A stretch of 64,000 bases of DNA from Massilia sp. UMI-21 (GTDB taxonomy: Bacteria; Pseudomonadota; Gammaproteobacteria; Burkholderiales; Burkholderiaceae_D): NCBI GenBank assembly GCA_015277795.1, contig CP063848.1, positions 3,720,001 through 3,784,000 of the forward strand, written 5' to 3'. The translations under genes were made by a program, and so were the position numbers. The notes beneath the pieces were generated by a model, which saw only the letters and a program-made list of their open reading frames with translations, was not told where the DNA came from and did not search any database. Of the stretch, positions 1 through 64,000 are shown piece by piece (the stretch's first letter is position 1; every line of letters begins with the position of its first letter).

Positions 1-160
1 AACCGCCTTCCGCTTCTGGCGTTTCCGCCACGTGAGCACGGTCGAGCGCATCATCGGCTTCAAGACCGGCACCGGCGGCACCGCCGGCGTCAGCTACCTG
101 CGCAAGATGCTCGACGTGGTGCTGTTCCCGGAACTGTTCGCGCTGCGCACCGCGCTGTGA
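1..160 (+). CDS. kynA: Tryptophan 2,3-dioxygenase, C-terminal end (partial)
   Basis: Only the last 53 codons lie in the window; the gene enters from the left edge and ends at TGA 158-160. The visible residues include [19 protein letters not shown] followed by [20 protein letters not shown], which I recognise as the conserved tail of heme-dependent tryptophan 2,3-dioxygenase. This enzyme opens the tryptophan ring to N-formylkynurenine in the cytosol, the first step of the kynurenine pathway. The heme-binding and most catalytic residues are outside the window, so the call rests on the tail alone. Confidence 0.9.
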
Positions 161-213
161 TTGTCGCCCGCCGGGCGGTACATGATCGCTTGTTTGCTTA
201 ATAATAAGAAAAC

Positions 214-1353
214 ATGCCGACTTCGCCGCCTGCCCTCGGGCAGCCGTTTTCCCTCTACCTCGACTTGACCCGGCTGCTGGCCGCGCTGCTGGTCGTGGCA
301 TCCCATTTCGAATTCTTCGGCGCCATCCCGAGGGGTGCGTGGGGTCCGTGGACCCACATGGGACGCGAAGCGGTGATCGTGTTCTTCGTGCTGTCCGGCT
401 ACGTGATCGCCGCCACCACCGACCGGCAGCGCCTGTCGGGGCGCGCGTACGCGGCGGCGCGCCTGTCGCGCGTGTATTCGGTCGCGCTGCCGGTCCTGCT
501 GCTGGCGCTGGCCAGCGCCCTGGCGGTGCGCGCCTTCACCGACATCGCCCCGCCGCGCGCCTACATGCTCGACAAGGCCTACCTGTACCTGCTCTTGCAC
601 CTGCTGTTCCTGGGGCAGCACTGGACCCTGGCCGAAGTACCGTCCTACCTGGTGCCCTACTGGTCGCTCGGCTACGAGGCCTGGTATTACCTGCTGTTCG
701 GACTGGCCTGCTACCTGCGCGGCGCGCGCCGCGCCGTGCTGGTGGCGCTGACGCTGGCCCTGATGGGCTACAAGCTGTGGCTGTTGCTGCCGGTATGGCT
801 GGCCGGGGCGTGGCTGAGCCGCGGCGATCGGGGGCCCCGCCTGGGCCAGGGCGTGGCGCGCGGCGGCTGGCTGGCGACCCTGCTGCTGTTCGGCGCCTGG
901 GTCGCGCTCGACCTCGAAGCGCCCCTGCGCGCCGCCGGCATCGCCTGCTGGCCCTTCCCGTCCCTGCCGCTGGGCAGTGCCGATCGCTTCCTGGGCGACT
1001 ACCTGGTGGGCGCGATCGTGCTGGCCAATTTCGCCTGCGCGCGCGACGCCGGCTTCACGGCGCTGCTGCGCATCGCGCCGGCCGTGCGGCTGCTGGCCTC
1101 GTACACCTTCACGCTCTACCTGTCGCACGCGCTCGTGATCCGGCTGTGGCTGACGTTCTATCCGCACCAGCGCACGGCCGGCGCCGACCTGCTGGCGCTG
1201 GCCACCCTGATCGGCGCGACCACCTTCGCGCTGGGCGCCGTGACCGAACGCCGGCGCCACGTGGCGCGCGCCCTGTTCGCACGCTTGCTGGCCCCGCGCC
1301 GCCGGCCGGCCGATGCCGCGGCGCTGGCGCCGAGCGACCGCTCCGCTGCCTGA
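214..1353 (+). CDS. Acyltransferase 3 family integral membrane protein
   Basis: A 379-residue protein with about ten hydrophobic segments. The first, LDLTRLLAALLVVASHFEFFG, has the LDxxRxxA...H pattern of the acyltransferase-3 (OafA/YrhL, PF01757) family, and REAVIVFFVLSGYVIA matches the second conserved block with its FFVLSG signature. These proteins move acetyl or other acyl groups onto surface sugars or lipids across the inner membrane. Length is normal for a family member without the extra C-terminal SGNH domain. Nothing nearby points to a polysaccharide or LPS cluster, so the acceptor cannot be named. The ATG follows kynA by 53 bp on the same strand. Confidence 0.85.
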   Translation: MPTSPPALGQPFSLYLDLTRLLAALLVVASHFEFFGAIPRGAWGPWTHMGREAVIVFFVLSGYVIAATTDRQRLSGRAYAAARLSRVYSVALPVLLLALASALAVRAFTDIAPPRAYMLDKAYLYLLLHLLFLGQHWTLAEVPSYLVPYWSLGYEAWYYLLFGLACYLRGARRAVLVALTLALMGYKLWLLLPVWLAGAWLSRGDRGPRLGQGVARGGWLATLLLFGAWVALDLEAPLRAAGIACWPFPSLPLGSADRFLGDYLVGAIVLANFACARDAGFTALLRIAPAVRLLASYTFTLYLSHALVIRLWLTFYPHQRTAGADLLALATLIGATTFALGAVTERRRHVARALFARLLAPRRRPADAAALAPSDRSAA

Positions 1354-1372
1354 ACGCGCGCCGCTTTCGACG

Positions 1373-1378
1373 TACAAT
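1373..1378 (+). promoter_or_regulatory. Candidate -10 element before the RBBP9-type hydrolase
   Basis: TACAAT lies 34 bp before the ATG at 1412, and a strong ribosome binding site (GGAGG, 1402-1406) follows. No convincing -35 box is visible, so this is a moderate call. Confidence 0.35.
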
Positions 1379-1411
1379 CGGCCTTGATCTTTATTTAACG
1401 GCGGAGGCGAG

Positions 1412-1963
1412 ATGAAGTGCGACGTACTGATCCTGGCAGGCCTGTGGAATTCCGGACCCGGGCACTGGCAAAGCCAATGGCAGGAGCGCTATCCGGCCTG
1501 GACCAAGGCCGGGCACCGCGACTGGAACTGCCCGGCACGCGACGAGTGGGTGGCCGAACTGGACGCCGCGATCGCCACTTGCCGCGGCGCGCCGATCCTG
1601 GTCGCGCACAGCCTCGGCTGCATGCTGGTGGCGCACTGGGCCGCCAGCCGTTCGCCGCTGAAAGTGGCCGGCGCCTTCCTGGTGGCGCCGAGCGACGTCG
1701 AGGCGCCCAGCTATCCGGTGCCGGCGGGCGGCTTCGCCCCGATCCCGCTCGCGCCCCTGCCCTTCCCGAGCCTGGTCCTGGCCAGCAGCGACGACCCTTA
1801 CGTGTCGCCGGAGCGCGCCGCCGCCTTCGCCGGAGCCTGGGGCAGCCGGCTGGTGGACATCGGCGCGGCCGGCCACGTCAACGCGGACTCGGGGCACGGC
1901 CCCTGGCCCGAGGGCGAGCGCCTGCTGCGCGAATTCTGCGGCCAGATCGGGCATCCGGCGTGA
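1412..1963 (+). CDS. RBBP9/YdeN-type alpha/beta hydrolase
   Basis: A 183-residue small serine hydrolase. The strand-loop start LILAGLWNSGPGHWQSQW is typical of the RBBP9/YdeN family (PF06821). The nucleophile elbow is AHSLGC with Ser67, the acid is in SSDDPYV (Asp127 or Asp128), and the histidine is in GHVNADSGHGPWP (His155). The substrate of bacterial members is mostly unknown; esterase or aminopeptidase-like activity is the usual description. No signal peptide is seen, so it is cytosolic. The start is fixed by a good GGAGG site upstream. Confidence 0.88.
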   Translation: MKCDVLILAGLWNSGPGHWQSQWQERYPAWTKAGHRDWNCPARDEWVAELDAAIATCRGAPILVAHSLGCMLVAHWAASRSPLKVAGAFLVAPSDVEAPSYPVPAGGFAPIPLAPLPFPSLVLASSDDPYVSPERAAAFAGAWGSRLVDIGAAGHVNADSGHGPWPEGERLLREFCGQIGHPA

Positions 1964-2022
1964 CGGTGCTGGAAACGGCGCCTGCGCCCCCGGACAATGC
2001 GGAACGACGAACCACGAACGGC

Positions 2023-2421
2023 ATGAAGACCTACCACGGCAGCTGCCACTGCGGCAGCGTCCGATTCGAAGCGGACATCGACCTCGGGGCCGGCACCATC
2101 AAGTGCAACTGCAGCATCTGCAGCAAGATGCGCTTCTGGGCGGCGCAGGTGCCCTCGCCTTCGTTCCGGCTGCTGGCCGGCGCCGATGCGCTGCGCGAAT
2201 ACCGCTTTCACACCCGGCAGGATGCGCATTATTTTTGCGGGCAGTGCGGCATCAACACCTTCTCGACCGGCGCCTCGCCGGCGCTGGGGCCCTTCCATGC
2301 GGTCGTGCTGGCCAGCCTGGACGACCTGCCGGTGGAGGCGCTGCTGGCCGCGCCGGTGCGCTACCTCGACGGGCGCAACGACAACTGGGTGACGCCTCCG
2401 GCGGAAACCCGGCAGCTTTGA
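2023..2421 (+). CDS. GFA/CENP-V family zinc-binding protein
   Basis: A 132-residue protein of the glutathione-dependent formaldehyde-activating enzyme (GFA, PF04828) fold. The zinc ligands are all present: Cys8 and Cys10 in SCHCGSVRF, Cys28, Cys30 and Cys33 in KCNCSICSK, and Cys72 and Cys75 in YFCGQCG. Family members bind structural and catalytic zinc, and most are of unknown function; a role in glutathione-adduct chemistry is only inference. The open frame extends further upstream, but the conserved start MKTYHGSCHCG fixes the ATG at 2023, 59 bp after the hydrolase. Confidence 0.88.
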   Translation: MKTYHGSCHCGSVRFEADIDLGAGTIKCNCSICSKMRFWAAQVPSPSFRLLAGADALREYRFHTRQDAHYFCGQCGINTFSTGASPALGPFHAVVLASLDDLPVEALLAAPVRYLDGRNDNWVTPPAETRQL

Positions 2422-2429
2422 CCGACACC

Positions 2430-2607
2430 GTAGGGTGGGCGGCTCCACCCTGAGATGCGATCATCCCGCAGCGCCGGCGCCGCCCACGCGTTCGACGCAG
2501 GCTTGCATCCCACGGACCTGCGAGCGTCGTGCAAGCGCCTGTTGAACGCGTGGGCGGCAACAAGGCCGCGGTCGACGCGCGCGTTGCGGTGGAGCCGCCC
2601 ACCCTAC
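2430..2607. repeat. Palindromic intergenic repeat, copy 1
   Basis: The left end GTAGGGTGGGCGGCTCCACC (2430-2449) is matched by its exact reverse complement at 2588-2607. Inside are CGCCCACGCGTTCGAC and the near-complement GTTGAACGCGTGGGCGGC. A shorter relative with the same outer and inner motifs occurs at 26945-27045. The layout (terminal inverted repeats, no coding capacity, intergenic, more than one copy) suggests a REP-like or miniature mobile element of the host genome. Confidence 0.75.
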
Positions 2608-2609
2608 GC

Positions 2610-2636
2610 AAAAAAAAACGGGGCGCGTGGCCCCGG
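2610..2636 (-). terminator. Rho-independent terminator of htpG
   Basis: Read on the reverse strand, a GC-rich hairpin with stem GGGGC/GCCCC is followed by a run of about nine T. It lies just past the htpG stop codon. Confidence 0.75.
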
Positions 2637-2664
2637 TTCGATGTACGGCTGACGACCGGCGTGA

Positions 2665-4584
2665 TTACTTCGCCGTCGCCAGCAGCATCTCGTTCAGGCG
2701 CTTGACGAAACTGGCCGGATCCTTCAGGCTGCCGCCCTCGGCCAGCATGGCCTGGTCGAACAGGATGTGCGACCAGTCGGCGAAGCGCTCGCCGCTCGCG
2801 TCTTCGTACTTCAGGCGCGTCACCAGCGGGTGGTTCGGGTTGATCTCGAGGATCGGCTTCGATTCCGGCGCGTCCTGGCCGGCCGCCTTCAGCATGCGCA
2901 GCAGGTTACCCGACAGCTCGTTCTCGTCGGCGACCAGGCAAGCCGGCGAATCGGTCAGGCGGAAGGTCACGCGCACGTCCTTGGCCTTGTCGCCCAGCGC
3001 ACCCTTCATCTTCTCGACCAGTTCCTTGTAGCCGGACTCGAGCTCCGCGTGCTGCTGCTTCTCGGCCTCGTCCTCGAGCGCGCCCAGGTCCAGGCCGCCC
3101 TTGGCGACCGACACCAGTTCCTTGCCCTCGAACTCGCTCAGGAAGGACAGCATCCACTCGTCGACGCGGTCCGTCATCAAGAGGACTTCGACGCCCTTCT
3201 TGCGGAAGATCTCCAGGTGCGGGCTGTTCTTCGCGGCGCTGTAGTTGTCGGCGGTGACGTAATAAATCTTGTCCTGGCCTTCCTTCATGCGCCCGATGTA
3301 GTCGGCGAACGACACGTTCTGCTCGTCCGAGTCGCCGGTGGTCGAGGCAAAGCGCAGCAGCTTGGCGATGCGGTCCTTGTTGGTCGCGTCCTCGCCGATG
3401 CCTTCCTTCAGGACCTGGCCGAACTCCTTCCAGAAGGTGGCGTACTTGTCCTTGCCGGCCTGCTCTTCCGCATTCGCCATCTCTTCGAGCATGCCCAGCA
3501 CGCGCTTGGTCGAGCCTTCGCGGATCACCTTCACGTCGCGCGACTCCTGCAGGATCTCGCGCGAGACGTTCAGCGGCAGGTCCGCGGAATCGATCACGCC
3601 CTTGATGAAGCGCAGGTAGGTCGGCATCAGCTGCTCGGCGTCGTCCATGATGAACACGCGCTTGACGTACAGCTTGATGCCGGCGCGCTTGTTGCGGTCC
3701 CACAGGTCGAACGGGGCATGCGCCGGCACGAACAGCAGCTGGGTGTACTCGCTGCGGCCTTCCACCCGGTTGTGGGTATGGGCCAGCGGGTCCTGGAAGT
3801 CGTGCGAGACATGCTTGTAGAACTCGTTGTACTGCTCCTCGGTAATGTCCGATTTGCTGCGCGCCCACAGCGCGCTGGCCTGGTTGACGGTTTCGACCTC
3901 GTCCTTCAGGACCGTTTCCTTCTTTTCCTCGTCCCACTCTTCCTTGCGCATCACGATCGGCAGCGAGATGTGGTCCGAGTACTTGCGGATGATCGACTTC
4001 AGCTTCCAGCTGGAGAGCAGCTCTTCCTCGCCGGCGCGCAGGTGCAGGATCACCTCGGTGCCGCGCCCCGGCTTCTCGATCTGCTCGATGCTGTAGTCGC
4101 CTTCGCCGGTCGACTCCCAGCGCACGCCTTCGGAAGCGAAGGCGCCGGCGCGGCGGGTGTTCACGATGACGCGGTCGGCCACGATGAAGGCCGAGTAGAA
4201 GCCGACGCCGAACTGGCCGATCAGGGCGGCATCCTGCTGCTGGTCGCCCGACAGCTTGCTGAAGAATTCCTTGGTGCCCGACTTGGCGATGGTGCCCAGG
4301 TGCGAGATGACCTCGTCGCGGCTCATGCCGATGCCGTTGTCGGCAATCGTGATGGTGCGCGCATCCTTGTCGAAGCTGACCTGGATCTTCAGTTCATGGT
4401 CGTTGCCGTACAAGGCGTCGTTGTTGATCGCCTCGAAGCGCAGCTTGTCGGCCGCGTCGGACGCGTTCGAGATCAGTTCGCGCAGGAAGATCTCCTTGTT
4501 CGAGTACAAGGAGTGGATCATGAGCTGCAACAGCTGTTTTACTTCTGCCTGGAAGCCAAGGGTTTCTTTTTCGGCGACTGCCAT
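2665..4584 (-). CDS. htpG: Chaperone protein HtpG (bacterial Hsp90)
   Basis: A 639-residue cytosolic ATP-dependent chaperone. The N-terminal GHKL ATPase motifs are visible: [27 protein letters not shown] and [17 protein letters not shown]. The middle domain and the C-terminal dimerisation domain follow at full family length. The start [19 protein letters not shown] is the conserved one. The gene is monocistronic, with its own terminator downstream. HtpG remodels client proteins with DnaK under heat stress; I do not see a clear heat-shock promoter in the short upstream gap. Confidence 0.97.
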
Positions 4585-4737
4585 ATTATTTCCTCATGGG
4601 TGGTTCTGGTTGTAGACTGATGCGATATTGGGATGGCAAGGCAGTATTCAAGGGGTCTTTTCATCAGGAAATTTTCTTTCATTCGGGGCGTCAAAATGAA
4701 ATATTGTTTCACTCACAAGCCGGGAGCCATCGCCACG

Positions 4738-5289
4738 ATGCGCTGGCGCTCGCTTGCCTCGTACCTTGCATTGGCTTGCGCGACCCTGGGCGCCGTGCCG
4801 GCGCTCAGCGCCGCCGAACCCGCGCCGGGCGTGGTGCAGGCCAGCGAGGTAGCGCCGGGCATCGCGGTGGCCGGACAACTGCGCGAAGCCGACCTGCCCC
4901 TGCTGAAGGCGCAAGGCTACACGCGCATCATCAGCCTGCGTCCCGACGGCGAAGGCCCCGGCCAGCCCTCCTCCGCCGCCATGGCGTCGGCGGCGCAGGC
5001 GCAGGACTTGCGGTTTTCGTATATCCCGGTGCGGCCCGGCAAGATTCCGGACGAGGCCGTCGAGGCGCTGCGCACCGCGCTGGCCGGCGGTTCGCAACGC
5101 GTGCTGATTTATTGCCGCAGCGGCAGCCGCGCCGCGCGCACCTGGGGACTGGCCGAAGCCTCGCGTCCGGGCGGACGGGACGCGACCACGATCCTGGCGG
5201 CGATCCGGGCGGCAGGCCAGTCGGCCGACGACCTGGGCGAGGCGCTGAGCCGGCGGATCGCGGGCCGCGGCGACGGCATCGCGCAGTAG
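4738..5289 (+). CDS. Exported CRSGSR-loop phosphatase/sulfurtransferase-like protein (TIGR01244 type)
   Basis: About 183 residues. The start MRWRSLASYLALACATLGAVPALSA is a clear signal peptide with cleavage before AEPAP, so the protein is probably periplasmic. The mature part has GVVQASEVAPGIAVAGQLREADLPLL and IISLRPDGEGP, then the catalytic loop YCRSGSRAARTWGLA. This CRSGSR loop and the GQL...IISLRPD region match the TIGR01244/DUF442 family (dual-specificity-phosphatase fold, related to the Blh sulfur enzymes). The substrate is unknown. An in-frame ATG at 4696 and an earlier one at 4633 are open; 4738 is preferred because of the signal peptide and the GGGAG site before it. Confidence 0.75.
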   Translation: MRWRSLASYLALACATLGAVPALSAAEPAPGVVQASEVAPGIAVAGQLREADLPLLKAQGYTRIISLRPDGEGPGQPSSAAMASAAQAQDLRFSYIPVRPGKIPDEAVEALRTALAGGSQRVLIYCRSGSRAARTWGLAEASRPGGRDATTILAAIRAAGQSADDLGEALSRRIAGRGDGIAQ

Positions 5290-5377
5290 TCGCCGGCGGC
5301 ATGCAAACGAGAACGGTGGGCAGCGCGACTGCCAAGTCGTACAATACCGCTTTCATCCACTGCAACCTGGAAACAGC

Positions 5378-5839
5378 ATGTCCGTCTACGACAAACTCAA
5401 CGAACTGAACATCACCCTGGCCGCGCCGGCCACCCCGGCCGCCGCCTACGTCATGTACGTACAGACCGGCAACCTCGTGTTCCTCTCGGGCCACATCGCG
5501 AAGAACGCCGACGGCTCGCCGAACGCCGGCATCCTGGGCCGCGACAAGACCACCGCGGACGGCCAGGCGGCCGCGCGCTCGGTCGCCATCGACCTGATCG
5601 GCACCCTGCAGGAAGCCGTCGGCGGCGACCTGAACCGCGTCAAGCGCATCGTCAAGGTGATGAGCCTGGTCGCGTCGACCCCGGAATACAACGAGCAGCA
5701 CCTGGTCACCAACGGCTGCTCGGAGCTGATCGGCGAGATCTTCGGCGACGCCGGCAAGCACGCCCGTTCGGCCTTCGGCGTGGCCGCGCTGCCGCGCGGC
5801 ACCTGCGTCGAAATCGAGATGATCGTCGAAGTGGCCTGA
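5378..5839 (+). CDS. RidA/YjgF family protein
   Basis: A 153-residue protein of the RidA/YER057c/UK114 superfamily, in the longer L-PSP-like subgroup (YVMYVQTGNLVFLSGHIAKN ... VEIEMIVEVA). RidA itself hydrolyses reactive 2-aminoacrylate made by PLP enzymes. This subgroup keeps the fold, and its substrate is usually undefined. The C-terminal RGTCVEIEMIVEVA contains the conserved Arg and Glu of the ligand pocket. It lies 164 bp before a PLP-dependent aminotransferase on the same strand, a suggestive but not decisive neighbour. Confidence 0.85.
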   Translation: MSVYDKLNELNITLAAPATPAAAYVMYVQTGNLVFLSGHIAKNADGSPNAGILGRDKTTADGQAAARSVAIDLIGTLQEAVGGDLNRVKRIVKVMSLVASTPEYNEQHLVTNGCSELIGEIFGDAGKHARSAFGVAALPRGTCVEIEMIVEVA

Positions 5840-5956
5840 TCGCCAGAAAACCAGAGAACCAGCGCGTCCGGCATGGCCCCCCCTCGGGGCGGGTCGGGCG
5901 CGAGCGGGCTGGGCCTATCCGGCCCGGCCTTTCCAGGCCGCCTACCCGGCGTGCTT

Positions 5957-5962
5957 TATAAT
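5957..5962 (+). promoter_or_regulatory. Candidate -10 element for the PLP aminotransferase
   Basis: A perfect TATAAT lies 41 bp before the ATG at 6004 in an otherwise GC-rich gap. There is no good -35 box at standard spacing. Confidence 0.45.
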
Positions 5963-6003
5963 GGCCCGGCACCAAGCGTGCGGTCCCTTCCTGTGAGCCC
6001 AGT

Positions 6004-7197
6004 ATGAAAATCGACAATCCAAACCCCATCCAGTGGCAGTTTTCGGAGCGCGCGCAGCAGCTGCAAAGCTCGTTCATCCGCGAGATCCTGAAGATCACCC
6101 AGCGTCCGGAGATCATCTCCTTCGCCGGTGGACTGCCGTCGCCGGCCACCTTCCCGGTCGAACGCATGAAAGAAGCGTACGACAAGGTCCTGAGCGAGAC
6201 CGGCAAGGTCGCGCTGCAATACGGCCCGACCGACGGTTACGGCCCGCTGCGGGAATGGATCGCCAATTCGCTCTCCACCGAAGGCAGCCGCATCCTGCCT
6301 GAACAGATCCTGATGACCTCGGGCTCGCAGCAGGCGCTCGACCTGCTGGGCAAGGTCCTGATCGACGAAGGCAGCCGGGTGCTGGTCGAAACCCCGAGCT
6401 ACCTCGGCGCCCTGCAGGCCTTCTCGGTCTACCGCCCCGAATTCAAGTCGGTCGACACCGACGAACACGGCCTGGTCCCAGGCTCGATCGAAGGCGTGGC
6501 GCAAGGCGCGCGCCTGCTGTACGCGCTGCCGAACTTCCAGAACCCGACCGGCCGTTCGCTGTCGCTGGAACGCCGCCAGGAACTGGTGGAGACCTGCGCC
6601 CGCCTCCAGCTGCCGCTGATCGAGGACGACCCGTACGGCACCCTGTCTTACCGCGGCGAGCCGATGCCGAAGATGGTCGCGATGAACCCGGACGGCGTGA
6701 TCTACATGGGTTCCTTCTCGAAGGTGCTGACCCCGGGCATCCGCCTCGGCTACGTCTGCGCGCCGCTGCCGCTGGTGCGCCGCCTCGAGCTGGCCAAGCA
6801 GGCGGCCGACCTGCACACCGCCCAGCTGACCCAGATGGTGGTGCATGAAGTGGTCAAGGACGGCTTCCTCGACCAGCACATCCCGACCATCCGCAAGCTG
6901 TACGGCGACCAGTGCCAGGTGATGCTGGATGCGATGGCCGAGCACTTCCCTAGCAGCGTCACCTGGACCAGGCCGGAAGGCGGCATGTTCATCTGGGTTA
7001 CCCTGCCGCAAAGCATCGACGCGATGAAACTGCTCGACCAGTCGCTGGCCGCGCGCGTGGCCTTCGTGCCGGGTGCGCCGTTCTACGCCAACGAAGCGCC
7101 CACCAACACCCTGCGCCTGTCCTTCGTGACCGTGCCTCCGGAACGCATCCGCGAAGGCATCGCCATCCTTGGCAAGCTGATCAAGGACATGCTGTAA
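6004..7197 (+). CDS. PLP-dependent aminotransferase, 2-aminoadipate/LysN-ARO8 type
   Basis: A 397-residue class I/II (fold type I) aminotransferase without the N-terminal helix-turn-helix of MocR regulators. Visible motifs: SFAGGLPSPATFPVE near the start, YGPTDGYGPLREWIA, NFQNPTGRSL, IEDDPYGTLSYRGEP, and the PLP-lysine motif SFSKVLTPGIRLGY. This matches the LysN/2-aminoadipate transaminase group, which often acts broadly on aromatic, branched or aminoadipate substrates. The exact substrate cannot be read from the sequence. A -10 box sits close upstream, so it probably has its own promoter. Confidence 0.88.
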   Translation: MKIDNPNPIQWQFSERAQQLQSSFIREILKITQRPEIISFAGGLPSPATFPVERMKEAYDKVLSETGKVALQYGPTDGYGPLREWIANSLSTEGSRILPEQILMTSGSQQALDLLGKVLIDEGSRVLVETPSYLGALQAFSVYRPEFKSVDTDEHGLVPGSIEGVAQGARLLYALPNFQNPTGRSLSLERRQELVETCARLQLPLIEDDPYGTLSYRGEPMPKMVAMNPDGVIYMGSFSKVLTPGIRLGYVCAPLPLVRRLELAKQAADLHTAQLTQMVVHEVVKDGFLDQHIPTIRKLYGDQCQVMLDAMAEHFPSSVTWTRPEGGMFIWVTLPQSIDAMKLLDQSLAARVAFVPGAPFYANEAPTNTLRLSFVTVPPERIREGIAILGKLIKDML

Positions 7198-7383
7198 CTG
7201 TCATACAGCGGAGCCGGAAACCGCCAGTCACGGCTGGCGGACTACCACGAAGGTGGCTGCGCTACAACACCGCTACAATTTTCATGGCAGTTTGTGTTTA
7301 TATGGCAACGATTGTTGCCGCAAACGACGGTGATCGGGGTATGATTTCCGGTAGATAAAATTCCGGTTTACCCCTGCAACCGT

Positions 7384-8751
7384 ATGAACCATTGTGCTTT
7401 CGCGCCTGCGGCGCCCGTACGCCAGGCCGCGATCCTGATCGTCGACGACTCGCCCGCCAGTCTCGGCCTGTTGCAGGACATCTTGCGGGGCCAGGGATAC
7501 CGGACCTTCGTCGCCGCCTCCGGCGAACGTGCGCTCGACCTCGCGCAGCGCGTCCAGCCCGACCTGATCCTGCTCGATGTCATGCTGCCGGGCCTGGACG
7601 GCCTGGAGACCTGCCGCCGCCTGAAGACCAATGCCAGCACCGCCGAGATCCCGGTCATTTTCGTGAGCGCCTGCTCCGATACCGAGGACATCGTCGCCGG
7701 CTTCGACCAGGGCGCCGCCGACTACATCGCCAAGCCGCTGCGCCTGCCGGAAGTCGTCGCGCGGGTACGCGCCCAGCTCAATTTCCGTTCGGCCAACCAA
7801 TCGCACACCCAGCAGGCCAAGCGCTTGCGCATGATCGTCGAAGGCATGGACGAAGGCCTGATGCTGCTCGGCCAGGACGGCCGCATCCAGTATGCCAACC
7901 CGGCCAGCGAGCGCTGCCTGGGCTATAGCGAAACCGAGCTGGCGGGGCGGCCGCTGGCGGCCCTGCTGGCCGAGCCGGCCGCGAACGACTACCTGGCCTA
8001 TTTCGACCGGCGCGACGCCCAGCCGGACGATACCGTCCTCGAACGCTGCCGCGGCACCCGCGAGGTGCTGCTGCACCAGCGCGACGGCAGCCTGCGCGCC
8101 ATGGACCTGAGCCTGTCGCCGATGGCCTCCGGCGAACAGCTCTACGTCGCCCTGCTGCACGACATCACGCACCACAAGCAGTCCGAGACCGCGCTGCAGC
8201 GCGCGGCCCTGGCCGACCCGCTCACCGGGATCGCCAACCGCCGCCAGTTCGACGCCTGCCTCGAGCGCGAATGGCAGCGTGCGATGCGCACCGCCCGTCC
8301 GCTGTCGCTGCTGGTGCTGGACGTCGACCACTTCAAGCTGTACAACGACCTGCTCGGCCATGCCGCCGGCGACCAGTGCCTGCAGGCGGTGGCCAGCACC
8401 CTGCAGGCGCATGCCCTGCGCGCCACCGACCTGGCGGCGCGCTACGGCGGCGAGGAATTCGTGCTGCTGCTGCCCGACACCCCGCACGCCGGCGCGGCCA
8501 AGCTGGCCGAATCGATCCGCGCCGACGTCGAGCGCCTGCGGGTGCCCAACCCGCGTTCGAGCACCTCCGACTTCGTCACCGTCAGCATCGGCGCGGCCAC
8601 CTTCGTGCCGACCCAGTTCGACGACATCCGCTCGCTGTTCCTGACCGCCGACCGCGCCATGTACGAGGCCAAGGCGGCCGGGCGCAACCGGGTGCTGTCG
8701 GTCGAAGGCGGCTACGCCTGGGAAGCCATGCACCGCGCGCTGGCGCGCTGA
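7384..8751 (+). CDS. Response regulator with PAS and GGDEF domains (diguanylate cyclase)
   Basis: 455 residues. An N-terminal receiver (residues 16-130) has the acidic pair Asp21/Asp22, phospho-acceptor Asp65 in LILLDVMLPG and Lys118 in IAKPL. A PAS domain follows (about 148-262: IVEGMDEGLMLLGQDGRIQYANPA). The GGDEF domain (about 275-440) has an intact active site GGEEF at 355-359 and a product-inhibition site RATD at 346-349, five residues upstream. It should make cyclic-di-GMP when phosphorylated and be feedback-inhibited. No cognate kinase is adjacent. The PAS ligand is unknown. Confidence 0.93.
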   Translation: MNHCAFAPAAPVRQAAILIVDDSPASLGLLQDILRGQGYRTFVAASGERALDLAQRVQPDLILLDVMLPGLDGLETCRRLKTNASTAEIPVIFVSACSDTEDIVAGFDQGAADYIAKPLRLPEVVARVRAQLNFRSANQSHTQQAKRLRMIVEGMDEGLMLLGQDGRIQYANPASERCLGYSETELAGRPLAALLAEPAANDYLAYFDRRDAQPDDTVLERCRGTREVLLHQRDGSLRAMDLSLSPMASGEQLYVALLHDITHHKQSETALQRAALADPLTGIANRRQFDACLEREWQRAMRTARPLSLLVLDVDHFKLYNDLLGHAAGDQCLQAVASTLQAHALRATDLAARYGGEEFVLLLPDTPHAGAAKLAESIRADVERLRVPNPRSSTSDFVTVSIGAATFVPTQFDDIRSLFLTADRAMYEAKAAGRNRVLSVEGGYAWEAMHRALAR

Positions 8752-8769
8752 GGCGTCGGCGGGCCGGGA

Positions 8770-10332
8770 TCACACGCTGCGAGGATATCCCGTGATGCGC
8801 GCGATATCGCGGTACATCGGCTGCAGCCGGCGGTACATGTTCAGATAGACCTCGCGGTACAGCCGGTCGTAGACCGCTTGGTTGGCCGCCACCGGTTCGA
8901 ACACCCTGCCCGGCCGCGTCATGGCCCGGACCGCCGCGTCGAAGTCCGGATGCAGCCGCAGGCCCACGGCGGCGTCGATCGCCGCGCCCAGCCCGGAGGT
9001 CTCGTATACGTGCGGGCGCGCGGTCGGCAGGCCGAAGATGTCGGCGGTGAGCTGCATCGCCGCGTCGCTCTGCGAGCCGCCGCCCGAGACCCGCAATTCC
9101 GTGATCCGGGTCCCGCTGCGCCGCTCGATGCGCTCCTTGCCCTCGCGCAGCGCGTAGGCCAGCCCTTCCAGGATGGCGCGGTACACGTGGGCGCGCGTGT
9201 GCACGTCGCCGAAGCCGATGATGGCCCCCTTGGCCTCGCGTCCCGGCACCCGGATGCCGGGCGTCCAGTAAGGCTGCAGCATCAGGCCCATCGAGCCGGG
9301 CGGCACGGTACTGGCCAGTTCGTCGAACAGGCGCTCCGGCGCCACGTCTTCCAGCAGCGCGCGCGACTGCTCGTGGTGGCCGAACTGCTCCTTGAACCAG
9401 TTGACCATCCAGTAGCCGCGAAACACCTGCACTTCCAGGCTGTAGACGCTCGGGATCGCGGCCGGATAGGGCGGCACGAAGCGCGTCACCTCGGCGTAGC
9501 GGGCGGTGCTGGCGTTGATGGTGGCCGTGGTGCCGTAGCTCAGGCAACCGACATGCGGGGCCGTGCAGCCGGCCCCGAGCACCTCGCAGGCCTTGTCGGC
9601 CGCCGCCGCCAGCAGCGGCAGGCCTTGCGGAATGCCGGTGTCGCGCGCCGCCGCGGCGCCGATCTCGCCCAGTCGCGTGCCCGGCTCCTGCAGCTCGGGC
9701 AGCATGCGCGGCTCCACCGCCAGCGCCTGCCACTTCCAGTCGCGCCGTCCGGCCCACTTGCGGCGGCGGTAATCGAACGGCAGGTAGGCCACCTGCGCGC
9801 CGGAAGAATCGGCGAAGCGCCCGCACAGGCGCCAGTTCAGGTAACCCGACAGCAGCAGCAACTTGTGGGTCGCCTCCCATACGGCGGGCTGGTGCGCGCG
9901 GATCCAGTTGATCTCGGCTTCGCCGCGCAAGTAATCGATGGTCTTGTCGACCCGCGCCAGCTTGAAGGCGGCGCGCCACAACGGACCGATCGGCGGCACG
10001 GCCTCGGTGCGGCGCTGGTCGAGCCAGGTGATGGCCGGGCGCAGCGCCCTGCCTTCGCGGTCGACATTGATGACGGTGCCGCGCTGGGTCGTCACCGCCA
10101 CCCCGGCGATGCGGGCGCGGTCGGCGCCGGGCTGGGTCCAGAGCTTCTGGCAGGCCTGGCACAGCGCCTGCCAGAAGCCTTCCGGGTCGTGCTCGGCCCA
10201 GCCGGGGTGCTCGCTCCGGTAGTCCAGCAGCGGCACCTGCGACCGGGCGACGATCTCCCCGTTCAGGTCGAACAACAGGGCGCGTACGCTCTGGGTACCG
10301 TTGTCGATGGCGAGGATCAGCGGGTCACGCAT
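8770..10332 (-). CDS. FGGY-family carbohydrate kinase
   Basis: A 520-residue sugar/polyol kinase. The N-terminal phosphate-binding loop is [17 protein letters not shown], followed by [14 protein letters not shown] and [15 protein letters not shown]; the C-terminal ATP domain has [12 protein letters not shown] and [21 protein letters not shown]. It is the third gene of a reverse operon; its start overlaps the GlpD-like gene end by 8 nt. In that setting it could phosphorylate glycerol or a related polyol, but it is not a canonical GlpK and the substrate is open. Start [13 protein letters not shown] is conserved for the family. Confidence 0.88.
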
Positions 10333-11893
10333 GGCGGTGCTCCTGAACCTGCGCTGCGCGGCCCGGCAGCCCGTAGTGGGCCTGCCACAGGGCGAGGTAG
10401 GCCGCCTGCTCGGTGTCCCAGCGCGCGTCGGTCCAGCCGAGCTCCGGCTGGCAGATGGCGCGGATGCGCGGCAACAGCGCGCGGGCGCCGCCGCGCAGCT
10501 GGATGCCGAGCCGGGTACGGCGCAGCAGCAGGTCTTCCAGCCGGTGCACCCGCTCGCTGCGCGCCGCCCAGCGCAGTTCGGCCCAGGGCGTGAGCGTGCC
10601 CGGGATCGCGTCCAGCTCGCCGCCCTGCGCGGCATCGACCAGGGCCTGGGCATGGCGCCCGTGGCGGCCCGCCAGGCGCTGCAGGACCGCATGCGGCACG
10701 CCGCGCGGGCCGGCCGGGACGGCCTGCGGCGCGAACACCGGCCGCGGCGCCAGCTCGGCGCGCCAGCCGGGCAGCTGGCGCGCGACGTGGCGCAGGGTGT
10801 CGAGGGCGATGGCACGGAAGGTGGTCAGCTTGCCGCCGCTGACCGCGACCAGGCCGGGCTCGTCCCAAACCAGGTGCGCGCGGGTCTCCTTCGAGGGCGC
10901 GCCGCGGGCGCCGCTGTCCAGCACCGGGCGCACGCCGGCATAGGTGGCCAGCACGTCCCCATCCACCAGGCCCAGCTGCGGAAACTGCGCGCGCAGCGCC
11001 ACCATCAGGTAGTCGAACTCGGCCCGCGTGATGCTCGCCTCCAGCGCCAGGCCGTCGCCGTGGTCGACATCGGTGGTGCCCACCAGGGTCACGCCCTCCC
11101 AGGGAAAGGCGAACACCGGCCGGCCGTCGACCGGGTGCATCAGGCTGACCGCCTGCGCCAGCGGCAGGCGCCAGGCCGGCAGCACCAGGTGGCTGCCGCG
11201 CAGCGGACGCAGGCGCGGCGCCCCGGCCTGCCCCGCGATGCCGCAGGCCCAGGCGCCGGTGGCATTGACCACGACCCGGGCCGCGACTTCGCTGGCGGCC
11301 CCGCTGCGGGCGTCGCGCAGCAGCGCGCCGCTCACCCTGCCGCCCTCGCGCCGCAAGCTCTCCACCGCCACATAGTTGCGCGCCTCGGCGCCATGGCTGC
11401 GCGCTTCGTCCAGCACCCGCAGCACCAGGCGCGCGTCGTCGGTCTTGGCGTCGGTATAGTGGATGCCGCCCGCCAGGCCGTCGTGCCGGACGTTCGGCGC
11501 CAGCATCTGGAAGCGCGCGGCATCGAGCCAGTGCGGCTCCCGGCGCCCGGCCAGCAGGTCGTAGAGCGCCAGGCCGGCCAGGAAGGCGCAGCGCCTGCGC
11601 GCGCCGGCGCCATAGTCGGCGAAGGCAAAGCCTTGCGGCTCGACCAGGCCGGGCGCATCGCGCAGCAGCGCCTCGCGCTCGCGCACCGATTCGCGGGTCA
11701 GGCGCAGCCGGCCCTCGGCCAGGTAGCGCAGTCCGCCGTGCACCAGCTTCGACGAGCGGCTCGAGGTGCCCCAGGCGAAGTCGCGCTGCTCGACCAGCAG
11801 CGCCGTCAAGCCGCGCCGCGCCGCCTCCAGCACGACGCCGGCGCCGGTGATGCCGCCGCCGATCACCAGCAGGTCCGCCTCGTCGCGCTTCAT
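10325..11893 (-). CDS. Glycerol-3-phosphate dehydrogenase (GlpD-like), FAD-dependent
   Basis: 522 residues. The dinucleotide-binding motif [21 protein letters not shown] is at the very start, then [15 protein letters not shown], a hallmark of GlpD. Further GlpD-like blocks are [25 protein letters not shown] and [13 protein letters not shown]. GlpD oxidises sn-glycerol 3-phosphate to dihydroxyacetone phosphate at the inner membrane and feeds electrons to quinone. The start ATG overlaps the stop of the upstream FAD oxidase by 4 nt and its own end overlaps the FGGY kinase start, so the three genes are translated together. The combination is unlike a plain glpFKD locus. Confidence 0.9.
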
Positions 11894-13485
11894 GGCGCCA
11901 CCAGCTTGCCCGGGTTCATGCGCCCGTCGGGGTCGACATGCCGGAAGATCGCAGCCATCGCGCCCAGGCCCAGCGGCCCCTTCTCGGCGGCCAGCCAGGG
12001 CGCATGGTCGGTGCCGACCCCGTGCTGGTGGCTGATGGTGCCCCCGCACGCCACGATCGCCCCGGACACGCGCTGTTTCAGGCGCCGCCAGCGCGCCAGG
12101 TCGGTCTCGAAGTCGCCGGCCAGGCGGAACACGAAGGTCGAATACACGCTCGCGCCTTGCGGATAGACGTGCGACAGGTGGGTATAGGCATGCACCCGCT
12201 CGCCGCAGTCCCGCAGCGCATCGGCGGCGGCCCGTTCGATGTGCTCCACCGCCTGCGTGACGCGCGGCCAGTCGAGCGCCGTCTCGACGGTGTCGATCGC
12301 ATACCCCTGCGCCCAGGCGGCATTGCGCAGGTAGACGCTGCGGAAGCGGTTGCGGCGCCAGCGTTCGCCCAGGCTGCGGCCCACATGCACGCCGCCATGG
12401 CCGCGCGCCAGCGCAAGCGCCGCGCGCAGGGCCGGCAGCGCCTGCGCGCGGGCGCCGCTCACGCCGATCATCAGCATGCACTTGCCGTCCTTGCAGCCGC
12501 GCAGGGACAGCCAGCCCTCCAGCAGGCGCACCCCTCGCGCATGACCGGCCAGGGTCAGCATGGTCGTCGTCTCGACCGCATTCGACAGGCGCAGCATCGA
12601 CAGCGGCAGGCGTGCCTGCGCCAGCGCGCGCACCGCCGCCACGGCGCGCTCCCAGTCCGGGAAGAACACCGCGTGGAAGGCCTCATGCTGCGGCAGGCGG
12701 CTGATGCGCACCGTGGCGTGGGTCAGGATGCCGAGCCGGCCTTCGGAACCGAGCACCATCTCGCGCAGGTCGATCCCGGCACTGGATGCGGGAAAGGTGG
12801 GGATATCGAGGCTGCCCGCCGGCGTCTCGACCCGGCCGCCCGCGAACAGCGCTTCGATACGCCCGTAGCGCAGCGATTGCTGGCCGGAGGAGCGCGTCGC
12901 CACCCAGCCGCCCAGGGTCGAGTATTCGAAGGATTGCGGGAAGTGCCCGAGGGTGTACCCGTGCGCGCGCAGCTGGGCCTCCAGGTCGGGGCCCGCCACG
13001 CCCGCGCAGAAGGTCGCCAGCAGGGCTTCGCGGTCGAGCGAGACCATGGCGCGCATGCGCCCCATGTCGATGCTGAGCGCCGGGCGCGCGGCATCGATGA
13101 CGCCGAGATGGCCGGCCACGCTGGTGCCGCCGCCGTAGGGAATCACGACGGCGTCGTTGGCGGCCGCATAGGCCAGCAGTTCCCGCACCTCCTGCGCGCA
13201 CTCGGGGTAGGCGACGCCGTCCGGCGCCGCGTCGATGCGGCCGTAGCGCAGGCGCAGCCAGTCGGGCAGGCTCTGTCCGAGCGCATGCAGGACCCGCGCC
13301 TGCGGACCGGCATCGACCAGCGGGTGCGGCGCCAGGCGGCTCGGGGCCAGCCGGGCACAGGCCGCATCGAAGCGCGCATCGGCCGGCGCGCTGCCCTGTC
13401 CCAGCCGTTCGCGAAGGAAGGCGCCCGCCTGCGCCCCCAGTTCGGTCTCGATCGATGCGTCTCCCCAGCCGTTCCATCGCCGCAT
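11890..13485 (-). CDS. FAD-binding oxidase, alkyl-dihydroxyacetonephosphate synthase-like
   Basis: 531 residues of the vanillyl-alcohol-oxidase (PCMH) flavoprotein superfamily. FAD-binding motifs VVIPYGGGTSVAGHLG and EYSTLGGWVATRSSGQQSLRYG are at about residues 113-210, and the C-terminal GGTISHQHGVGTDHAPWL is the histidine-rich active-site block typical of alkyl-DHAP synthase and related proteins. True AGPS makes the ether bond of ether lipids; bacterial relatives are largely uncharacterised. Being first in an operon with a GlpD-like dehydrogenase and an FGGY kinase suggests metabolism of glycerol derivatives such as glycerol ethers. That is inference. Confidence 0.85.
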   Translation of the reverse strand: MRRWNGWGDASIETELGAQAGAFLRERLGQGSAPADARFDAACARLAPSRLAPHPLVDAGPQARVLHALGQSLPDWLRLRYGRIDAAPDGVAYPECAQEVRELLAYAAANDAVVIPYGGGTSVAGHLGVIDAARPALSIDMGRMRAMVSLDREALLATFCAGVAGPDLEAQLRAHGYTLGHFPQSFEYSTLGGWVATRSSGQQSLRYGRIEALFAGGRVETPAGSLDIPTFPASSAGIDLREMVLGSEGRLGILTHATVRISRLPQHEAFHAVFFPDWERAVAAVRALAQARLPLSMLRLSNAVETTTMLTLAGHARGVRLLEGWLSLRGCKDGKCMLMIGVSGARAQALPALRAALALARGHGGVHVGRSLGERWRRNRFRSVYLRNAAWAQGYAIDTVETALDWPRVTQAVEHIERAAADALRDCGERVHAYTHLSHVYPQGASVYSTFVFRLAGDFETDLARWRRLKQRVSGAIVACGGTISHQHGVGTDHAPWLAAEKGPLGLGAMAAIFRHVDPDGRMNPGKLVAP

Positions 13486-13561
13486 GCTTTGTCCTTGTTA
13501 TGTACAGCAATTGCCAATTAAGCCAGAATAGGGGCGTCTACTGCTACCGTCTTGCGCTTTC

Positions 13562-14620
13562 ATGCCACAGCCTTGTTCGATTGCGTCACCCGGCACGGAT
13601 CGCGGCCGGGTGACCGGCGCCTACCTGCAGCCGCTGCTCGACGCCGCTGCCGCGCACGGCATCGATGCCGGACGCCTGGCGCAGGCGGCGGGCCTGGGCC
13701 CTGCCCTGCCGGGCGCGGAGTCGCTGGCGGCGCGCGACTACCTGGCCTTGCTCGATGCCGGCGCGCGCCTGGGCGAGGACCCGCACTTCGGCCTGCACGT
13801 CGGCGAGCGGGTCCGGCCCGGCACCTTCTCGGTCTACGGCCTGGTGCTGATGGCCTGCCGCGACTTCGGCCAGGCCCTGGAGCAGACGCAGCGCTACGAG
13901 CAGCTTGCCCATGACCTCGGCCGCTCGCACCTGGCGCTGGACGGGGCGGACGCGCTGTACGGCTGGACCAGCCACTATCCGGCCGCCTCGCGCCACCTGG
14001 TGGAAAGCGTGTTCGCCGGCATCCGCGTATTCGGCAGCTGGCTGGCCGGCCGGCCGCTCGTCCCGCGTGAGATCGCCTTTACCCACCGTAGCGATGCGGC
14101 GGCGGGCGAGTACCTGCGCGTGCTCGGTGTGCAGCCGCGGTTCGGCGCGCCCGCCAACCTGGCCCGCTTCGACGCCGCCCTGCTGGCGGCGCCCGTGCCG
14201 AACGCCGATCCGAGCCTGTACCCGGTGCTGCGCGGGCACGCGGAGCGCCTGCTGAACGAGCGCTGCGCGGCCGGCGCCGGCCTGGCGGCGCAGGTGCGCG
14301 CGGCCGTGATCCGCGCCTTGCCCCATGGCGGGGCGCGCTTGCCGGCCGTGGCCGCGCTGCTCGGCCTGTCGCCGCGCACCCTGCAGCGCAAGCTGGCCGA
14401 TGCCGGCTGCAGCTTCCAGGAAGTGCTCGACGGCGCCCGCTACGCCCTGGCCCGGGACTACCTGCGCCAGCGCGAGCTGAGCCTGGTGGATATCGCCTTC
14501 CTGCTGGGCTACCAGGAGCAGAGCGCCTTCAGCCACGCGTTCCGCGAGTGGTCGGGCGTGAATCCGGGCGCCTGGCGCGACACGGCTTCGTGCGACACCC
14601 GGCCGGAAGGCCTGCTGTAA
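13562..14620 (+). CDS. AraC-family transcriptional regulator
   Basis: 352 residues. The N-terminal part (about 15-210) resembles the PF12625 arabinose-binding-like domain of OruR/ArgR-type AraC regulators (YLQPLLDAAAAHGIDAGRL ... GLHVGERVRPGTFSVYGLVLMAC). The C-terminal double helix-turn-helix includes LLGLSPRTLQRKLADAGCSFQEVLD and DIAFLLGYQEQSAFSHAFREWSG. It is divergent from the FAD-oxidase/GlpD/FGGY operon across a 76-bp gap, the usual position of a dedicated activator, so it probably controls that operon in response to its substrate. Confidence 0.88.
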   Translation: MPQPCSIASPGTDRGRVTGAYLQPLLDAAAAHGIDAGRLAQAAGLGPALPGAESLAARDYLALLDAGARLGEDPHFGLHVGERVRPGTFSVYGLVLMACRDFGQALEQTQRYEQLAHDLGRSHLALDGADALYGWTSHYPAASRHLVESVFAGIRVFGSWLAGRPLVPREIAFTHRSDAAAGEYLRVLGVQPRFGAPANLARFDAALLAAPVPNADPSLYPVLRGHAERLLNERCAAGAGLAAQVRAAVIRALPHGGARLPAVAALLGLSPRTLQRKLADAGCSFQEVLDGARYALARDYLRQRELSLVDIAFLLGYQEQSAFSHAFREWSGVNPGAWRDTASCDTRPEGLL

Positions 14621-14674
14621 AATGGGCCTGGACCGGCGACGTCGGTCTTCACACGCACGATGCAAGGAATACGA

Positions 14675-14872
14675 ATGGCAAAGAAAGAAGAACTCGACGA
14701 AGAAACCCTGGCCTTCATCCAGTGGTGTATCGAGGTCGAAGGTTTCCTGGTCGCCGGCGGCGCGACCGTCAAGCAGGCACAGGACCACATCGAAGAACAG
14801 GTCGAATGGTTCATGGACCAGTTCTACGATGGACTGACGCCAGAAGAAGCCGCCAAGGAAGCGCTGGCCTGA
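14675..14872 (+). CDS. Small conserved acidic protein of unknown function
   Basis: 65 residues, rich in Glu (MAKKEELDEETLAFIQWCIEVEG ... QDHIEEQVEWFMDQFYDGLTPEEAAKEALA). It is predicted mostly helical with no signal peptide or membrane segment. The start at 14675 is chosen over an in-frame ATG at 14660 because of the AAGGAA site 14662-14667. I do not recognise a named family. It stands between the AraC gene and the convergent MscS gene, with a 13-bp gap to the latter. Confidence 0.7.
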   Translation: MAKKEELDEETLAFIQWCIEVEGFLVAGGATVKQAQDHIEEQVEWFMDQFYDGLTPEEAAKEALA

Positions 14873-14885
14873 GCGCGCCGGCCGC

Positions 14886-16505
14886 TCAGGCGGCCGGCGC
14901 GGGCTTGATGGCCGCGAGCTGGTCGGGCGCGAGCATGACGGTCTGGGCCGGGAAGCCAAAGGCGAAGCCCGCCTCGTCCAGGCGGCGGATGATCGACAGC
15001 AGCAGCGCCTCGCGCACCAGCACGCTGGCATCGAAGTCGGTCACGTTGATGTAGGCGAACACTTCGATGTCGTAGGAGCGTGGTCCGATCGCCAGCATGT
15101 TGGCGCGCGCGCCCGCCGCGATCTTTTCATGCCCGTGCAGCACCTCCCTGATGACGCCGATGGCTTCTTCGATCCGACCGGCCGGCGTGCGGTAATCCAG
15201 CGCGATGACCGGCCGGAACAGGAAGCTGTCGCGCGCCGCGAAGTTCTCGATCTGGCGCGCGGAAAAATCGCCGTTCGGGATGGTGACCAGGGTGCGGTCC
15301 AGGGTCCGGATGCGGCTCGAGCGGATGCCGATGTCTTCCACGGTGCCGATCACGTCCCCGACCTTGATGAAGTCGCCCACCTGGGCCGGGCGGTCGGCGA
15401 TCACGGTGACGCTGCCGACCAGGTTCTCCACCGTTTTCTGGGCGCCCAGCGCCAGCGCGATACCGCCGATGCCCAGCGCCGCGATGCCGGTGGTGACGTC
15501 GATGCCGAAGGTGTCCAGCAGGCCGATCCCGAAGAACAGCAGCAGCAATACCTTGGCGGTGCGGCGCAGCAGGGTGATGACGGATACCACCTGGCGCCGC
15601 CCGCGTCGCTGCATGCGCGTGATGGCTAGCCGGGCCAGGGCATCGACCAGGCGCAGGCCGAACCAGACGAAGGCGATCAGCGACAGGATGCCGGTGTAGC
15701 GCAGCAAAGTCTGGCGCGCCACGATCGCGACCGGCAGCTGTTCGGCCCATTCGAAGAAGACGAACACGGCAATCAAGAGGCTGAGCGGCGGCAGCGCGGC
15801 CTCGAAGAAACGGTATAGTCCGTTGCCGGCGGGATCGGCCACCAGGCGGCGCATGATGGCGACCAGGATGGTGGACACGGCCCACAGGCTGCCGAAGATC
15901 ATCACGCCGAGACCGACCAGCATGCCCCAGTCCTTCAGCGGGGCGCCGGCCACCAGCAGCTCGCTGCGTTGCGCGCCGGGCGCGCTGGCCGTCCTGCCGG
16001 CCGCGGACGAGATGCTGTCCACCGTGTCGCGCGAAATGCGCCAGATCTGCAATCCGTCCTCTTCGCCCCGGCTCAGCAGGATGGGAATCTTCTTGTCCTT
16101 GATCCTCACTTCACCGACCCGCTCGCGGTCCAGCGGCAGTTCGTCGCTGATCGAACCGGTCCCGTCGTTGGACAGGATGGCATACGGTTGCAGCGAGCCG
16201 CCGCTGTCGAGCAGCGCCTGGAATTCGCGCGCCTTGGCAGTGGCGGCGGCGCGCTTGCGAGGACTGTCCGCGGGAAGGTCGAAATATTGGGCGGCGCGGT
16301 CGTAGTCGTGCTCGGCCAGTGCCTTGATCAGCCCGGAAATCGTCGAGCGCGGCGTTTCGCGGCCGAGCAGGTCGGCCTGGGCGGCCGCGGCCGGGGCTGC
16401 GGTGTCGGGCGCGGTCGCCAGGACCGGGGAGGCCATCGCCATCGACGCAAGCAAAATCCAGGCAAGCAACAGGGAGCGCAGGAAGCTTGGGAAAGTAAAA
16501 CGCAT
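14886..16505 (-). CDS. MscS-family mechanosensitive ion channel
   Basis: 539 residues. A signal peptide (MRFTFPSFLRSLLLAWILLASMAMASPVLA) precedes a periplasmic region of about 150 residues, then four to five membrane segments and the MscS core. The pore helix is TGIAALGIGGIALALGAQKTVENLVGS and the beta domain starts QVGDFIKVGDVIGTVEDIGIRSSRIRTLD, both MscS hallmarks. The channel opens under membrane tension during hypo-osmotic shock. A TTG two codons upstream (16511-16509) has better spacing from the GAAGGAG site than the ATG and may be the true start. The gene is divergent from dapC. Confidence 0.92.
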   Translation of the reverse strand: MRFTFPSFLRSLLLAWILLASMAMASPVLATAPDTAAPAAAAQADLLGRETPRSTISGLIKALAEHDYDRAAQYFDLPADSPRKRAAATAKAREFQALLDSGGSLQPYAILSNDGTGSISDELPLDRERVGEVRIKDKKIPILLSRGEEDGLQIWRISRDTVDSISSAAGRTASAPGAQRSELLVAGAPLKDWGMLVGLGVMIFGSLWAVSTILVAIMRRLVADPAGNGLYRFFEAALPPLSLLIAVFVFFEWAEQLPVAIVARQTLLRYTGILSLIAFVWFGLRLVDALARLAITRMQRRGRRQVVSVITLLRRTAKVLLLLFFGIGLLDTFGIDVTTGIAALGIGGIALALGAQKTVENLVGSVTVIADRPAQVGDFIKVGDVIGTVEDIGIRSSRIRTLDRTLVTIPNGDFSARQIENFAARDSFLFRPVIALDYRTPAGRIEEAIGVIREVLHGHEKIAAGARANMLAIGPRSYDIEVFAYINVTDFDASVLVREALLLSIIRRLDEAGFAFGFPAQTVMLAPDQLAAIKPAPAA

Positions 16506-16658
16506 TCTCAAAAACAACTCCTTCAGTAGGGCATGTGTGGCATGGGTAGCCTGTGGGGCCGCGGCGGCAAACCGCGCCACCGCGCGAACCCGAAGTCTAG
16601 CATCCGGGCGGCCCCGGCCCGGTCCGGCAGCCCCGCCATCGCATCCCCGGGCAAGGGC

Positions 16659-16664
16659 TATAAT
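16659..16664 (+). promoter_or_regulatory. Candidate -10 element for dapC
   Basis: A perfect TATAAT lies 36 bp before the GTG start of dapC. The -35 region is not recognisable. It would drive the dapC-dapD pair. Confidence 0.45.
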
Positions 16665-16700
16665 TGTCGGACACCCAATGCGACGACACCGGTTACCGAC

Positions 16701-17912
16701 GTGAATCCCCATCTCGACCAACTCCATCCCTACCCCTTCGAACAGTTGCGCCAGTTGTTCAGCGGCGTCGCCCCGAACACCGGCTACAGCCCGATCAGCC
16801 TGGGCATCGGCGAGCCGAAGCATCCCACGCCCGCCTTCATCGAAAAAGCCCTGATGCATGCGATGACGGGCCTGGCGTCCTACCCGAGCACCCACGGCGG
16901 CGAGCCGCTGCGCGCGGCGATCGCGGGCTGGCTGGAGCACCGCTACGGCATCCCGGCGGTCGACCCGGCCACGATGGTGCTGCCGGTGAACGGTTCGCGC
17001 GAGGCCTTGTTCGCCTTTGCCCAGTGCATCGTCGACGCCAGGGGAGGCGACGCGCTGGTGATGAGCCCCAACCCGTTCTACCAGATCTACGAAGGCGCGG
17101 CCTACCTGAGCGGCGCCACGCCCTATTACGTCAACTCGGAACCGGGGCGCAACTTCGCGCCCGACTTCGACAGCGTGCCCGATGCGGTCTGGCCGCGGGT
17201 CCAGCTGCTCTACGTCTGCTCGCCGGGCAACCCGACCGGGGCCGTGCTCACGCTCGAGGACTGGCGCCGGCTGTTCGCGCTGTCCGACCGCCACGGCTTC
17301 GCGATCGCCGCGGACGAGTGCTACTCCGAGATCTACTTCGGAGCCACGCCGCCGCTCGGTGCGCTGGAAGCGGCGCACCAGCTGGGCCGGAGCAGCGGCG
17401 CGCGTCCGTACACCAACCTGGTGGTGTTCTCGAGCCTGTCGAAGCGTTCCAACGTGCCGGGCATGCGCTCGGGCTTCGTGGCCGGCGACCCGCAGCTGCT
17501 GAAGAAATTCCTGCTGTACCGCACCTACTGCGGCGGCGCGATGTCGCCGCCGGTGCAGGCGGCGTCGGTCGCGGCCTGGAACGACGAGCAGCATGTGCAG
17601 GAAAACCGCGCGCTGTACCGCGAGAAGTTCAGGCTGATCACGCCGCTCCTGAAAGAAGTGATGGACGTCGAACTGCCGGATGCCGGCTTCTACCTGTGGG
17701 CCGACGTGCGCCGCACCGGCCTGTCGGACCTGGCATTCGCACGCCGTCTGTACGCCGAATATAATGTGACAGTTTTGCCGGGAAGTTATCTTGCACGCGA
17801 AGCGCACGGCCTCAACCCGGGCCGCGACCGCATCCGCATGGCGCTGGTTGCCAGCGTCGACGAAGGACTCGAAGCCGCCAACCGCATCGTCGAGTTCTGC
17901 AAGAAGCTGTAA
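16701..17912 (+). CDS. dapC: Succinyldiaminopimelate transaminase
   Basis: 403 residues, fold type I PLP aminotransferase. Motifs: [42 protein letters not shown] and the PLP lysine in [17 protein letters not shown]. This is the DapC group, which converts N-succinyl-2-amino-6-oxopimelate to N-succinyl-LL-diaminopimelate in lysine and peptidoglycan synthesis. dapD lies 58 bp downstream and dapE about 8 kb further, which supports the call. The start is GTG 16701 ([16 protein letters not shown]), matching the usual N-terminus; the open frame continues upstream without a plausible start. Confidence 0.93.
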
Positions 17913-17970
17913 CAGCCAATCACCGGCAGCACCACCGGAAGCCAACCCCATTCAATCAACGAATCGCACC

Positions 17971-18798
<828 letters not shown>

Positions 18799-18808
18799 TC
18801 GCCCCTCC

Positions 18809-18833
18809 GGCATGGCGCTTCGGGCGCCATGCC
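18809..18833 (+). terminator. Hairpin after dapD, probable transcription end
   Basis: A perfect 10-bp stem GGCATGGCGC/GCGCCATGCC with a TTCGG loop begins 11 bp past the dapD stop. It lacks a T-run, so it may act as a Rho-assisted end or 3' stabiliser. It insulates dapD from the promoter of the PYP operon. Confidence 0.5.
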
Positions 18834-18888
18834 AGCCCCTTCCACCGTTCGCCTGCGCCGGCTCCGCGTGCGCAGGCCTGTCCCGCCC

Positions 18889-18901
18889 TTGTCCTAGACA
18901 A
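18889..18901. promoter_or_regulatory. Upstream operator of the PYP operon (palindrome 1)
   Basis: TTGTCCTAGACAA, a 5-bp inverted repeat (TTGTC/GACAA) around CTA. An identical 13-bp copy lies at 18962-18974; the centres are 73 bp apart, close to seven helical turns. This copy lies 25 bp upstream of the -35 box. Its likely ligand is the MerR/B12 regulator encoded at the end of the operon. Confidence 0.7.
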
Positions 18902-18926
18902 TATCCCGAAAGCAAGCTTATTTCCA

Positions 18927-18956
18927 TTGCTATGTTTCCATACGGTAATGTATATT
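18927..18956 (+). promoter_or_regulatory. Sigma-70-type promoter of the PYP operon
   Basis: A -35 box TTGCTA (18927-18932) and a -10 box TATATT (18951-18956) are separated by 18 bp, in a locally AT-rich stretch unlike the surrounding DNA. The predicted start of transcription is near 18963, inside the second palindrome, giving a leader of about 45 nt. TGTATA at 18949-18954 overlaps the -10 box and resembles half of the site I recall for light-responsive LitR regulators; the other half is poor. Confidence 0.6.
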
Positions 18957-18961
18957 CTGTT

Positions 18962-18974
18962 TTGTCCTAGACAA
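18962..18974. promoter_or_regulatory. Start-site operator of the PYP operon (palindrome 2)
   Basis: A second exact copy of TTGTCCTAGACAA, covering the predicted +1 to +12. A protein bound here would block initiation; together with palindrome 1 it could form a repression loop around the promoter. Confidence 0.7.
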
Positions 18975-19007
18975 ACATCCGACAAACGAAACTACCTGAA
19001 GGGCAAC

Positions 19008-19394
19008 ATGAGTACCTTGAACGTCATCGCATTCGGAAAAGACGACATCGACAACAAGCTGACGAACATGTCGGCCAAGCAGATCGACGACCTGGCCTTT
19101 GGCGCCATCCAGCTCGACGCCGACGGCAAAATCTTGCGTTACAACGAAGCCGAAGCCCAGATCACCGGGCGCCAGGCCAGCGCAGTTATCGGAAAAAATT
19201 TCTTCCACGATGTCGCGCCGTGCACCAACACGCCGCGCTTCAAGGGCATCTTCGACGCCGGTGTGCGCACCAGCACCCTGAACACGATGTTCGAATACGT
19301 GTTCGACTACAAGATGAATCCGACCAAGGTCAAGATCCACATGAAGAAGGCCATCAGCGACGGCAGCTACTGGATCTTCGTCAAGCGCGTATAA
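19008..19394 (+). CDS. pyp: Photoactive yellow protein (PYP), PAS-fold blue-light receptor
   Basis: 128 residues, nearly collinear with Halorhodospira halophila PYP at an offset of +3. All photocycle residues are kept: Tyr45 and Glu49 (Tyr42, Glu46; hydrogen bonds to the chromophore phenolate), Thr53 (Thr50), Arg55 (Arg52) and the chromophore cysteine Cys72 in DVAPCTNTP (Cys69). [22 protein letters not shown] and the C-terminal SYWIFVKRV are diagnostic. PYP binds p-coumaric acid as a thioester and undergoes a blue-light photocycle. It is a stand-alone PAS domain with no output module, so a partner must read its state. The start has an AAGGG site 5 nt upstream. It is first in a four-gene operon that also supplies the chromophore. 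Confidence 0.97.
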
Positions 19395-19395
19395 G

Positions 19396-20637
19396 ATGCA
19401 CATGACCGACCTGCGCCTGGCGCCCTGGTGGACGCAACGTCCCGCGCTGCTGCGCTTCGTCGCCGACCTGCTGGCCGGCGAACTGGGCGCGCTGCGCCAC
19501 GATCCCGGCATTCGTCCCGGCGCATGGTCGGAAGCCCTGTCCCTGCAGCACGATCTCGGGCTTGACTCGCTCGAGTTCCTGCACGTCGCCGGCAGCCTGG
19601 CGGCGGCGCTGCAGATGCACCACAGCGGCATCGAAGACTACCTGCTGGCGCGCCGCAGCCTGGGCGACTGGGTCGACCTTGCCGGCGCCGCCCTCGCACA
19701 CCACGACGCCGAGATCCAGTTCAGCAGCTCGGGCAGCAGCGGCCAGCCGAAACGCTGCCTGCATGCCTTGCCCAGGCTGGAGCAGGAAGCGCAGGCGCTG
19801 GCGGCGCTGTTCCCGGGACGGCGCCGGCTGCTGGTGGCCGTTCCCAGCCACCACATCTACGGCTTCCTGTTTTCCCAGCTGCTGCCGCGCCATCTCGGCC
19901 TGGCGCCGGAGCAGGTGGTCTGCATCCGCGCCCGCCTGCCGTCGCAGCTGGCCCGGCACGCCGCGCCGGGCGACCTGGTGATCGGCCACCCGCTGTTCTG
20001 GGAGGCGGCAAGCGCCGCGGGCCAGGCCTTCGCGCCCGACGTGGTGGGCGTGAGTTCGACCGCGCCCTGCCCGGACGCCGTCGTCGCCGCCGTGACGCAC
20101 GCCGGACTGGCGGCCCTGTTCCAGGTCTACGGCAGTTCCGAAACCGGCGGCCTGGGCTGGCGCCGTGCGCATACCGACGACTACACCCTGCTGCCTTATC
20201 TGGCACGTGGCGCCGAAGGGGCCGCGCAGGACGATTCCGGGCGCAGCCTGCTGCGCACCCTGCCGGACGGCGCGCTGGAAGCGCTGCGGGCCCAGGACGC
20301 GCTGGACTGGCGTGGCGAACGCACATTCGCGGTCGGCCGGCGCTGCGACGGCGCGGTCCAGGTGGGCGGCGTCAACGTCTTCCCGGACCGGGTGCGCGAA
20401 GTCCTGCTCGCCCACCCGGGGGTGCTGGACGCCGCCGTGCGCCTCATGCGCCCGGACGAGGGCGTGCGCCTGAAGGCCTTCATCGTGCCGCGTCCGGGCC
20501 ATCCGGACTTGCTGCACAGCCTGCGCAACTGGATCGACACCCGCCTGCCGGCGCCGGAGCGCCCCAAGGCGCTGACCGTCGGCAGCCAACTGCCGCGCAC
20601 CGCCATGGGCAAGGCCGCCGACTGGAGCATCACATGA
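19396..20637 (+). CDS. AMP-forming aryl ligase with N-terminal carrier-like domain (PYP chromophore activation)
   Basis: 413 residues. Residues about 15-95 look like an acyl-carrier domain: HDLGLDSLEFL has the DSL phosphopantetheine motif with Ser58. The rest is an adenylating enzyme: P-loop SSGSSGQPK (111-119), aromatic/ATP motif YGSSETGG (245-252), GRRCDGAVQVGGVNVFPDR (315-332) and catalytic Lys406 in PRTAMGK. By operon context it activates p-coumarate (the pCL role) for attachment to PYP. The TGD motif before GRRCD is degenerate. The gene starts 1 nt after the pyp stop; ATG 19402 is an alternative. Its stop overlaps the lyase ATG by 4 nt. The carrier domain would allow an enzyme-bound coumaroyl thioester instead of, or besides, coumaroyl-CoA; that is inference. 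Confidence 0.85.
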   Translation: MHMTDLRLAPWWTQRPALLRFVADLLAGELGALRHDPGIRPGAWSEALSLQHDLGLDSLEFLHVAGSLAAALQMHHSGIEDYLLARRSLGDWVDLAGAALAHHDAEIQFSSSGSSGQPKRCLHALPRLEQEAQALAALFPGRRRLLVAVPSHHIYGFLFSQLLPRHLGLAPEQVVCIRARLPSQLARHAAPGDLVIGHPLFWEAASAAGQAFAPDVVGVSSTAPCPDAVVAAVTHAGLAALFQVYGSSETGGLGWRRAHTDDYTLLPYLARGAEGAAQDDSGRSLLRTLPDGALEALRAQDALDWRGERTFAVGRRCDGAVQVGGVNVFPDRVREVLLAHPGVLDAAVRLMRPDEGVRLKAFIVPRPGHPDLLHSLRNWIDTRLPAPERPKALTVGSQLPRTAMGKAADWSIT

Positions 20638-22250
20638 TCGACCAACACGTATCCTCGGACCCGCTGGTGGTGTTCGGCGCCGCCCAGGTAGCGCCCGACG
20701 AGGTGGTCGCGCTGGCGCGCGGCCACGCGCGCGCCGCCTTGTCGGAAGACGCCGCATTCGCCACCCGGATCGAGGCCGGCGCCGCGCTGCTGGACCGCAT
20801 CCTGGCCGAGGATGGCGTCATCTACGGCGTCACCACCGGCTACGGCGACTCCTGCGACACGGTGATTCCGCCCGAACTGGTCGCCGAGCTGCCGCATCGC
20901 CTGTTCACCTACCACGGCTGCGGCCTGGGCGCCAACTTCACGCGCGAGGAAACACGCGCGATCCTGGCGGTGCGCCTGGCTTCGCTGTGCCGCGGTTCCT
21001 CGGGCGTGAGCATGGGCCTGCTGCGCGCGCTGGCCGCACTGCTGCGGCACGACGTGCTGCCGGTGATTCCGTCCGAAGGCTCGGTCGGCGCCAGCGGCGA
21101 CCTGACCCCGCTGTCCTACGTGGCCGCGGTATTGTGCGGCGAACGCGAAGCCTGGCGGGGCGACGCCCAGGTGAGCGCGGCGAGCGCGCTCGACGCCGCC
21201 GGCCTGCAGCCGATCCGCCTGCGCCCCAAGGAAGGACTGGCCCTGATGAACGGCACCGCCGCGATGACCGGCCTGGCCTGCCTGGCCGCCGCCCGCGCCG
21301 AGGCCCTGTGCCGGCTGGCCAGCCGCATCACCGCGCTGTCGGCGGTGGCGCTCGGCAGCAATGGCTACCATTTCGACGCCACCCTGTTCGCGGCCAAGCC
21401 CTACCCCGGCATGGGCCAGGTGGCGGCCTGGATCGGCGCCGACCTCGGTTACCAGGCCGAGCAACAGGAGCGCAACAGCCCGCGCCTGCAGGACCGCTAC
21501 TCGATCCGCTGCGCGCCGCACGTGATCGGGGTGCTGGCCGATGCCCTGCCCTGGATGCGCAGCCACATCGCGCTCGAGCTCAACAGCGCCAACGACAATC
21601 CGCTGGTGGACGTCGCCTCCGGACGCGTGCTGCACGGCGGCCACTTCTACGGCGGCCACATGGCCTTCGCCATGGACGCCATGAAGAACGCGGTGGCCAA
21701 CATCGCCGACCTGCTCGACCGCCAGATGGCCCTGCTGGTGGACGCCCGCTACAACAACGGCCTGCCGCCCAACCTGCGCGGCGCCCAGGGTCCACGCGCC
21801 GCCATCAACCATGGCCTGAAGGCGCTGCAGATCAGCGTCTCGGCCTGGACCGCCGAAGCGCTCAAGCTGACCATGCCGGCCTCGGTGTTCTCGCGCTCGA
21901 CCGAGTGCCACAACCAGGACAAGGTCAGCATGGGCACGATCGCGGCGCGCGACTGCCTGCGCATCATCGCGCTCACCGAACAGGTGGCGGCCGCGCTCCT
22001 GATCGCGACCCGCCAGGCCTGCGCCCTGCGCCATCCGGAGGGCCCGCCCGCGCGCCTCGGGCCCGGCCTGCGCGGCGCGCTGCGCCGCCTGGACGAACTG
22101 GTGCCCTTCGTCGGCGAAGACCGGCGCCTCGACGGCGACCTGCACTGCCTGCTGGCGGCGATCCGCAGCCCGGACCCGGCATTGCTGCCTGCCATTGCCG
22201 AGAGCCCGGCCGGCAGCCCGGGGCCGGGCATGGCATCATGCGCGCCATGA
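20634..22250 (+). CDS. Aromatic amino acid ammonia-lyase, probable tyrosine ammonia-lyase for PYP chromophore
   Basis: 538 residues of the MIO-dependent HAL/PAL/TAL family. The prosthetic-group triad Ala153-Ser154-Gly155 is in GSVGASGDLTPLSYVA, the catalytic Tyr64 in IYGVTTGYGDSC, and STECHNQDKVSMG is the conserved C-terminal block. The selectivity pair aligning with His-Leu (TAL), Phe-Leu (PAL) or Ser-His (HutH) is Tyr93-His94 here, so specificity is not fully predicted. In this operon the expected reaction is L-tyrosine to p-coumarate plus ammonia. No hutU or hutI is nearby, which argues against histidine degradation. The start overlaps the ligase stop (ATGA) and the end overlaps the regulator start the same way. 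Confidence 0.88.
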   Translation: MIDQHVSSDPLVVFGAAQVAPDEVVALARGHARAALSEDAAFATRIEAGAALLDRILAEDGVIYGVTTGYGDSCDTVIPPELVAELPHRLFTYHGCGLGANFTREETRAILAVRLASLCRGSSGVSMGLLRALAALLRHDVLPVIPSEGSVGASGDLTPLSYVAAVLCGEREAWRGDAQVSAASALDAAGLQPIRLRPKEGLALMNGTAAMTGLACLAAARAEALCRLASRITALSAVALGSNGYHFDATLFAAKPYPGMGQVAAWIGADLGYQAEQQERNSPRLQDRYSIRCAPHVIGVLADALPWMRSHIALELNSANDNPLVDVASGRVLHGGHFYGGHMAFAMDAMKNAVANIADLLDRQMALLVDARYNNGLPPNLRGAQGPRAAINHGLKALQISVSAWTAEALKLTMPASVFSRSTECHNQDKVSMGTIAARDCLRIIALTEQVAAALLIATRQACALRHPEGPPARLGPGLRGALRRLDELVPFVGEDRRLDGDLHCLLAAIRSPDPALLPAIAESPAGSPGPGMASCAP

Positions 22251-23191
22251 CAGGGGCGACCCTCGGCATCTCCGCCGTCGAGCGCGAAACCAGGCTCTCC
22301 AAGGACGTGCTGCGCGCCTGGGAAAAGCGCTACGGTTTCCCCACGCCGATGCGGGATGTGCACGGCGAGCGCTGCTATCCGGTCGAGCAGGTCGAGCGCC
22401 TGCGCCTGATGAAGCGCCTGATGGACCAGGGCCTGCGTCCCGGGCGCCTGGCGCAGATGTCCGCGACGCAGCTGGCCGAGCTGGCGCAGCGCCCCGCCGC
22501 CGAAGCCACGCAAGCCGCCGCGGCGGACGGCGGCGCGCACGAACTCATCGACAGCCTGCTGGCCATGGTGGCGCAGGACCCGGCCGCGCTGCGCACCGCC
22601 TTGCGCCAGCACCTCGCCCGCCTGGGCCTCGAACGCTTCGTCGAGCAGGTCGCGGCCCCGCTCACCGCCGCCGTCGGCGCGCGCTGGGAGGACGGCAGTT
22701 TCGACATCTTCGACGAACATCTCTACACCGAGGCCACGACCCGCATCCTGCGCCAGGCACTGGGCAACCTGCCCGAGACCGGCCAGGCGCCGCGCATCCT
22801 CCTGACCACCCTGCCGGGCGAAGCGCACGGGCTGGGCTTGACCATGATCGAAGCGCTGCTGGCGCTGGACGGCGCGAACTGCGTCGCCCTGGGCACCGAG
22901 ACGCCGCCGGCGAGCATCGCCCGTGCGGCGCACAGCCACCGGGCCGACATCGTGGCCCTGTCGTTTTCCGCGGCCTACCCGCGCCGCCAGACCGCCGCAT
23001 CCCTGCAGCAGCTGCGCCAGCTACTGCCCGACACGGTGGCGCTCTGGGCCGGCGGCGCCGGCGTGGCGGCACTGGCCGCCGTCGACGGCGTGCGCCTGCT
23101 GCCCACGCTGGACAGCGGGCGGCAGGCCCTGGCCGGGTGGCGCGCCGGCGAGCGCGCCGGTGGTGTCACGGCGGATCCGGTCCTGCGGTAG
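22247..23191 (+). CDS. MerR-family regulator with B12-binding domain (CarH/LitR-like photoreceptor)
   Basis: 314 residues. An N-terminal MerR helix-turn-helix (6-75: ISAVERETRLSKDVLRAWEKRYGFP) is followed by a helical B12-cap domain (about 97-175) and a cobalamin Rossmann domain (about 182-300). The cap has W147-x9-EH (Glu157, His158), and the B12 loop has Glu192-x-His194-x-x-Gly197, both signatures of CarH/LitR proteins that bind adenosylcobalamin and release DNA when light breaks the Co-C bond. The residue after Trp147 is Glu, not the His of Thermus CarH that forms the light-state bis-His link. The start ATG overlaps the lyase stop by 4 nt; ATG 22238 is an alternative. It probably represses its own operon at the twin palindromes. 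Confidence 0.9.
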   Translation: MTGATLGISAVERETRLSKDVLRAWEKRYGFPTPMRDVHGERCYPVEQVERLRLMKRLMDQGLRPGRLAQMSATQLAELAQRPAAEATQAAAADGGAHELIDSLLAMVAQDPAALRTALRQHLARLGLERFVEQVAAPLTAAVGARWEDGSFDIFDEHLYTEATTRILRQALGNLPETGQAPRILLTTLPGEAHGLGLTMIEALLALDGANCVALGTETPPASIARAAHSHRADIVALSFSAAYPRRQTAASLQQLRQLLPDTVALWAGGAGVAALAAVDGVRLLPTLDSGRQALAGWRAGERAGGVTADPVLR

Positions 23192-23232
23192 AATAAATTG
23201 CATTCAAACACCGCGAAGCAAGGGGTCAGAAC

Positions 23233-24375
23233 ATGATGATGGAACGCTTGTTCCAGTTGATGAAGGAAAAGAACGCCTCCGACATGTTCTTCGCGGCGAA
23301 TTCTCCCGTCCATATCAAGATCAACGGCAACCTCATCCCGATCAACCAGAACAAGCTGGAACCGGAAAACATCCGCGTCCTGCTGTCCGAGATCGCCTCC
23401 CCCGAGCAGATGCTCGGGCTGGAGCGCGACAACGAGCTGAACATGGGTGTCTCGGTGCCGAACCTCGGGCGCTTCCGCCTGTCGGCCTTCCGCCAGCGCG
23501 GTTCGATCTCGGCGGTGTTCCGCTTCGTGCCGGCGAACATCCCGCCGATCGGCGAACTGGGCCTGCCTCCGGTGCTATCCGAGCTGATCATGGAAAAGCG
23601 CGGCCTGCTGCTGATCGTGGGCGCCACCGGCTCCGGCAAGTCGACCACCATCGCCTCGATGCTGGACCACCGCAACGACACCCGCACCGGCCACATCCTG
23701 ACGCTGGAAGACCCGATCGAGTACCTGTTCAAGAACAAGAAGTCGATCGTCAACCAGCGCGAGATCGGCAGCGACGCCACCGATTTTGCCACCGCGCTGC
23801 GCAATTCGATGCGCCAGGCGCCCGACTGCATCCTGATCGGCGAGATCCGCGACAAGGAGACCATGGCGGCGGCGCTGGCGTATGCGCAATCCGGCCACCT
23901 GGTGCTGGCCACCCTGCACGCCAACAACAGCTACAACGCGCTGAACCGCATCATCAGCTTCTACCCGATCGAGAACCGCGCCGCCCTGCTGCAGGACCTG
24001 GCATCGAGCGTGAAGGCGATCGTCTCGCAGCGCCTGGTCAAGTCCGCCGCCGGCGGCCAGCGCCAGGCCGCGGTCGAGGTGATGCTGAACACCCGCTACA
24101 TCGCCGACCTGATCGAAAAAGGCGAGATCGGCCAGATCAAGGACGCCATGGACAAGAGCCTGTCGCCGGGTTCGCAATCGTTTGAAACCGCCCTGCTCAA
24201 GCTGGTCAAGGACGGCCTGGTGACGCAGGACGAAGCACTCGCGAATGCCGACTCGGCCACCAACCTGCTCTGGCTGCTCAACAATGGGCCGGACAGCCAG
24301 GTGCAGGCGGAAGAGGAGCAGAAGAAACCGGACGCCCAGGGCGCGTCGTTTACCGAATTCTCGCTCGATCCCTGA
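23233..24375 (+). CDS. pilU: Type IV pilus retraction ATPase PilU
   Basis: 380 residues of the PilT/PilU hexameric ATPases. Walker A is GATGSGKST (130-138); the Asp box is LTLEDPIEYLF, the Walker B region DCILIGEIRD and the His box GHLVLATLHANN. The longer C-terminal tail and the start MMMERLFQLMKEKNASDMFF are PilU-like rather than PilT-like. PilU works with PilT to retract pili for twitching and DNA uptake. Three in-frame ATGs occur; AGGGG at 23221-23225 supports the first. It lies 41 bp after the B12 regulator with no terminator between; a weak TAGAAT (23189-23194) may give it its own promoter. Confidence 0.92.
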   Translation: MMMERLFQLMKEKNASDMFFAANSPVHIKINGNLIPINQNKLEPENIRVLLSEIASPEQMLGLERDNELNMGVSVPNLGRFRLSAFRQRGSISAVFRFVPANIPPIGELGLPPVLSELIMEKRGLLLIVGATGSGKSTTIASMLDHRNDTRTGHILTLEDPIEYLFKNKKSIVNQREIGSDATDFATALRNSMRQAPDCILIGEIRDKETMAAALAYAQSGHLVLATLHANNSYNALNRIISFYPIENRAALLQDLASSVKAIVSQRLVKSAAGGQRQAAVEVMLNTRYIADLIEKGEIGQIKDAMDKSLSPGSQSFETALLKLVKDGLVTQDEALANADSATNLLWLLNNGPDSQVQAEEEQKKPDAQGASFTEFSLDP

Positions 24376-24507
24376 GCGAATCCTGCCGTCCGCTGCGGAG
24401 CAGCACCCCTGTGTAGAATCCTCGCAGGGGACGCCTTGTGCTATCCTTTGCCGCCTTTTCAAAACACCATCAGCCCGCGCGTTCGCACGGGCCAGCGAGC
24501 TACGCCC

Positions 24508-26000
<1,493 letters not shown>

Positions 26001-26030
26001 CGAGTAATGAAAAGCCCACGGGAGAAGGCC

Positions 26031-26921
26031 ATGACCAATACCACTTTCAGCACGCCGCGCGACCTGCTGCGCTACGCGATCACCCGCTTCAACGGCGCGA
26101 AGCTGTTCTTCGGCCACGGCAGCGCCGAGGCCTTCGACGAAGCCGCCTACCTGATCCTGCACACCCTCAAGCTGCCGCTGGACCGGCTCGACCCCTTCCT
26201 CGACGCCCGGCTGCTGGCGGACGAAGTGATCCAGGTGATGGAAGTCATCGAACGCCGCGTCACCGAGCGCGTGCCGGCCGCCTACATCACCCGCGAAGCC
26301 TGGCTGGGCGAATACCGTTTCTACGTGGACGAGCGCGTGCTGGTGCCGCGCTCCTTCATCGCCGAACTGGTCCCGCAGACCTTCAGCCCCTGGGTGCAGG
26401 ATCCTGACGCCGTGGAGAACGTGCTGGAACTGTGCACGGGCAGCGGCTGCCTGGCGATCATGATGGCCGAGGCCTTCCCGAACGCCGTGATCGACGCGGT
26501 CGACATCTCGAAGGATGCGCTGGCCGTGGCCGAGCACAACATCCGCGAATACAAGCTCGAAGGCCGGGTCAACCCGATCGAATCGGACCTGTATGCCAAC
26601 GTGCCGTTCAAGAAGTACGACCTGATCGTCACCAACCCGCCCTACGTGAACAGCGCCTCGATGGGCAAGCTGCCGCCGGAATACCTGCGCGAGCCGCAGA
26701 TCGCGCTGGCCGGCGGCGAGGACGGCATGGACCTGGTGCGCAAGATCGTGGCCGGCGCCGCCGAGCGCCTGAGCCCGGAAGGCATCCTGGTGGTCGAGAT
26801 CGGAAACGAAGCAGAATACGCCGAAGCCGCCTTCGGCCACCTCGGCCTGACCTGGCTGAGCACCAGCGCCGGCGACGACGCGGTGTTCCTGCTGACCGCC
26901 GAACAGCTGCAGGCGCAGTAA
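26031..26921 (+). CDS. prmB: 50S ribosomal protein L3 N5-glutamine methyltransferase
   Basis: 296 residues, class I SAM-dependent methyltransferase of the PrmB/PrmC (HemK) type. The SAM loop is VLELCTGSGCLAIMMAE and the glutamine-binding catalytic motif is TNPPYVN. The helical N-terminal domain (about 1-95) recognises the substrate. PrmB methylates a glutamine of ribosomal protein L3. The start 26031 is chosen over in-frame ATG 26007 because of the GGAGAAGG site just before it. It is 30 bp after dapE, the common betaproteobacterial order. Confidence 0.92.
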   Translation: MTNTTFSTPRDLLRYAITRFNGAKLFFGHGSAEAFDEAAYLILHTLKLPLDRLDPFLDARLLADEVIQVMEVIERRVTERVPAAYITREAWLGEYRFYVDERVLVPRSFIAELVPQTFSPWVQDPDAVENVLELCTGSGCLAIMMAEAFPNAVIDAVDISKDALAVAEHNIREYKLEGRVNPIESDLYANVPFKKYDLIVTNPPYVNSASMGKLPPEYLREPQIALAGGEDGMDLVRKIVAGAAERLSPEGILVVEIGNEAEYAEAAFGHLGLTWLSTSAGDDAVFLLTAEQLQAQ

Positions 26922-26944
26922 TACCGTTTGCTTTAACGACTCTC

Positions 26945-27045
26945 GTAGGGTGGGCGGGTTTCCCGCCCACGCGTTCAACTCCCGGACGCATTGTGGCAAC
27001 ACATTCTTTAGCTGAACGCGCGGGCGGGAGACCCGCCCACCCTAC
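26945..27045. repeat. Palindromic intergenic repeat, copy 2
   Basis: GTAGGGTGGGCGGG at the left end and its complement CCCGCCCACCCTAC at the right end bound a 101-bp element with inner ACGCGTTCAAC and GCTGAACGCG. The same outer and inner blocks form copy 1 at 2430-2607, where the central part is longer. It lies between prmB and the ABC-F gene and can fold into a large hairpin, so it may also slow transcription. Confidence 0.75.
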
Positions 27046-27067
27046 CAAACCGTTTAGATAGTTTTCC

Positions 27068-29050
27068 ATGATCCGCTTCCAGAACGTCAGCCTGATGCGC
27101 GGCACCAAGCCGCTGCTCGAAGACGCCGACCTTACCCTCAATCCGGGCGACAAGATCGGCCTGATCGGCGCCAACGGCGCCGGCAAATCGAGCCTGTTCG
27201 CCATGCTGCGGGGCGAATTGCATCCCGACCAGGGGGCGATCGACTTCCCCGCCAAGTGGCGCATGGCCTACGTGGCGCAGGAGACCCCGGCGCTGGACCG
27301 GCCGGCGCTGGAATATGCGATCGACGGCGACGTCAACCTGCGCCGCCTGCAGGCCGAACTCGACGAACTGGAAGCGCATCCCGATGCCGGCGACCACGGC
27401 ATGCGCCTGGGCGAACTGCACAGCCTGCTGCTTGACGCCGACGCCTACACGGTGCAGTCGCGCGGCGAGCAGCTGCTGCTGGGCCTGGGCTTCTCGCTGG
27501 AACAGATGGGGCAGCCGGTGGCCAGTTTCTCGGGCGGCTGGCGCATGCGCCTGAACCTGGCGCAGGCCCTGATGTGCCCGTCCGACCTGCTGCTGCTGGA
27601 CGAGCCGACCAACCACCTCGACCTGGACGCGATCATCTGGCTGGAAGACTGGCTCAAGCGCTATCCCGGTACCCTGGTCATCATCTCGCACGACCGCGAC
27701 TTCCTCGACGAGATCGTGGACGTGGTGGTGCACATCGACGAGCGCAAGCTCAAGCGCTACTCGGGCAACTATTCAAGCTTCGAGCGCCAGCGCGCGGCCC
27801 ATCTGGTGCTGGCCGCAGCGGCCTTCGAGAAGCAGCAGCGCACCCGTGCCCACCTGCAGTCGTTTGTCGACCGCTTCAAGGCCAAGGCCACCAAGGCGCG
27901 CCAGGCCCAGAGCCGCATGAAGGCGCTGGCCAAGATGGAAGAACTGGCGCCGCTGCGCGCCGCCGCCGAATTCTCCTTCGAATTCCGCGAGCCGAGCTCG
28001 AGCCCCAACCCGCTGCTGGTGCTGGAAGACGTCGATGCCGGCTACCCGCTCCTGGACGAGCATGGCGACAAGGTCGGCGGCAAGGCCATCGTCAAGCGCG
28101 TGAACTTCTCGCTGCAGATCGGCCAGCGCATCGGCCTGCTGGGCGTGAACGGCGCCGGCAAATCGACCCTGATCAAGACCGTGGCCGGCGAACTGATGCC
28201 GCTGGAGGGCAAGGCGACCCTGGGCAAGGGCCTGTCGATCGGCTACTTTGCCCAGCACCAGGTCGAAATGCTGCGCCATGACGAGTCGCCCCTGTGGCAC
28301 CTGGCGAAGATCGCGCCGACCGTGCGCGAACAGGAGCTGCGCAATTTCCTCGGCAGCTTCAACTTCCCGGGCGACATGGTGAGCAGCCCGATCGCGCCCT
28401 TCTCCGGCGGCGAAAAGGCGCGCCTGGCGCTGGCCCTGATCGTGTGGCAGCGCCCGAACCTGCTGCTGCTGGACGAACCGACCAACCACCTCGACCTGGA
28501 AACGCGCGAGGCCCTGACGCTGGCACTGGCCCAGTTCGAAGGCACCGTGGTGCTGGTCTCCCACGACCGCCACCTGCTGCGCGCCACCACCGACGAGTTC
28601 ATCATCGTCGCCGACGGCAAGCTGCAGCCTTTCGACGGCGACCTGGACGACTACAAGGAATGGCTGTTCCAGACCAAGCTCGGCAAGGGCACCGGCACCC
28701 TGCCGGCGCCGGCCCCGGCCCCGGCCGGCGCACCCGCGCCAGCCCCCGCCCTGGCCCCGGTCGACCGCAAGGAGCAGAAGCGCCAGGAGGCCGAACAGCG
28801 CCAGCGCCTGGCCACACTGCGCAAACCGCTCGAGAACCGCGTCAAGCGCCTCGAAGAGCAGATGGCCAAGCTGAACGCGAAGAAGGCGGACATCGACGCC
28901 CAGCTGCTGGAGCCGGGCATCTACGAGGCCGAGCACAAGGACAAGCTCAAGACCCTGGTGGCCGACCAGGCCTTCGCGACGCGCGACCTGGAGCAGCTCG
29001 AATCGGAATGGCTGGAACTGCAGGAGCAGCTGGAAGGCCTGGCCGCCTGA
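27068..29050 (+). CDS. ABC-F family ATPase, YheS-like
   Basis: 660 residues with two soluble ABC modules and no membrane part. Module 1 has Walker A GANGAGKSS and signature FSGGWRMRLNLAQAL; module 2 has GVNGAGKST and FSGGEKARLALAL; each has LLLDEPTNHLDL. A charged linker lies between them. A Pro/Ala-rich stretch (PAPAPAPAGAPAPAPAL) joins a C-terminal coiled coil of about 90 residues. This layout is that of YheS/Uup-type ABC-F proteins, which act on ribosomes to resolve stalled or difficult translation. It follows prmB, itself a ribosome-modifying enzyme gene. Confidence 0.9.
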   Translation: MIRFQNVSLMRGTKPLLEDADLTLNPGDKIGLIGANGAGKSSLFAMLRGELHPDQGAIDFPAKWRMAYVAQETPALDRPALEYAIDGDVNLRRLQAELDELEAHPDAGDHGMRLGELHSLLLDADAYTVQSRGEQLLLGLGFSLEQMGQPVASFSGGWRMRLNLAQALMCPSDLLLLDEPTNHLDLDAIIWLEDWLKRYPGTLVIISHDRDFLDEIVDVVVHIDERKLKRYSGNYSSFERQRAAHLVLAAAAFEKQQRTRAHLQSFVDRFKAKATKARQAQSRMKALAKMEELAPLRAAAEFSFEFREPSSSPNPLLVLEDVDAGYPLLDEHGDKVGGKAIVKRVNFSLQIGQRIGLLGVNGAGKSTLIKTVAGELMPLEGKATLGKGLSIGYFAQHQVEMLRHDESPLWHLAKIAPTVREQELRNFLGSFNFPGDMVSSPIAPFSGGEKARLALALIVWQRPNLLLLDEPTNHLDLETREALTLALAQFEGTVVLVSHDRHLLRATTDEFIIVADGKLQPFDGDLDDYKEWLFQTKLGKGTGTLPAPAPAPAGAPAPAPALAPVDRKEQKRQEAEQRQRLATLRKPLENRVKRLEEQMAKLNAKKADIDAQLLEPGIYEAEHKDKLKTLVADQAFATRDLEQLESEWLELQEQLEGLAA

Positions 29051-29056
29051 GGCCTG

Positions 29057-29524
29057 TCAAGCCACCTGGCGCGGTTCGGCGGGCGCCACCGCCATCAGGC
29101 GCTCGATGTCGATCAGGATCATGCGTCTGCCCTTGGCCAGGCCGAGCCCGAGCAGGTAGTCGGCGTCCTGCCGCGCGCCCGGCATGGGCGCCACCTGCTC
29201 CGGATGCAGGCGCACCACGCCCGTGACGCGCTCCACCACCACCCCCACCACGCCGGCCGGCACCCGCACGATCACCACGTCGGTGTCCGGCGCCGGCAGC
29301 GAAAAGACGCTGGCAAAGGCGGCCCGCAAGTCCATCACCGGCATGATCACCCCGCGCGACAGCGCCACGCCACCGATGATTTCGCCGTCGTTCGAAAAGC
29401 GCTCGAGCGACCGGTATGCCTTGAGCTCCTGCACCGCAGCGTAGTCGAGCCCGTATTCGAGCCCGCCCAGGGTGAAACACAGGAACTGCTGGGGTGCAGT
29501 GAGAGTGGGGAGCTGGTTCGGCAT
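29057..29524 (-). CDS. CheW-like chemotaxis coupling protein
   Basis: 155 residues forming a single CheW domain (FLCFTLGGLEYGLDYAAVQELK ... GVALSRGVIMPVMDLRAAF ... VVIVRVPAGVVGVVVERVTGVV). CheW links chemoreceptors to CheA. No other chemotaxis genes are nearby, so it may serve a remote cluster. The ATG at 29524 is chosen over in-frame ATG 29548 because of the AAAGGAA site in front of it. It is convergent with the ABC-F gene, 6 bp away. Confidence 0.85.
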   Translation of the reverse strand: MPNQLPTLTAPQQFLCFTLGGLEYGLDYAAVQELKAYRSLERFSNDGEIIGGVALSRGVIMPVMDLRAAFASVFSLPAPDTDVVIVRVPAGVVGVVVERVTGVVRLHPEQVAPMPGARQDADYLLGLGLAKGRRMILIDIERLMAVAPAEPRQVA

Positions 29525-29592
29525 GGCGGTTCCTTTCATCGGCACCACCTATGCTAAGGGCGCACTCCCGTGGAATTGTTGACTGGACTCAA

Positions 29593-29820
29593 CTATCGGC
29601 CTGTGCCGGGCGGGATATACCGGTCTCCCAGCGCTACCTTGGCCGCGCGCTGGTCGATGTGCTTGAAAAACGGCCTGCCCGTGCCCTCGGAGATGAAAAA
29701 GAAATACTCGCCATGGGGATTGCGGGCGTAGCGCTGCACCCGCAGCACCGTCCGCATGCTCCGGTCCAGGTATTCGCGCCGCTCGTCGACGATGGTGGCG
29801 GTGCGTCCATCGAAGCACAT
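29593..29820 (-). CDS. Small protein of unknown function downstream of the Nudix gene
   Basis: 75 residues from the only in-frame ATG: MCFDGRTATIVDERREYLDR ... RYARNPHGEYFFFISEGTGRPFFKHIDQRA. No family recognised. The reading frame is open back to the Nudix stop codon (17 further codons, no ATG/GTG/TTG), and it is the same frame as the Nudix gene. It could be a separate gene with an unusual start, or a C-terminal part cut off by a nonsense codon. The ribosome site before the ATG is weak. Confidence 0.45.
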   Translation of the reverse strand: MCFDGRTATIVDERREYLDRSMRTVLRVQRYARNPHGEYFFFISEGTGRPFFKHIDQRAAKVALGDRYIPPGTGR

Positions 29821-29871
29821 GGCCGGATCGGCCGCCTCGACCCTGAGCTGCAGGAATTCCTGCGATGCCTG

Positions 29872-30534
29872 TCAAGGAAGGGTAGGATGGGCGCTGCCCA
29901 GGGCCAGGTCGCGCAGCATGGCCACCAGCGGCGCGTCGTTCGGATTGGCCAGCACCGCCGGCAGCAGCGCGCACGGCACCAGCGATACCGCCTGGCTTTC
30001 CCAGCCCATGTCGGACGGACAGCCGCCCACGCGCCGTCCCAGGTAGTAGCGGGTACGGCTGCGGCTGCGGGTCAGGTCCATCAGGAAGCCGGTCAAGACC
30101 ACGTGCAGGCCGCTTTCTTCGTAGGCCTCGCGGATCGCCGTGGCGCGTAATGGCATGCCCGGATCCGCCGTCCCTTTCGGAAACGTGGCCGGGTAGCCGC
30201 CGAACGCATTCGACGGATGCACCACCCAGACCCGCGCGTCGCTTTCCACGATGACGACACCTGCCGCCACCCGCTTGTCCGGCGCCGGCACGAAGCGGGG
30301 CTCGGCGAAGACCTCCTCCCGCCCCGCCAGCACGGACCAGCCGGCATCGTCCTGCGGCGCGGCGTGCCATACCTGGAAGCCGATGCCGTTCAGGGCGGGC
30401 GGCAGCGCGCCCTGCGGAACGACGGTCGCCACCTGGCCGGGATCGGCCCAGCTGCCGGCTGGCGTGGCCCGGCTCGGGGCATGCAGCGTCACCGGTTCGC
30501 CGCGTTCGTCCTTCTTCGGATGGAGGGAAGTCAT
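29872..30534 (-). CDS. Nudix hydrolase domain protein
   Basis: 220 residues. The Nudix region is at about 85-190 with the core REAYEESGLH. Against the consensus Gx5Ex7REUxEExGU the first Glu is replaced by Met (GTADPGM then PLRATAI then REAYEESGL); the catalytic REUxEE part is intact. The N-terminal 80 residues are not recognisable. Nudix enzymes cleave nucleoside diphosphates linked to another group; the substrate here is unknown. The adjacent small gene shares its frame. Confidence 0.8.
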   Translation of the reverse strand: MTSLHPKKDERGEPVTLHAPSRATPAGSWADPGQVATVVPQGALPPALNGIGFQVWHAAPQDDAGWSVLAGREEVFAEPRFVPAPDKRVAAGVVIVESDARVWVVHPSNAFGGYPATFPKGTADPGMPLRATAIREAYEESGLHVVLTGFLMDLTRSRSRTRYYLGRRVGGCPSDMGWESQAVSLVPCALLPAVLANPNDAPLVAMLRDLALGSAHPTLP

Positions 30535-30715
30535 CTGGTTATTCTACGTCAGCGCGCTTCAAGCCGGCAGCGCGAGCATTCGCTGGATGGGCCAGGTATT
30601 TCCGGCCCGCATTGGCGAGATGAGCCAACAGCACAGCATTGCCAACAGCCTCGCCCCATTGATCCGGCCGACCTTCTGTGACAAGATCGGCTGACCTCCC
30701 TGCCTCGCCAATAAC

Positions 30716-31585
30716 ATGAACAAGACGCCCGGCTCCGCCCCCATCACCCTTGCGCTCGACAATCTCCTGCTCGACACCCGGCCGCGGCAGCTGGGCGGCT
30801 GGCGCCGCGGCGGCGTGGAGTTCCTGTACTTCGGCTTCAAGAATGCGCGCGCCTGCCTGTTCGTGGGCCTGTTCTTCGCCGCCATGATGCTCACCCCGCG
30901 CGCCGGCGTGTTCGGGATTGCGCGCTACGACCTGCTGCTGCTGGTGGCGCTGTGCATCCAGTTGTGGATGCTGCGCTCCGGCCTGGAGACGATGGACGAG
31001 CTCAAGGCGATCTGCCTGTTCCATGCGATCGGTTTCGCGCTCGAGGCCTTCAAGGTGTCGGGCGCGATCCAGTCCTGGGCCTATCCCGACTTCGCCCATA
31101 CCAAGGTGGTGGGCGTGCCGCTGTTCTCGGGCTTCATGTACGCCGCCATCGGCAGCTACATCGTGCAGGCCTGGCGCCTGTTCGACCTGCGCATCCGCCA
31201 CCATCCGCCGCACTGGATGGCCTGGACCATCGCCATCCTGATCTACCTGAACTTCTTCACCCACCATTACATCGGCGACTACCGCTGGTACCTGGCGGCC
31301 TGCGCGCTCGGCCTGTATTCGCGCACCACGGTGGTGTTCCGGCCGCTGGACCGCGACCGCAAGATGCCGTTGCTGCTGTCCTTCGTGCTGATCGGCTTCT
31401 TCATCTGGCTGGCCGAGAACATCGGCACCTTCTGGGGCGTGTGGCGCTACCCGAACCAGCTGGGGGCCTGGTCGGCGGTCCACGTGAGCAAGTGGAGTTC
31501 GTGGTCGCTGCTGGTGATCATGACCTTCACCATCGTCGCCAACCTCAAGCACATCAAGGAAAAGATCCATGTCGCGCGGGCGTAG
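30716..31585 (+). CDS. DUF817 family integral membrane protein
   Basis: 289 residues with about seven or eight hydrophobic segments. Blocks such as GVEFLYFGFKNARACLFVGLFF, FKVSGAIQSWAYPDFAH, YIGDYRWYLA and FFIWLAENIGTFWGVWRYPNQ are what I recognise as DUF817 (YoaT-like). No function has been assigned to the family. The ATG follows the divergent Nudix gene by 181 bp; that gap holds nothing I can name. Confidence 0.82.
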   Translation: MNKTPGSAPITLALDNLLLDTRPRQLGGWRRGGVEFLYFGFKNARACLFVGLFFAAMMLTPRAGVFGIARYDLLLLVALCIQLWMLRSGLETMDELKAICLFHAIGFALEAFKVSGAIQSWAYPDFAHTKVVGVPLFSGFMYAAIGSYIVQAWRLFDLRIRHHPPHWMAWTIAILIYLNFFTHHYIGDYRWYLAACALGLYSRTTVVFRPLDRDRKMPLLLSFVLIGFFIWLAENIGTFWGVWRYPNQLGAWSAVHVSKWSSWSLLVIMTFTIVANLKHIKEKIHVARA

Positions 31586-31618
31586 CATGCCCGTGTCCGC
31601 CATTTCGAAGGAACCGCC

Positions 31619-32167
31619 ATGAAGTCGCCGACCAGTCTCCCGGCCCCGCCCGCGCTCGTGTCCGTGCTCGTTTCCGCGCTCGTGTCCGCGCTCTTGCCGG
31701 CGGCCCTCCTGATGCCGTCACCGGCCCATGCGGCCGGCCACCAGAGCGAACACGCGATTGCCGCCGAGCTCGACCCGCAAGACATGCTGGCCGGGCTCGA
31801 ACGCCAGCGCGCGCAGGCCATCCTGCGGCGCGACATCGCCACCTTGCGCCACCTGATGGACCGCCAGTACCACCATGTCGACAGCCGCGGGCGCGTGCGC
31901 AGCAAGACCGAGTTGCTCACGGCCCTCGAACGCGAGGATTTGCGCTTCCGGTCCTACGACATCGAATCGGCGGAAGTGCAACTGCTCGACGAGGGCGGCG
32001 TGGCGCTGGTCACCGGCACCTTCAGCTCCCTGCAGGCCGGCGCCAGGGCGCGGCCCTTCCGCGGACGCTATGTGCACGTGTGGGTGCGCCAGCCGGACGG
32101 CTGGAAGAATACCTACCATCAGGTGACGGCCATCAGGCCGGCGCAAGGGGCGCGCCGGCGCGACTAG
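31619..32167 (+). CDS. Exported NTF2-like (DUF4440 type) protein
   Basis: 182 residues. A long signal peptide (to about residue 38, ...LLMPSPAHAAG) is followed by an NTF2-like cone fold: LERQRAQAILRRDIATLRHLMDRQYHHVDSRG, then VALVTGTFSS and YVHVWVRQPDGWKNTYHQVT. These resemble DUF4440/SnoaL-like small-molecule-binding domains. No catalytic residues can be assigned. It has a good AAGGAA site and lies 33 bp after the DUF817 gene, so probably in the same transcript. Confidence 0.75.
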   Translation: MKSPTSLPAPPALVSVLVSALVSALLPAALLMPSPAHAAGHQSEHAIAAELDPQDMLAGLERQRAQAILRRDIATLRHLMDRQYHHVDSRGRVRSKTELLTALEREDLRFRSYDIESAEVQLLDEGGVALVTGTFSSLQAGARARPFRGRYVHVWVRQPDGWKNTYHQVTAIRPAQGARRRD

Positions 32168-32182
32168 TGTCGCCACCCGGAT

Positions 32183-34087
32183 TCAAGGCGTAGCGACCTC
32201 TTCCGTAGCCCAGCTGAAGCTGCCGCTGCCGCCGGCGAACAGCAGTTCGGCGCCGCTGGCGTCGCGCAGTCGCGCCTTGATCTCGCGCGGCTGCAGGTTG
32301 CGGGCGCCCTCGTCCTCGGCGGCATCCGGGTCGACGTCCAGGGCGCGCACCGTGATGTCGCCGTCCACCTGCGCGATGGCGACGCTCACCGCGCCGGCGT
32401 GCCGTGCGCGCTGCGCCCCGAGTTTCGCCAGCAGCGCCATGCCGGACTGCTGTTCGGCTTCGATGTCCTTGATCGCCTGCGTCAGCGCGGCCATCTGCTT
32501 GAGCGCCGGCGCGACCGCCTCGGCCAGCTTCCTGAAGGCCGGCTGCTGCTCCGGCGTGAGCACCAGCTCTCCCTTGCGCACCCGCCCTGCCAGCCGGACG
32601 TAGCTGGCCACCTCCGGCTGGGCCGTCAGCGCGCCCATCGCCGCGCGCCGCTGCTGCGCCAGCTGGCCGAACTGGCCCACCCGCGCGCGGATCATGCCGA
32701 TCGCCTCGTCGATGCGGCGGCAGTCGGGGCGCAGCACGAATACGCGCATCTCGCTGTGCCCGCGCGGCGCGGCGCGCTCGATGGCTACCCGCTTGGCGGC
32801 GATCGCGCAGCCCTCGGCCTGGCCGGCTTCGACGATGTCGGCGACGATCTCGCAATTGACCGCCTCCACCACCGTGACCTTGGTCCCCGAGATGCTGCAG
32901 TTTTCGGCGCGCTGCAGGCTGACCTCGCCGTTCGCGCTGTGGATGGTGGCGCCGGACGCCATCCCCATGACGACGATCGCGCCGTCGGCGTTGCGCGCAC
33001 TGCCGCCGATCAGGTTGCGGTTCAGGAGCACCGTGCCGCCGCGCGAGACCACGTTGCCGAACACGTCGGCATGCACCGTGATGCTCTCGCCCTCGACCAC
33101 CCGGTTTTCCTGGACTTCGCCGAATTCCTCGTAGTCGCCTTCCAGCTGCAGATTGCCGGTGGTCCTGGCGCTGACCCCATCGTGGCTGACGATCTTGTCG
33201 CCCACCGAGAGCCGGCTGCCCTCCACGTTGAGAAAGCCGTCCTGCAACGCCACCACGAACTCGCCCTCCGCGACGCGATCGACGCCCGTGCCCGGACCGC
33301 TCCATTCGCCAAGTTCGAGGTCGGCCGGCATCTCGGGCGCGAGCGCGATGCCCGACAGGTCGAAACCGGGCTCGCCCTGCACACGCGGGAGTTTCTGCAG
33401 CAGGCGCGTGCCGCGCTGGACCTGGGGGAAGCGGTTCTGGAAGCTCATCAGGTCGAGCCTGCCGTTGGCGAGCTGGCGCGGCGCATCGCTGCGGTGCAGG
33501 TCGCTCGATACCTCGACCACGCGCGCATCCTGCCCCGGGTGCGGCGGCAGGCGGCGCGCCACCACCACGCGCCCGGCCGCGCCGCCGGCGATCGCGTCCA
33601 GCACCGCCGCGACATCGATGCCGAAGCGGATGCCCTTGGTCCACATGTCGGCGATGAATTCATCGATGTCGAGCCGGACCGGCTGCTCGACGCCGTCGGC
33701 GTCGGGCAGGAACAGCGGCTCGAAATAATACTCGGCTTGCCCGTCAGCGATCTTCACCGCCCGGTAGAGCGCACGGCGGCGCGGATCGAAAGGACGGATG
33801 TCGTCGGCCAGGCGCACGACCGTTTCGCCGCGCGGGTTGCGCGGCAGGTCCGGCCCGTGACCGAACAGCGCCTTGATCAGGACCGGATAATCGAGGCCGG
33901 CGAAGTACTGGTTGCGCAGCAGCACGCTCTCGACCGCCGCCAGCAAGGCCGGTCCGAGCGCGCCCGGATCGGCATGCACGCCATCGGCCTGGCGGCTGAT
34001 GCAGGATGCAATGCCAGGCAGGGGACCGGCGGGGGCATGGCGCGCCGCGGGCGCGGCCGCCGCGCTGGGGACGACGAAGTTGGACAA
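32183..34087 (-). CDS. DUF342/FapA domain protein
   Basis: 634 residues. The central part (about 200-420) is a regular beta-helix with blocks such as VSVGDKIVSHDGVSARTTGNL, YEEFGEVQENRVVEGESITVH and CSISGTKVTVVEAVNCEIVAD, typical of the FapA/DUF342 flagellar-assembly-like family. A helical C-terminal part follows (residues about 470-560). The start codon is TTG (34087-34085) with GGAGCG before it; no ATG gives the same N-terminus. The family is tied to flagellar or surface-polymer control, but no flagellar genes are in view. It is convergent with the NTF2-like gene, 15 bp apart. Confidence 0.8.
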   Translation of the reverse strand: MSNFVVPSAAAAPAARHAPAGPLPGIASCISRQADGVHADPGALGPALLAAVESVLLRNQYFAGLDYPVLIKALFGHGPDLPRNPRGETVVRLADDIRPFDPRRRALYRAVKIADGQAEYYFEPLFLPDADGVEQPVRLDIDEFIADMWTKGIRFGIDVAAVLDAIAGGAAGRVVVARRLPPHPGQDARVVEVSSDLHRSDAPRQLANGRLDLMSFQNRFPQVQRGTRLLQKLPRVQGEPGFDLSGIALAPEMPADLELGEWSGPGTGVDRVAEGEFVVALQDGFLNVEGSRLSVGDKIVSHDGVSARTTGNLQLEGDYEEFGEVQENRVVEGESITVHADVFGNVVSRGGTVLLNRNLIGGSARNADGAIVVMGMASGATIHSANGEVSLQRAENCSISGTKVTVVEAVNCEIVADIVEAGQAEGCAIAAKRVAIERAAPRGHSEMRVFVLRPDCRRIDEAIGMIRARVGQFGQLAQQRRAAMGALTAQPEVASYVRLAGRVRKGELVLTPEQQPAFRKLAEAVAPALKQMAALTQAIKDIEAEQQSGMALLAKLGAQRARHAGAVSVAIAQVDGDITVRALDVDPDAAEDEGARNLQPREIKARLRDASGAELLFAGGSGSFSWATEEVATP

Positions 34088-34216
34088 GGCACACGCTCCG
34101 ATCTGCTCAGGTGGGCATCAAGATAGCATGTTAACCAACACAAATAAACGTATGGCAATAAATACCAGGGAGAATTGCGCCGCCGGTGTCCGCGATGAAG
34201 CAGCCCCCCAACGACA

Positions 34217-34240
34217 ACGGCGCCCGCAGGCGCCGTTGGT
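34217..34240. terminator. Strong hairpin between the FapA-like and Arg-rich genes
   Basis: AACGGCGCC and GGCGCCGTT pair around a short loop (CGCA region). The hairpin lies just past the stop of the reverse-strand gene at 34263 and has no T-run on either side. It may be a Rho-assisted end or a transcript stabiliser. Confidence 0.4.
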
Positions 34241-34262
34241 GATGTGCCGGCCGGCCGCCGTG

Positions 34263-34655
34263 TCAGCGGCGGCGCGCGTTCGGGTACAGGTCCATGCCGG
34301 CTTCGTTGATCTGGCGGCGCAGGTCGCGGCGCTCGTCGGGCGTCATGCGGCCGCTGCGGCGCGGATCGTCGCGCTGCTGCGCGCGCACCTGCTCTTCCAG
34401 GTCGCGGCGCCGGGCGTCTTCGCGCATCTGCATCTCATAGGCGCGCTGCTCGTCGCGCGCATCCTGCGCACGGGTATCGAAACGCTGCTGCTGCAACTCT
34501 TCGCGGCGCGGGCTGCGATCCTGTCCGGCGGCGACGGCGGCCGCGCCGGTGCAGGCCAGGACGCAGGCGAGCACGCCGTGCCTGAACACACGCGCCATCC
34601 GGTCGCCGCTTGCAGTTGCAACTCCTGCCTGGGTTTTCGTATTCACGTTGTTCAT
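34263..34655 (-). CDS. Exported Arg/Gln-rich protein of unknown function
   Basis: 130 residues. A hydrophobic export segment (MARVFRHGVLACVLACTGAAAVAAG, residues 20-44) is followed by a highly charged helical tail rich in Arg, Asp, Glu and Gln, ending DLRRQINEAGMDLYPNARRR. The first ATG (34655) has an AAGAGG site; the internal Met20 would give a classical signal peptide and is an alternative start. No enzyme motif is seen. It is divergent from the OmpR-type regulator across 199 bp, so it may be a target of that system. Confidence 0.65.
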   Translation of the reverse strand: MNNVNTKTQAGVATASGDRMARVFRHGVLACVLACTGAAAVAAGQDRSPRREELQQQRFDTRAQDARDEQRAYEMQMREDARRRDLEEQVRAQQRDDPRRSGRMTPDERRDLRRQINEAGMDLYPNARRR

Positions 34656-34854
34656 GTTGTGCCTCTTCCGCGATGCCATATAAACAGATAAGCTGTGATT
34701 TCCACTTGCCGCCAGTGTATGTGCATACCGTCCGAGGTGTAAGCCAGATTGGGTAAAGTTTGTAACACAATGTAATGGCTGAGCCATAAGGACGAGATGT
34801 CCGCGCGATAAGACGTTACCATAGCGACATGCTTCTGACAATTCTGGATTCCAT

Positions 34855-35637
34855 ATGAACGCATCGACGAACAATACGGGCAGCAGCCCGACCACCGGCG
34901 CCGCCGGCAACCAGGCCGGCCACTCCGCCAGGATCATGGTGGTGGACGACGACGTCCGCCTGCGCGACCTGCTGCGCCGCTACCTCACCGAGCAGGGCTT
35001 CCAGGTGGTCACCGCGGAAAGCGCGCCGGCCATGAACAAGCTGTGGCTGCGCGAGCGCTACGACCTGCTGGTGCTGGACCTCATGCTGCCCGGCGAGGAC
35101 GGCCTGTCGATCTGCCGCCGCCTGCGCGGCGCGGGCGACCAGACCCCGATCATCATGCTCACCGCCAAGGGCGAGGACGTCGATCGCATCGTCGGCCTCG
35201 AAATGGGCGCCGACGACTACCTGCCCAAGCCCTTCAACCCGCGCGAGCTGGTGGCCCGCATCGGGGCGGTCCTGCGCCGCAAGGGGCCGGACGAGATCCC
35301 GGGCGCCCCGAGCGAAACCCCGCAGACCTTCGAGTTCGGCGACTTCGTGCTCGACCTGGGCACCCGCACCCTCAAGAAGAACGGCGAGACCGTGCCCCTG
35401 ACCACCGGCGAATTCTCGGTGCTGAAGGTGTTCGCCCGCCACGCACGCCAGCCGCTGTCGCGCGAGAAGCTGATGGAGCTCGCGCGCGGACGCGAATACG
35501 AAGTCTTCGACCGCTCGCTGGACGTGCAGATCTCGCGCCTGCGCAAGCTGATCGAGCCCGACCCTTCCAGTCCCCTGTACATCCAGACCGTGTGGGGCCT
35601 GGGCTACGTGTTCATCCCGGAAGGACAGCCGCGCTAG
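34855..35637 (+). CDS. ompR: OmpR-family response regulator
   Basis: 260 residues. The receiver domain has Asp31-Asp33, phospho-acceptor Asp75 in LLVLDLMLPGEDG and Lys125 in YLPKPF. The C-terminal winged helix ends with SLDVQISRLRKLIEPDPSSPLYIQTVWGLGYVF. The extra N-terminal 22 residues are low-complexity. It is followed immediately by its sensor kinase (the TAG overlaps a GTG). Sequence and layout are close to OmpR/EnvZ; the regulon here is unknown, with the neighbouring exported gene and the third downstream gene as candidates. Confidence 0.92.
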   Translation: MNASTNNTGSSPTTGAAGNQAGHSARIMVVDDDVRLRDLLRRYLTEQGFQVVTAESAPAMNKLWLRERYDLLVLDLMLPGEDGLSICRRLRGAGDQTPIIMLTAKGEDVDRIVGLEMGADDYLPKPFNPRELVARIGAVLRRKGPDEIPGAPSETPQTFEFGDFVLDLGTRTLKKNGETVPLTTGEFSVLKVFARHARQPLSREKLMELARGREYEVFDRSLDVQISRLRKLIEPDPSSPLYIQTVWGLGYVFIPEGQPR

Positions 35638-35648
35638 TGTTCGCTCCG

Positions 35649-37022
35649 ATGTTCGCACCGCTTTCGGCGGCGCGCCGCGCCGCCCGCTTTGCCTGGTACC
35701 GGAGCGGCCTGTTCTGGCGGACCTTCCTGCTGATGTCCTTGCTGACCGCCGCCTCGATCGGTTCGTGGATCGGCATGATCAGCGTGTTCCAGCGCGGTCC
35801 CCAGATCCAGCAGACCGCCGAAACGGTCAACTCGATGGTGACCCTGACCCGGGCCGCCCTGATCCACTCCGCTCCGGACCAGCGCCGCGAACTGCTGTTC
35901 GAACTGGTGTCGAACGAAGGCATCCGCATCCTCACGCTGAACGACGACGACCTGGTCGAGCCGCCGCCCAACAATCCCCTGATGCCGGAGATCGCCGCCA
36001 TCGTGCGCGCACGTCTCGGCCAGGAGACCCGTTTTTCCAGCGGCGTGAACGGGGTGCCGGGCTTCTACATCAGCTTCAATATCGACGGCGACGAATACTG
36101 GCTGATGCTCGAGCGCGAGCGCCTGGCCGGCCTGACGGGCAAGCAGTGGCTCGGCTGGGCGGCGCTGGTGGGCCTGCTGTCCCTGATCGGCGCCGCCTTC
36201 ATCTCTTCGCTGGTCAACCGCCCGCTGGCGCGACTGACGGCGGCCGCGCGCGCCATCGCCAAGGGCGAGCGCCCGAGCCCGCTGCCCGAGAAGGGCTCGC
36301 AGGAGATCATCGAGGCCAACCGCAGCTTCAACCAGATGGTGGAAGACCTGGCCCAGGTCGAGAAGGACCGTGCGGTGATCCTGGCCGGCATCTCGCACGA
36401 CCTGCGCACGCCGCTGGCGCGCATGCAGCTCGAGGTCGAGATGGCCAGCCTGCCGGCGGACGCGCGCGAAGGCATGCAGTCGGACATCAACCAGATGGAC
36501 GCGATCATCGGTCAGTTCCTCGACTTCGCCAAGCCGACCGACGCCGCCACCTTCGTCGCGGTGAACCTGTCCGAGATGCTGGCCGAGGTCGGCCGCGAGG
36601 CCGGCCGCATCCGCGACCTGCGGGTGCAGGTCGACCTGATGCCCGGCGTGCACGTGATGGGCAACGCCACCGACCTGCGGCGCGTGCTCAACAACATCAT
36701 CGAGAACGCCCGCAAGTACGGCAAGACGCCGGGCCAGGACTTCACCGAGATCGCGCTCGTCTTGCGCGTAAAGGCGACGGGGCACGGACGGCGCGCCTTG
36801 ATCGAGATCTGTGACCACGGCGTGGGCGTGCCGCAAGACCAGATCAACCAGCTGCTGAAACCCTTCACGCGCCTGGACAGCGCGCGCGGCCAGGCCAACG
36901 GCGCCGGCCTGGGACTGGCCATCGTCGAGCGCGTGCTCACCCGCCACAACGCCGAGCTCACGGTAAGCAACCGCGCAGGCGGCGGCCTGCTGCTGCAACT
37001 GGCGCTGCCGCTGGCGGGATAG
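35649..37022 (+). CDS. envZ: EnvZ-like sensor histidine kinase
   Basis: 457 residues from ATG 35649. There are membrane segments at about 22-46 and 168-188 with a periplasmic loop between, then HAMP, the HisKA box GISHDLRTPLARMQLEVEM with His250, and the ATPase domain with NNIIENARKYG and GAGLGLAIVERVL. It phosphorylates the OmpR-type regulator encoded just upstream. An in-frame GTG at 35637 overlaps the regulator stop and would add four residues. The kinase and regulator are clearly co-translated. Confidence 0.9.
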   Translation: MFAPLSAARRAARFAWYRSGLFWRTFLLMSLLTAASIGSWIGMISVFQRGPQIQQTAETVNSMVTLTRAALIHSAPDQRRELLFELVSNEGIRILTLNDDDLVEPPPNNPLMPEIAAIVRARLGQETRFSSGVNGVPGFYISFNIDGDEYWLMLERERLAGLTGKQWLGWAALVGLLSLIGAAFISSLVNRPLARLTAAARAIAKGERPSPLPEKGSQEIIEANRSFNQMVEDLAQVEKDRAVILAGISHDLRTPLARMQLEVEMASLPADAREGMQSDINQMDAIIGQFLDFAKPTDAATFVAVNLSEMLAEVGREAGRIRDLRVQVDLMPGVHVMGNATDLRRVLNNIIENARKYGKTPGQDFTEIALVLRVKATGHGRRALIEICDHGVGVPQDQINQLLKPFTRLDSARGQANGAGLGLAIVERVLTRHNAELTVSNRAGGGLLLQLALPLAG

Positions 37023-37029
37023 GCGGCAC

Positions 37030-38736
37030 GTGGGTCAGCTCCTGGCCGCCCTGCTCCGTGGCCTCGGCCGCAACCTGCTGGTGTTCGCGGGCATCGTGCT
37101 GGTCCTCGCCTCCGGGCACTGGCTGCACGACGAATGGGCTGGCGTCCAGCGCATCGTCGGCGAACTCCCCGCGCTGCGCCAGGCGCAGGCCGGGTTCGAT
37201 GGGCGCCGCGCCGTGCTGGCGCGCGACGCGCAGGACGAAGCGCGCCGTCTGTCCGGCGCCGGCCTGGCGCAACTCGACGCCCGGATCGACACCCTCGACG
37301 ACGAAATCGCCGCCTTGCGGCGCGAGCAGGAGCGCGCGCCGGTGCTGGGCGCGGCGCTCGCCGGCCGCGAGGCGCTGGCGCAGCAGCTCGCACGCGCGGC
37401 CATGCGCGACCTGGCGCTCGAACTGCGGCGCCAGCAGAAGGCGCATTTGCTGGTCCTGCGCGCGCGCGTCGATGCGCTCGTCAACCGGCAGGCCGCGCGC
37501 GCCAGGCTGGAACAGTTGCGGCGCGCGCACGTCGCCATCTACGCGCAGCTGCAGGAGGCGCTGGCGCGGCGCGCCCGGGCCGAGGCGGCGGCGGGCGCCT
37601 GGGGCAAGCTGTTCTTCACCGGCGCCTACCGCGAGTTGCGGGCGCTGGACGCACAGGTGCAGCAGCTATTGGCCAGGAACGAGGCGGCACACCGCGCCTA
37701 CCTGGCGCAGCGCACGCTGGTGAACGGGCTGCCTTCGGTGGCGGCGCCGGCCACCTTCCGGCTCGACCAGCGAGCCCTGGATGCGGCCGGCGCGCCGCTG
37801 CGCGCGCGGCTGCTGCAGGTCGAGCAGCTGGCGGGAAGCAGCGGCGCCTGGCGGGCCTACGGGGCGGTACGGCCGCTGTTGCTGCCGGCCCTGGCGCTGC
37901 TGGTCGCGTGGTGGCTGGCGCCGGCGGCCATCCGCACCGTGTTCTATGTGGTACTGGCGCCGCTGGCGGCGCGCCGGCCGCCGATCGTGATCGACGCCGC
38001 CGGGCCGGAGGCCCGGCATCCCTCCCCTGCGGTCGCGCTGGCTTCGCGTGTCTCGCAAGGCCTGCGCCTGGCGCCGGGCGACGAACTGCTGATCCGTCCC
38101 GACTACTGCCAGAGCCAGCCTGCCGGCGTCGGCGTCTCGACCCGGCTGCTGTTCGACTGGCGGCGCCCCCTGAGCAGCCTGGCCGCGCGCTTGTGGATGC
38201 TCAAGCGCCTGCGCGCCAGCACACCCGCCGAACTGGTGCTGTCGTCGGTGGCCGACCCGCTCGACGAACTCGCGCTGCTGGAACTGGCGCCGGGCCAGGC
38301 TTTCGTGCTCCAGCCGCGCGCCCTGGTCGGCATGCTGCACCGTAGCGGAGAGCGGCCCGCCATTCGCAGTCACTGGCGCCTGGGAACGCTGCACGCCTGG
38401 CTCACCCTGCAGTTGCGCTACCTGGCCTTCGAGGGCCCGGCGACGCTGGTGCTCAGGGGCTGCCGCGGCGTGCGCATGGAGCAGGCGGGCGACGGGCGCA
38501 GCATCAGCCAGGATGCGACCCTCGGGTTCAGCGCGCAGGCCCGCTACCGGACCGTGCGCGCCGAGCCTTTCCTGCCCTACCTGATGGGCAGGCAGGCGCT
38601 GTTCCACGACAGCTTCGCCGGGCAGGACGCCTGCTTCCTGTACGAGGAAGTGCCGCGCACGGCGCGGGCTGGCCGGCGCGCCAGCAATCCCCTCGAGGTG
38701 CTGCTCGACGCCGGGCTGAAAGCCTTCGGCATTTGA
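37030..38736 (+). CDS. Membrane protein with long coiled coil, third gene of the OmpR/EnvZ operon
   Basis: 568 residues, GTG start 7 bp after the kinase. An N-terminal membrane helix (10-28) is followed by an Ala/Arg/Leu-rich coiled coil of about 200 residues, a second hydrophobic region at about 280-315 (AVRPLLLPALALLVAWWLAP) and a C-terminal beta-rich domain of about 230 residues ending EPFLPYLMGRQALFHDSFAGQDACFLYEE. I do not recognise a named family; the C-terminal part vaguely resembles AIM24-like beta proteins. Co-transcription with the two-component pair suggests an envelope role. Confidence 0.7.
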   Translation: MGQLLAALLRGLGRNLLVFAGIVLVLASGHWLHDEWAGVQRIVGELPALRQAQAGFDGRRAVLARDAQDEARRLSGAGLAQLDARIDTLDDEIAALRREQERAPVLGAALAGREALAQQLARAAMRDLALELRRQQKAHLLVLRARVDALVNRQAARARLEQLRRAHVAIYAQLQEALARRARAEAAAGAWGKLFFTGAYRELRALDAQVQQLLARNEAAHRAYLAQRTLVNGLPSVAAPATFRLDQRALDAAGAPLRARLLQVEQLAGSSGAWRAYGAVRPLLLPALALLVAWWLAPAAIRTVFYVVLAPLAARRPPIVIDAAGPEARHPSPAVALASRVSQGLRLAPGDELLIRPDYCQSQPAGVGVSTRLLFDWRRPLSSLAARLWMLKRLRASTPAELVLSSVADPLDELALLELAPGQAFVLQPRALVGMLHRSGERPAIRSHWRLGTLHAWLTLQLRYLAFEGPATLVLRGCRGVRMEQAGDGRSISQDATLGFSAQARYRTVRAEPFLPYLMGRQALFHDSFAGQDACFLYEEVPRTARAGRRASNPLEVLLDAGLKAFGI

Positions 38737-38767
38737 CCAGGCGCCCGGCATTGGCCGGTGGCCGCCG

Positions 38768-39820
38768 CTATGCCAGGCTCGCCAGCGCCTGCGCGATGCC
38801 GGGATAGCGAAACACGAACCCTTCCCGTTCCAGGCGGCGCGGCGCCACCCGCTGCCCTTCGAGCAAGAGGTCGGCCTGCTCGCCCAGCGCCAGCCGCATC
38901 GGCCAGGCCGGCGTCGGGATGAAGCTGGGGCGACGCCAGAGGCGCGCGGCGGTCCGGCTGAATTGCGCCTGCGTCACCGATTCCGGCGCCGTGAAATTGC
39001 TCGCGCCGACAGCGCCCGGCGCCGGATGATCGAGCGCCTGGCGCCAGCGGTGCGCCATGCCGCGCACCGCATCGTCGACGTGGATCCATGACAGCCACTG
39101 CCGTCCGCCGCCCAGGCTGCCGCCCAGGCCGAGCAGGATCGGCAGCAGCATCGCCGGCAGCGCCCCGCCGGTGCCGAGGACCAGGCCGAAGCGCATGCAT
39201 TCCACCTGCACGCCGTATTGCGCGGCCGCGGCCGCTGCCGCTTCCCATTCGCGGCACAAGTCCGACATGAAGATCGCCTGCGGCGGCGCGGTTTCGTCGA
39301 GCATGGTGTCGTCGCCGATCCGCTGGATGCCGTAGTAGCCGATCGCCGAGGCGTTCAGCAGCAGGAAGGGTTTCTGCCGCGCGCGCGCGATCCAGGCGAC
39401 CAGCCGGCGCGTCAGCTCGATCCGGCTGCGGCGCAGGGCCGCCTTGCGCGCCGCGCTCCAGCGCGGCCCGAGGATGCGGGCGCCGGCCAGGTTGACCACC
39501 ACGTCGACCGCGCAATCCGGCGCCAGCGCCTCCAGCGTGGACACGCAGCGCACCCGGCCGTCGAACAGGCTGGCCGCCGCCTCGGGCCGGCGGCTCAGGG
39601 CGATCACCGCATGGCCGTCGCGCAGCAGTGCGCGCACCAGGTGCTGGCCGATGAAACCGGTGGCGCCGGTGACCAGCACGGTGCGCTGGTCGGGGTCGAA
39701 GGACAGCGCGGGCGCGCCGGGATCGGCAGCTGCGATGCGCGTGCGGCGCATGGCGGCCAGCACGTCGCCCAGGCCGGACAGGCGCTGCCCGCGTGCAGCC
39801 GAATGCCTTGGGGTGCTCAT
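38768..39820 (-). CDS. TIGR01777-type NAD(P)-dependent epimerase
   Basis: 350 residues. An extended SDR with cofactor loop VLVTGATGFIGQHLVRAL at about 48-65, catalytic region LLNASAIGYYG and the DUF1731-type C-terminal domain (LGEQADLLLEGQRVAPRRLEREGFVF). TIGR01777 proteins include YfcH; their substrate is unknown. The start ATG has a clear AAGGAGA site and overlaps the stop of the GbsR-type regulator by 4 nt, so the two form an operon under the regulator's own operator. Confidence 0.88.
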   Translation of the reverse strand: MSTPRHSAARGQRLSGLGDVLAAMRRTRIAAADPGAPALSFDPDQRTVLVTGATGFIGQHLVRALLRDGHAVIALSRRPEAAASLFDGRVRCVSTLEALAPDCAVDVVVNLAGARILGPRWSAARKAALRRSRIELTRRLVAWIARARQKPFLLLNASAIGYYGIQRIGDDTMLDETAPPQAIFMSDLCREWEAAAAAAAQYGVQVECMRFGLVLGTGGALPAMLLPILLGLGGSLGGGRQWLSWIHVDDAVRGMAHRWRQALDHPAPGAVGASNFTAPESVTQAQFSRTAARLWRRPSFIPTPAWPMRLALGEQADLLLEGQRVAPRRLEREGFVFRYPGIAQALASLA

Positions 39821-40356
39821 GGTTTCTCCTTGGAAGGTGGAAGGAAGCGCGCCACCTGGCCGCCCATCCTGAGCATGCGCTGCAGGGTCTGCGGCGGCAG
39901 GTGCTGGAAATCCTGGAAGCTGGCGCTGAGCAGTTCGAGGAAGGCCAGCACGCCCTGCATGCGCGCCAGCGTGGCCGCATCGAGTTCCGCGTCTTCTGCG
40001 CCGTCGATGGCGCATTCGCGCAGCACGCTCAGGGTCGGATCGATCTCGCGCCGCTTGCGCTCTTCCAGGATGACGCGAAAGATGTCCCACACGTCCTGCA
40101 AGGCCTGGAAATGGTCGCGCCGGTCGCCCAGCACATGGCTGACGCGCACCAGCTTCCAGCTCTGCAGCTCCTTGAGGCTGTTGCTGACGTTGGAGCGGGC
40201 CACGCCCAGGGTCTCGACGATGTCGTCGGCGCTCAAGGGGCGCCCGGACAGGTAGAGCAACGCATGGATCTGCGCCACCGTGCGGTTGACGCCCCAGCGG
40301 CTGCCCATCTCTCCCCAGTGCAGGACGAACTTCTGCGCGGTCGGGCTCAGGGTCAT
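39817..40356 (-). CDS. GbsR/MarR-type transcriptional regulator
   Basis: 179 residues. A winged helix-turn-helix (about 15-85: NRTVAQIHALLYLSGRPLSADDIVETLGVARSNVSNSLKEL) is followed by a helical C-terminal region. This is the GbsR subgroup of MarR-like proteins. A perfect palindrome over its own promoter (40368-40387) indicates autorepression. It is the first gene of an operon with the epimerase. The inducer is not visible. Confidence 0.87.
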   Translation of the reverse strand: MTLSPTAQKFVLHWGEMGSRWGVNRTVAQIHALLYLSGRPLSADDIVETLGVARSNVSNSLKELQSWKLVRVSHVLGDRRDHFQALQDVWDIFRVILEERKRREIDPTLSVLRECAIDGAEDAELDAATLARMQGVLAFLELLSASFQDFQHLPPQTLQRMLRMGGQVARFLPPSKEKP

Positions 40357-40367
40357 GACTTTCCTTT

Positions 40368-40387
40368 ATTTCTGTTATTACAGAAAT
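40368..40387. promoter_or_regulatory. Operator of the GbsR-type regulator
   Basis: A perfect 8-bp inverted repeat, ATTTCTGT and ACAGAAAT around TATT, 12 bp before the start codon on the reverse strand. It overlaps the end of the -10 box and the predicted start of transcription. Confidence 0.7.
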
Positions 40388-40414
40388 TAAAGAACAAAAT
40401 CGGCGCCCGGTCAA
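40386..40414 (-). promoter_or_regulatory. Sigma-70 promoter of the GbsR-epimerase operon
   Basis: On the reverse strand TTGACC (40414-40409), 17 bp, TTTAAT (40391-40386). Spacing is ideal and the palindromic operator abuts the -10 box. Confidence 0.6.
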
Positions 40415-40507
40415 GCCTTCCCCGCATGGCATCGGTGCGAAGCCCTGCCTGGCGCCTGCCGGCCGCGCTTCGTTATACTGTCGGCTTCCGACCTTCGCGA
40501 GCCCCAC

Positions 40508-41482
40508 ATGCCCGACACCGCCCTCTCCTACCGTGACGTCGAACTGGCCGCCGAGCGCCTGGCCGGCGCCGCGCACCGCACGCCGGTCCTGAGCTCGACC
40601 ACGGCCAACGCCATGAGCGGCGGCACGCTGTTCTTCAAGTGCGAGAACTACCAGCGCATGGGCGCCTTCAAGTTCCGCGGCGCCTACAACGCCATCGCGA
40701 AATTCGACGACGCCCAGCGCAAGGCCGGCGTGCTGACCTATTCGTCCGGCAACCACGCCCAGGCGATCGCGCTGTCGGCCAGGCTGGCCGGCATCCGGTC
40801 GACCATCATCATGCCGCAGGACGCGCCGGCGCTGAAGGTCAAGGCGACCCGGGAGTACGGCGGCGAAGTCGTCACCTACGACCGCTATCTGGAAAACCGC
40901 GAGGAGATCGGCCGGCGCCTGTCGCAGAAGCGCGGCATGACCCTGATTCCGCCCTACGACCACCCGGACGTGATCGCCGGCCAGGGCACGGCGGCCAAGG
41001 AGTTGTTCGAGGAAGTCGGCCAGCTCGACATCCTGCTGGTGTGCCTGGGCGGCGGTGGCCTGCTGGCCGGCTGCGCGCTGGCGGCGCGCGCGCTGGCGCC
41101 GCATTGCAAGGTGATCGGGGTCGAGCCGGAAGCCGGCAACGACGGCCAGCAATCGCTGCGCAAGGGGGAAATCGTGCACATCGCCGTGCCCCGGACCATC
41201 GCCGACGGCGCCATGGTCACCCATATCGGCGAGCACAATTTCGAGGTGATACGCCGCGCCGTGGACGACATCGTCACCGTCAGCGACGCCCAGCTGGTGC
41301 AGACCATGGCCTTCTTTGCCGAACGCATGAAGATGATCGTCGAGCCGACCGGCTGCCTGGCGGCGGCCGCGGCGCTGCACGGCGTGGTCGATGTGCGGGA
41401 CAAGCGCGTCGGCATCCTGATCAGCGGCGGCAACGTCGACCTGTCGCGCTTTGCCGAGCTGATCCACACCCTCGCGGCCTGA
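40508..41482 (+). CDS. Threo-3-hydroxyaspartate ammonia-lyase / threonine dehydratase-like PLP enzyme
   Basis: 324 residues, fold type II PLP enzyme. The Schiff-base lysine is Lys55 in GAFKFRGAYNA; the phosphate loop is VCLGGGGLLAGCALA; SSGNHAQAIALSA is the substrate loop. There is no C-terminal ACT regulatory domain, so it is not the biosynthetic IlvA. The compact length and sequence match the serine-racemase/threo-3-hydroxyaspartate dehydratase group. These remove water and ammonia from hydroxyamino acids. A TATACT -10-like box lies at 40474-40479. Confidence 0.83.
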   Translation: MPDTALSYRDVELAAERLAGAAHRTPVLSSTTANAMSGGTLFFKCENYQRMGAFKFRGAYNAIAKFDDAQRKAGVLTYSSGNHAQAIALSARLAGIRSTIIMPQDAPALKVKATREYGGEVVTYDRYLENREEIGRRLSQKRGMTLIPPYDHPDVIAGQGTAAKELFEEVGQLDILLVCLGGGGLLAGCALAARALAPHCKVIGVEPEAGNDGQQSLRKGEIVHIAVPRTIADGAMVTHIGEHNFEVIRRAVDDIVTVSDAQLVQTMAFFAERMKMIVEPTGCLAAAAALHGVVDVRDKRVGILISGGNVDLSRFAELIHTLAA

Positions 41483-41602
41483 GGGCGGGCGAGCCCTTTA
41501 GCGCTGAGAGATTCTTGTGCGCAAGCCGCGCACACGTGAAGCAACGAACAGAGCCGTGTCAGACAGACACGGACAATGGAGGCTCAATCAAAGGAGTCGA
41601 CC

Positions 41603-41977
41603 ATGAAGCGTCATCTCTGCCTCAGCATGCTTGCGGCCGCGCTGGCCGGGGCGCCCGCCCACGCCGGCTCGGACATCGTGAAGTGCGTGGACAGCGCCGG
41701 CCATATCACCCTGACCGACCAGCCCTGCGACAGCGGCGCCACCATGGTGCGCGTGGTGACCAGCGCCGTGGACCAGGCCGGCACCCGCGCCGAGCCGCAT
41801 CCACTTGCCGTCGAGCACGGCGCACTGCCGCCGCGCGCGCTACCGCGCCGCCCGGCCGCGCCGCGCGTCAAGGCCAAGCCGCTGATGCGCGACGTCGCCA
41901 CCCTGAAGGCGGCGCATGCGCAGTTCCTGTTGATGGATGCGGGCGCCCGCCAGACTACCCTGGCTACGCTGGATTGA
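41603..41977 (+). CDS. Exported DUF4124 protein
   Basis: 124 residues. A signal peptide (MKRHLCLSMLAAALAGAPAHA) is followed by IVKCVDSAGHITLTDQPCDSG, the short beta unit with two Cys that defines DUF4124, and a basic Pro-rich tail. The function is unknown. The start has a strong AAGGAG site (41591-41596). Its 3' end overlaps the convergent GGDEF-EAL gene by 14 bp. A small hairpin (CCGTGTC/GACACGG, 41554-41572) lies in its leader. Confidence 0.78.
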   Translation: MKRHLCLSMLAAALAGAPAHAGSDIVKCVDSAGHITLTDQPCDSGATMVRVVTSAVDQAGTRAEPHPLAVEHGALPPRALPRRPAAPRVKAKPLMRDVATLKAAHAQFLLMDAGARQTTLATLD

Positions 41978-44951
41978 ACCCGTCCCGGCTGCCCGGGACC
42001 GCGCATTGCAGCTCATGCAGGTGGGTCACGCTGGCCAGGTGCAGCGCCGACGGCGCTTCCAGCGCGCGCAGCACGTCCAGCACCTCGGGATCGGTGATGA
42101 AGTCCGCCGCCGAGCGTGCCTGCAGCAGGCGCTCCGGCGGCTGCGAGCGGGCCACCGCCCAGCCCTGCACATAGTCCACGCCGATTTCCGCCAGCGTCTG
42201 CACGGTGGCGGCGTCTTCCGCCCACTCCGCGATGGTCTTCATGCCGAGGTTGCCCGCCAGGCTGACGATCGCTTCGACGATCGCCACGTTGGCCGGGTGG
42301 GCGTTGATGTTGACGATGAAGTTGCCGTCGATTTTCAGCACGTCGGCCGGCAGTTCCTTCAGGTAGGAGAACGAGGTGTAGCCGGCGCCGAAGTCGTCCA
42401 GCGCCACCTTCACGCCAAAGCTGCGCACCTGGTCGATGAAACGGCGCGTGTTGTCGAGGTCGTGCAGCGCGACGCTTTCGGTAATCTCCAGGCACAGGCG
42501 GCTGGCCACATGCACATAGCGGCCCAGGATATCGAAGGTGTCCTGCACGAAGCGCTCGTCGTTGAGCGAGGCGCCCGACAGGTTCATGCACACGAAACGC
42601 GTATTGCCCAGCTGATCGGCGTGCTCGGCGATCCAGCCCAGGGTGCTGCCCAGCACCCAGCGGTCGATCACGCTCGCGCGCCCGCTCTTCTCGGCGGCGG
42701 AAATCACCGCGCCGGCCGGCACGATGCGGCCGTCCGGCTCGCGCATGCGCAGCAGCACTTCGAAGTTCAGCGATTCGCGCGGACTGCGCAGCGACATGAT
42801 CGGCTGCATCTCGAGCAGCAGGCAATCGGTCGCGTCCGGGCTGGACAGGCGAGCCACCATGTCCAGCTCGGCCGCGCGCTGGCGGAAGGCTTCGGCGCCG
42901 CTCTCGTAGACCACCAGGCCCTCGCCGCTGCCGGTCTTGGCTTCGCGGCAGGCGCGGTCGGCGGTCGAGACCGCATCCTTCATGGCGATCCCCGGGGTGA
43001 CCTCGATCAGGCCGACCGAACCGCGCACATGGAAGGCCTTGTCGCCCACCCGGTATGGGGTATTGCCGAGGCGGTCGACGATGCCGCGGCAGATGATCGA
43101 GGCCAGCGGGATCGCCGTTTCCGGCATCAGGATCACGAACTCGTCGCCGCCCACCCGGCCGATCTGCTGGCCGCCGGCCAGCATGGTGGCCATGCGCTCG
43201 CAGACCTGCTTGAGCACCTCGTCGCCGGCCGCGTGGCCGAACAGGTCGTTGATCAGCTTGAAGCGGTCGAGGTCGACATAGGCCAGGGCCATCGGCTTGC
43301 CGGCGGCCAGCCCCTTGGCGGCCAGCGCGAATTCGCCCTCGATGCCGCGCCGGTTGTAGACCTTGGTCAGCGGATCGTTGTTGGCCATGAACTGCAGCTG
43401 CTCGGTGGCCTTGTGTTTCTCGGTGGTGTCCTGCAGCACGCCCTCGATGCGCGAGCGTGCCAGCGTGGCGCTGACCAGGAAGCGCTGGCTGCCGTCGCGG
43501 CTGGTCAGCTCCATCTCGGCCTCGGCCTTGGCATGAACGCCCTCGTGCAGTTCGGTCCAGGTGCTTTCGGTGAAGAACTGGCGCCATGCGGTGCGCCCGG
43601 GGACGAAGCTGGCGATGCCCAGCATCTTTTGCAGCGCCGGGTTGACGCTCAGGAAGTGGCCATACACGTCGAGCGTGAACAAACCCACCGGCATCGCCTG
43701 GTAGGCATGCTCCAGTTCCTGCTGGGCCGCTTCGCGCTGCTCGGTCTCCACCCGCATCTGTTCCGCCACGGCCAGGGCCGCCAGCAGGCTGGATGCGAGC
43801 GCGGCGGTGACGCTGTTGATGACGCCGAGCAGTTCGCGCATGCCGAGCGCGGCCGAGGCGACTTCGGCGATGGTGGCCAGGAAGCTGACCGCGAACGAGG
43901 CGGCAAACCAGGAGGCGACGCGGTTGCGCGACTCCGCGATAATCTTGAACAGGCCGACCGTCATCACCGAGAAGCAGCATACCGTGATGCCCCACAGCAG
44001 CGGCAGATACATGCCGTATGGCAGGAACATGGCGGCGGCCAGCATCGGCAGGCACAGCCACTGCATGATGCGGAACGGCAGCACGTAGCGCAGCGCCGCG
44101 ATGTTTTCCCGCAACAGCGCCTGGTACAGGGTCAGCGTGGCGATGCCGTACAGGGTGATCGACACCGAACGGCTGCGCAGCAGCCACTCGGACGGAATGG
44201 TCTGGCCCAGCCACTGGATGTCCCAGCCGGCCGACAGCGCGGCCACGCGCAGGTTCAGCACCAGCCAGCCGGCGAACAGCACGTACAGGGGCTGGCGGTT
44301 GATCATGGCGGTGATCAGGATGAACAGGGCCAGCACCACCATGCCGCCGTCGAGCAGGCCGGACTTGCGGTGGTACTGCTCCACCGACAGCGCATACTGC
44401 TCGGCAGGCCATTGCAGCACCGACAGGCGCGCCGGACCGGCAAAGCGCGCGCGGCACAGCAGTTCGGGCGGCAGCGGCGCCAGTTCCAGGGCGAAGCCCG
44501 CTTTCGAGCCGGCGATGAAACCGGTCCCGGTGCTGCGCGTGGCGGCGCCCAGCGGCGCCAGGCTGGCGGCGTCCCAGCAGGCGACGTCGAGCGCGTGGCG
44601 CGAGGGGAATTCGACCACCTGGCTGCCGGCGCGCGGCATCGGTTCGAACAGGAACCAGACCGGGTCTTCGGACAGGTGGGTGTCGTGGCCGGTGCTCAGG
44701 CTCGATGCGCGCACCCGCGCCAGCGCGGCGGCCGGCTCCAGCCCGGCCTCCTGCTGGACCGCGATGTGCATCGACAGCGGCACGTCGCCGACGGCGCGGT
44801 ACTGGTCGTGCCAGAACAGCAGGGCGATCAGCGAGACCAGGCCGATGCCCAATGGAATCAGGTAATACGAAAACAACTTCAACACCCGCTCCACCGCCGC
44901 GTGCGCGGCGCCTGGTAGCGAAGAACGACGATCGGGTGTTGGTGTGGGCAT
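41964..44951 (-). CDS. Membrane GGDEF-EAL protein with 7TMR-DISM sensor
   Basis: 995 residues. One membrane helix at about 20-45, a periplasmic region of about 170 residues resembling 7TMR-DISMED2, then seven membrane segments (about 215-420), a PAS domain (about 440-560), GGDEF (about 565-725) and EAL (about 745-970). The cyclase motif GGDEF is intact without an RxxD inhibition site; the phosphodiesterase motif is EVLLR with downstream VCMNLSGASL, ITESVAL and DDFGAGYTSF conserved. It could make or break cyclic-di-GMP in response to an external ligand. ATG 44951 is chosen; the frame is open to 45041. Confidence 0.9.
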   Translation of the reverse strand: MPTPTPDRRSSLPGAAHAAVERVLKLFSYYLIPLGIGLVSLIALLFWHDQYRAVGDVPLSMHIAVQQEAGLEPAAALARVRASSLSTGHDTHLSEDPVWFLFEPMPRAGSQVVEFPSRHALDVACWDAASLAPLGAATRSTGTGFIAGSKAGFALELAPLPPELLCRARFAGPARLSVLQWPAEQYALSVEQYHRKSGLLDGGMVVLALFILITAMINRQPLYVLFAGWLVLNLRVAALSAGWDIQWLGQTIPSEWLLRSRSVSITLYGIATLTLYQALLRENIAALRYVLPFRIMQWLCLPMLAAAMFLPYGMYLPLLWGITVCCFSVMTVGLFKIIAESRNRVASWFAASFAVSFLATIAEVASAALGMRELLGVINSVTAALASSLLAALAVAEQMRVETEQREAAQQELEHAYQAMPVGLFTLDVYGHFLSVNPALQKMLGIASFVPGRTAWRQFFTESTWTELHEGVHAKAEAEMELTSRDGSQRFLVSATLARSRIEGVLQDTTEKHKATEQLQFMANNDPLTKVYNRRGIEGEFALAAKGLAAGKPMALAYVDLDRFKLINDLFGHAAGDEVLKQVCERMATMLAGGQQIGRVGGDEFVILMPETAIPLASIICRGIVDRLGNTPYRVGDKAFHVRGSVGLIEVTPGIAMKDAVSTADRACREAKTGSGEGLVVYESGAEAFRQRAAELDMVARLSSPDATDCLLLEMQPIMSLRSPRESLNFEVLLRMREPDGRIVPAGAVISAAEKSGRASVIDRWVLGSTLGWIAEHADQLGNTRFVCMNLSGASLNDERFVQDTFDILGRYVHVASRLCLEITESVALHDLDNTRRFIDQVRSFGVKVALDDFGAGYTSFSYLKELPADVLKIDGNFIVNINAHPANVAIVEAIVSLAGNLGMKTIAEWAEDAATVQTLAEIGVDYVQGWAVARSQPPERLLQARSAADFITDPEVLDVLRALEAPSALHLASVTHLHELQCAVPGSRDGFNPA

Positions 44952-45048
44952 AGGCTGAGTCACTGCGACGAATACTACCACCGGAGCCGGGGGCAGCGGC
45001 AAAGCGCAAGGATACAGCTTTAAAGTAATGCCGTCATGCAATATTTGC

Positions 45049-45837
45049 TCAGGCGACGGCCAATTCGCGTCCCTGCAACGCCGGATCCGTCATCTGCGCG
45101 ACAAACGACGCCTTCGCCAGCAGCGGCGGCCGCGCCGGCCCGACATCGATATCCGGATGGTGCGTGTTGAAGAAGAAGTTGAACAGCGGGTGACGCGCGT
45201 CGCGGTAGCGCTGCTCGAAGCTGGCGATCTCGAAGGCCATCACGCGATGCGGGAGGTTGCCCACGTGGCGCAGCGGTACCGGGCCCTGCTCCGGGAACAC
45301 GTCCGCAAACAGCATCTGCTCGTACTGGCGGTCGACCGGCGGGCGGCCGGTGGCCACCGAGTAGTCGATGACATTGTTTTCGCAATACATGAAGCAGGCC
45401 TTGATCAGCGCGACCTTGACCATGCGCCCGACGCGGCCCTCGTCGATGCCGAGGCGGGTCGCTTCGACCAGGCGGCGGCCCTGCAGCCAATCGGGCAGCA
45501 CCACCGACTCCTCGACGCCCAGCGGCCGGTACAGGTTGGTGCGGATGCGGGTGCTGCCCAGCGGCGAGCCGTCCAGCTTCGACTCGGCCAGCAGCACGAT
45601 GGTGTCGTCCTCGTAGTCGGCCGCTTCGGGCAGGGCCAGCGAACGGGCGAAGTCCGGTACGTGGCGGGCATAGGCGGCGTGGCGGATCCTTACCGCCTTG
45701 AGCAGATCGGCCTCGGTTTCCACGCGGCGAATCGTGAACGGCAAGCGCTCGGTGGTACGCCCCGCGACGCGCGTTTCACGGGCGGCGCGTGCCGAGGTAT
45801 CGACGGGGTTGGAGACGACTGGGTCGAACAGCGACAT
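45049..45837 (-). CDS. N-acyl amino acid synthase FeeM-like acyltransferase
   Basis: 262 residues with a GNAT-like fold related to autoinducer synthases. FTIRRVETEADLLKAVRIRHAAYARHVPDF, STRIRTNLYRPLGVEESVVLP and EATRLGIDEGRVGRMVKVALIKACFMYCENN match the FeeM/N-acyl amino acid synthase group. FeeM makes long-chain N-acyl-tyrosine from acyl-ACP. Related acyltransferases also go with PEP-CTERM/exosortase systems, and a PEP-CTERM protein is encoded 14 kb away. The start has an AGGAG site. A 269-bp AT-rich leader precedes it. Confidence 0.8.
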   Translation of the reverse strand: MSLFDPVVSNPVDTSARAARETRVAGRTTERLPFTIRRVETEADLLKAVRIRHAAYARHVPDFARSLALPEAADYEDDTIVLLAESKLDGSPLGSTRIRTNLYRPLGVEESVVLPDWLQGRRLVEATRLGIDEGRVGRMVKVALIKACFMYCENNVIDYSVATGRPPVDRQYEQMLFADVFPEQGPVPLRHVGNLPHRVMAFEIASFEQRYRDARHPLFNFFFNTHHPDIDVGPARPPLLAKASFVAQMTDPALQGRELAVA

Positions 45838-46106
45838 GAGGAAAACTCCTGGATTGGATGAATGAAACAGAACTTGCTCGAATCAAATTATCAATCCTCT
45901 TAGCAACTTTCTAACTGCTGAGATGAAGTGCTTTTGAGCCTCTGTTTGTCCCACAAAACCGCAGGAATATTCTGAAAAATTTGTAATATTCATCCTACAT
46001 GAAAGCACGCTCGTACTTAACAATCTGTTTACACTCGCGCGCTTCCATGTCACAAATGCCGCGCGGATGAGCAGAGCGCTGCGCCGCCCACCGCCCTGCC
46101 CCTCCC
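45838..46106. promoter_or_regulatory. AT-rich intergenic region upstream of the FeeM-like gene
   Basis: 269 bp without a gene, markedly poorer in GC than the rest of the window. On the reverse strand TTAGAA, 16 bp, GATAAT is a possible promoter about 50 bp before the start. TTTGT-CCC-ACAAA (45945-45957) is a small palindrome that partly resembles the PYP operators (TCTGTTTGTCC shared context). Nothing else is recognisable. Confidence 0.4.
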
Positions 46107-46979
46107 CTACATCATGCGCGCCGTGCCCGACACCCGGATCGACGCGCCCGGTTCGGCAGGAATGTCCGCGCCCAGGCGCGAGCGCATGCCCATGTCTTCA
46201 CCCTGCACTACGTCGATGTGGCCGCCATGTGGCCAGCCGAGCGCGCGCAGGTAGCCGGCCAGCGCGGCGGTGCCGGCGCCGGTCGCCGGATCTTCGAGCA
46301 CGCCGCCGGAAGCGAAGGGGTTCCGGGTATGGAACAGCTGAGGAGTCTCCGCCCATGCCAGCACGACCGTCACCACGCCGTAGGCATTCATCAGGCGGCG
46401 CCCGGCATCCAGTTCGTAGGCCATGCGGGCCAGCGCGGCACGGCTGTTCAGGGCCAGCACCAGGTGGTCGGCGCCGCCATGGGCCAGGGCCGGCGGGATA
46501 CGGTCGTCGAGATCGGCGCGGGTGTAGCCGAACAGGGCCAGCGCGGCATCCACCAGCGCATCGGGCGCCGGCGCGCTACGGGTCGGCGGCGACTGCAGGC
46601 TGGCCGCCACGCGTGCGCCGTCCACCCGGCCCTCGACCGAGATCGCGGCCGCATTCAGCGCCAGCCGGTAGCGACCGTCGCCGAAACGACGCGCCAGCGC
46701 GGCCCCCAATGCGATGGTGGCGTGGCCGCAGAAGGGCACTTCGGTTTCGGGCGAAAAATAGCGCACGCGCCAGGAATTGCCGCCGGCGACGGCATCCCCG
46801 TCGCGCTGCGGTGCGGCAAAGACGGTTTCGGAAAAGCCGATGGCGCGGGCCAGCGCCGCCATCTCCGCGGCGGGCGGCAAGGCCTCGCCGATCCATACGC
46901 CGGCCGGGTTGCCGCCGCCGTCGCCATCGGAAAAGGCGGCGATGCGAAGGACGTCTGATTCGGTCACGGATTGCTGCAT
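46107..46979 (-). CDS. PhzF family isomerase/epimerase-like protein
   Basis: 290 residues with the duplicated hot-dog-like PhzF fold. The N-terminal GGNPAGVWIGEALPPAAEMAALARAIGFSETVF carries the catalytic Glu51; RYFSPETEVPFCGHATIALG and EDPATGAGTAALAGYL are the other conserved blocks. PhzF itself isomerises a phenazine precursor; most relatives, including this one, have unknown substrates. No phenazine genes are nearby. Confidence 0.88.
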   Translation of the reverse strand: MQQSVTESDVLRIAAFSDGDGGGNPAGVWIGEALPPAAEMAALARAIGFSETVFAAPQRDGDAVAGGNSWRVRYFSPETEVPFCGHATIALGAALARRFGDGRYRLALNAAAISVEGRVDGARVAASLQSPPTRSAPAPDALVDAALALFGYTRADLDDRIPPALAHGGADHLVLALNSRAALARMAYELDAGRRLMNAYGVVTVVLAWAETPQLFHTRNPFASGGVLEDPATGAGTAALAGYLRALGWPHGGHIDVVQGEDMGMRSRLGADIPAEPGASIRVSGTARMM

Positions 46980-47052
46980 GGCGCTTCCTTTCTTGTGCTT
47001 GAGCGAACGCCATCATAATCCGTGGGCCGGCCGGCCGTAGCCCGGTCCCGCC

Positions 47053-47526
47053 TCAGGGAGCGCCCTGCTGCATGGCGGCGGCCATTTCCTCGGGCGAGAC
47101 GTCGCGGATGTGGGTGGCCATCGACCAGCGGTGGCCGAACGGGTCTTCGACCACCCCGTAGCGGTCGCCCCAGAACATGTCGGCCGGCGCCATGCGCGCG
47201 ATCGCCCCCGCCTCGACCGCGCGCGCGAAGGCGCTGTCGACGTCCGGCAGCGCAAGGTGGATGGTGACCGGGGTGCCGCCCAGCGCCGCGGGGCCGGTGG
47301 TGTCCCAGTCGGGGAATTCGTCGGCCAGCATCAGCATCGAATCGCCGATGCGCACGGCCGCGTGGGCCAGCTTGCCGGCCGGCCCCGGCAGGCGCATGAC
47401 TTCGACCGCGCCGAAGGCGCGCGCGTAGAAGGCGATGGCCTCGGCCGCGCCGGCGCAGGTCAGGTGGGGCGTGATGGTGTGCATGCCGTCTTCGACCGGC
47501 TTGACGGGGGTGGTGCTTGCGTTCAT
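47053..47526 (-). CDS. VOC/glyoxalase superfamily protein (PhnB-like)
   Basis: 157 residues with one full vicinal-oxygen-chelate unit: ITPHLTCAGAAEAIAFYARAFGAVE and YGVVEDPFGHRWSMATHIRDVSPEEM. The layout and C-terminal tail match the PhnB/YdcJ-type VOC proteins. Substrate unknown. The start 47526 is fixed by a GAGGAG site; an open frame continues upstream to 47595. It is divergent from the ArsR-type regulator. Confidence 0.85.
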   Translation of the reverse strand: MNASTTPVKPVEDGMHTITPHLTCAGAAEAIAFYARAFGAVEVMRLPGPAGKLAHAAVRIGDSMLMLADEFPDWDTTGPAALGGTPVTIHLALPDVDSAFARAVEAGAIARMAPADMFWGDRYGVVEDPFGHRWSMATHIRDVSPEEMAAAMQQGAP

Positions 47527-47601
47527 GAAGCGCTCCTCGCTGTTGGACATGCCTACAGACACCCGGCGGCCCGCGATGGTTCGGACTAACCGCATCGGGC
47601 T

Positions 47602-47630
47602 TGACCTGGCCCCGCGACAGGGCTAGTATT
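47602..47630 (+). promoter_or_regulatory. Sigma-70 promoter of the sdpR-sdpI operon
   Basis: TTGACC (47602-47607), 17 bp, TAGTAT (47625-47630). The spacing is ideal. Confidence 0.7.
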
Positions 47631-47646
47631 TAGATATTCATCTAAT
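47631..47646. promoter_or_regulatory. Operator of the ArsR-type autorepressor
   Basis: TTAGAT-ATTC-ATCTAA, a perfect 6-bp inverted repeat directly after the -10 box and over the predicted start of transcription, as expected for autorepression. Confidence 0.65.
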
Positions 47647-47662
47647 TAGAGAGCGATCGAAC

Positions 47663-47947
47663 ATGGCTGGACCATTGAACGAGGTGTTCAAGGCGATCGC
47701 CGATCCGACGCGGCGTGAGATCCTGCGCCTGCTGCGTCACGAAGAGATGAGCGCGGGCGAGGTGGCGGCGCGGTTCGACATGACCAAGCCGACCATGTCG
47801 CATCATTTCGCAGTGCTCAAGGCGGCCGGCCTGATCACCAGCCGGCGCGAAGGGCAGACCATCTGGTACGCGCTCGACACCACGGTGCTCGAGGACGTGC
47901 TGGCCTGGTCGATGGACATGGCGCGTGGCGCCAAGGGAGACAAATGA
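47663..47947 (+). CDS. sdpR: ArsR-family autorepressor, SdpR-like
   Basis: 94 residues, winged helix-turn-helix (LNEVFKAIADPTRREILRLLRHEEMSAGEVAARFDMTKPTMSHHFAVLKAAGLI). It has no metal-binding cysteines, which fits the SdpR rather than the metal-sensing ArsR branch. It overlaps the sdpI-like gene by 4 nt, and an operator-bearing promoter is upstream. In Bacillus, SdpR represses the immunity gene sdpI until SdpI senses toxin. Confidence 0.85.
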   Translation: MAGPLNEVFKAIADPTRREILRLLRHEEMSAGEVAARFDMTKPTMSHHFAVLKAAGLITSRREGQTIWYALDTTVLEDVLAWSMDMARGAKGDK

Positions 47948-48597
47948 TGAAGAAGCGTTTTATCCTGGTATGCCTGGCGGCGCTGCTGCTGGTGGCGGGC
48001 ATGATCGCATTCGTGTATCCGGAACTGCCGGCGCGGGTGCCGCTGCACTGGAACGCCGCCGGCCAGGCCGACGGCTGGGGCGCGCGCCATCTGCTGCTGA
48101 TCTACCTCGCCCTGCTGGCCGCCACTTCCCTGCTGTGGCTGGTGCTGCCGCTGCTGTCGCCCCGCCGCTTCGCGGTGGACAGCTTCGAAGCGACCTGGTG
48201 GTTCACCGGGATGGCGATGGTCTGCCTGCTGGCTTACGTCCAGTGCGTGCACCTGTGGGCCGCCTGGAAACCGGGCCTGCCGATGGAGCGCGCGGTGCTG
48301 GGCGGGATCGGCCTGTTCTTTGTTCTGATCGGCAACGTGATGGGCAAGGTGCGCCGCAACTTCTGGCTCGGGGTGCGTACGCCCTGGACGCTGGCGAACG
48401 AACGGGTCTGGTATGCGACGCACCGGCTCGCGGCCAGGACCATGGTGGCGGGCGGCCTGCTGACGCTGGCGGCGGCACTGTCCGGGCTGCCGGGACAGGT
48501 GGCGGTGGCGGCCCTGATCGTGGCGGCGCTGGTGCCGGTGGTGTTCTCGCTGGTGTACTACAAGCGGCTCGAGCGGGCCGGCACGCTGGAAGCCTGA
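47944..48597 (+). CDS. sdpI: SdpI-family membrane protein
   Basis: 217 residues with six hydrophobic segments. VYPELPARVPLHWNAAGQADGWGAR is the DUF1648 block and GNVMGKVRRNFWLGVRTPWTLANERVW the SdpI signature. In Bacillus SdpI gives immunity to the SdpC toxin and sequesters SdpR at the membrane. No toxin gene is near, so here it is probably an orphan immunity or envelope-stress module. Confidence 0.87.
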   Translation: MMKKRFILVCLAALLLVAGMIAFVYPELPARVPLHWNAAGQADGWGARHLLLIYLALLAATSLLWLVLPLLSPRRFAVDSFEATWWFTGMAMVCLLAYVQCVHLWAAWKPGLPMERAVLGGIGLFFVLIGNVMGKVRRNFWLGVRTPWTLANERVWYATHRLAARTMVAGGLLTLAAALSGLPGQVAVAALIVAALVPVVFSLVYYKRLERAGTLEA

Positions 48598-48633
48598 CGC
48601 GGGCGCCGGCGGCGCGGCCACGCGCTGGCCGCT

Positions 48634-49530
48634 TCACCGGTCCAGCACCTGCTGCAGCCGGCCAGCCAGGAATTCGACCAGCGCCGCGACCCGCGGCGCC
48701 AGCGATCCCTGCTTGTAGAACACCGCCCACACCGGCTGCGTCCAGGGCAGCGTCGCCTCTTCCAGCACCGGCACCAGCCTGCCGGCCGCCACGTCGGCGC
48801 GCGTCAGGAAGGTCGACAGCGAGGCGACGCCGGCGCCGGCCAGCGCCAGGTGGCGCACCGTCTCGCCGCTCGAGGCCAGCACGCCCGGGCTCACCGTCCA
48901 GCCGTCCCCGCCCGCGTGCCGCAAGGGCCAGGTATTGAGCGTGGCCGGCGCCGTGAAGCCCAGCGTGCGGTGCGCCTCGAGCGCGTCGACGCTGGCGGGA
49001 GTCCCATGCCGGGCCAGATACGCCGGCGCGGCCAGCACGCGCAAGCGGGTCGTGCCGAGGCGGCGCGCGTTCAGGGTCGAATCGGGCAGCGCGCCGATGC
49101 GGATCGCCAGGTCGGCACGCTGTTCGATCAGGTCGACGTAGGTCTCGCCGCTGACCAGCTCCAGCTGCACCAGGGGATAGGCGTCCAGGAACTCCGGCAC
49201 CAGCGGCGACAGCAGGTGGTCGAGCGCCGGAGTGGCCGCATTCACCCGCACCAGGCCGGACGGCTGGGAACGCCGCGCGGCGGCCTCCAGTTCGGTATTG
49301 GCCAGCTCGGCCAGCAGGCCGCGCGCGCGCCCGAGCAGCCAGCCGCCCTCCTCGGTCAGCTGCAGGCGCCGGGTGGTACGCTGCATCAGCGTCATGCCCA
49401 GCTGCGCCTCGAGCCGCGACATGGTGCGCGACACGCCCGACGGCGTCTGGCCGAGGCGTTCGGCCGCACGCGAGAACGAGCCCGTGTCAATGACTGCGCA
49501 AAAGGTAATCAAGGCATATACATCGATCAT
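48634..49530 (-). CDS. LysR-family transcriptional regulator
   Basis: 298 residues. The N-terminal helix-turn-helix is VYALITFCAVIDTGSFSRAAERLGQTPSGVSRTMSRLEAQLG; the substrate-binding domain follows (about 88-295). The start 49530 is chosen by the GGGAG site; the frame is open upstream. It is divergent from an MFS transporter across 95 bp, the usual arrangement for a regulator and its target. Confidence 0.9.
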   Translation of the reverse strand: MIDVYALITFCAVIDTGSFSRAAERLGQTPSGVSRTMSRLEAQLGMTLMQRTTRRLQLTEEGGWLLGRARGLLAELANTELEAAARRSQPSGLVRVNAATPALDHLLSPLVPEFLDAYPLVQLELVSGETYVDLIEQRADLAIRIGALPDSTLNARRLGTTRLRVLAAPAYLARHGTPASVDALEAHRTLGFTAPATLNTWPLRHAGGDGWTVSPGVLASSGETVRHLALAGAGVASLSTFLTRADVAAGRLVPVLEEATLPWTQPVWAVFYKQGSLAPRVAALVEFLAGRLQQVLDR

Positions 49531-49625
49531 TGATGACTCCCGGTCAAAAATGAATTGTACGCCAAGGCATTTTTCTTTGTCCGGCCGGCCGCCACACTGC
49601 GGGGCCTGGATCAAAGGAGAACACC

Positions 49626-50831
49626 ATGCCACTCGCACTCTGGGCGCTCACGCTGAGCGCTTTCGCCATCGGCACGACCGAATTCGTGATCGTCGGCCTC
49701 ATTCCCACCATCGCCGCCAGCCTGCACGTGTCGGTGCCCTCGGCCGGGCTGCTGGTCAGCCTGTATGCGCTGGGCGTCGCCGTCGGCGCACCGGTGCTCA
49801 CCGCGCTCACGGGGCGCATGCCGCGCAAGCGCTTGCTGCTCGGACTCATGCTGCTGTTCACCCTCGGCAACCTGTTGGCCTGGATGGCGCCGGGCTACGG
49901 CGCCCTGGTGGCCGCGCGCGTGCTCACCGGCCTCGCCCACGGCGTCTTCTTCTCGATCGGTTCGACCATCGCCACCAGCCTGGTGCCGAAGGAAAAAGCG
50001 GCCGGCGCGATCGCGCTGATGTTCACCGGACTCACGGTCGCCCTGGTCAGCGGGGTGCCGCTCGGGACCTTCATCGGCCAGCACTTCGGCTGGCAGGCGA
50101 GCTTCCTGGCAGTGTCGCTGCTGGGCGTGGCGGCGACGATCGGCAGCTGGATCCTGGTGCCGGCCAATATCGCCGGCAGCAAGCCGTCCAGCCTCGTGGC
50201 CCAGCTTGCGGTACTGAAGAAGCCGCGCCTGCTGCTGGTGTATGCGATCACCACGCTCGGCTACGGCGGTTCCTTCATCGCCTTCACCTATCTGGCGCCG
50301 ATCCTGCAGGAAGTCTCGGGCTTTGCCGCCGCCAGCGTGGGCCTGGTGATGCTGGTGTACGGCGTCTCGGTCGCGGCCGGGAACATCTGGGGCGGCCGGC
50401 TGGCCGACCGCAAGGGCCCGCTGCCGGCGCTGCAGATCGTGTTCGCGCTGCTGGCGCTGGTGCTGCTCGTGCTGAGCTTCACCGCCCCGCACAAGTGGCT
50501 GGTGCTGGCCACGGTGCTGGCCTGGGGCGCGGTCGCCTTCGGCAATGTGCCGGGCCTGCAGGTCTATGTGGTGCGGCGCGCCGAGCGCGATGCGCCGCAG
50601 GCGGTGGACGTGGCATCCAGCCTGAACATCGCCGCCTTCAACGTCGGCATCGCCCTGGGCGCCTGGGGCGGCGGCCTGGTCGTCGCCAGGCTGGGCCTGA
50701 TGGCCACGCCCCCGATCGGCGCCCTGGTCGTGGTCGGCGCGCTGGTCCTGACCACGCTGGCGCGCTGGCTGGACCGGCGCGACGGCCTGGCGGCCACGGC
50801 CGTGCCGGGCGGCGCCGTCGTCACCCATTGA
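49626..50831 (+). CDS. MFS transporter, DHA1 drug-efflux type
   Basis: 401 residues with twelve predicted membrane helices. GTTEFVIVGLIPTIAASLHVSVPSAGLLVSLYALGVAVGAPVL is the DHA1 N-terminus typical of AraJ/PbuE-like exporters, and RMPRKRLLLGLMLLF is the cytoplasmic A motif variant. It is a proton-driven exporter of small molecules; the substrate is unknown. A strong AAAGGAGA site precedes it. The divergent LysR gene probably regulates it. Confidence 0.9.
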   Translation: MPLALWALTLSAFAIGTTEFVIVGLIPTIAASLHVSVPSAGLLVSLYALGVAVGAPVLTALTGRMPRKRLLLGLMLLFTLGNLLAWMAPGYGALVAARVLTGLAHGVFFSIGSTIATSLVPKEKAAGAIALMFTGLTVALVSGVPLGTFIGQHFGWQASFLAVSLLGVAATIGSWILVPANIAGSKPSSLVAQLAVLKKPRLLLVYAITTLGYGGSFIAFTYLAPILQEVSGFAAASVGLVMLVYGVSVAAGNIWGGRLADRKGPLPALQIVFALLALVLLVLSFTAPHKWLVLATVLAWGAVAFGNVPGLQVYVVRRAERDAPQAVDVASSLNIAAFNVGIALGAWGGGLVVARLGLMATPPIGALVVVGALVLTTLARWLDRRDGLAATAVPGGAVVTH

Positions 50832-50847
50832 CGGCGCCGTGGAAGGC

Positions 50848-51555
50848 TTATTCGTCCAGCTCGGGATAGTGGCGGAAGATCCCGTTCTGGTTGAACGGGA
50901 TGCGGCGCGGCGAGGCCAGGTAGGCCGCGATGTTGGGGCGCGCCGCCACCCGGTCGCGCAGCGCCACCAGCGCCGGGTAGTCGCCTTCGAGCCGCTTCAT
51001 CGCATTCGGAAAGGCATACCGCAGGCCTTCCATCACCTGGAACAGCGACAGGTCGGCATAGCCCGGCTTGTCGCCCACCAGCCAGGCGCGCGGTTCGGGA
51101 TTGCTGAGCAGGCGCGAGAAATATCCCAGGAACTTGGGCAGCCGCGTCTCGATGAGGTCGGCGGCGCGCCGCTGCGCTTCCGGCTTCTGGTCCTCGTAGT
51201 AGAGCGAGGTGGCGATCGGGTGGTGGGTATCGTGAATCTCGGTGACCAGGTCGGCGATGGTCAGCTGCAGCTGGTGGGTCCAGAGGCGGCCGGGATCGGT
51301 GCGCGGCGCCAGGCCATGCTGCTCGCCCAGGTACAGCAGGATGTTCGCGACCTGGCCGATGCTCAACTCGCCTGCGCGCAGGAAAGGCGGGGCGAACGCG
51401 GGATGGGCTTCGGTCTCGAGTGCCGACAGCAGCAGGTCCATGCCGCCCTGGCGGCGCGCCACGTCCACATACTCGGCCCCGGCTTCCTCGAGAGCAAGCC
51501 GGACGAACTCTCCGCGCCCCTGTATACCCGGCCAGTAAAAAAGTTCATACGCCAT
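50848..51555 (-). CDS. Glutathione S-transferase family protein
   Basis: 235 residues. The thioredoxin-like N-terminal half starts AYELFYWPGIQGRGEFVRLALEEAGAEYVDV, with Tyr and Arg near the usual catalytic and glutathione sites; the helical C-terminal half includes LVGDKPGYADLSLFQVMEGL. The sequence is close to the sigma/mu-type bacterial GSTs. The start 51555 has a GGAGGTG site. It is convergent with the MFS gene, 17 bp apart. Confidence 0.88.
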   Translation of the reverse strand: MAYELFYWPGIQGRGEFVRLALEEAGAEYVDVARRQGGMDLLLSALETEAHPAFAPPFLRAGELSIGQVANILLYLGEQHGLAPRTDPGRLWTHQLQLTIADLVTEIHDTHHPIATSLYYEDQKPEAQRRAADLIETRLPKFLGYFSRLLSNPEPRAWLVGDKPGYADLSLFQVMEGLRYAFPNAMKRLEGDYPALVALRDRVAARPNIAAYLASPRRIPFNQNGIFRHYPELDE

Positions 51556-51701
51556 CTCGCACCTCCGGTCTGCTTCGGTCTGGCGCAATTATCGATGATG
51601 AATAGGAAGCGTGTCGCCGCACAAACATGGTACTCTTGCTTGCCTGTCGGGCGAAAACAAAAAGTCGTAAAAAGACGCAAAAGCCATAAGAGAGAGACAC
51701 C

Positions 51702-51764
51702 ATGAACGCGACCTTTTTCTGCGCTTCCATTCACCTCCCCCTGACGCGCCCCGGTTCCAGTTAG
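51702..51764 (+). CDS. Possible 20-residue leader peptide
   Basis: MNATFFCASIHLPLTRPGSS, preceded by a strong purine-rich ribosome site (AGAGAGA) 6 nt before the ATG. It lies in the 348-bp gap upstream of the DUF535 gene. A hairpin (51809-51830) follows 45 bp later. The peptide is too short for a family call; HLPLTRPG reminds me of conserved short leader peptides in related bacteria, which I cannot confirm here. Confidence 0.4.
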   Translation: MNATFFCASIHLPLTRPGSS

Positions 51765-51808
51765 CCTCCCGGTAAATTGCATGGCAGAATATGATTTCTG
51801 ACGTGCAA

Positions 51809-51830
51809 GCCCGTTCACTTCGTGGCGGGC
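51809..51830 (+). promoter_or_regulatory. Hairpin in the leader of the DUF535 gene
   Basis: GCCCG...CAC-TTC-GTG...CGGGC forms a stem between the possible leader peptide and the ATG at 51904. No T-run follows. It could be part of an attenuation or translation-control element. Confidence 0.35.
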
Positions 51831-51903
51831 ATCGAAGATAAAGACAGCAGCGCCATCGTGGCGCACGCAACTTTACGCCGACCATGCCGACTCGACCGCA
51901 CCC

Positions 51904-52887
51904 ATGATATTCGCTCACCTGACCAAGCATTGGCTAGCACGCCGCAGCCAGTACACGCCCGCTTCCTGGATGCTGAGCATCGTGCGCAGCCTGCGCGTGC
52001 TGCGCTACTGGCGCGAGCACCAGGCCCTGTGCCGCCTCGACCTGGTACGCCGCTTCGTCGCGGCGGCGCCCAACGACGACCTGTTCCACCACCTGAGCCA
52101 CCGCAGCTACCTGTCCAGGGACCTGAGCGCGCGCCAGCGCGTGCAGTGCGTCCTGTCGCACTACCGCTTCGAAGACGCCGCCTTCGGCAGTGCCTATCAC
52201 CAGGCAGTGTACGGCAACGGTCCCGGCGGCGGCGGGCTCACCCTGTGGCAGCACGCGGCCCAGCGCGACGGCGGCGAACATCAGTTCCTGTTGCGCCTCG
52301 AAATGGCGCCGCGCCACGATGCCGAAGGCGACCTCACCATCTCGCTGGTCGCCGACGGCAAGTACCTGCACCGCCTGTCCTACACCTGGATCGACGGGCA
52401 ACTGGCCGGCGTCGACCTGCCCACCGTGCCCTTCGTCACCCGCAACCAGGGCCGCTGGACCGACTCCGGCGCCGCCTTCGCGGCCTTCGAGGAAGCCTTC
52501 CCCAACAACTCGCCCAGCTTCTTCTGCTTCGCCGCGATGCAGGGGGTCGCGCAGGCGCTCGGCATCGACCAGGTGGTGGCCATCAAGTGCAGCGCGCACA
52601 TCGCCTACAACCCGCTCGACGTGAAGCACTTCGAGAACGCCTACGACGGCTTCTGGAAGATCCTGGGCGGCGTCGAGATGCCGGGCCGCAGCTACCTGAT
52701 CCGCCTGCCCTTCTATCTCAAGCCGCTGTCCGAGATGCCGTCCAAGCACCGCAAGCGGGCGGCCCAGCGCCGCGAATTCTGGCGCGCCATCGGCGACTCT
52801 ACCCGCAGCACGCTGCTGCGCCACATGGTGCCGGCCGCCAGCAGGCAGGCGCGTACCGCAAGCGCGCCGGCCACGGCCGAAGCCTGA
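51904..52887 (+). CDS. VirK/YbjX (DUF535) family protein
   Basis: 327 residues. The conserved blocks LRVLRYWREHQALCRLDLV, LSHYRFEDAAFG, YTWIDGQLAGVDLPTVPFVTRNQGR and YNPLDVKHFENAYDGFWKILGG match DUF535. Family members (VirK, YbjX, Shigella and Salmonella) are linked to virulence or resistance to antimicrobial peptides; the biochemical role is unknown. No signal peptide is seen. The upstream gap of 348 bp holds a possible leader peptide and a hairpin. Confidence 0.85.
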   Translation: MIFAHLTKHWLARRSQYTPASWMLSIVRSLRVLRYWREHQALCRLDLVRRFVAAAPNDDLFHHLSHRSYLSRDLSARQRVQCVLSHYRFEDAAFGSAYHQAVYGNGPGGGGLTLWQHAAQRDGGEHQFLLRLEMAPRHDAEGDLTISLVADGKYLHRLSYTWIDGQLAGVDLPTVPFVTRNQGRWTDSGAAFAAFEEAFPNNSPSFFCFAAMQGVAQALGIDQVVAIKCSAHIAYNPLDVKHFENAYDGFWKILGGVEMPGRSYLIRLPFYLKPLSEMPSKHRKRAAQRREFWRAIGDSTRSTLLRHMVPAASRQARTASAPATAEA

Positions 52888-52953
52888 ATCCCGGCGCCAT
52901 CCGCACTGCGGCAAGACCGCCCCCGGCCGGGTGGCGGTGCGCCTCCCGCGCGC

Positions 52954-54177
52954 TCAATCGCCTGACTGAAAATAGCGCGCAGGATCGACACCCCACTTCT
53001 CGGCCGGCTCGTGGCGCAGGATCTTGTCACCGCCGCCGAAACCGAAGGGCTTGGACAGGTCGATGATCTGCGGCTTGATGTAGGCCTGGTTCCTGGTGCT
53101 GAAGAACACGTTCACTTTCGGCGTCAGCAGGCTGGTTTCGTGCGCTTCGATCACCACGCCCAGGCGGCCGGATTCGAGCAGCACCAGGGTGCCGACCCGG
53201 TAGATGCCGACGCAGCGCATGAACTCCTGGACCAGCGTCGGGTCGAAGTGGAACTTGCTCCACTCGTAGATCTTGCGCAGCGCTTCGGCGGCCGGCATGC
53301 CCTTGTGGTAGCAGCGGTCCGAAGTGATGGCGTCGTAGACGTCGACGATCGCCGCCATCTGCGCCAGTTCGCTGATGCCGCCCTCGGCCTGCCTGTCCGG
53401 ATAACCGCTGCCGTCGCGCCGCTCGTGGTGGTGCAGCGTGATGTCGAGCGGGATCGGGCCGATTTCCGGCGTCTTGACCAGGATGTCGTAGCCGTCGCGC
53501 GGGTGGCGCTTGATGATGTCGAATTCCTCGTCGGTCAGGCGGCCCTGCTTGTTCAGGATGGCGTCCGGCACCAGCGCCTTGCCGGTATCGTGCAGCAGCC
53601 CCCCCAGGCCGGCCTGGTAGATCGTGGCATCACTCATCTTGCGCGAGCGGCAGAATGCGACCAGCAGCGCGCACACGCTGACCGAGTGCAGGAAGGTGTA
53701 GTCGTCCTTGTTCTTGATGCATAGCAGGCCCAGCAGCGCTGCCGGATTGCGCAGCACCGATTCGGTCACGCTCTCGACCACCGGCCCTACCTTGTCCAGT
53801 TCGACCGCCTTGCCCAGGCGCGCATCGGCCATCACGGTGCGCACCAAGCCAAGCGCCTGCTTGCGGACGTGGGCGGCGCGGGCAAGTTCCTCGCCCAGCG
53901 GGACGCGGGTGACGATCAGCGGCCTGGCGGCGATCGACGTGATTTCCGCTTCGGTCGCGGCCTCGGCCTGCGCCAGCGTCGGCGCATCGTCCAGGTCCAG
54001 TCCCTTGCTGCTGTCGATGACGACAGCGCGGATCCGCGCATTGCGAATCTTGTCGATCTCGTCTTCGGAGCGCAACAGAAAGCGGTTGCGCACGAACGGA
54101 TGGTCCATCCAGCCGCAATCGAGGTCATGGATGAACATGCCGACCTTCAGCGCCGCGGGTTCTACTTTTTTCAACAT
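52954..54177 (-). CDS. HD-GYP domain cyclic-di-GMP phosphodiesterase
   Basis: 407 residues. An N-terminal DUF3391-like part (1-130) precedes the HD-GYP domain: HDTGK at 196-200 (the usual form is HDIGK), HHHERRDGSGYP at 249-260 and the terminal SDRCYHKGMP. The metal-binding His and Asp are kept, so it should hydrolyse cyclic-di-GMP. The Ile to Thr change in the HD motif may be tolerated. No membrane segment is present. Confidence 0.92.
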   Translation of the reverse strand: MLKKVEPAALKVGMFIHDLDCGWMDHPFVRNRFLLRSEDEIDKIRNARIRAVVIDSSKGLDLDDAPTLAQAEAATEAEITSIAARPLIVTRVPLGEELARAAHVRKQALGLVRTVMADARLGKAVELDKVGPVVESVTESVLRNPAALLGLLCIKNKDDYTFLHSVSVCALLVAFCRSRKMSDATIYQAGLGGLLHDTGKALVPDAILNKQGRLTDEEFDIIKRHPRDGYDILVKTPEIGPIPLDITLHHHERRDGSGYPDRQAEGGISELAQMAAIVDVYDAITSDRCYHKGMPAAEALRKIYEWSKFHFDPTLVQEFMRCVGIYRVGTLVLLESGRLGVVIEAHETSLLTPKVNVFFSTRNQAYIKPQIIDLSKPFGFGGGDKILRHEPAEKWGVDPARYFQSGD

Positions 54178-54375
54178 GATCGGTCTCCTCTTATCTTCCA
54201 GGTCGATCCATCAATTTGATCATATTTTCATTAGTAATTACCACCAAGCAACAAAATAATCACCAAATGTAACAATTCGTGGTACTTACGCAGCACTGGA
54301 AGCCCGCATCGACCGCGCGGCCGCCGGCCATTGCCAGCCTGTCCACTTGTCCGGGTCCGTGTTACACTGCCGCCT

Positions 54376-54464
54376 CGCTAGGGGTCCTGGTGCGCGCACG
54401 AGCGCGTTGCCGGGTGAGAGATACCCTTCGTACCTGATCTGGATAATGCCAGCGAAGGAAAGCG
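54376..54464 (+). promoter_or_regulatory. TPP riboswitch (THI element)
   Basis: The conserved sensor parts are all present: GGGTGAGAGATACCC (near 54412-54425), ACCTGATCTGGATAATGCCAGCGAAGGA (54432-54459; only the first and last part quoted are diagnostic) and a P1 stem CGCT/AGCG (54376-54379 with 54461-54464). It binds thiamine pyrophosphate and normally turns expression down when TPP is plentiful. The gene it controls is the TonB-dependent receptor that starts about 100 bp downstream. A clear terminator hairpin is not visible, so control may act on translation. Confidence 0.92.
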
Positions 54465-54567
54465 CAACGCAGTTCCCCATCTTGTTTGCCCTTCCCCCAC
54501 GTTGGCTCCGGCTTTTTATCAAAAGCAGCGCGCCATGCTCGACCTGGCGCGCGAAGACGAGCAAACC

Positions 54568-56697
54568 ATGACATTCACACTGAAGTACTCCGTCCTTGCC
54601 TGCGCCATCGTGCAGGCGTTTTCCGCCACCGCATCCGCACAGGAGCAGGCCCCCGTGGCGTCGGTGGTCGTTACCGGCAGCCGCTGGATCGCCAGCGACC
54701 GCGCCAGCATCGGCGGTTTCAGCGAAACCCCGCTGCTCGACACCCCGGCCTCGATCACCGCCATCGGCCGCACCCAGATGCTGGACCTGTCGATCCGCAA
54801 CGTGAGCGACGCCGCCCGCTACGACGCGTCGATCGGCGATGCCTACAACGCGGTCGGCTATGCCGAGCAGTTCTCGATCCGCGGCTTCGCCCTCGACAAT
54901 GCCAGCAGCTACCGCAAGGACGGCATCGCGATTCCCGCCGACACCCAGATCCCGCTGGAGAACAAGGAACGGATCGAAGTGCTGCGCGGCCTGGCCGGCC
55001 TGCAGGCCGGGGTCGCGGCGCCGGGCGGCATGGTCGATTTCGTCACCAAGCGCCCAAGCAATGCGCCGCTGCGCTCGGCGCTGCTGGAAGTGAGCGAGCG
55101 CGGCACCGTGCACGGCGCGGTCGACCTGGGCGGCCGCTTCGAGGACCGCCGCTTCGGCTACCGCATCAACGCGGCCGCCGAGGATTTGAAGTCCTATGTG
55201 CGCGGCGCCGACGGCGAGCGCCAGTTCGTGTCCGGCGCCTTCGATTGGCAGGTCACGCCGGACGCGCTGCTGCAGCTCGACCTCGACCACCAGCACAAGG
55301 AGCAGATCACCGCGCCCGGCTACCAGCTGCTGCGCAACGAGGTCCTGCCGACCGGCGTGTCGCCCAAGACCCTGCTCAACGACCAGCCCTGGACCAGGCC
55401 GGTGGAGACCGACAGCAGCAACCTGGGCCTGCGCTTCGAATACCGCCTGAACCCGGACTGGCTGGCTGTCGTCAACGCCAACAAGCACTGGTTCAAGCGC
55501 GACGACTACACCGCCTTCCCCTACGGCTGCAGCAACGAGGGCGAGGGCTACTACCCGGGCTACTGCTCGAACGGCGACTACGACGTCTACGACTACCAGA
55601 GCGTGGGCGAGCGCAAGAGCCCGTGGGGCGCCCAGGCCATGCTGCAGGGCCGCTTCGCCACGGGCGCGGTGCGCCACCAGCTGACCCTCGGCGCGTCGAT
55701 GTCGGAACGCCACGACAGCTTCGGCGAATACGTGTACGACTACGCGGGCTACAGCAACATTTACCAGAACCGGATCGTCGATCCGGCCCCGGGCAATCCG
55801 CGCACCGGGCCGGTGACGGAACGCCGCAGCGACCGCGAGACCGCGCTGTTCGCGCAGGACGTGGCGGCGCTCACCGACAGGCTGACGCTGCACGCCGGCC
55901 TGCGCTGGGTAAAGCTCAAGCGTGACGAACTGGCCGACATCGAACAGGGCTGGGTGCACGCGGACGACAGCTTCGTGCTGCCGAGCGTGGCGCTGGTCTA
56001 CAAGCCGATGCGTGACTGGAGCGTGTACGGCTCGCTGAGCCACGGCCTGCAGCACGGCGGCATCGCCGAGATGGGCACCGCCAACCAGGACAGCGTGCTG
56101 CCGCCGAGCCGCTCGAAGCAGGTCGAGCTGGGCGTCAAGGGCGTGCTCGGCAACGCGATGATGCTGTCGGCCGCGGTCTTCGACATCAAGCAGGGGCTCG
56201 AGTACGTCAATGCCGCCAACGTCTTCGTGCGCGCCGGCGAGCAGCGCCACCGCGGCCTCGAACTGGCGGCCCAGGGCAAGCTCGATCCGGACCTGAACTA
56301 CAGCCTGTCGCTGATGGCGCTCGACGCGGAGCAGACCGGCACCGGCGATCCGGAGGTGGAGGGCAAGCGCGTGACCAATGTGCCGCAATACCGCTCCACC
56401 GCCTGGGTCGAGTATGCGGTGCCGGCGGTCGCCGGCCTGAAGCTCGACGCCACCTGGCAGTACGCGGGCAGCAAGGCCTTCGACCCGGCCAACCGCGCCA
56501 TCGTGCCGGGCTACCACGTGGCCGCGCTGGGCGCCTCGTACGCGCTGCGCGTGGGTGGTATCGCCACCGTCCTGCGCGCCCGGGTGGACAACGTGTTCGA
56601 CAAGTTCTACTGGCGCGACGTGACGCAGTCGCTGGGCGGCTACCTGCTGCCGGGCGCGCCGCGGACCTTGCGCGTATCGGCGCAGTTCGACTTCTGA
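54568..56697 (+). CDS. TonB-dependent receptor under TPP riboswitch control, probable thiamine-related uptake
   Basis: 709 residues. A signal peptide (MTFTLKYSVLACAIVQAFSATASA) is followed by the plug domain (about 40-165: LLDTPASITAIGRTQM, IEVLRGLAGLQAG, GGMVDFVTKRP) and a 22-strand barrel ending LRVSAQFDF. By sequence it belongs with siderophore-type receptors. The TPP riboswitch in front of it points instead to thiamine or a thiamine precursor as ligand. The long frame begins at a TTG (54502) and has ATG 54535; 54568 is chosen for the signal peptide. Energy comes from TonB-ExbBD, not seen here. Confidence 0.9.
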   Translation: MTFTLKYSVLACAIVQAFSATASAQEQAPVASVVVTGSRWIASDRASIGGFSETPLLDTPASITAIGRTQMLDLSIRNVSDAARYDASIGDAYNAVGYAEQFSIRGFALDNASSYRKDGIAIPADTQIPLENKERIEVLRGLAGLQAGVAAPGGMVDFVTKRPSNAPLRSALLEVSERGTVHGAVDLGGRFEDRRFGYRINAAAEDLKSYVRGADGERQFVSGAFDWQVTPDALLQLDLDHQHKEQITAPGYQLLRNEVLPTGVSPKTLLNDQPWTRPVETDSSNLGLRFEYRLNPDWLAVVNANKHWFKRDDYTAFPYGCSNEGEGYYPGYCSNGDYDVYDYQSVGERKSPWGAQAMLQGRFATGAVRHQLTLGASMSERHDSFGEYVYDYAGYSNIYQNRIVDPAPGNPRTGPVTERRSDRETALFAQDVAALTDRLTLHAGLRWVKLKRDELADIEQGWVHADDSFVLPSVALVYKPMRDWSVYGSLSHGLQHGGIAEMGTANQDSVLPPSRSKQVELGVKGVLGNAMMLSAAVFDIKQGLEYVNAANVFVRAGEQRHRGLELAAQGKLDPDLNYSLSLMALDAEQTGTGDPEVEGKRVTNVPQYRSTAWVEYAVPAVAGLKLDATWQYAGSKAFDPANRAIVPGYHVAALGASYALRVGGIATVLRARVDNVFDKFYWRDVTQSLGGYLLPGAPRTLRVSAQFDF

Positions 56698-56735
56698 GCC
56701 GGTGGTGGCCGGCCCTGCCGGCCACCACCGCCAGG

Positions 56736-57710
56736 CTAGTCGGCCAGTTCGGCCAGCTTGCCCAGGCAGCGCCGCTGGAAGCCGTTCAATCCCACGGTAA
56801 CGAAGCTGTCCTCGGGCGCGATCACTTCCGCATCGAGCAGCAGGCGCAGCTTGGCGATGCGGTCGCCCTGGGTCAGCGCCTGCGCCAGGTGCGGGCCGGC
56901 CGGGTCGCCCGCCCACGCGATCGCCTCGACGACATCCGCCGGAAAATCCCAGTGCCGGGCGATCACCGCCGACAGCTGGCGGCTGGCGGCAAACAGTTCC
57001 AGTCCGAAGCTGCCCGAACCCGGCACCTTGCCTTCGCAGACCCGGTCCGCCATCTGGAACGCGACCTGCAGCCCCACGTTCTGCATCAGGCCCGCCAGGC
57101 AGGATTCGAACACGCCGGCGGACAGGCCCGGCGCCATCACGCTGGCGGCAAAGGCGCAGCGTTCGGAATGGCGCCAGACGTTCGGCGCGACCTGGCGCGC
57201 GACGCCCTGCACCTTCACCCGGATCAGCGGGCGCATCGCGATCCGCGCCAGCAGCATGCGCAGGCCGTTCAGGCCCAGCATGGTCACCGCACCCTCGAGC
57301 GTCTCGATCGGCCTGGCGGGGCGGTAGTAGGCGCTGTTGGCCTCGCGGATCACTTCGGCGACCAGCACCAGGTCGCGCCCCACCTCGGCCGACAGCGCGC
57401 CGGTGGAGATGTTTTCGTCAGACAGGGCGCCCAGCAGTTGCGCCACCAGTTCCGGCACGCGCGGCACCAGACCGGATGCGTTCTCGGGGAAGTCGGTCAG
57501 GGTGCGCACCTGGTCGAGGATCTGCTGTTCCACTTCCGGTTTGGCGTTGGTGCCGCTCGAGGCCACCAGCCAGCGGTAGAAGGCGGCGTCCACGTCGGCC
57601 GCCATGTCCTCGTCATCCGCCGCGGCGGCCGGGCCGGCACTCGTTGCGCTCGCCCGCGTGGCGGTTTCCTTCCCGGCGCCGCCCAGCAGGCGGCCTATCC
57701 AATTTTTCAC
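56736..57710 (-). CDS. HDOD domain protein
   Basis: 324 residues, GTG start. An N-terminal Ala-rich region precedes the HDOD domain (about 85-290: LVPRVPELVAQLLGALSDENISTGALSAEVGRDLVLVAEVIREANSA ... MLGLNGLRMLLARIAM). HDOD is an HD-like fold lacking the catalytic residues; such proteins act as signalling or regulatory adapters. Its partner is not visible; an HD-GYP protein is encoded 2.5 kb away. Confidence 0.85.
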   Translation of the reverse strand: MKNWIGRLLGGAGKETATRASATSAGPAAAADDEDMAADVDAAFYRWLVASSGTNAKPEVEQQILDQVRTLTDFPENASGLVPRVPELVAQLLGALSDENISTGALSAEVGRDLVLVAEVIREANSAYYRPARPIETLEGAVTMLGLNGLRMLLARIAMRPLIRVKVQGVARQVAPNVWRHSERCAFAASVMAPGLSAGVFESCLAGLMQNVGLQVAFQMADRVCEGKVPGSGSFGLELFAASRQLSAVIARHWDFPADVVEAIAWAGDPAGPHLAQALTQGDRIAKLRLLLDAEVIAPEDSFVTVGLNGFQRRCLGKLAELAD

Positions 57711-57804
57711 AGCGCACCGCCGTATCGATGTATGCAGAGAGAACTATTTTAATACCATACGGCAACAAAAAGACAATTGTAAAAACCTGTCCGTTCAATC
57801 TGCG

Positions 57805-58350
57805 TCAATAGTGGGCTAGTGGGCCTTGGCGGCGCGGCCCCAGCAGCGCTTCCACCTCGGCGATCCGCTGCGCCGGGCTGCCGCCCAGCAGCACGTAGGG
57901 AATGCGGCGCGCATCCAGGGTCTCGACCAGCATCCGGTGCACCTTCTGGCGCATTTCTTCCGACTCGCGCTGCAGGCCGTCCGGCTCCCAGGGACTGTCG
58001 GGCGCCGTGACCAGGGTCCAGGCGTAGTCGTGGCGGCTGTCCAGGCGGGCCAGCTGCGGATCGACCCGGCCCCAGTACTGGCGGCTGTACAGCGCCGTCA
58101 TCAAGGGCGTGGTGTCGCAGAACAGGAAGCGCTGCGCGCGCATGCAGGCTTCGTCCTCGCGCGCGCGCTGGGTGCAGGCGATCTGGTACTGGTCGCTCTC
58201 GAAGGGCACGCGCGCGCGGGTGTCGACGAATTCGCGCAGGTATTCGGGCACCCATACGGTGCCGTAGTGGCGCGCCAGGGCTTCGCACAGCGTCGACTTG
58301 CCGGACGATTCGGCGCCCAGCACCGCCACGCGCGCAACGGGATCGCTCAT
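57805..58350 (-). CDS. NadR-like ribosylnicotinamide kinase-type ATPase
   Basis: 181 residues. The P-loop GAESSGKST (12-20) and the pattern VPEYLREFVDTR, FESDQYQIACTQ and CDTTPLMTALY match the ribosylnicotinamide-kinase domain of NadR, here without the adenylyltransferase or DNA-binding parts. It would phosphorylate nicotinamide riboside imported by PnuC. The start overlaps the pnuC stop by 4 nt, so the two are co-translated. A thiamine-type kinase is an alternative, in view of the nearby TPP riboswitch, but the sequence favours NadR. Confidence 0.85.
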   Translation of the reverse strand: MSDPVARVAVLGAESSGKSTLCEALARHYGTVWVPEYLREFVDTRARVPFESDQYQIACTQRAREDEACMRAQRFLFCDTTPLMTALYSRQYWGRVDPQLARLDSRHDYAWTLVTAPDSPWEPDGLQRESEEMRQKVHRMLVETLDARRIPYVLLGGSPAQRIAEVEALLGPRRQGPLAHY

Positions 58351-58940
58351 GCGTCGCTCCGCGCGATGTTCGACCAGGCGCGCCAGCCGGTCCAGGCCAG
58401 CGCCACGAAGATCGCATACAGCAGCGCGGTCAGGTTCAAGCCCTTGTAGACATACAGGCCGACATAGAGCACGTCCACCACGATCCAGACCAGCCAGTTC
58501 TCGACCTTCTTGCGGCCCAGCAGGAGCTGGCCCACCAGGCTGCCGGCGGTGAGGAAGCCGTCCGCGTGCGGCACGTCGGTGTCGGTGAGATGGTCGAGGA
58601 AGGACGAGAGCAGCACGAAACCGAGCGCCCATCCGGCGATGCCCCAGCCCCAGCCGGCGGGCTTGAGGCGCGTGACGACCAGCGGCTGGGCGCCGGCGCC
58701 GTGCAGCCACTGGTACCAGCCCCACACCGACGCGCCGATGAACACGAATTGCAGGCCCATGTCGCCGTACAGCCTTGCGTCGTAGAACACGACCGCATAG
58801 GTGCCTGATGAGGCGATCGAGAACAGCCAGGCCCAGTGCTTCTGGCGGATGTTCAGCAGCACGGTGGTCACCGCCAGCAGGAAGGAGATGAGTTCCAGCG
58901 GCGTGGTGCTGAAACCGAGGACGGCAAGCGGTTCGTTCAT
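58347..58940 (-). CDS. pnuC: PnuC-family nicotinamide riboside transporter
   Basis: 197 residues with seven or so membrane segments. Blocks: STTPLELISFLLAVTTVLLNIRQKHWAWLFSI, YDARLYGDMGLQFVFIGASVWGWYQWLHG and KKVENWLVWIVVDVLYVGLYVYKGLNLTALLYAIF, all typical of PnuC. It lets nicotinamide riboside enter by facilitated diffusion, trapped by the kinase encoded next. The related PnuT carriers move thiamine; the linked NadR-like kinase favours the NAD precursor. Confidence 0.88.
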   Translation of the reverse strand: MNEPLAVLGFSTTPLELISFLLAVTTVLLNIRQKHWAWLFSIASSGTYAVVFYDARLYGDMGLQFVFIGASVWGWYQWLHGAGAQPLVVTRLKPAGWGWGIAGWALGFVLLSSFLDHLTDTDVPHADGFLTAGSLVGQLLLGRKKVENWLVWIVVDVLYVGLYVYKGLNLTALLYAIFVALAWTGWRAWSNIARSDA

Positions 58941-59057
58941 TCGGGTGCGGGTGGGAAGGCAGCGGCGCCGCCGGAAGTCAGCAGGCGATTATGGGCACTG
59001 GGCGCTGTTTGCGCAAGCCGGAGCGCCCGCATCGCCGCTGTTGAAGCAGGCGGCAGC

Positions 59058-59087
59058 AAAAAAAAATGGCTGCGCATGCGCGCAGCC
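59058..59087 (-). terminator. Rho-independent terminator of the PEP-CTERM gene
   Basis: Reverse strand: stem GGCTGCGC/GCGCAGCC with a 4-nt loop, followed by a run of nine T. It lies just past the stop at 59111. Confidence 0.85.
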
Positions 59088-59110
59088 CGGCGCTGTTCGA
59101 CCTGATGGCC

Positions 59111-59695
59111 TCAACGCAAGCAAGCCCGCCTGCGGCGGCGCGCCCCGCCCAGGCCGATCGCCGCCACAGCGAACAAGGCCAGCGAGGCCGGCTCCGGCAC
59201 CTCGGCCGCGATCCCCCAGCGGTCGATGCTGCCGGCATCGCCCGCTTCGCTATCCACCACCGTCAGGGTCCAGTCGCCGAACACGTCGTGGCCGATGAAG
59301 GCGGCCAGCGCCTCCTCGGGCCGGAACGCACCGGTGTAAGGCGCATACGCATAGCCTTCGGCGATGCTGATGGCCGCGGCGTCGTCGAACACGGTGCCGG
59401 TATAGTTGGCGCCGCCCGAGCCGCCCTGGCGGTTCGACAGCAGCACCGTCACGCCACCATGGCTCAGGCTTAGCACCAGGTCGGCATCCCAGGCATGGGT
59501 AATGTCGACCAGTGCGTTGACGTCCAGCACGCGACCGTGGCTGCTCACGTTCAGGGTCGACGCGACGGTGCAGGTATCGCAGATCGCGACCGGCGTGTCG
59601 GCACTGGTCGCGGTGATGACGCCGGCTTGCGCACCGGCCGCCGTGCCGACGGCGAGTGCGGCGGCAAGGGTCAGGCAAAGAAATTTGAATGTCAC
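59111..59695 (-). CDS. PEP-CTERM protein with proprotein-convertase P domain
   Basis: 194 residues. A signal peptide (to about residue 25) is followed by a beta-rich P/Homo-B type domain (LVDITHAWDADLVLSLSHGGVTVLLSNRQGGSG ... DVFGDWTLTVVDSEAGDAGSIDRWGIA). The C-terminus has the sorting tag VPEPASLALFAVAAIGLGGARRRR: the PEP motif, a membrane helix and a basic tail. An exosortase (EpsH) would cleave it at the tag; no exosortase is in this window. The mature product is probably a surface or exopolymer-associated protein. Confidence 0.9.
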   Translation of the reverse strand: MTFKFLCLTLAAALAVGTAAGAQAGVITATSADTPVAICDTCTVASTLNVSSHGRVLDVNALVDITHAWDADLVLSLSHGGVTVLLSNRQGGSGGANYTGTVFDDAAAISIAEGYAYAPYTGAFRPEEALAAFIGHDVFGDWTLTVVDSEAGDAGSIDRWGIAAEVPEPASLALFAVAAIGLGGARRRRRACLR

Positions 59696-59730
59696 GATAG
59701 GCTCTATTCGAAGGTGTGTATGGTGAATGC

Positions 59731-61683
59731 TCAGTTAAGCTTGATCAGGTCCATGGCGTCGTAGGAGACCGCCGGGGTCAGCCAGCTCGAGCTGCTGGTC
59801 GAACCGCTGACGACCCAGACCTTGAGCGTGTTCTGCCCGGCGATCAGGGCGCTGGCCGGAATCAGGTAGTCGTAGGTGATGTTGCGTGCGCGGTAGGTAC
59901 CGACCGTCATGGTGCGGGTCGACGGCTGGCTGGGCGGGAACACATCGCCCGACTGCGAGCCGACGAAAGGCGAGGCCCAGCTGTTGACGTTGATCTGCGG
60001 CCGCCCGCCCGCCTGCGCCGTGGTGACGCCGATCCTGAAGCGGTAGGTCGAGGCAGGCGAGATCTGGCTGGCCTTCAGGGTGAAGTTGATCGTGAGCGGG
60101 CCGTTCGGCGCGGCGCCCAGGCCCTTCCACTGAAAAGCCGGCATGTGCAGGCCGGGGGTCGAGGTGCCGACGCGGTAGGGATTGGCGCTGCTCGCCGTAT
60201 CGAACCAGGGGCGCATGCGCACGTCGGACGGATGCATGACGGTGATCTTGTCGCCGTTGAGGAATTCCCGCGGCGTGCCGTCCCACTCGCCGATGCGGAA
60301 CAGTGCCTGCGTCAGGCTCGGATCGCCCTTGGCGATGTGCCATTTGCCGCGCGGGTCGTCATTGTTCACGAGCGGATCGGCGCCGATCGTCAGTGCCGGC
60401 ACGATGTTCGTGGTGCCGGCCGTGACGTTGACCGGCGCGCTGGCGACCGCCAGTTCGTTCTTGTAGACGGTCATCGTGTAGCTGCCGGGGATCATGCCGT
60501 CGGCCCGGGTATTGCCGTCGTGGCTGGCGGCGTCGGCCCAGTATTGGGCGTTCGCGTTGGCGAAACCGACAGTGTAGGGAAAGGCCGCGTTACGGCCGTA
60601 GATGGCCGGCACGAATACATTGCCGCGCGCGCTCGGCGGCACGTAGCCCAGCAGATGCATTTTCGAGAACCATGCCGTATCGCTTGCGGCAGGCGCCTCG
60701 CCGTTGTTGAAGACCATGGTGTAGGCGTTCAGGCGATTGGAACGGAAGCCTTCGGTCTGGCCCTCGCCGTAATTGACGATGTAGGTGATTTCGTTGTTGG
60801 TGCTGGTGATCTGGTTGAGCAAGCTGCGATAGAACGGACCGCCGGAGCCGCCTTCGTTGTTGTCGCGCAGGATCCAGACGCCGACATTCGGACCGGTGCC
60901 GCCGATGTGCGACCAGTCCTTCAGGCGCATGTTCGAATAGTGCTTGGAGCGCGTCTCCCCCGCATTCGGGCCGCCGGCAATGCCGAAGATATCGCTCGCC
61001 TCGATGGCGCCCCCGGTGCCACGCAAATCGTCGGGCCAGGATGGCGGCCGGTTCGGATCGGCATTCACCACCAGGCCGCCGGGCGTACCGGACGGCGTGC
61101 CGCTCGGCAGTGCGGCGATCCGCAAGCGGGCGATGAAACGCACCAGCGCCTGGCCGGTTGGCTCGGCGGTGAAGTGGGTGCCCATGTAGATCCTGGCCTC
61201 GCCCTTCTTGACCAGGTAATAGTGGGTCAGCACGCCGGTCGCTGAGCCGACGGTGGTGACCGTGATCTTGATGTAATCGCTGGCAGCGGTGACCGCGCTC
61301 TGGCCCGCCGCCGGCAGGCTGACTGGCATGACATTGCCCTGTGCGTCGACGACTTCGACCTTGACGTCGACCCCGGTCTGGTCCCGGTAGATGTAGTCGT
61401 AGCCGCTGTTGACCTGGGTGCCGCGGCCCGCGTCCTGGTATTCGACACCCTTGTAGACAATGCTGGACAAGTCGCCGGGGGACGTGGTGCTGGTGTCAAG
61501 CGGGAAGCCACGCACCTTGAATACCAGTCCGGCGTCGGTATCGATGGTGTAGCTGACCACTTTGTCGCTCGCGTCCTTGGTCGCGGTGACGCTGAACGCC
61601 GCCTGGGCGTGCATGCTTGCGCCGGCGAGCATGGTGATCAGTGAACAGCCTTGCAGCAGGACTTTCAATCGCGGTGTCTTCAT
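59731..61683 (-). CDS. Rhamnogalacturonan lyase, PL4 family
   Basis: 650 residues. A signal peptide (MKTPRLKVLLQGCSLITMLAGASMHAQA) is followed by the beta-sandwich lyase domain (YDYIYRDQTGVDVKV, FTAEPTGQALVRF, HYSNMRLKDWSHIGGTGPNVGVWI), a fibronectin-III-like part and a C-terminal carbohydrate-binding-like domain (RIGEWDGTPREFLNGDKITVMHPSDVRM ... YDAMDLIKLN). PL4 enzymes cleave the rhamnose-galacturonate backbone of pectin by beta-elimination. The start 61683 has a GGAG site. No other pectin genes are adjacent. Confidence 0.88.
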   Translation of the reverse strand: MKTPRLKVLLQGCSLITMLAGASMHAQAAFSVTATKDASDKVVSYTIDTDAGLVFKVRGFPLDTSTTSPGDLSSIVYKGVEYQDAGRGTQVNSGYDYIYRDQTGVDVKVEVVDAQGNVMPVSLPAAGQSAVTAASDYIKITVTTVGSATGVLTHYYLVKKGEARIYMGTHFTAEPTGQALVRFIARLRIAALPSGTPSGTPGGLVVNADPNRPPSWPDDLRGTGGAIEASDIFGIAGGPNAGETRSKHYSNMRLKDWSHIGGTGPNVGVWILRDNNEGGSGGPFYRSLLNQITSTNNEITYIVNYGEGQTEGFRSNRLNAYTMVFNNGEAPAASDTAWFSKMHLLGYVPPSARGNVFVPAIYGRNAAFPYTVGFANANAQYWADAASHDGNTRADGMIPGSYTMTVYKNELAVASAPVNVTAGTTNIVPALTIGADPLVNNDDPRGKWHIAKGDPSLTQALFRIGEWDGTPREFLNGDKITVMHPSDVRMRPWFDTASSANPYRVGTSTPGLHMPAFQWKGLGAAPNGPLTINFTLKASQISPASTYRFRIGVTTAQAGGRPQINVNSWASPFVGSQSGDVFPPSQPSTRTMTVGTYRARNITYDYLIPASALIAGQNTLKVWVVSGSTSSSSWLTPAVSYDAMDLIKLN

Positions 61684-61794
61684 GCTGTCTCCAATGTGTT
61701 GTTGTAGTTGCATTTTTAGTATTGGGTGTAAAGACAAGCCCGGTCAATTGTCTGGATGAGACAAGCGGAAAAACTCATCGCCGTGATCGATAAA

Positions 61795-61827
61795 AAAACC
61801 GCGGCCAGATCGCTCTGGCCGCGGTTT
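61795..61827. terminator. Strong bidirectional terminator between the S46 peptidase and PL4 lyase genes
   Basis: AAAACCGCGGCCAGA and TCTGGCCGCGGTTTT pair nearly perfectly. On the reverse strand the stem is followed by a T-run, so it ends the S46 peptidase transcript before the PL4 gene. Confidence 0.85.
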
Positions 61828-61844
61828 TCAGGAAGTAGTCCGTC

Positions 61845-64000
<2,156 letters not shown>

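Follow-up and report, generated by a model that had tools for sequence, protein, structure and literature searches.

The window, a 64,000-nucleotide stretch of the Massilia sp. UMI-21 genome, contains a photoactive yellow protein (PYP) operon that ends in a gene for a MerR-family regulator with cobalamin-binding domains (MerR-B12). Two palindromes at the operon's own promoter are its predicted binding sites, and we consider it likely that with adenosylcobalamin this regulator represses the operon in the dark and is released by light. Repression would probably be achieved by an oligomer that bridges the two sites. The features on which this reading is built are evident in the sequences, namely a conserved order of genes, the occurrence of the palindrome at both PYP and stand-alone regulator genes, the near-whole-turn spacing of most palindrome pairs, and the light motifs of the regulator. 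If true, one light sensor would decide whether the other is made, and with a promoter, two likely operators and a likely regulator named, control of one photoreceptor by another becomes directly testable.

Organization and distribution of the four-gene unit

PYP, ligase, ammonia-lyase and MerR-B12 genes form a tight head-to-tail set, all on the + strand, with gaps of +1, -4 and -4 nucleotides; the genes, order and spacing reported in the earlier note were all confirmed. The PYP gene (19008..19394) ends 1 nucleotide before the start of the chromophore ligase gene (19396..20637). The ATG of the aromatic amino acid ammonia-lyase gene at 20634 (20634..22250) overlaps the ligase stop codon in an ATGA, and the ATG of the MerR-B12 gene at 22247 (22247..23191; alternative ATG at 22238) overlaps the lyase stop codon in the same manner. 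Directly 3' of the operon, also on the + strand, lies an ATPase gene (23233..24375, by profile match to PF00437), which we take to be PilU-like. Neither a promoter nor a terminator was found upstream of it, and it is possibly transcribed by read-through from the PYP operon; it is kept out of the operon claim because only four of the eight Massilia units sit at this place.

The four-gene arrangement represents more than chance, because the identical gene order recurs in other species. In Massilia, all eight loci with this type of PYP have a MerR-B12 gene following PYP-ligase(-lyase), and these units occupy two chromosomal places, four between dapD and pilU and four beside one other shared gene; a chance arrangement was rejected on this account. 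Further, the eight PYP-operon regulators form a single clade (support 98/94), which upholds the view of the regulator as a lasting part of the unit. A MerR-B12 neighbour as a general rule of PYP loci was likewise considered and rejected: none was seen beside PYP in 74 of the 80 named loci compared (of 158 found), within up to 7 kb on each side and with some contigs shorter. Thus, the conserved neighbour anticipated in the earlier note holds in Massilia but not across PYP loci at large. Since it was not seen in those 74 other loci, the B12 regulator is, as judged from these comparisons, a lineage-specific addition to the PYP unit.

Among 149 related genomes, 12 carry this PYP, and all 12 also carry a full-length MerR-B12, which in four of them is encoded elsewhere in the genome. 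Within 38 genomes of the genus, a full-length MerR-B12 is present in 7/7 with this PYP versus 7/31 without it (Fisher p 2.7e-4, ignoring kinship). Of the two stand-alone regulator loci scanned, L083 has folE2, amine oxidase, DUF1365 and cyclopropane-synthase genes as neighbours, and L100 the last three of these. In P. putida, folE and ufaM are reported, in the accessible text of the sources, to be light-induced through LitR-type regulators (PMC9758184, PMC8508746).

PYP and its chromophore enzymes

The first gene codes for a 128-residue PYP scoring 189.6 bits on TIGR02373 (cut-off 143.05). It keeps Y42, E46, T50, R52, C69 and M100 (H. halophila numbering), of which we take Cys69, here Cys72, to be the chromophore cysteine and Tyr42, Glu46, Thr50 and Arg52 to form the pocket.

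The ligase scores 330.8 bits on TIGR02372 (PYP-activating 4-coumarate ligase), 3.9 under the cut-off of 334.7, and this is its best family by far. Its N-terminus (residues ~10-103) is predicted to adopt a four-helix, acyl-carrier-like (ACP) fold, with an Asp-Ser-Leu attachment motif where helix 2 is predicted to begin, at residue 58. This Ser58 is kept in 16/16 relatives aligned and in 76/77 PYP-neighbour ligases (the 80 PYP loci minus three without a ligase match). The same region scores 12.6 bits against PF00550, under the cut-off of 20.8, and 7/16 relatives match this profile with E values of 10 or less, the lowest being 0.00095. An hhalign comparison with eight peptidyl carrier domains from the peptide-synthetase frames of the same genome, for which the profiles are shallow, was negative (probability 2.8) and speaks against the assignment. 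By predicted fold, motif and weak PF00550 matches, the protein is nevertheless best described as a carrier-domain/ligase fusion. Hence, the "aryl ligase" of the earlier note stands as an AMP-forming ligase, while the predicted fold and motif replace the plain ligase with a fusion. The carrier domain bears on how PYP acquires its chromophore.

The lyase scores 514.6 bits on PF00221 and contains the MIO motif Ala-Ser-Gly at residues 153-155. Its selectivity pair in the alignment is Tyr-His at residues 93-94, not the His-Leu of the R. sphaeroides TAL. The NQD starting at residue 427, which in the alignment falls on an NQD of R. sphaeroides TAL, has Gln, not the Glu of histidine lyases; the rule for this second motif (Gln versus Glu) comes from the accessible text of PMC3992019, and its place in the lyase was assigned here. 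The first motif is unlike tyrosine lyases and the second like them, and the substrate therefore stays inferred. The same source describes FlxA as using tyrosine despite a HAL-like pair (PMC3992019). The lyase gene was not found in three of the eight Massilia units and is decayed in two more, such that the operon, previously described as self-contained, is so in some units but not in these five.

The MerR-B12 regulator

The regulator matches MerR_1 (PF13411), B12-binding_2 (PF02607) and B12-binding (PF02310), all over cut-off, and its two best solved matches include CarH. Against the CarH equivalog NF052513 it scores 106.7 bits (cut-off 400), and it is therefore described as CarH/LitR-like only. 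Inspection of the alignment shows GxxW, EH, GxxH and GxxxP, published as a light signature (PMC11796333, in its accessible text), in 8/8 PYP-operon regulators. The His132 of CarH is absent in 30/30 aligned proteins, with Glu at this position in six of the eight PYP-operon regulators. In TtCarH, His132 is the upper ligand in the light state and drives the switch of ligands. The H132A variant is reported as mostly tetrameric in light (PMC10442372, accessible text). According to the part of PMC11796333 available, CtMerR, with Arg at the equivalent position, still falls from tetramer to monomer, and the position varies in other light-responsive proteins too. Corrinoid adenosyltransferase is also represented, by two families. 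From the light motifs we infer that the regulator depends on light and B12, although the lack of His132 counts against this. The CarH/LitR-type B12 motifs claimed in the earlier note are thus retained as far as the domains and the four-part light signature are concerned, but not with respect to His132 or the CarH cut-off.

Paired palindromes at the PYP promoter

A predicted sigma-70 promoter (TTGCTA-18 nt-TATATT; 18927..18956, + strand), of which one was found as against a mean of 0.1 in shuffled sequences, lies upstream of PYP between two identical copies of a palindrome, TTGTCCTAGACAA, each a predicted operator. The proximal copy (18962..18974) begins 5 nt after the -10 element and is 73 nt from the distal copy (18889..18901). 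At the other seven Massilia loci, too, the proximal palindrome has a comparable TATA-type element ahead of it. The start given for the operon in the earlier note, 18889, is that of the first of these two 13-bp palindromes.

In a blind test on the regions upstream of 22 stand-alone MerR-B12 genes, TTGTCNNNGACAA (TTGTC-N3-GACAA) ranked first among the inverted repeats. It occurs strictly at 12/22 (expected 0.03) and at one mismatch at 15/22 (expected 0.13), and is lacking at 7/22 within 200 bp with one mismatch allowed. Across the 149 related genomes, the palindrome is found with at most one mismatch at 12/12 promoters of this PYP type, at 10 of them strictly, and paired copies are present at 8/8 Massilia promoters of this type. 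A strict 8-base test recovered 11/12 promoters of this PYP versus 1/10 of the divergent second PYP (10 loci tested). Further, a site lies within 250 bp upstream of 27 of the 387 genes called in these loci, and 26 of these 27 are PYP, a regulator, a lyase beside PYP, or a gene divergent from PYP or a regulator. The supposition that the regulator probably controls the operon gains by this, to the extent that a conserved palindrome ties the two together by sequence.

The palindrome was also considered as an enriched genome-wide motif, and rejected as such: the strict count in the 5.3 Mb genome is two, both at the PYP promoter, against five for a reversed-pattern control, and in several genomes strict counts lie near or below this control. 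It is therefore the location of the sites, and not their number, that carries the operator case. At two mismatches the same genome has 149 sites versus 214 for the control, and no regulon is therefore read from the palindrome. Among 17 places with strict sites elsewhere in relatives, picked by core sequence from the matches listed, just one recurs; it lies between two genes of sensor type and is shared by three genomes that have the operon.

An analysis of spacing revealed that 15 palindrome pairs, 51-84 bp apart, lie near whole helical turns, with R of 0.83 at 10.5 bp, reached by 1 in 50,000 random sets; the 100-bp cut was chosen after the data were seen, and several of the species are close kin. 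The three wider pairs (110, 120 and 139 bp) do not keep this phase, and for all 18 pairs R is 0.58 (84/50,000 random sets). PYP promoters alone give 0.67 (683/50,000 random sets). The period is not fixed by these data, with R of 0.68 at 10.0 and 0.72 at 11.0. The initial count was made without L148, which is from the same genome as L031, and without the 139-bp pair of L100, under a filter of 25-130 bp.

A proposed mechanism and its alternatives

We propose that in the dark an oligomer of the regulator with adenosylcobalamin would bridge both palindromes along a single helical face, covering the start of the promoter. Green or near-UV light would break the cobalt-carbon bond and the complex would fall apart, following which PYP, the chromophore enzymes and more regulator would be made. 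The lyase would make p-coumarate, and the ligase would adenylate it and hand it to the PYP cysteine, possibly via a phosphopantetheine arm that its own carrier domain would bear. In evolutionary terms, the ancestor of the regulator would have acted in trans, probably in light stress, and would have been captured in Massilia into an operon already under its control. The paired palindromes would then make up a B12 light switch that is compact and may work by looping.

The latest survey (PMC12826048) regards the partners through which PYP signals as an important gap. The direction of control between PYP and the regulator could be the opposite: light-excited PYP might bind the MerR protein and lift repression, with B12 being structural or a second input. 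A close precedent is the class II LitR PmlR2, reported in the accessible text of PMC9758184 to be kept off DNA in blue light by a neighbouring short LOV protein; the encoding of PYP and regulator in one tight set, captured as a pair, would fit this scheme, and the loss of His132 makes a direct B12 switch uncertain. However, class II LitRs are described there as keeping one of the two B12 domains, whereas the Massilia protein has both along with all light-signature residues; moreover, four other genera have the site at the PYP promoter but carry the regulator gene elsewhere, and genomes that lack this PYP type also contain stand-alone regulators of this kind. We regard this scheme as unlikely. 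A combined version deserves mention as a speculative and rather improbable elaboration. In it, the two photoreceptors would act first in series and then as a ring. The B12 receptor would bridge the two phased palindromes and shut the PYP promoter in the dark, its photolysis would license PYP, and excited PYP would bind the same regulator and keep it off, such that a single switch would be opened by green light and held by blue, with the chromophore coming from the carrier arm of the ligase.

It is also quite unlikely, in our estimate, that cobalamin supply or redox state, and not light, is what the regulator senses, which would make the operon a B12-status response. The lack of His132 in all of the aligned proteins would be compatible with this, but the four-part light signature is complete in all eight regulators, and the stand-alone neighbours at L083 (folE2 among them) and L100 can be set beside the light-induced folE and ufaM of P. 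putida. Finally, the regulator could be a passenger acting on unlinked genes and only incidentally the last gene of the set, as the stand-alone copies with other neighbours and the palindrome between the two sensor-type genes might suggest. To this we give very little credence in view of the unbroken conservation at two chromosomal places, the occurrence, twice at the PYP promoter, of the palindrome that marks its stand-alone relatives, and the location there of the only two strict sites of the UMI-21 genome. Dark repression by the B12-bound regulator, relieved by light, hence remains our preferred reading.

Comparison with known systems

Neither a PYP plus MerR-B12 unit nor the same four-gene unit, a prior account of which the earlier note had named as counting against it, was found described in the openly accessible papers searched, and we found no publication on PYP in Massilia there. 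Four papers naming both PYP and B12 receptors treat each separately in their accessible text. The pyp operon of H. halophila (PYP, p-coumaryl ligase and tyrosine ammonia-lyase) shares the first three genes and their order (PMC12826048); in the accessible text no MerR-B12 gene is described for it, whereas the Massilia unit adds a fourth gene and likely operators. The main text of that survey, covering 113 pyp operons, contains no mention of MerR, B12 or cobalamin. It does describe, for Caballeronia sp. SBC2, pyp operons that include BLUF genes. These similarly place two photoreceptor types in one predicted operon, but the two receptors there both respond to blue light, and the text available names no B12 regulator.

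CarH and the class I LitRs share with the Massilia regulator the MerR head, both B12-binding domains and GxxW/EH/GxxH/GxxxP; however, the Massilia regulator lacks the His132 of CarH, and its likely target is another photoreceptor, not carotenoid genes. Known CarH operators are tandem 11-bp direct repeats, in contrast to the palindromes seen here, mostly near whole helical turns apart. For CarA of Myxococcus xanthus, two inverted repeats at one promoter are described as cooperatively bound by two dimers (PMC9304148, accessible text), but CarA is B12-independent and controls carotenoid genes, and its sites, spacing and target differ from those of the Massilia unit. PmlR2/PmSB-LOV of Pseudomonas mendocina also pairs a LitR-type regulator with a blue-light photoreceptor encoded beside it; nevertheless, PmlR2 is thought not to bind adenosylcobalamin, its site is TGTACA-N12-TGTACA, and its partner is a LOV protein with no chromophore genes, as far as the accessible text of PMC9758184 describes. 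The class III LitR of Burkholderia multivorans is discussed in PMC6739363 and PMC9758184, in the parts accessible, and a palindrome may already have been published for it. Against this background, the PYP-ligase-lyase trio and CarH/LitR-type regulators were already known, and what appears to be new is the addition of a B12 regulator and its likely operators to the PYP unit.

The four-gene unit and its genomic place

Four genes on the forward strand make up the unit, and their coordinates bear out the head-to-tail packing, with gaps of +1, -4 and -4 nt, that the earlier note had read from this DNA. The first (19008-19394) encodes PYP, which passes TIGR02373 with 189.6 vs 143.05 bits and retains the chromophore cysteine and all the pocket residues. 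It is followed by the ligase (19396-20637), a PF00221 ammonia-lyase with the Ala-Ser-Gly motif (20634-22250) and the MerR-B12 regulator (22247-23191), which combines a MerR head with two B12-binding domains. The best solved relatives of the latter are 3whp, deposited under the title 'probable transcriptional regulator', and CarH, 5c8d, and by score it is no CarH equivalog (106.7 vs a cut-off of 400). The next gene, presumably pilU, starts 42 nt past the operon end; neither a terminator nor a promoter was found between them (23191-23233), and transcription from the operon's promoter may run on into pilU.

PYP above the cut-off occurs in 12 of 149 related genomes, eight of Massilia and four of other genera in the family, all 12 of which encode a full-length MerR-B12 copy somewhere. 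The MerR-B12 gene comes next after the PYP unit in 8/8 Massilia loci, as opposed to 0/4 loci of the other genera. The conserved MerR-B12 neighbor that the earlier note had proposed to look for holds for Massilia and was not seen beyond it in the loci covered: among 80 named PYP loci (the best 80 of 158), it is a neighbor of PYP in all six Massilia loci, these being six of the same eight units, with no such neighbor detected in the remaining 74. The eight PYP-operon regulators form one clade (support 98/94); the underlying tree comprises 30 rows, and 12 of its 27 inner branches are weak. In four species the unit is flanked by dapD and pilU, and in four further species it adjoins a different gene, which we take to be gluQ. 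As dapD and pilU are directly adjacent in 20/20 other Massilia genomes tested, four of which (G024, G033, G034 and G055) carry the operon at the other of these two places, the operon was likely inserted between them.

Predicted operators and the protein likely to read them

Two identical copies of the palindrome TTGTCCTAGACAA, the predicted operator, precede PYP (18889-18901 and 18962-18974). The question of which protein reads them was addressed by a blind test without PYP, in which inverted repeats (5-nt arms, spacer 0-12) upstream of 22 stand-alone MerR-B12 loci were ranked by the number of genes they precede. The winner was TTGTC-N3-GACAA (12/22 loci), followed by the wider frame TTTGT-N5-ACAAA (8/22). 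Against a background of 2 sites per 280,782 bp of these loci, the strict form is expected at 0.03 loci; with one mismatch allowed (8 sites per 280,782 bp) 0.13 loci are expected and 15/22 observed. In genome-wide raw counts, the strict palindrome is not commoner than its reversed control in the window's own genome (2 vs 5), and likewise in several relatives.

At promoters of the window's PYP type, the palindrome with at most one mismatch is found within 300 bp in 12/12 cases, ten of them strict. In one test common to all genes, the site TGTCNNNGACA, sought within 250 bp upstream, is present at 11/12 of these promoters, vs 1/10 for the divergent second PYP and 0/5 for the ligase partners of the latter. 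It precedes 27 of the 387 genes called in the loci, which by our own grouping comprise nine PYPs, five regulators, one lyase beside PYP, 11 genes divergent from PYP or a regulator, and one other gene. Within the best 80 of 158 loci, the site lies upstream of PYP in 14: 6/6 from Massilia, 5/6 from Noviherbaspirillum, 2/2 from Glaciimonas, 1/1 from Pusillimonas and 0/65 from others. The palindrome at the PYP promoter is thus more widespread than the regulator neighbor, which fits control of this promoter in trans having come first and the regulator having been captured into the operon later.

The own genome has a second, divergent PYP near 2.62 Mb (locus L042, 6002-11049), accompanied by a divergent carrier-domain ligase and, downstream, genes for a GGDEF and a GGDEF-EAL protein; no palindrome was found at its promoter. 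The palindrome also lies between the genes for a GAF-PAS protein and a hybrid histidine kinase in three operon-carrying genomes (L105 2007; L108 1980; L110 1951 and 2376), with identities from Pfam for both L105 genes and the L110 kinase, and from likeness of starts for L108. In Noviherbaspirillum humi (L121 1952) a strict copy precedes by ~140 bp a MerR gene in whose product no B12 domain was found. In G030, a Massilia genome without the window's PYP type, BLUF genes (L115 1558-1926; L117 702-1130) lie ~1 kb or less from strict palindromes.

Geometry of the paired sites

The proximal palindrome starts 5 nt past the predicted -10 element, a position suited to repression, and in the other Massilia loci it likewise follows a TATA-type element at a similar distance. 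A second palindrome lies 51 to 110 bp upstream in 8/8 Massilia PYP promoters, with one mismatch in three. Of 15 pairs less than 100 bp apart, from PYP and stand-alone loci, 14 fall within 0.14 turn of whole 10.5-bp turns (phasing R 0.83, equalled by 1 of 50,000 random sets). The data do not fix the period itself, the 100-bp cut was chosen once they had been inspected, and the species sampled include close kin. The three wider pairs, at 110, 120 and 139 bp, are out of phase, and their inclusion gives R 0.58 (84 of 50,000). R is 0.89 for the seven pairs of two strict sites (63 of 50,000), 0.81 for the seven pairs of stand-alone regulators (259) and 0.67 for the nine pairs of PYP promoters (683). 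Such same-face placement suggests that a single oligomer bridges both palindromes. Two CarH proteins and CtMerR are reported as tetramers in the dark, and Cystobacter CarH as a dimer (PMC9304148, PMC11796333).

Predicted light and B12 sensing

The published light signature, GxxW, EH, GxxH and GxxxP (PMC11796333), is complete in 8/8 PYP-operon regulators, and its core residues W, E, H and H are retained in 20/22 stand-alone ones. Such conservation fits class I LitR, which is described as keeping both B12 domains (PMC9758184). CarH His132 is conserved in 0/30 aligned regulators. TtCarH H132A is described as mostly tetrameric in light (PMC10442372), and CtMerR, with Arg in place of His132, as still monomerising (PMC11796333). 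Light control of the regulator is thus likely, by a mechanism that differs from bis-His ligation. The own genome encodes two kinds of corrinoid adenosyltransferase and yields three matches to the regulator, the other two without the EH motif. In the two stand-alone loci scanned (L083 and L100), the neighbors are amine oxidase, DUF1365 and cyclopropane-synthase genes, with folE2 in L083 only; P. putida folE and ufaM are reported to be light-induced through LitR-type regulators (PMC9758184, PMC8508746).

Chromophore supply and proposed loading

The first 100 ligase residues bear no Pfam name, and they hold an acyl-carrier-like N-terminal domain (19396-19705). PF00550 weakly matches its LGLDSLE stretch in the genome's two PYP ligases (12.6 and 16.6 bits) and in 7/16 related ligases, and the predicted structure (pLDDT 88.4) matches acyl carrier proteins; comparing its profile against those of eight peptidyl carrier domains gave no match. 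Ser58 is retained in 16/16 related ligases and, among PYP-neighbor ligases of named, mostly proteobacterial genomes (from the best 80 of 158 loci), in 76/77, with a single exception where a short frame has a gap at this position; Lys406, presumably catalytic, is retained in 75/77. Our inference is that PYP ligases carry the chromophore on a phosphopantetheine arm of their own, or did so in the past. The acceptor described in the literature is CoA (PMC12826048).

Ligase and regulator persist in all eight Massilia units. The lyase is intact in the window's unit and that of L033, misses a short stretch in L041, and is a relic in L036 (6358-7704) and L040 (6173-7435), where the frame is still open and the MIO motif and other stretches are lost; it was not found in the units L032, L034 and L039. 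In such relatives, p-coumarate would have to come from outside or from another enzyme.

Relation to known systems

In a 2025 survey covering 984 PYPs and 113 operons, pCL, TAL, GGDEF/EAL, kinases and BLUF are listed, and the words MerR, B12 and cobalamin do not appear in its main text (PMC12826048). The literature searched yielded no description of PYP paired with MerR-B12 or LitR, in Massilia or otherwise. The known CarH operators are reported as direct repeats with the consensus letters T and ACA (PMC9304148), and the palindrome's half-site GGACAA retains this ACA. CarA of M. xanthus has been described on two inverted repeats (PMC9304148), so for paired inverted repeats per se the wider family already offers a precedent. 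Each part is already known, and the new variant is a photoreceptor operon that has paired palindromes at its promoter and a B12 regulator captured into it.
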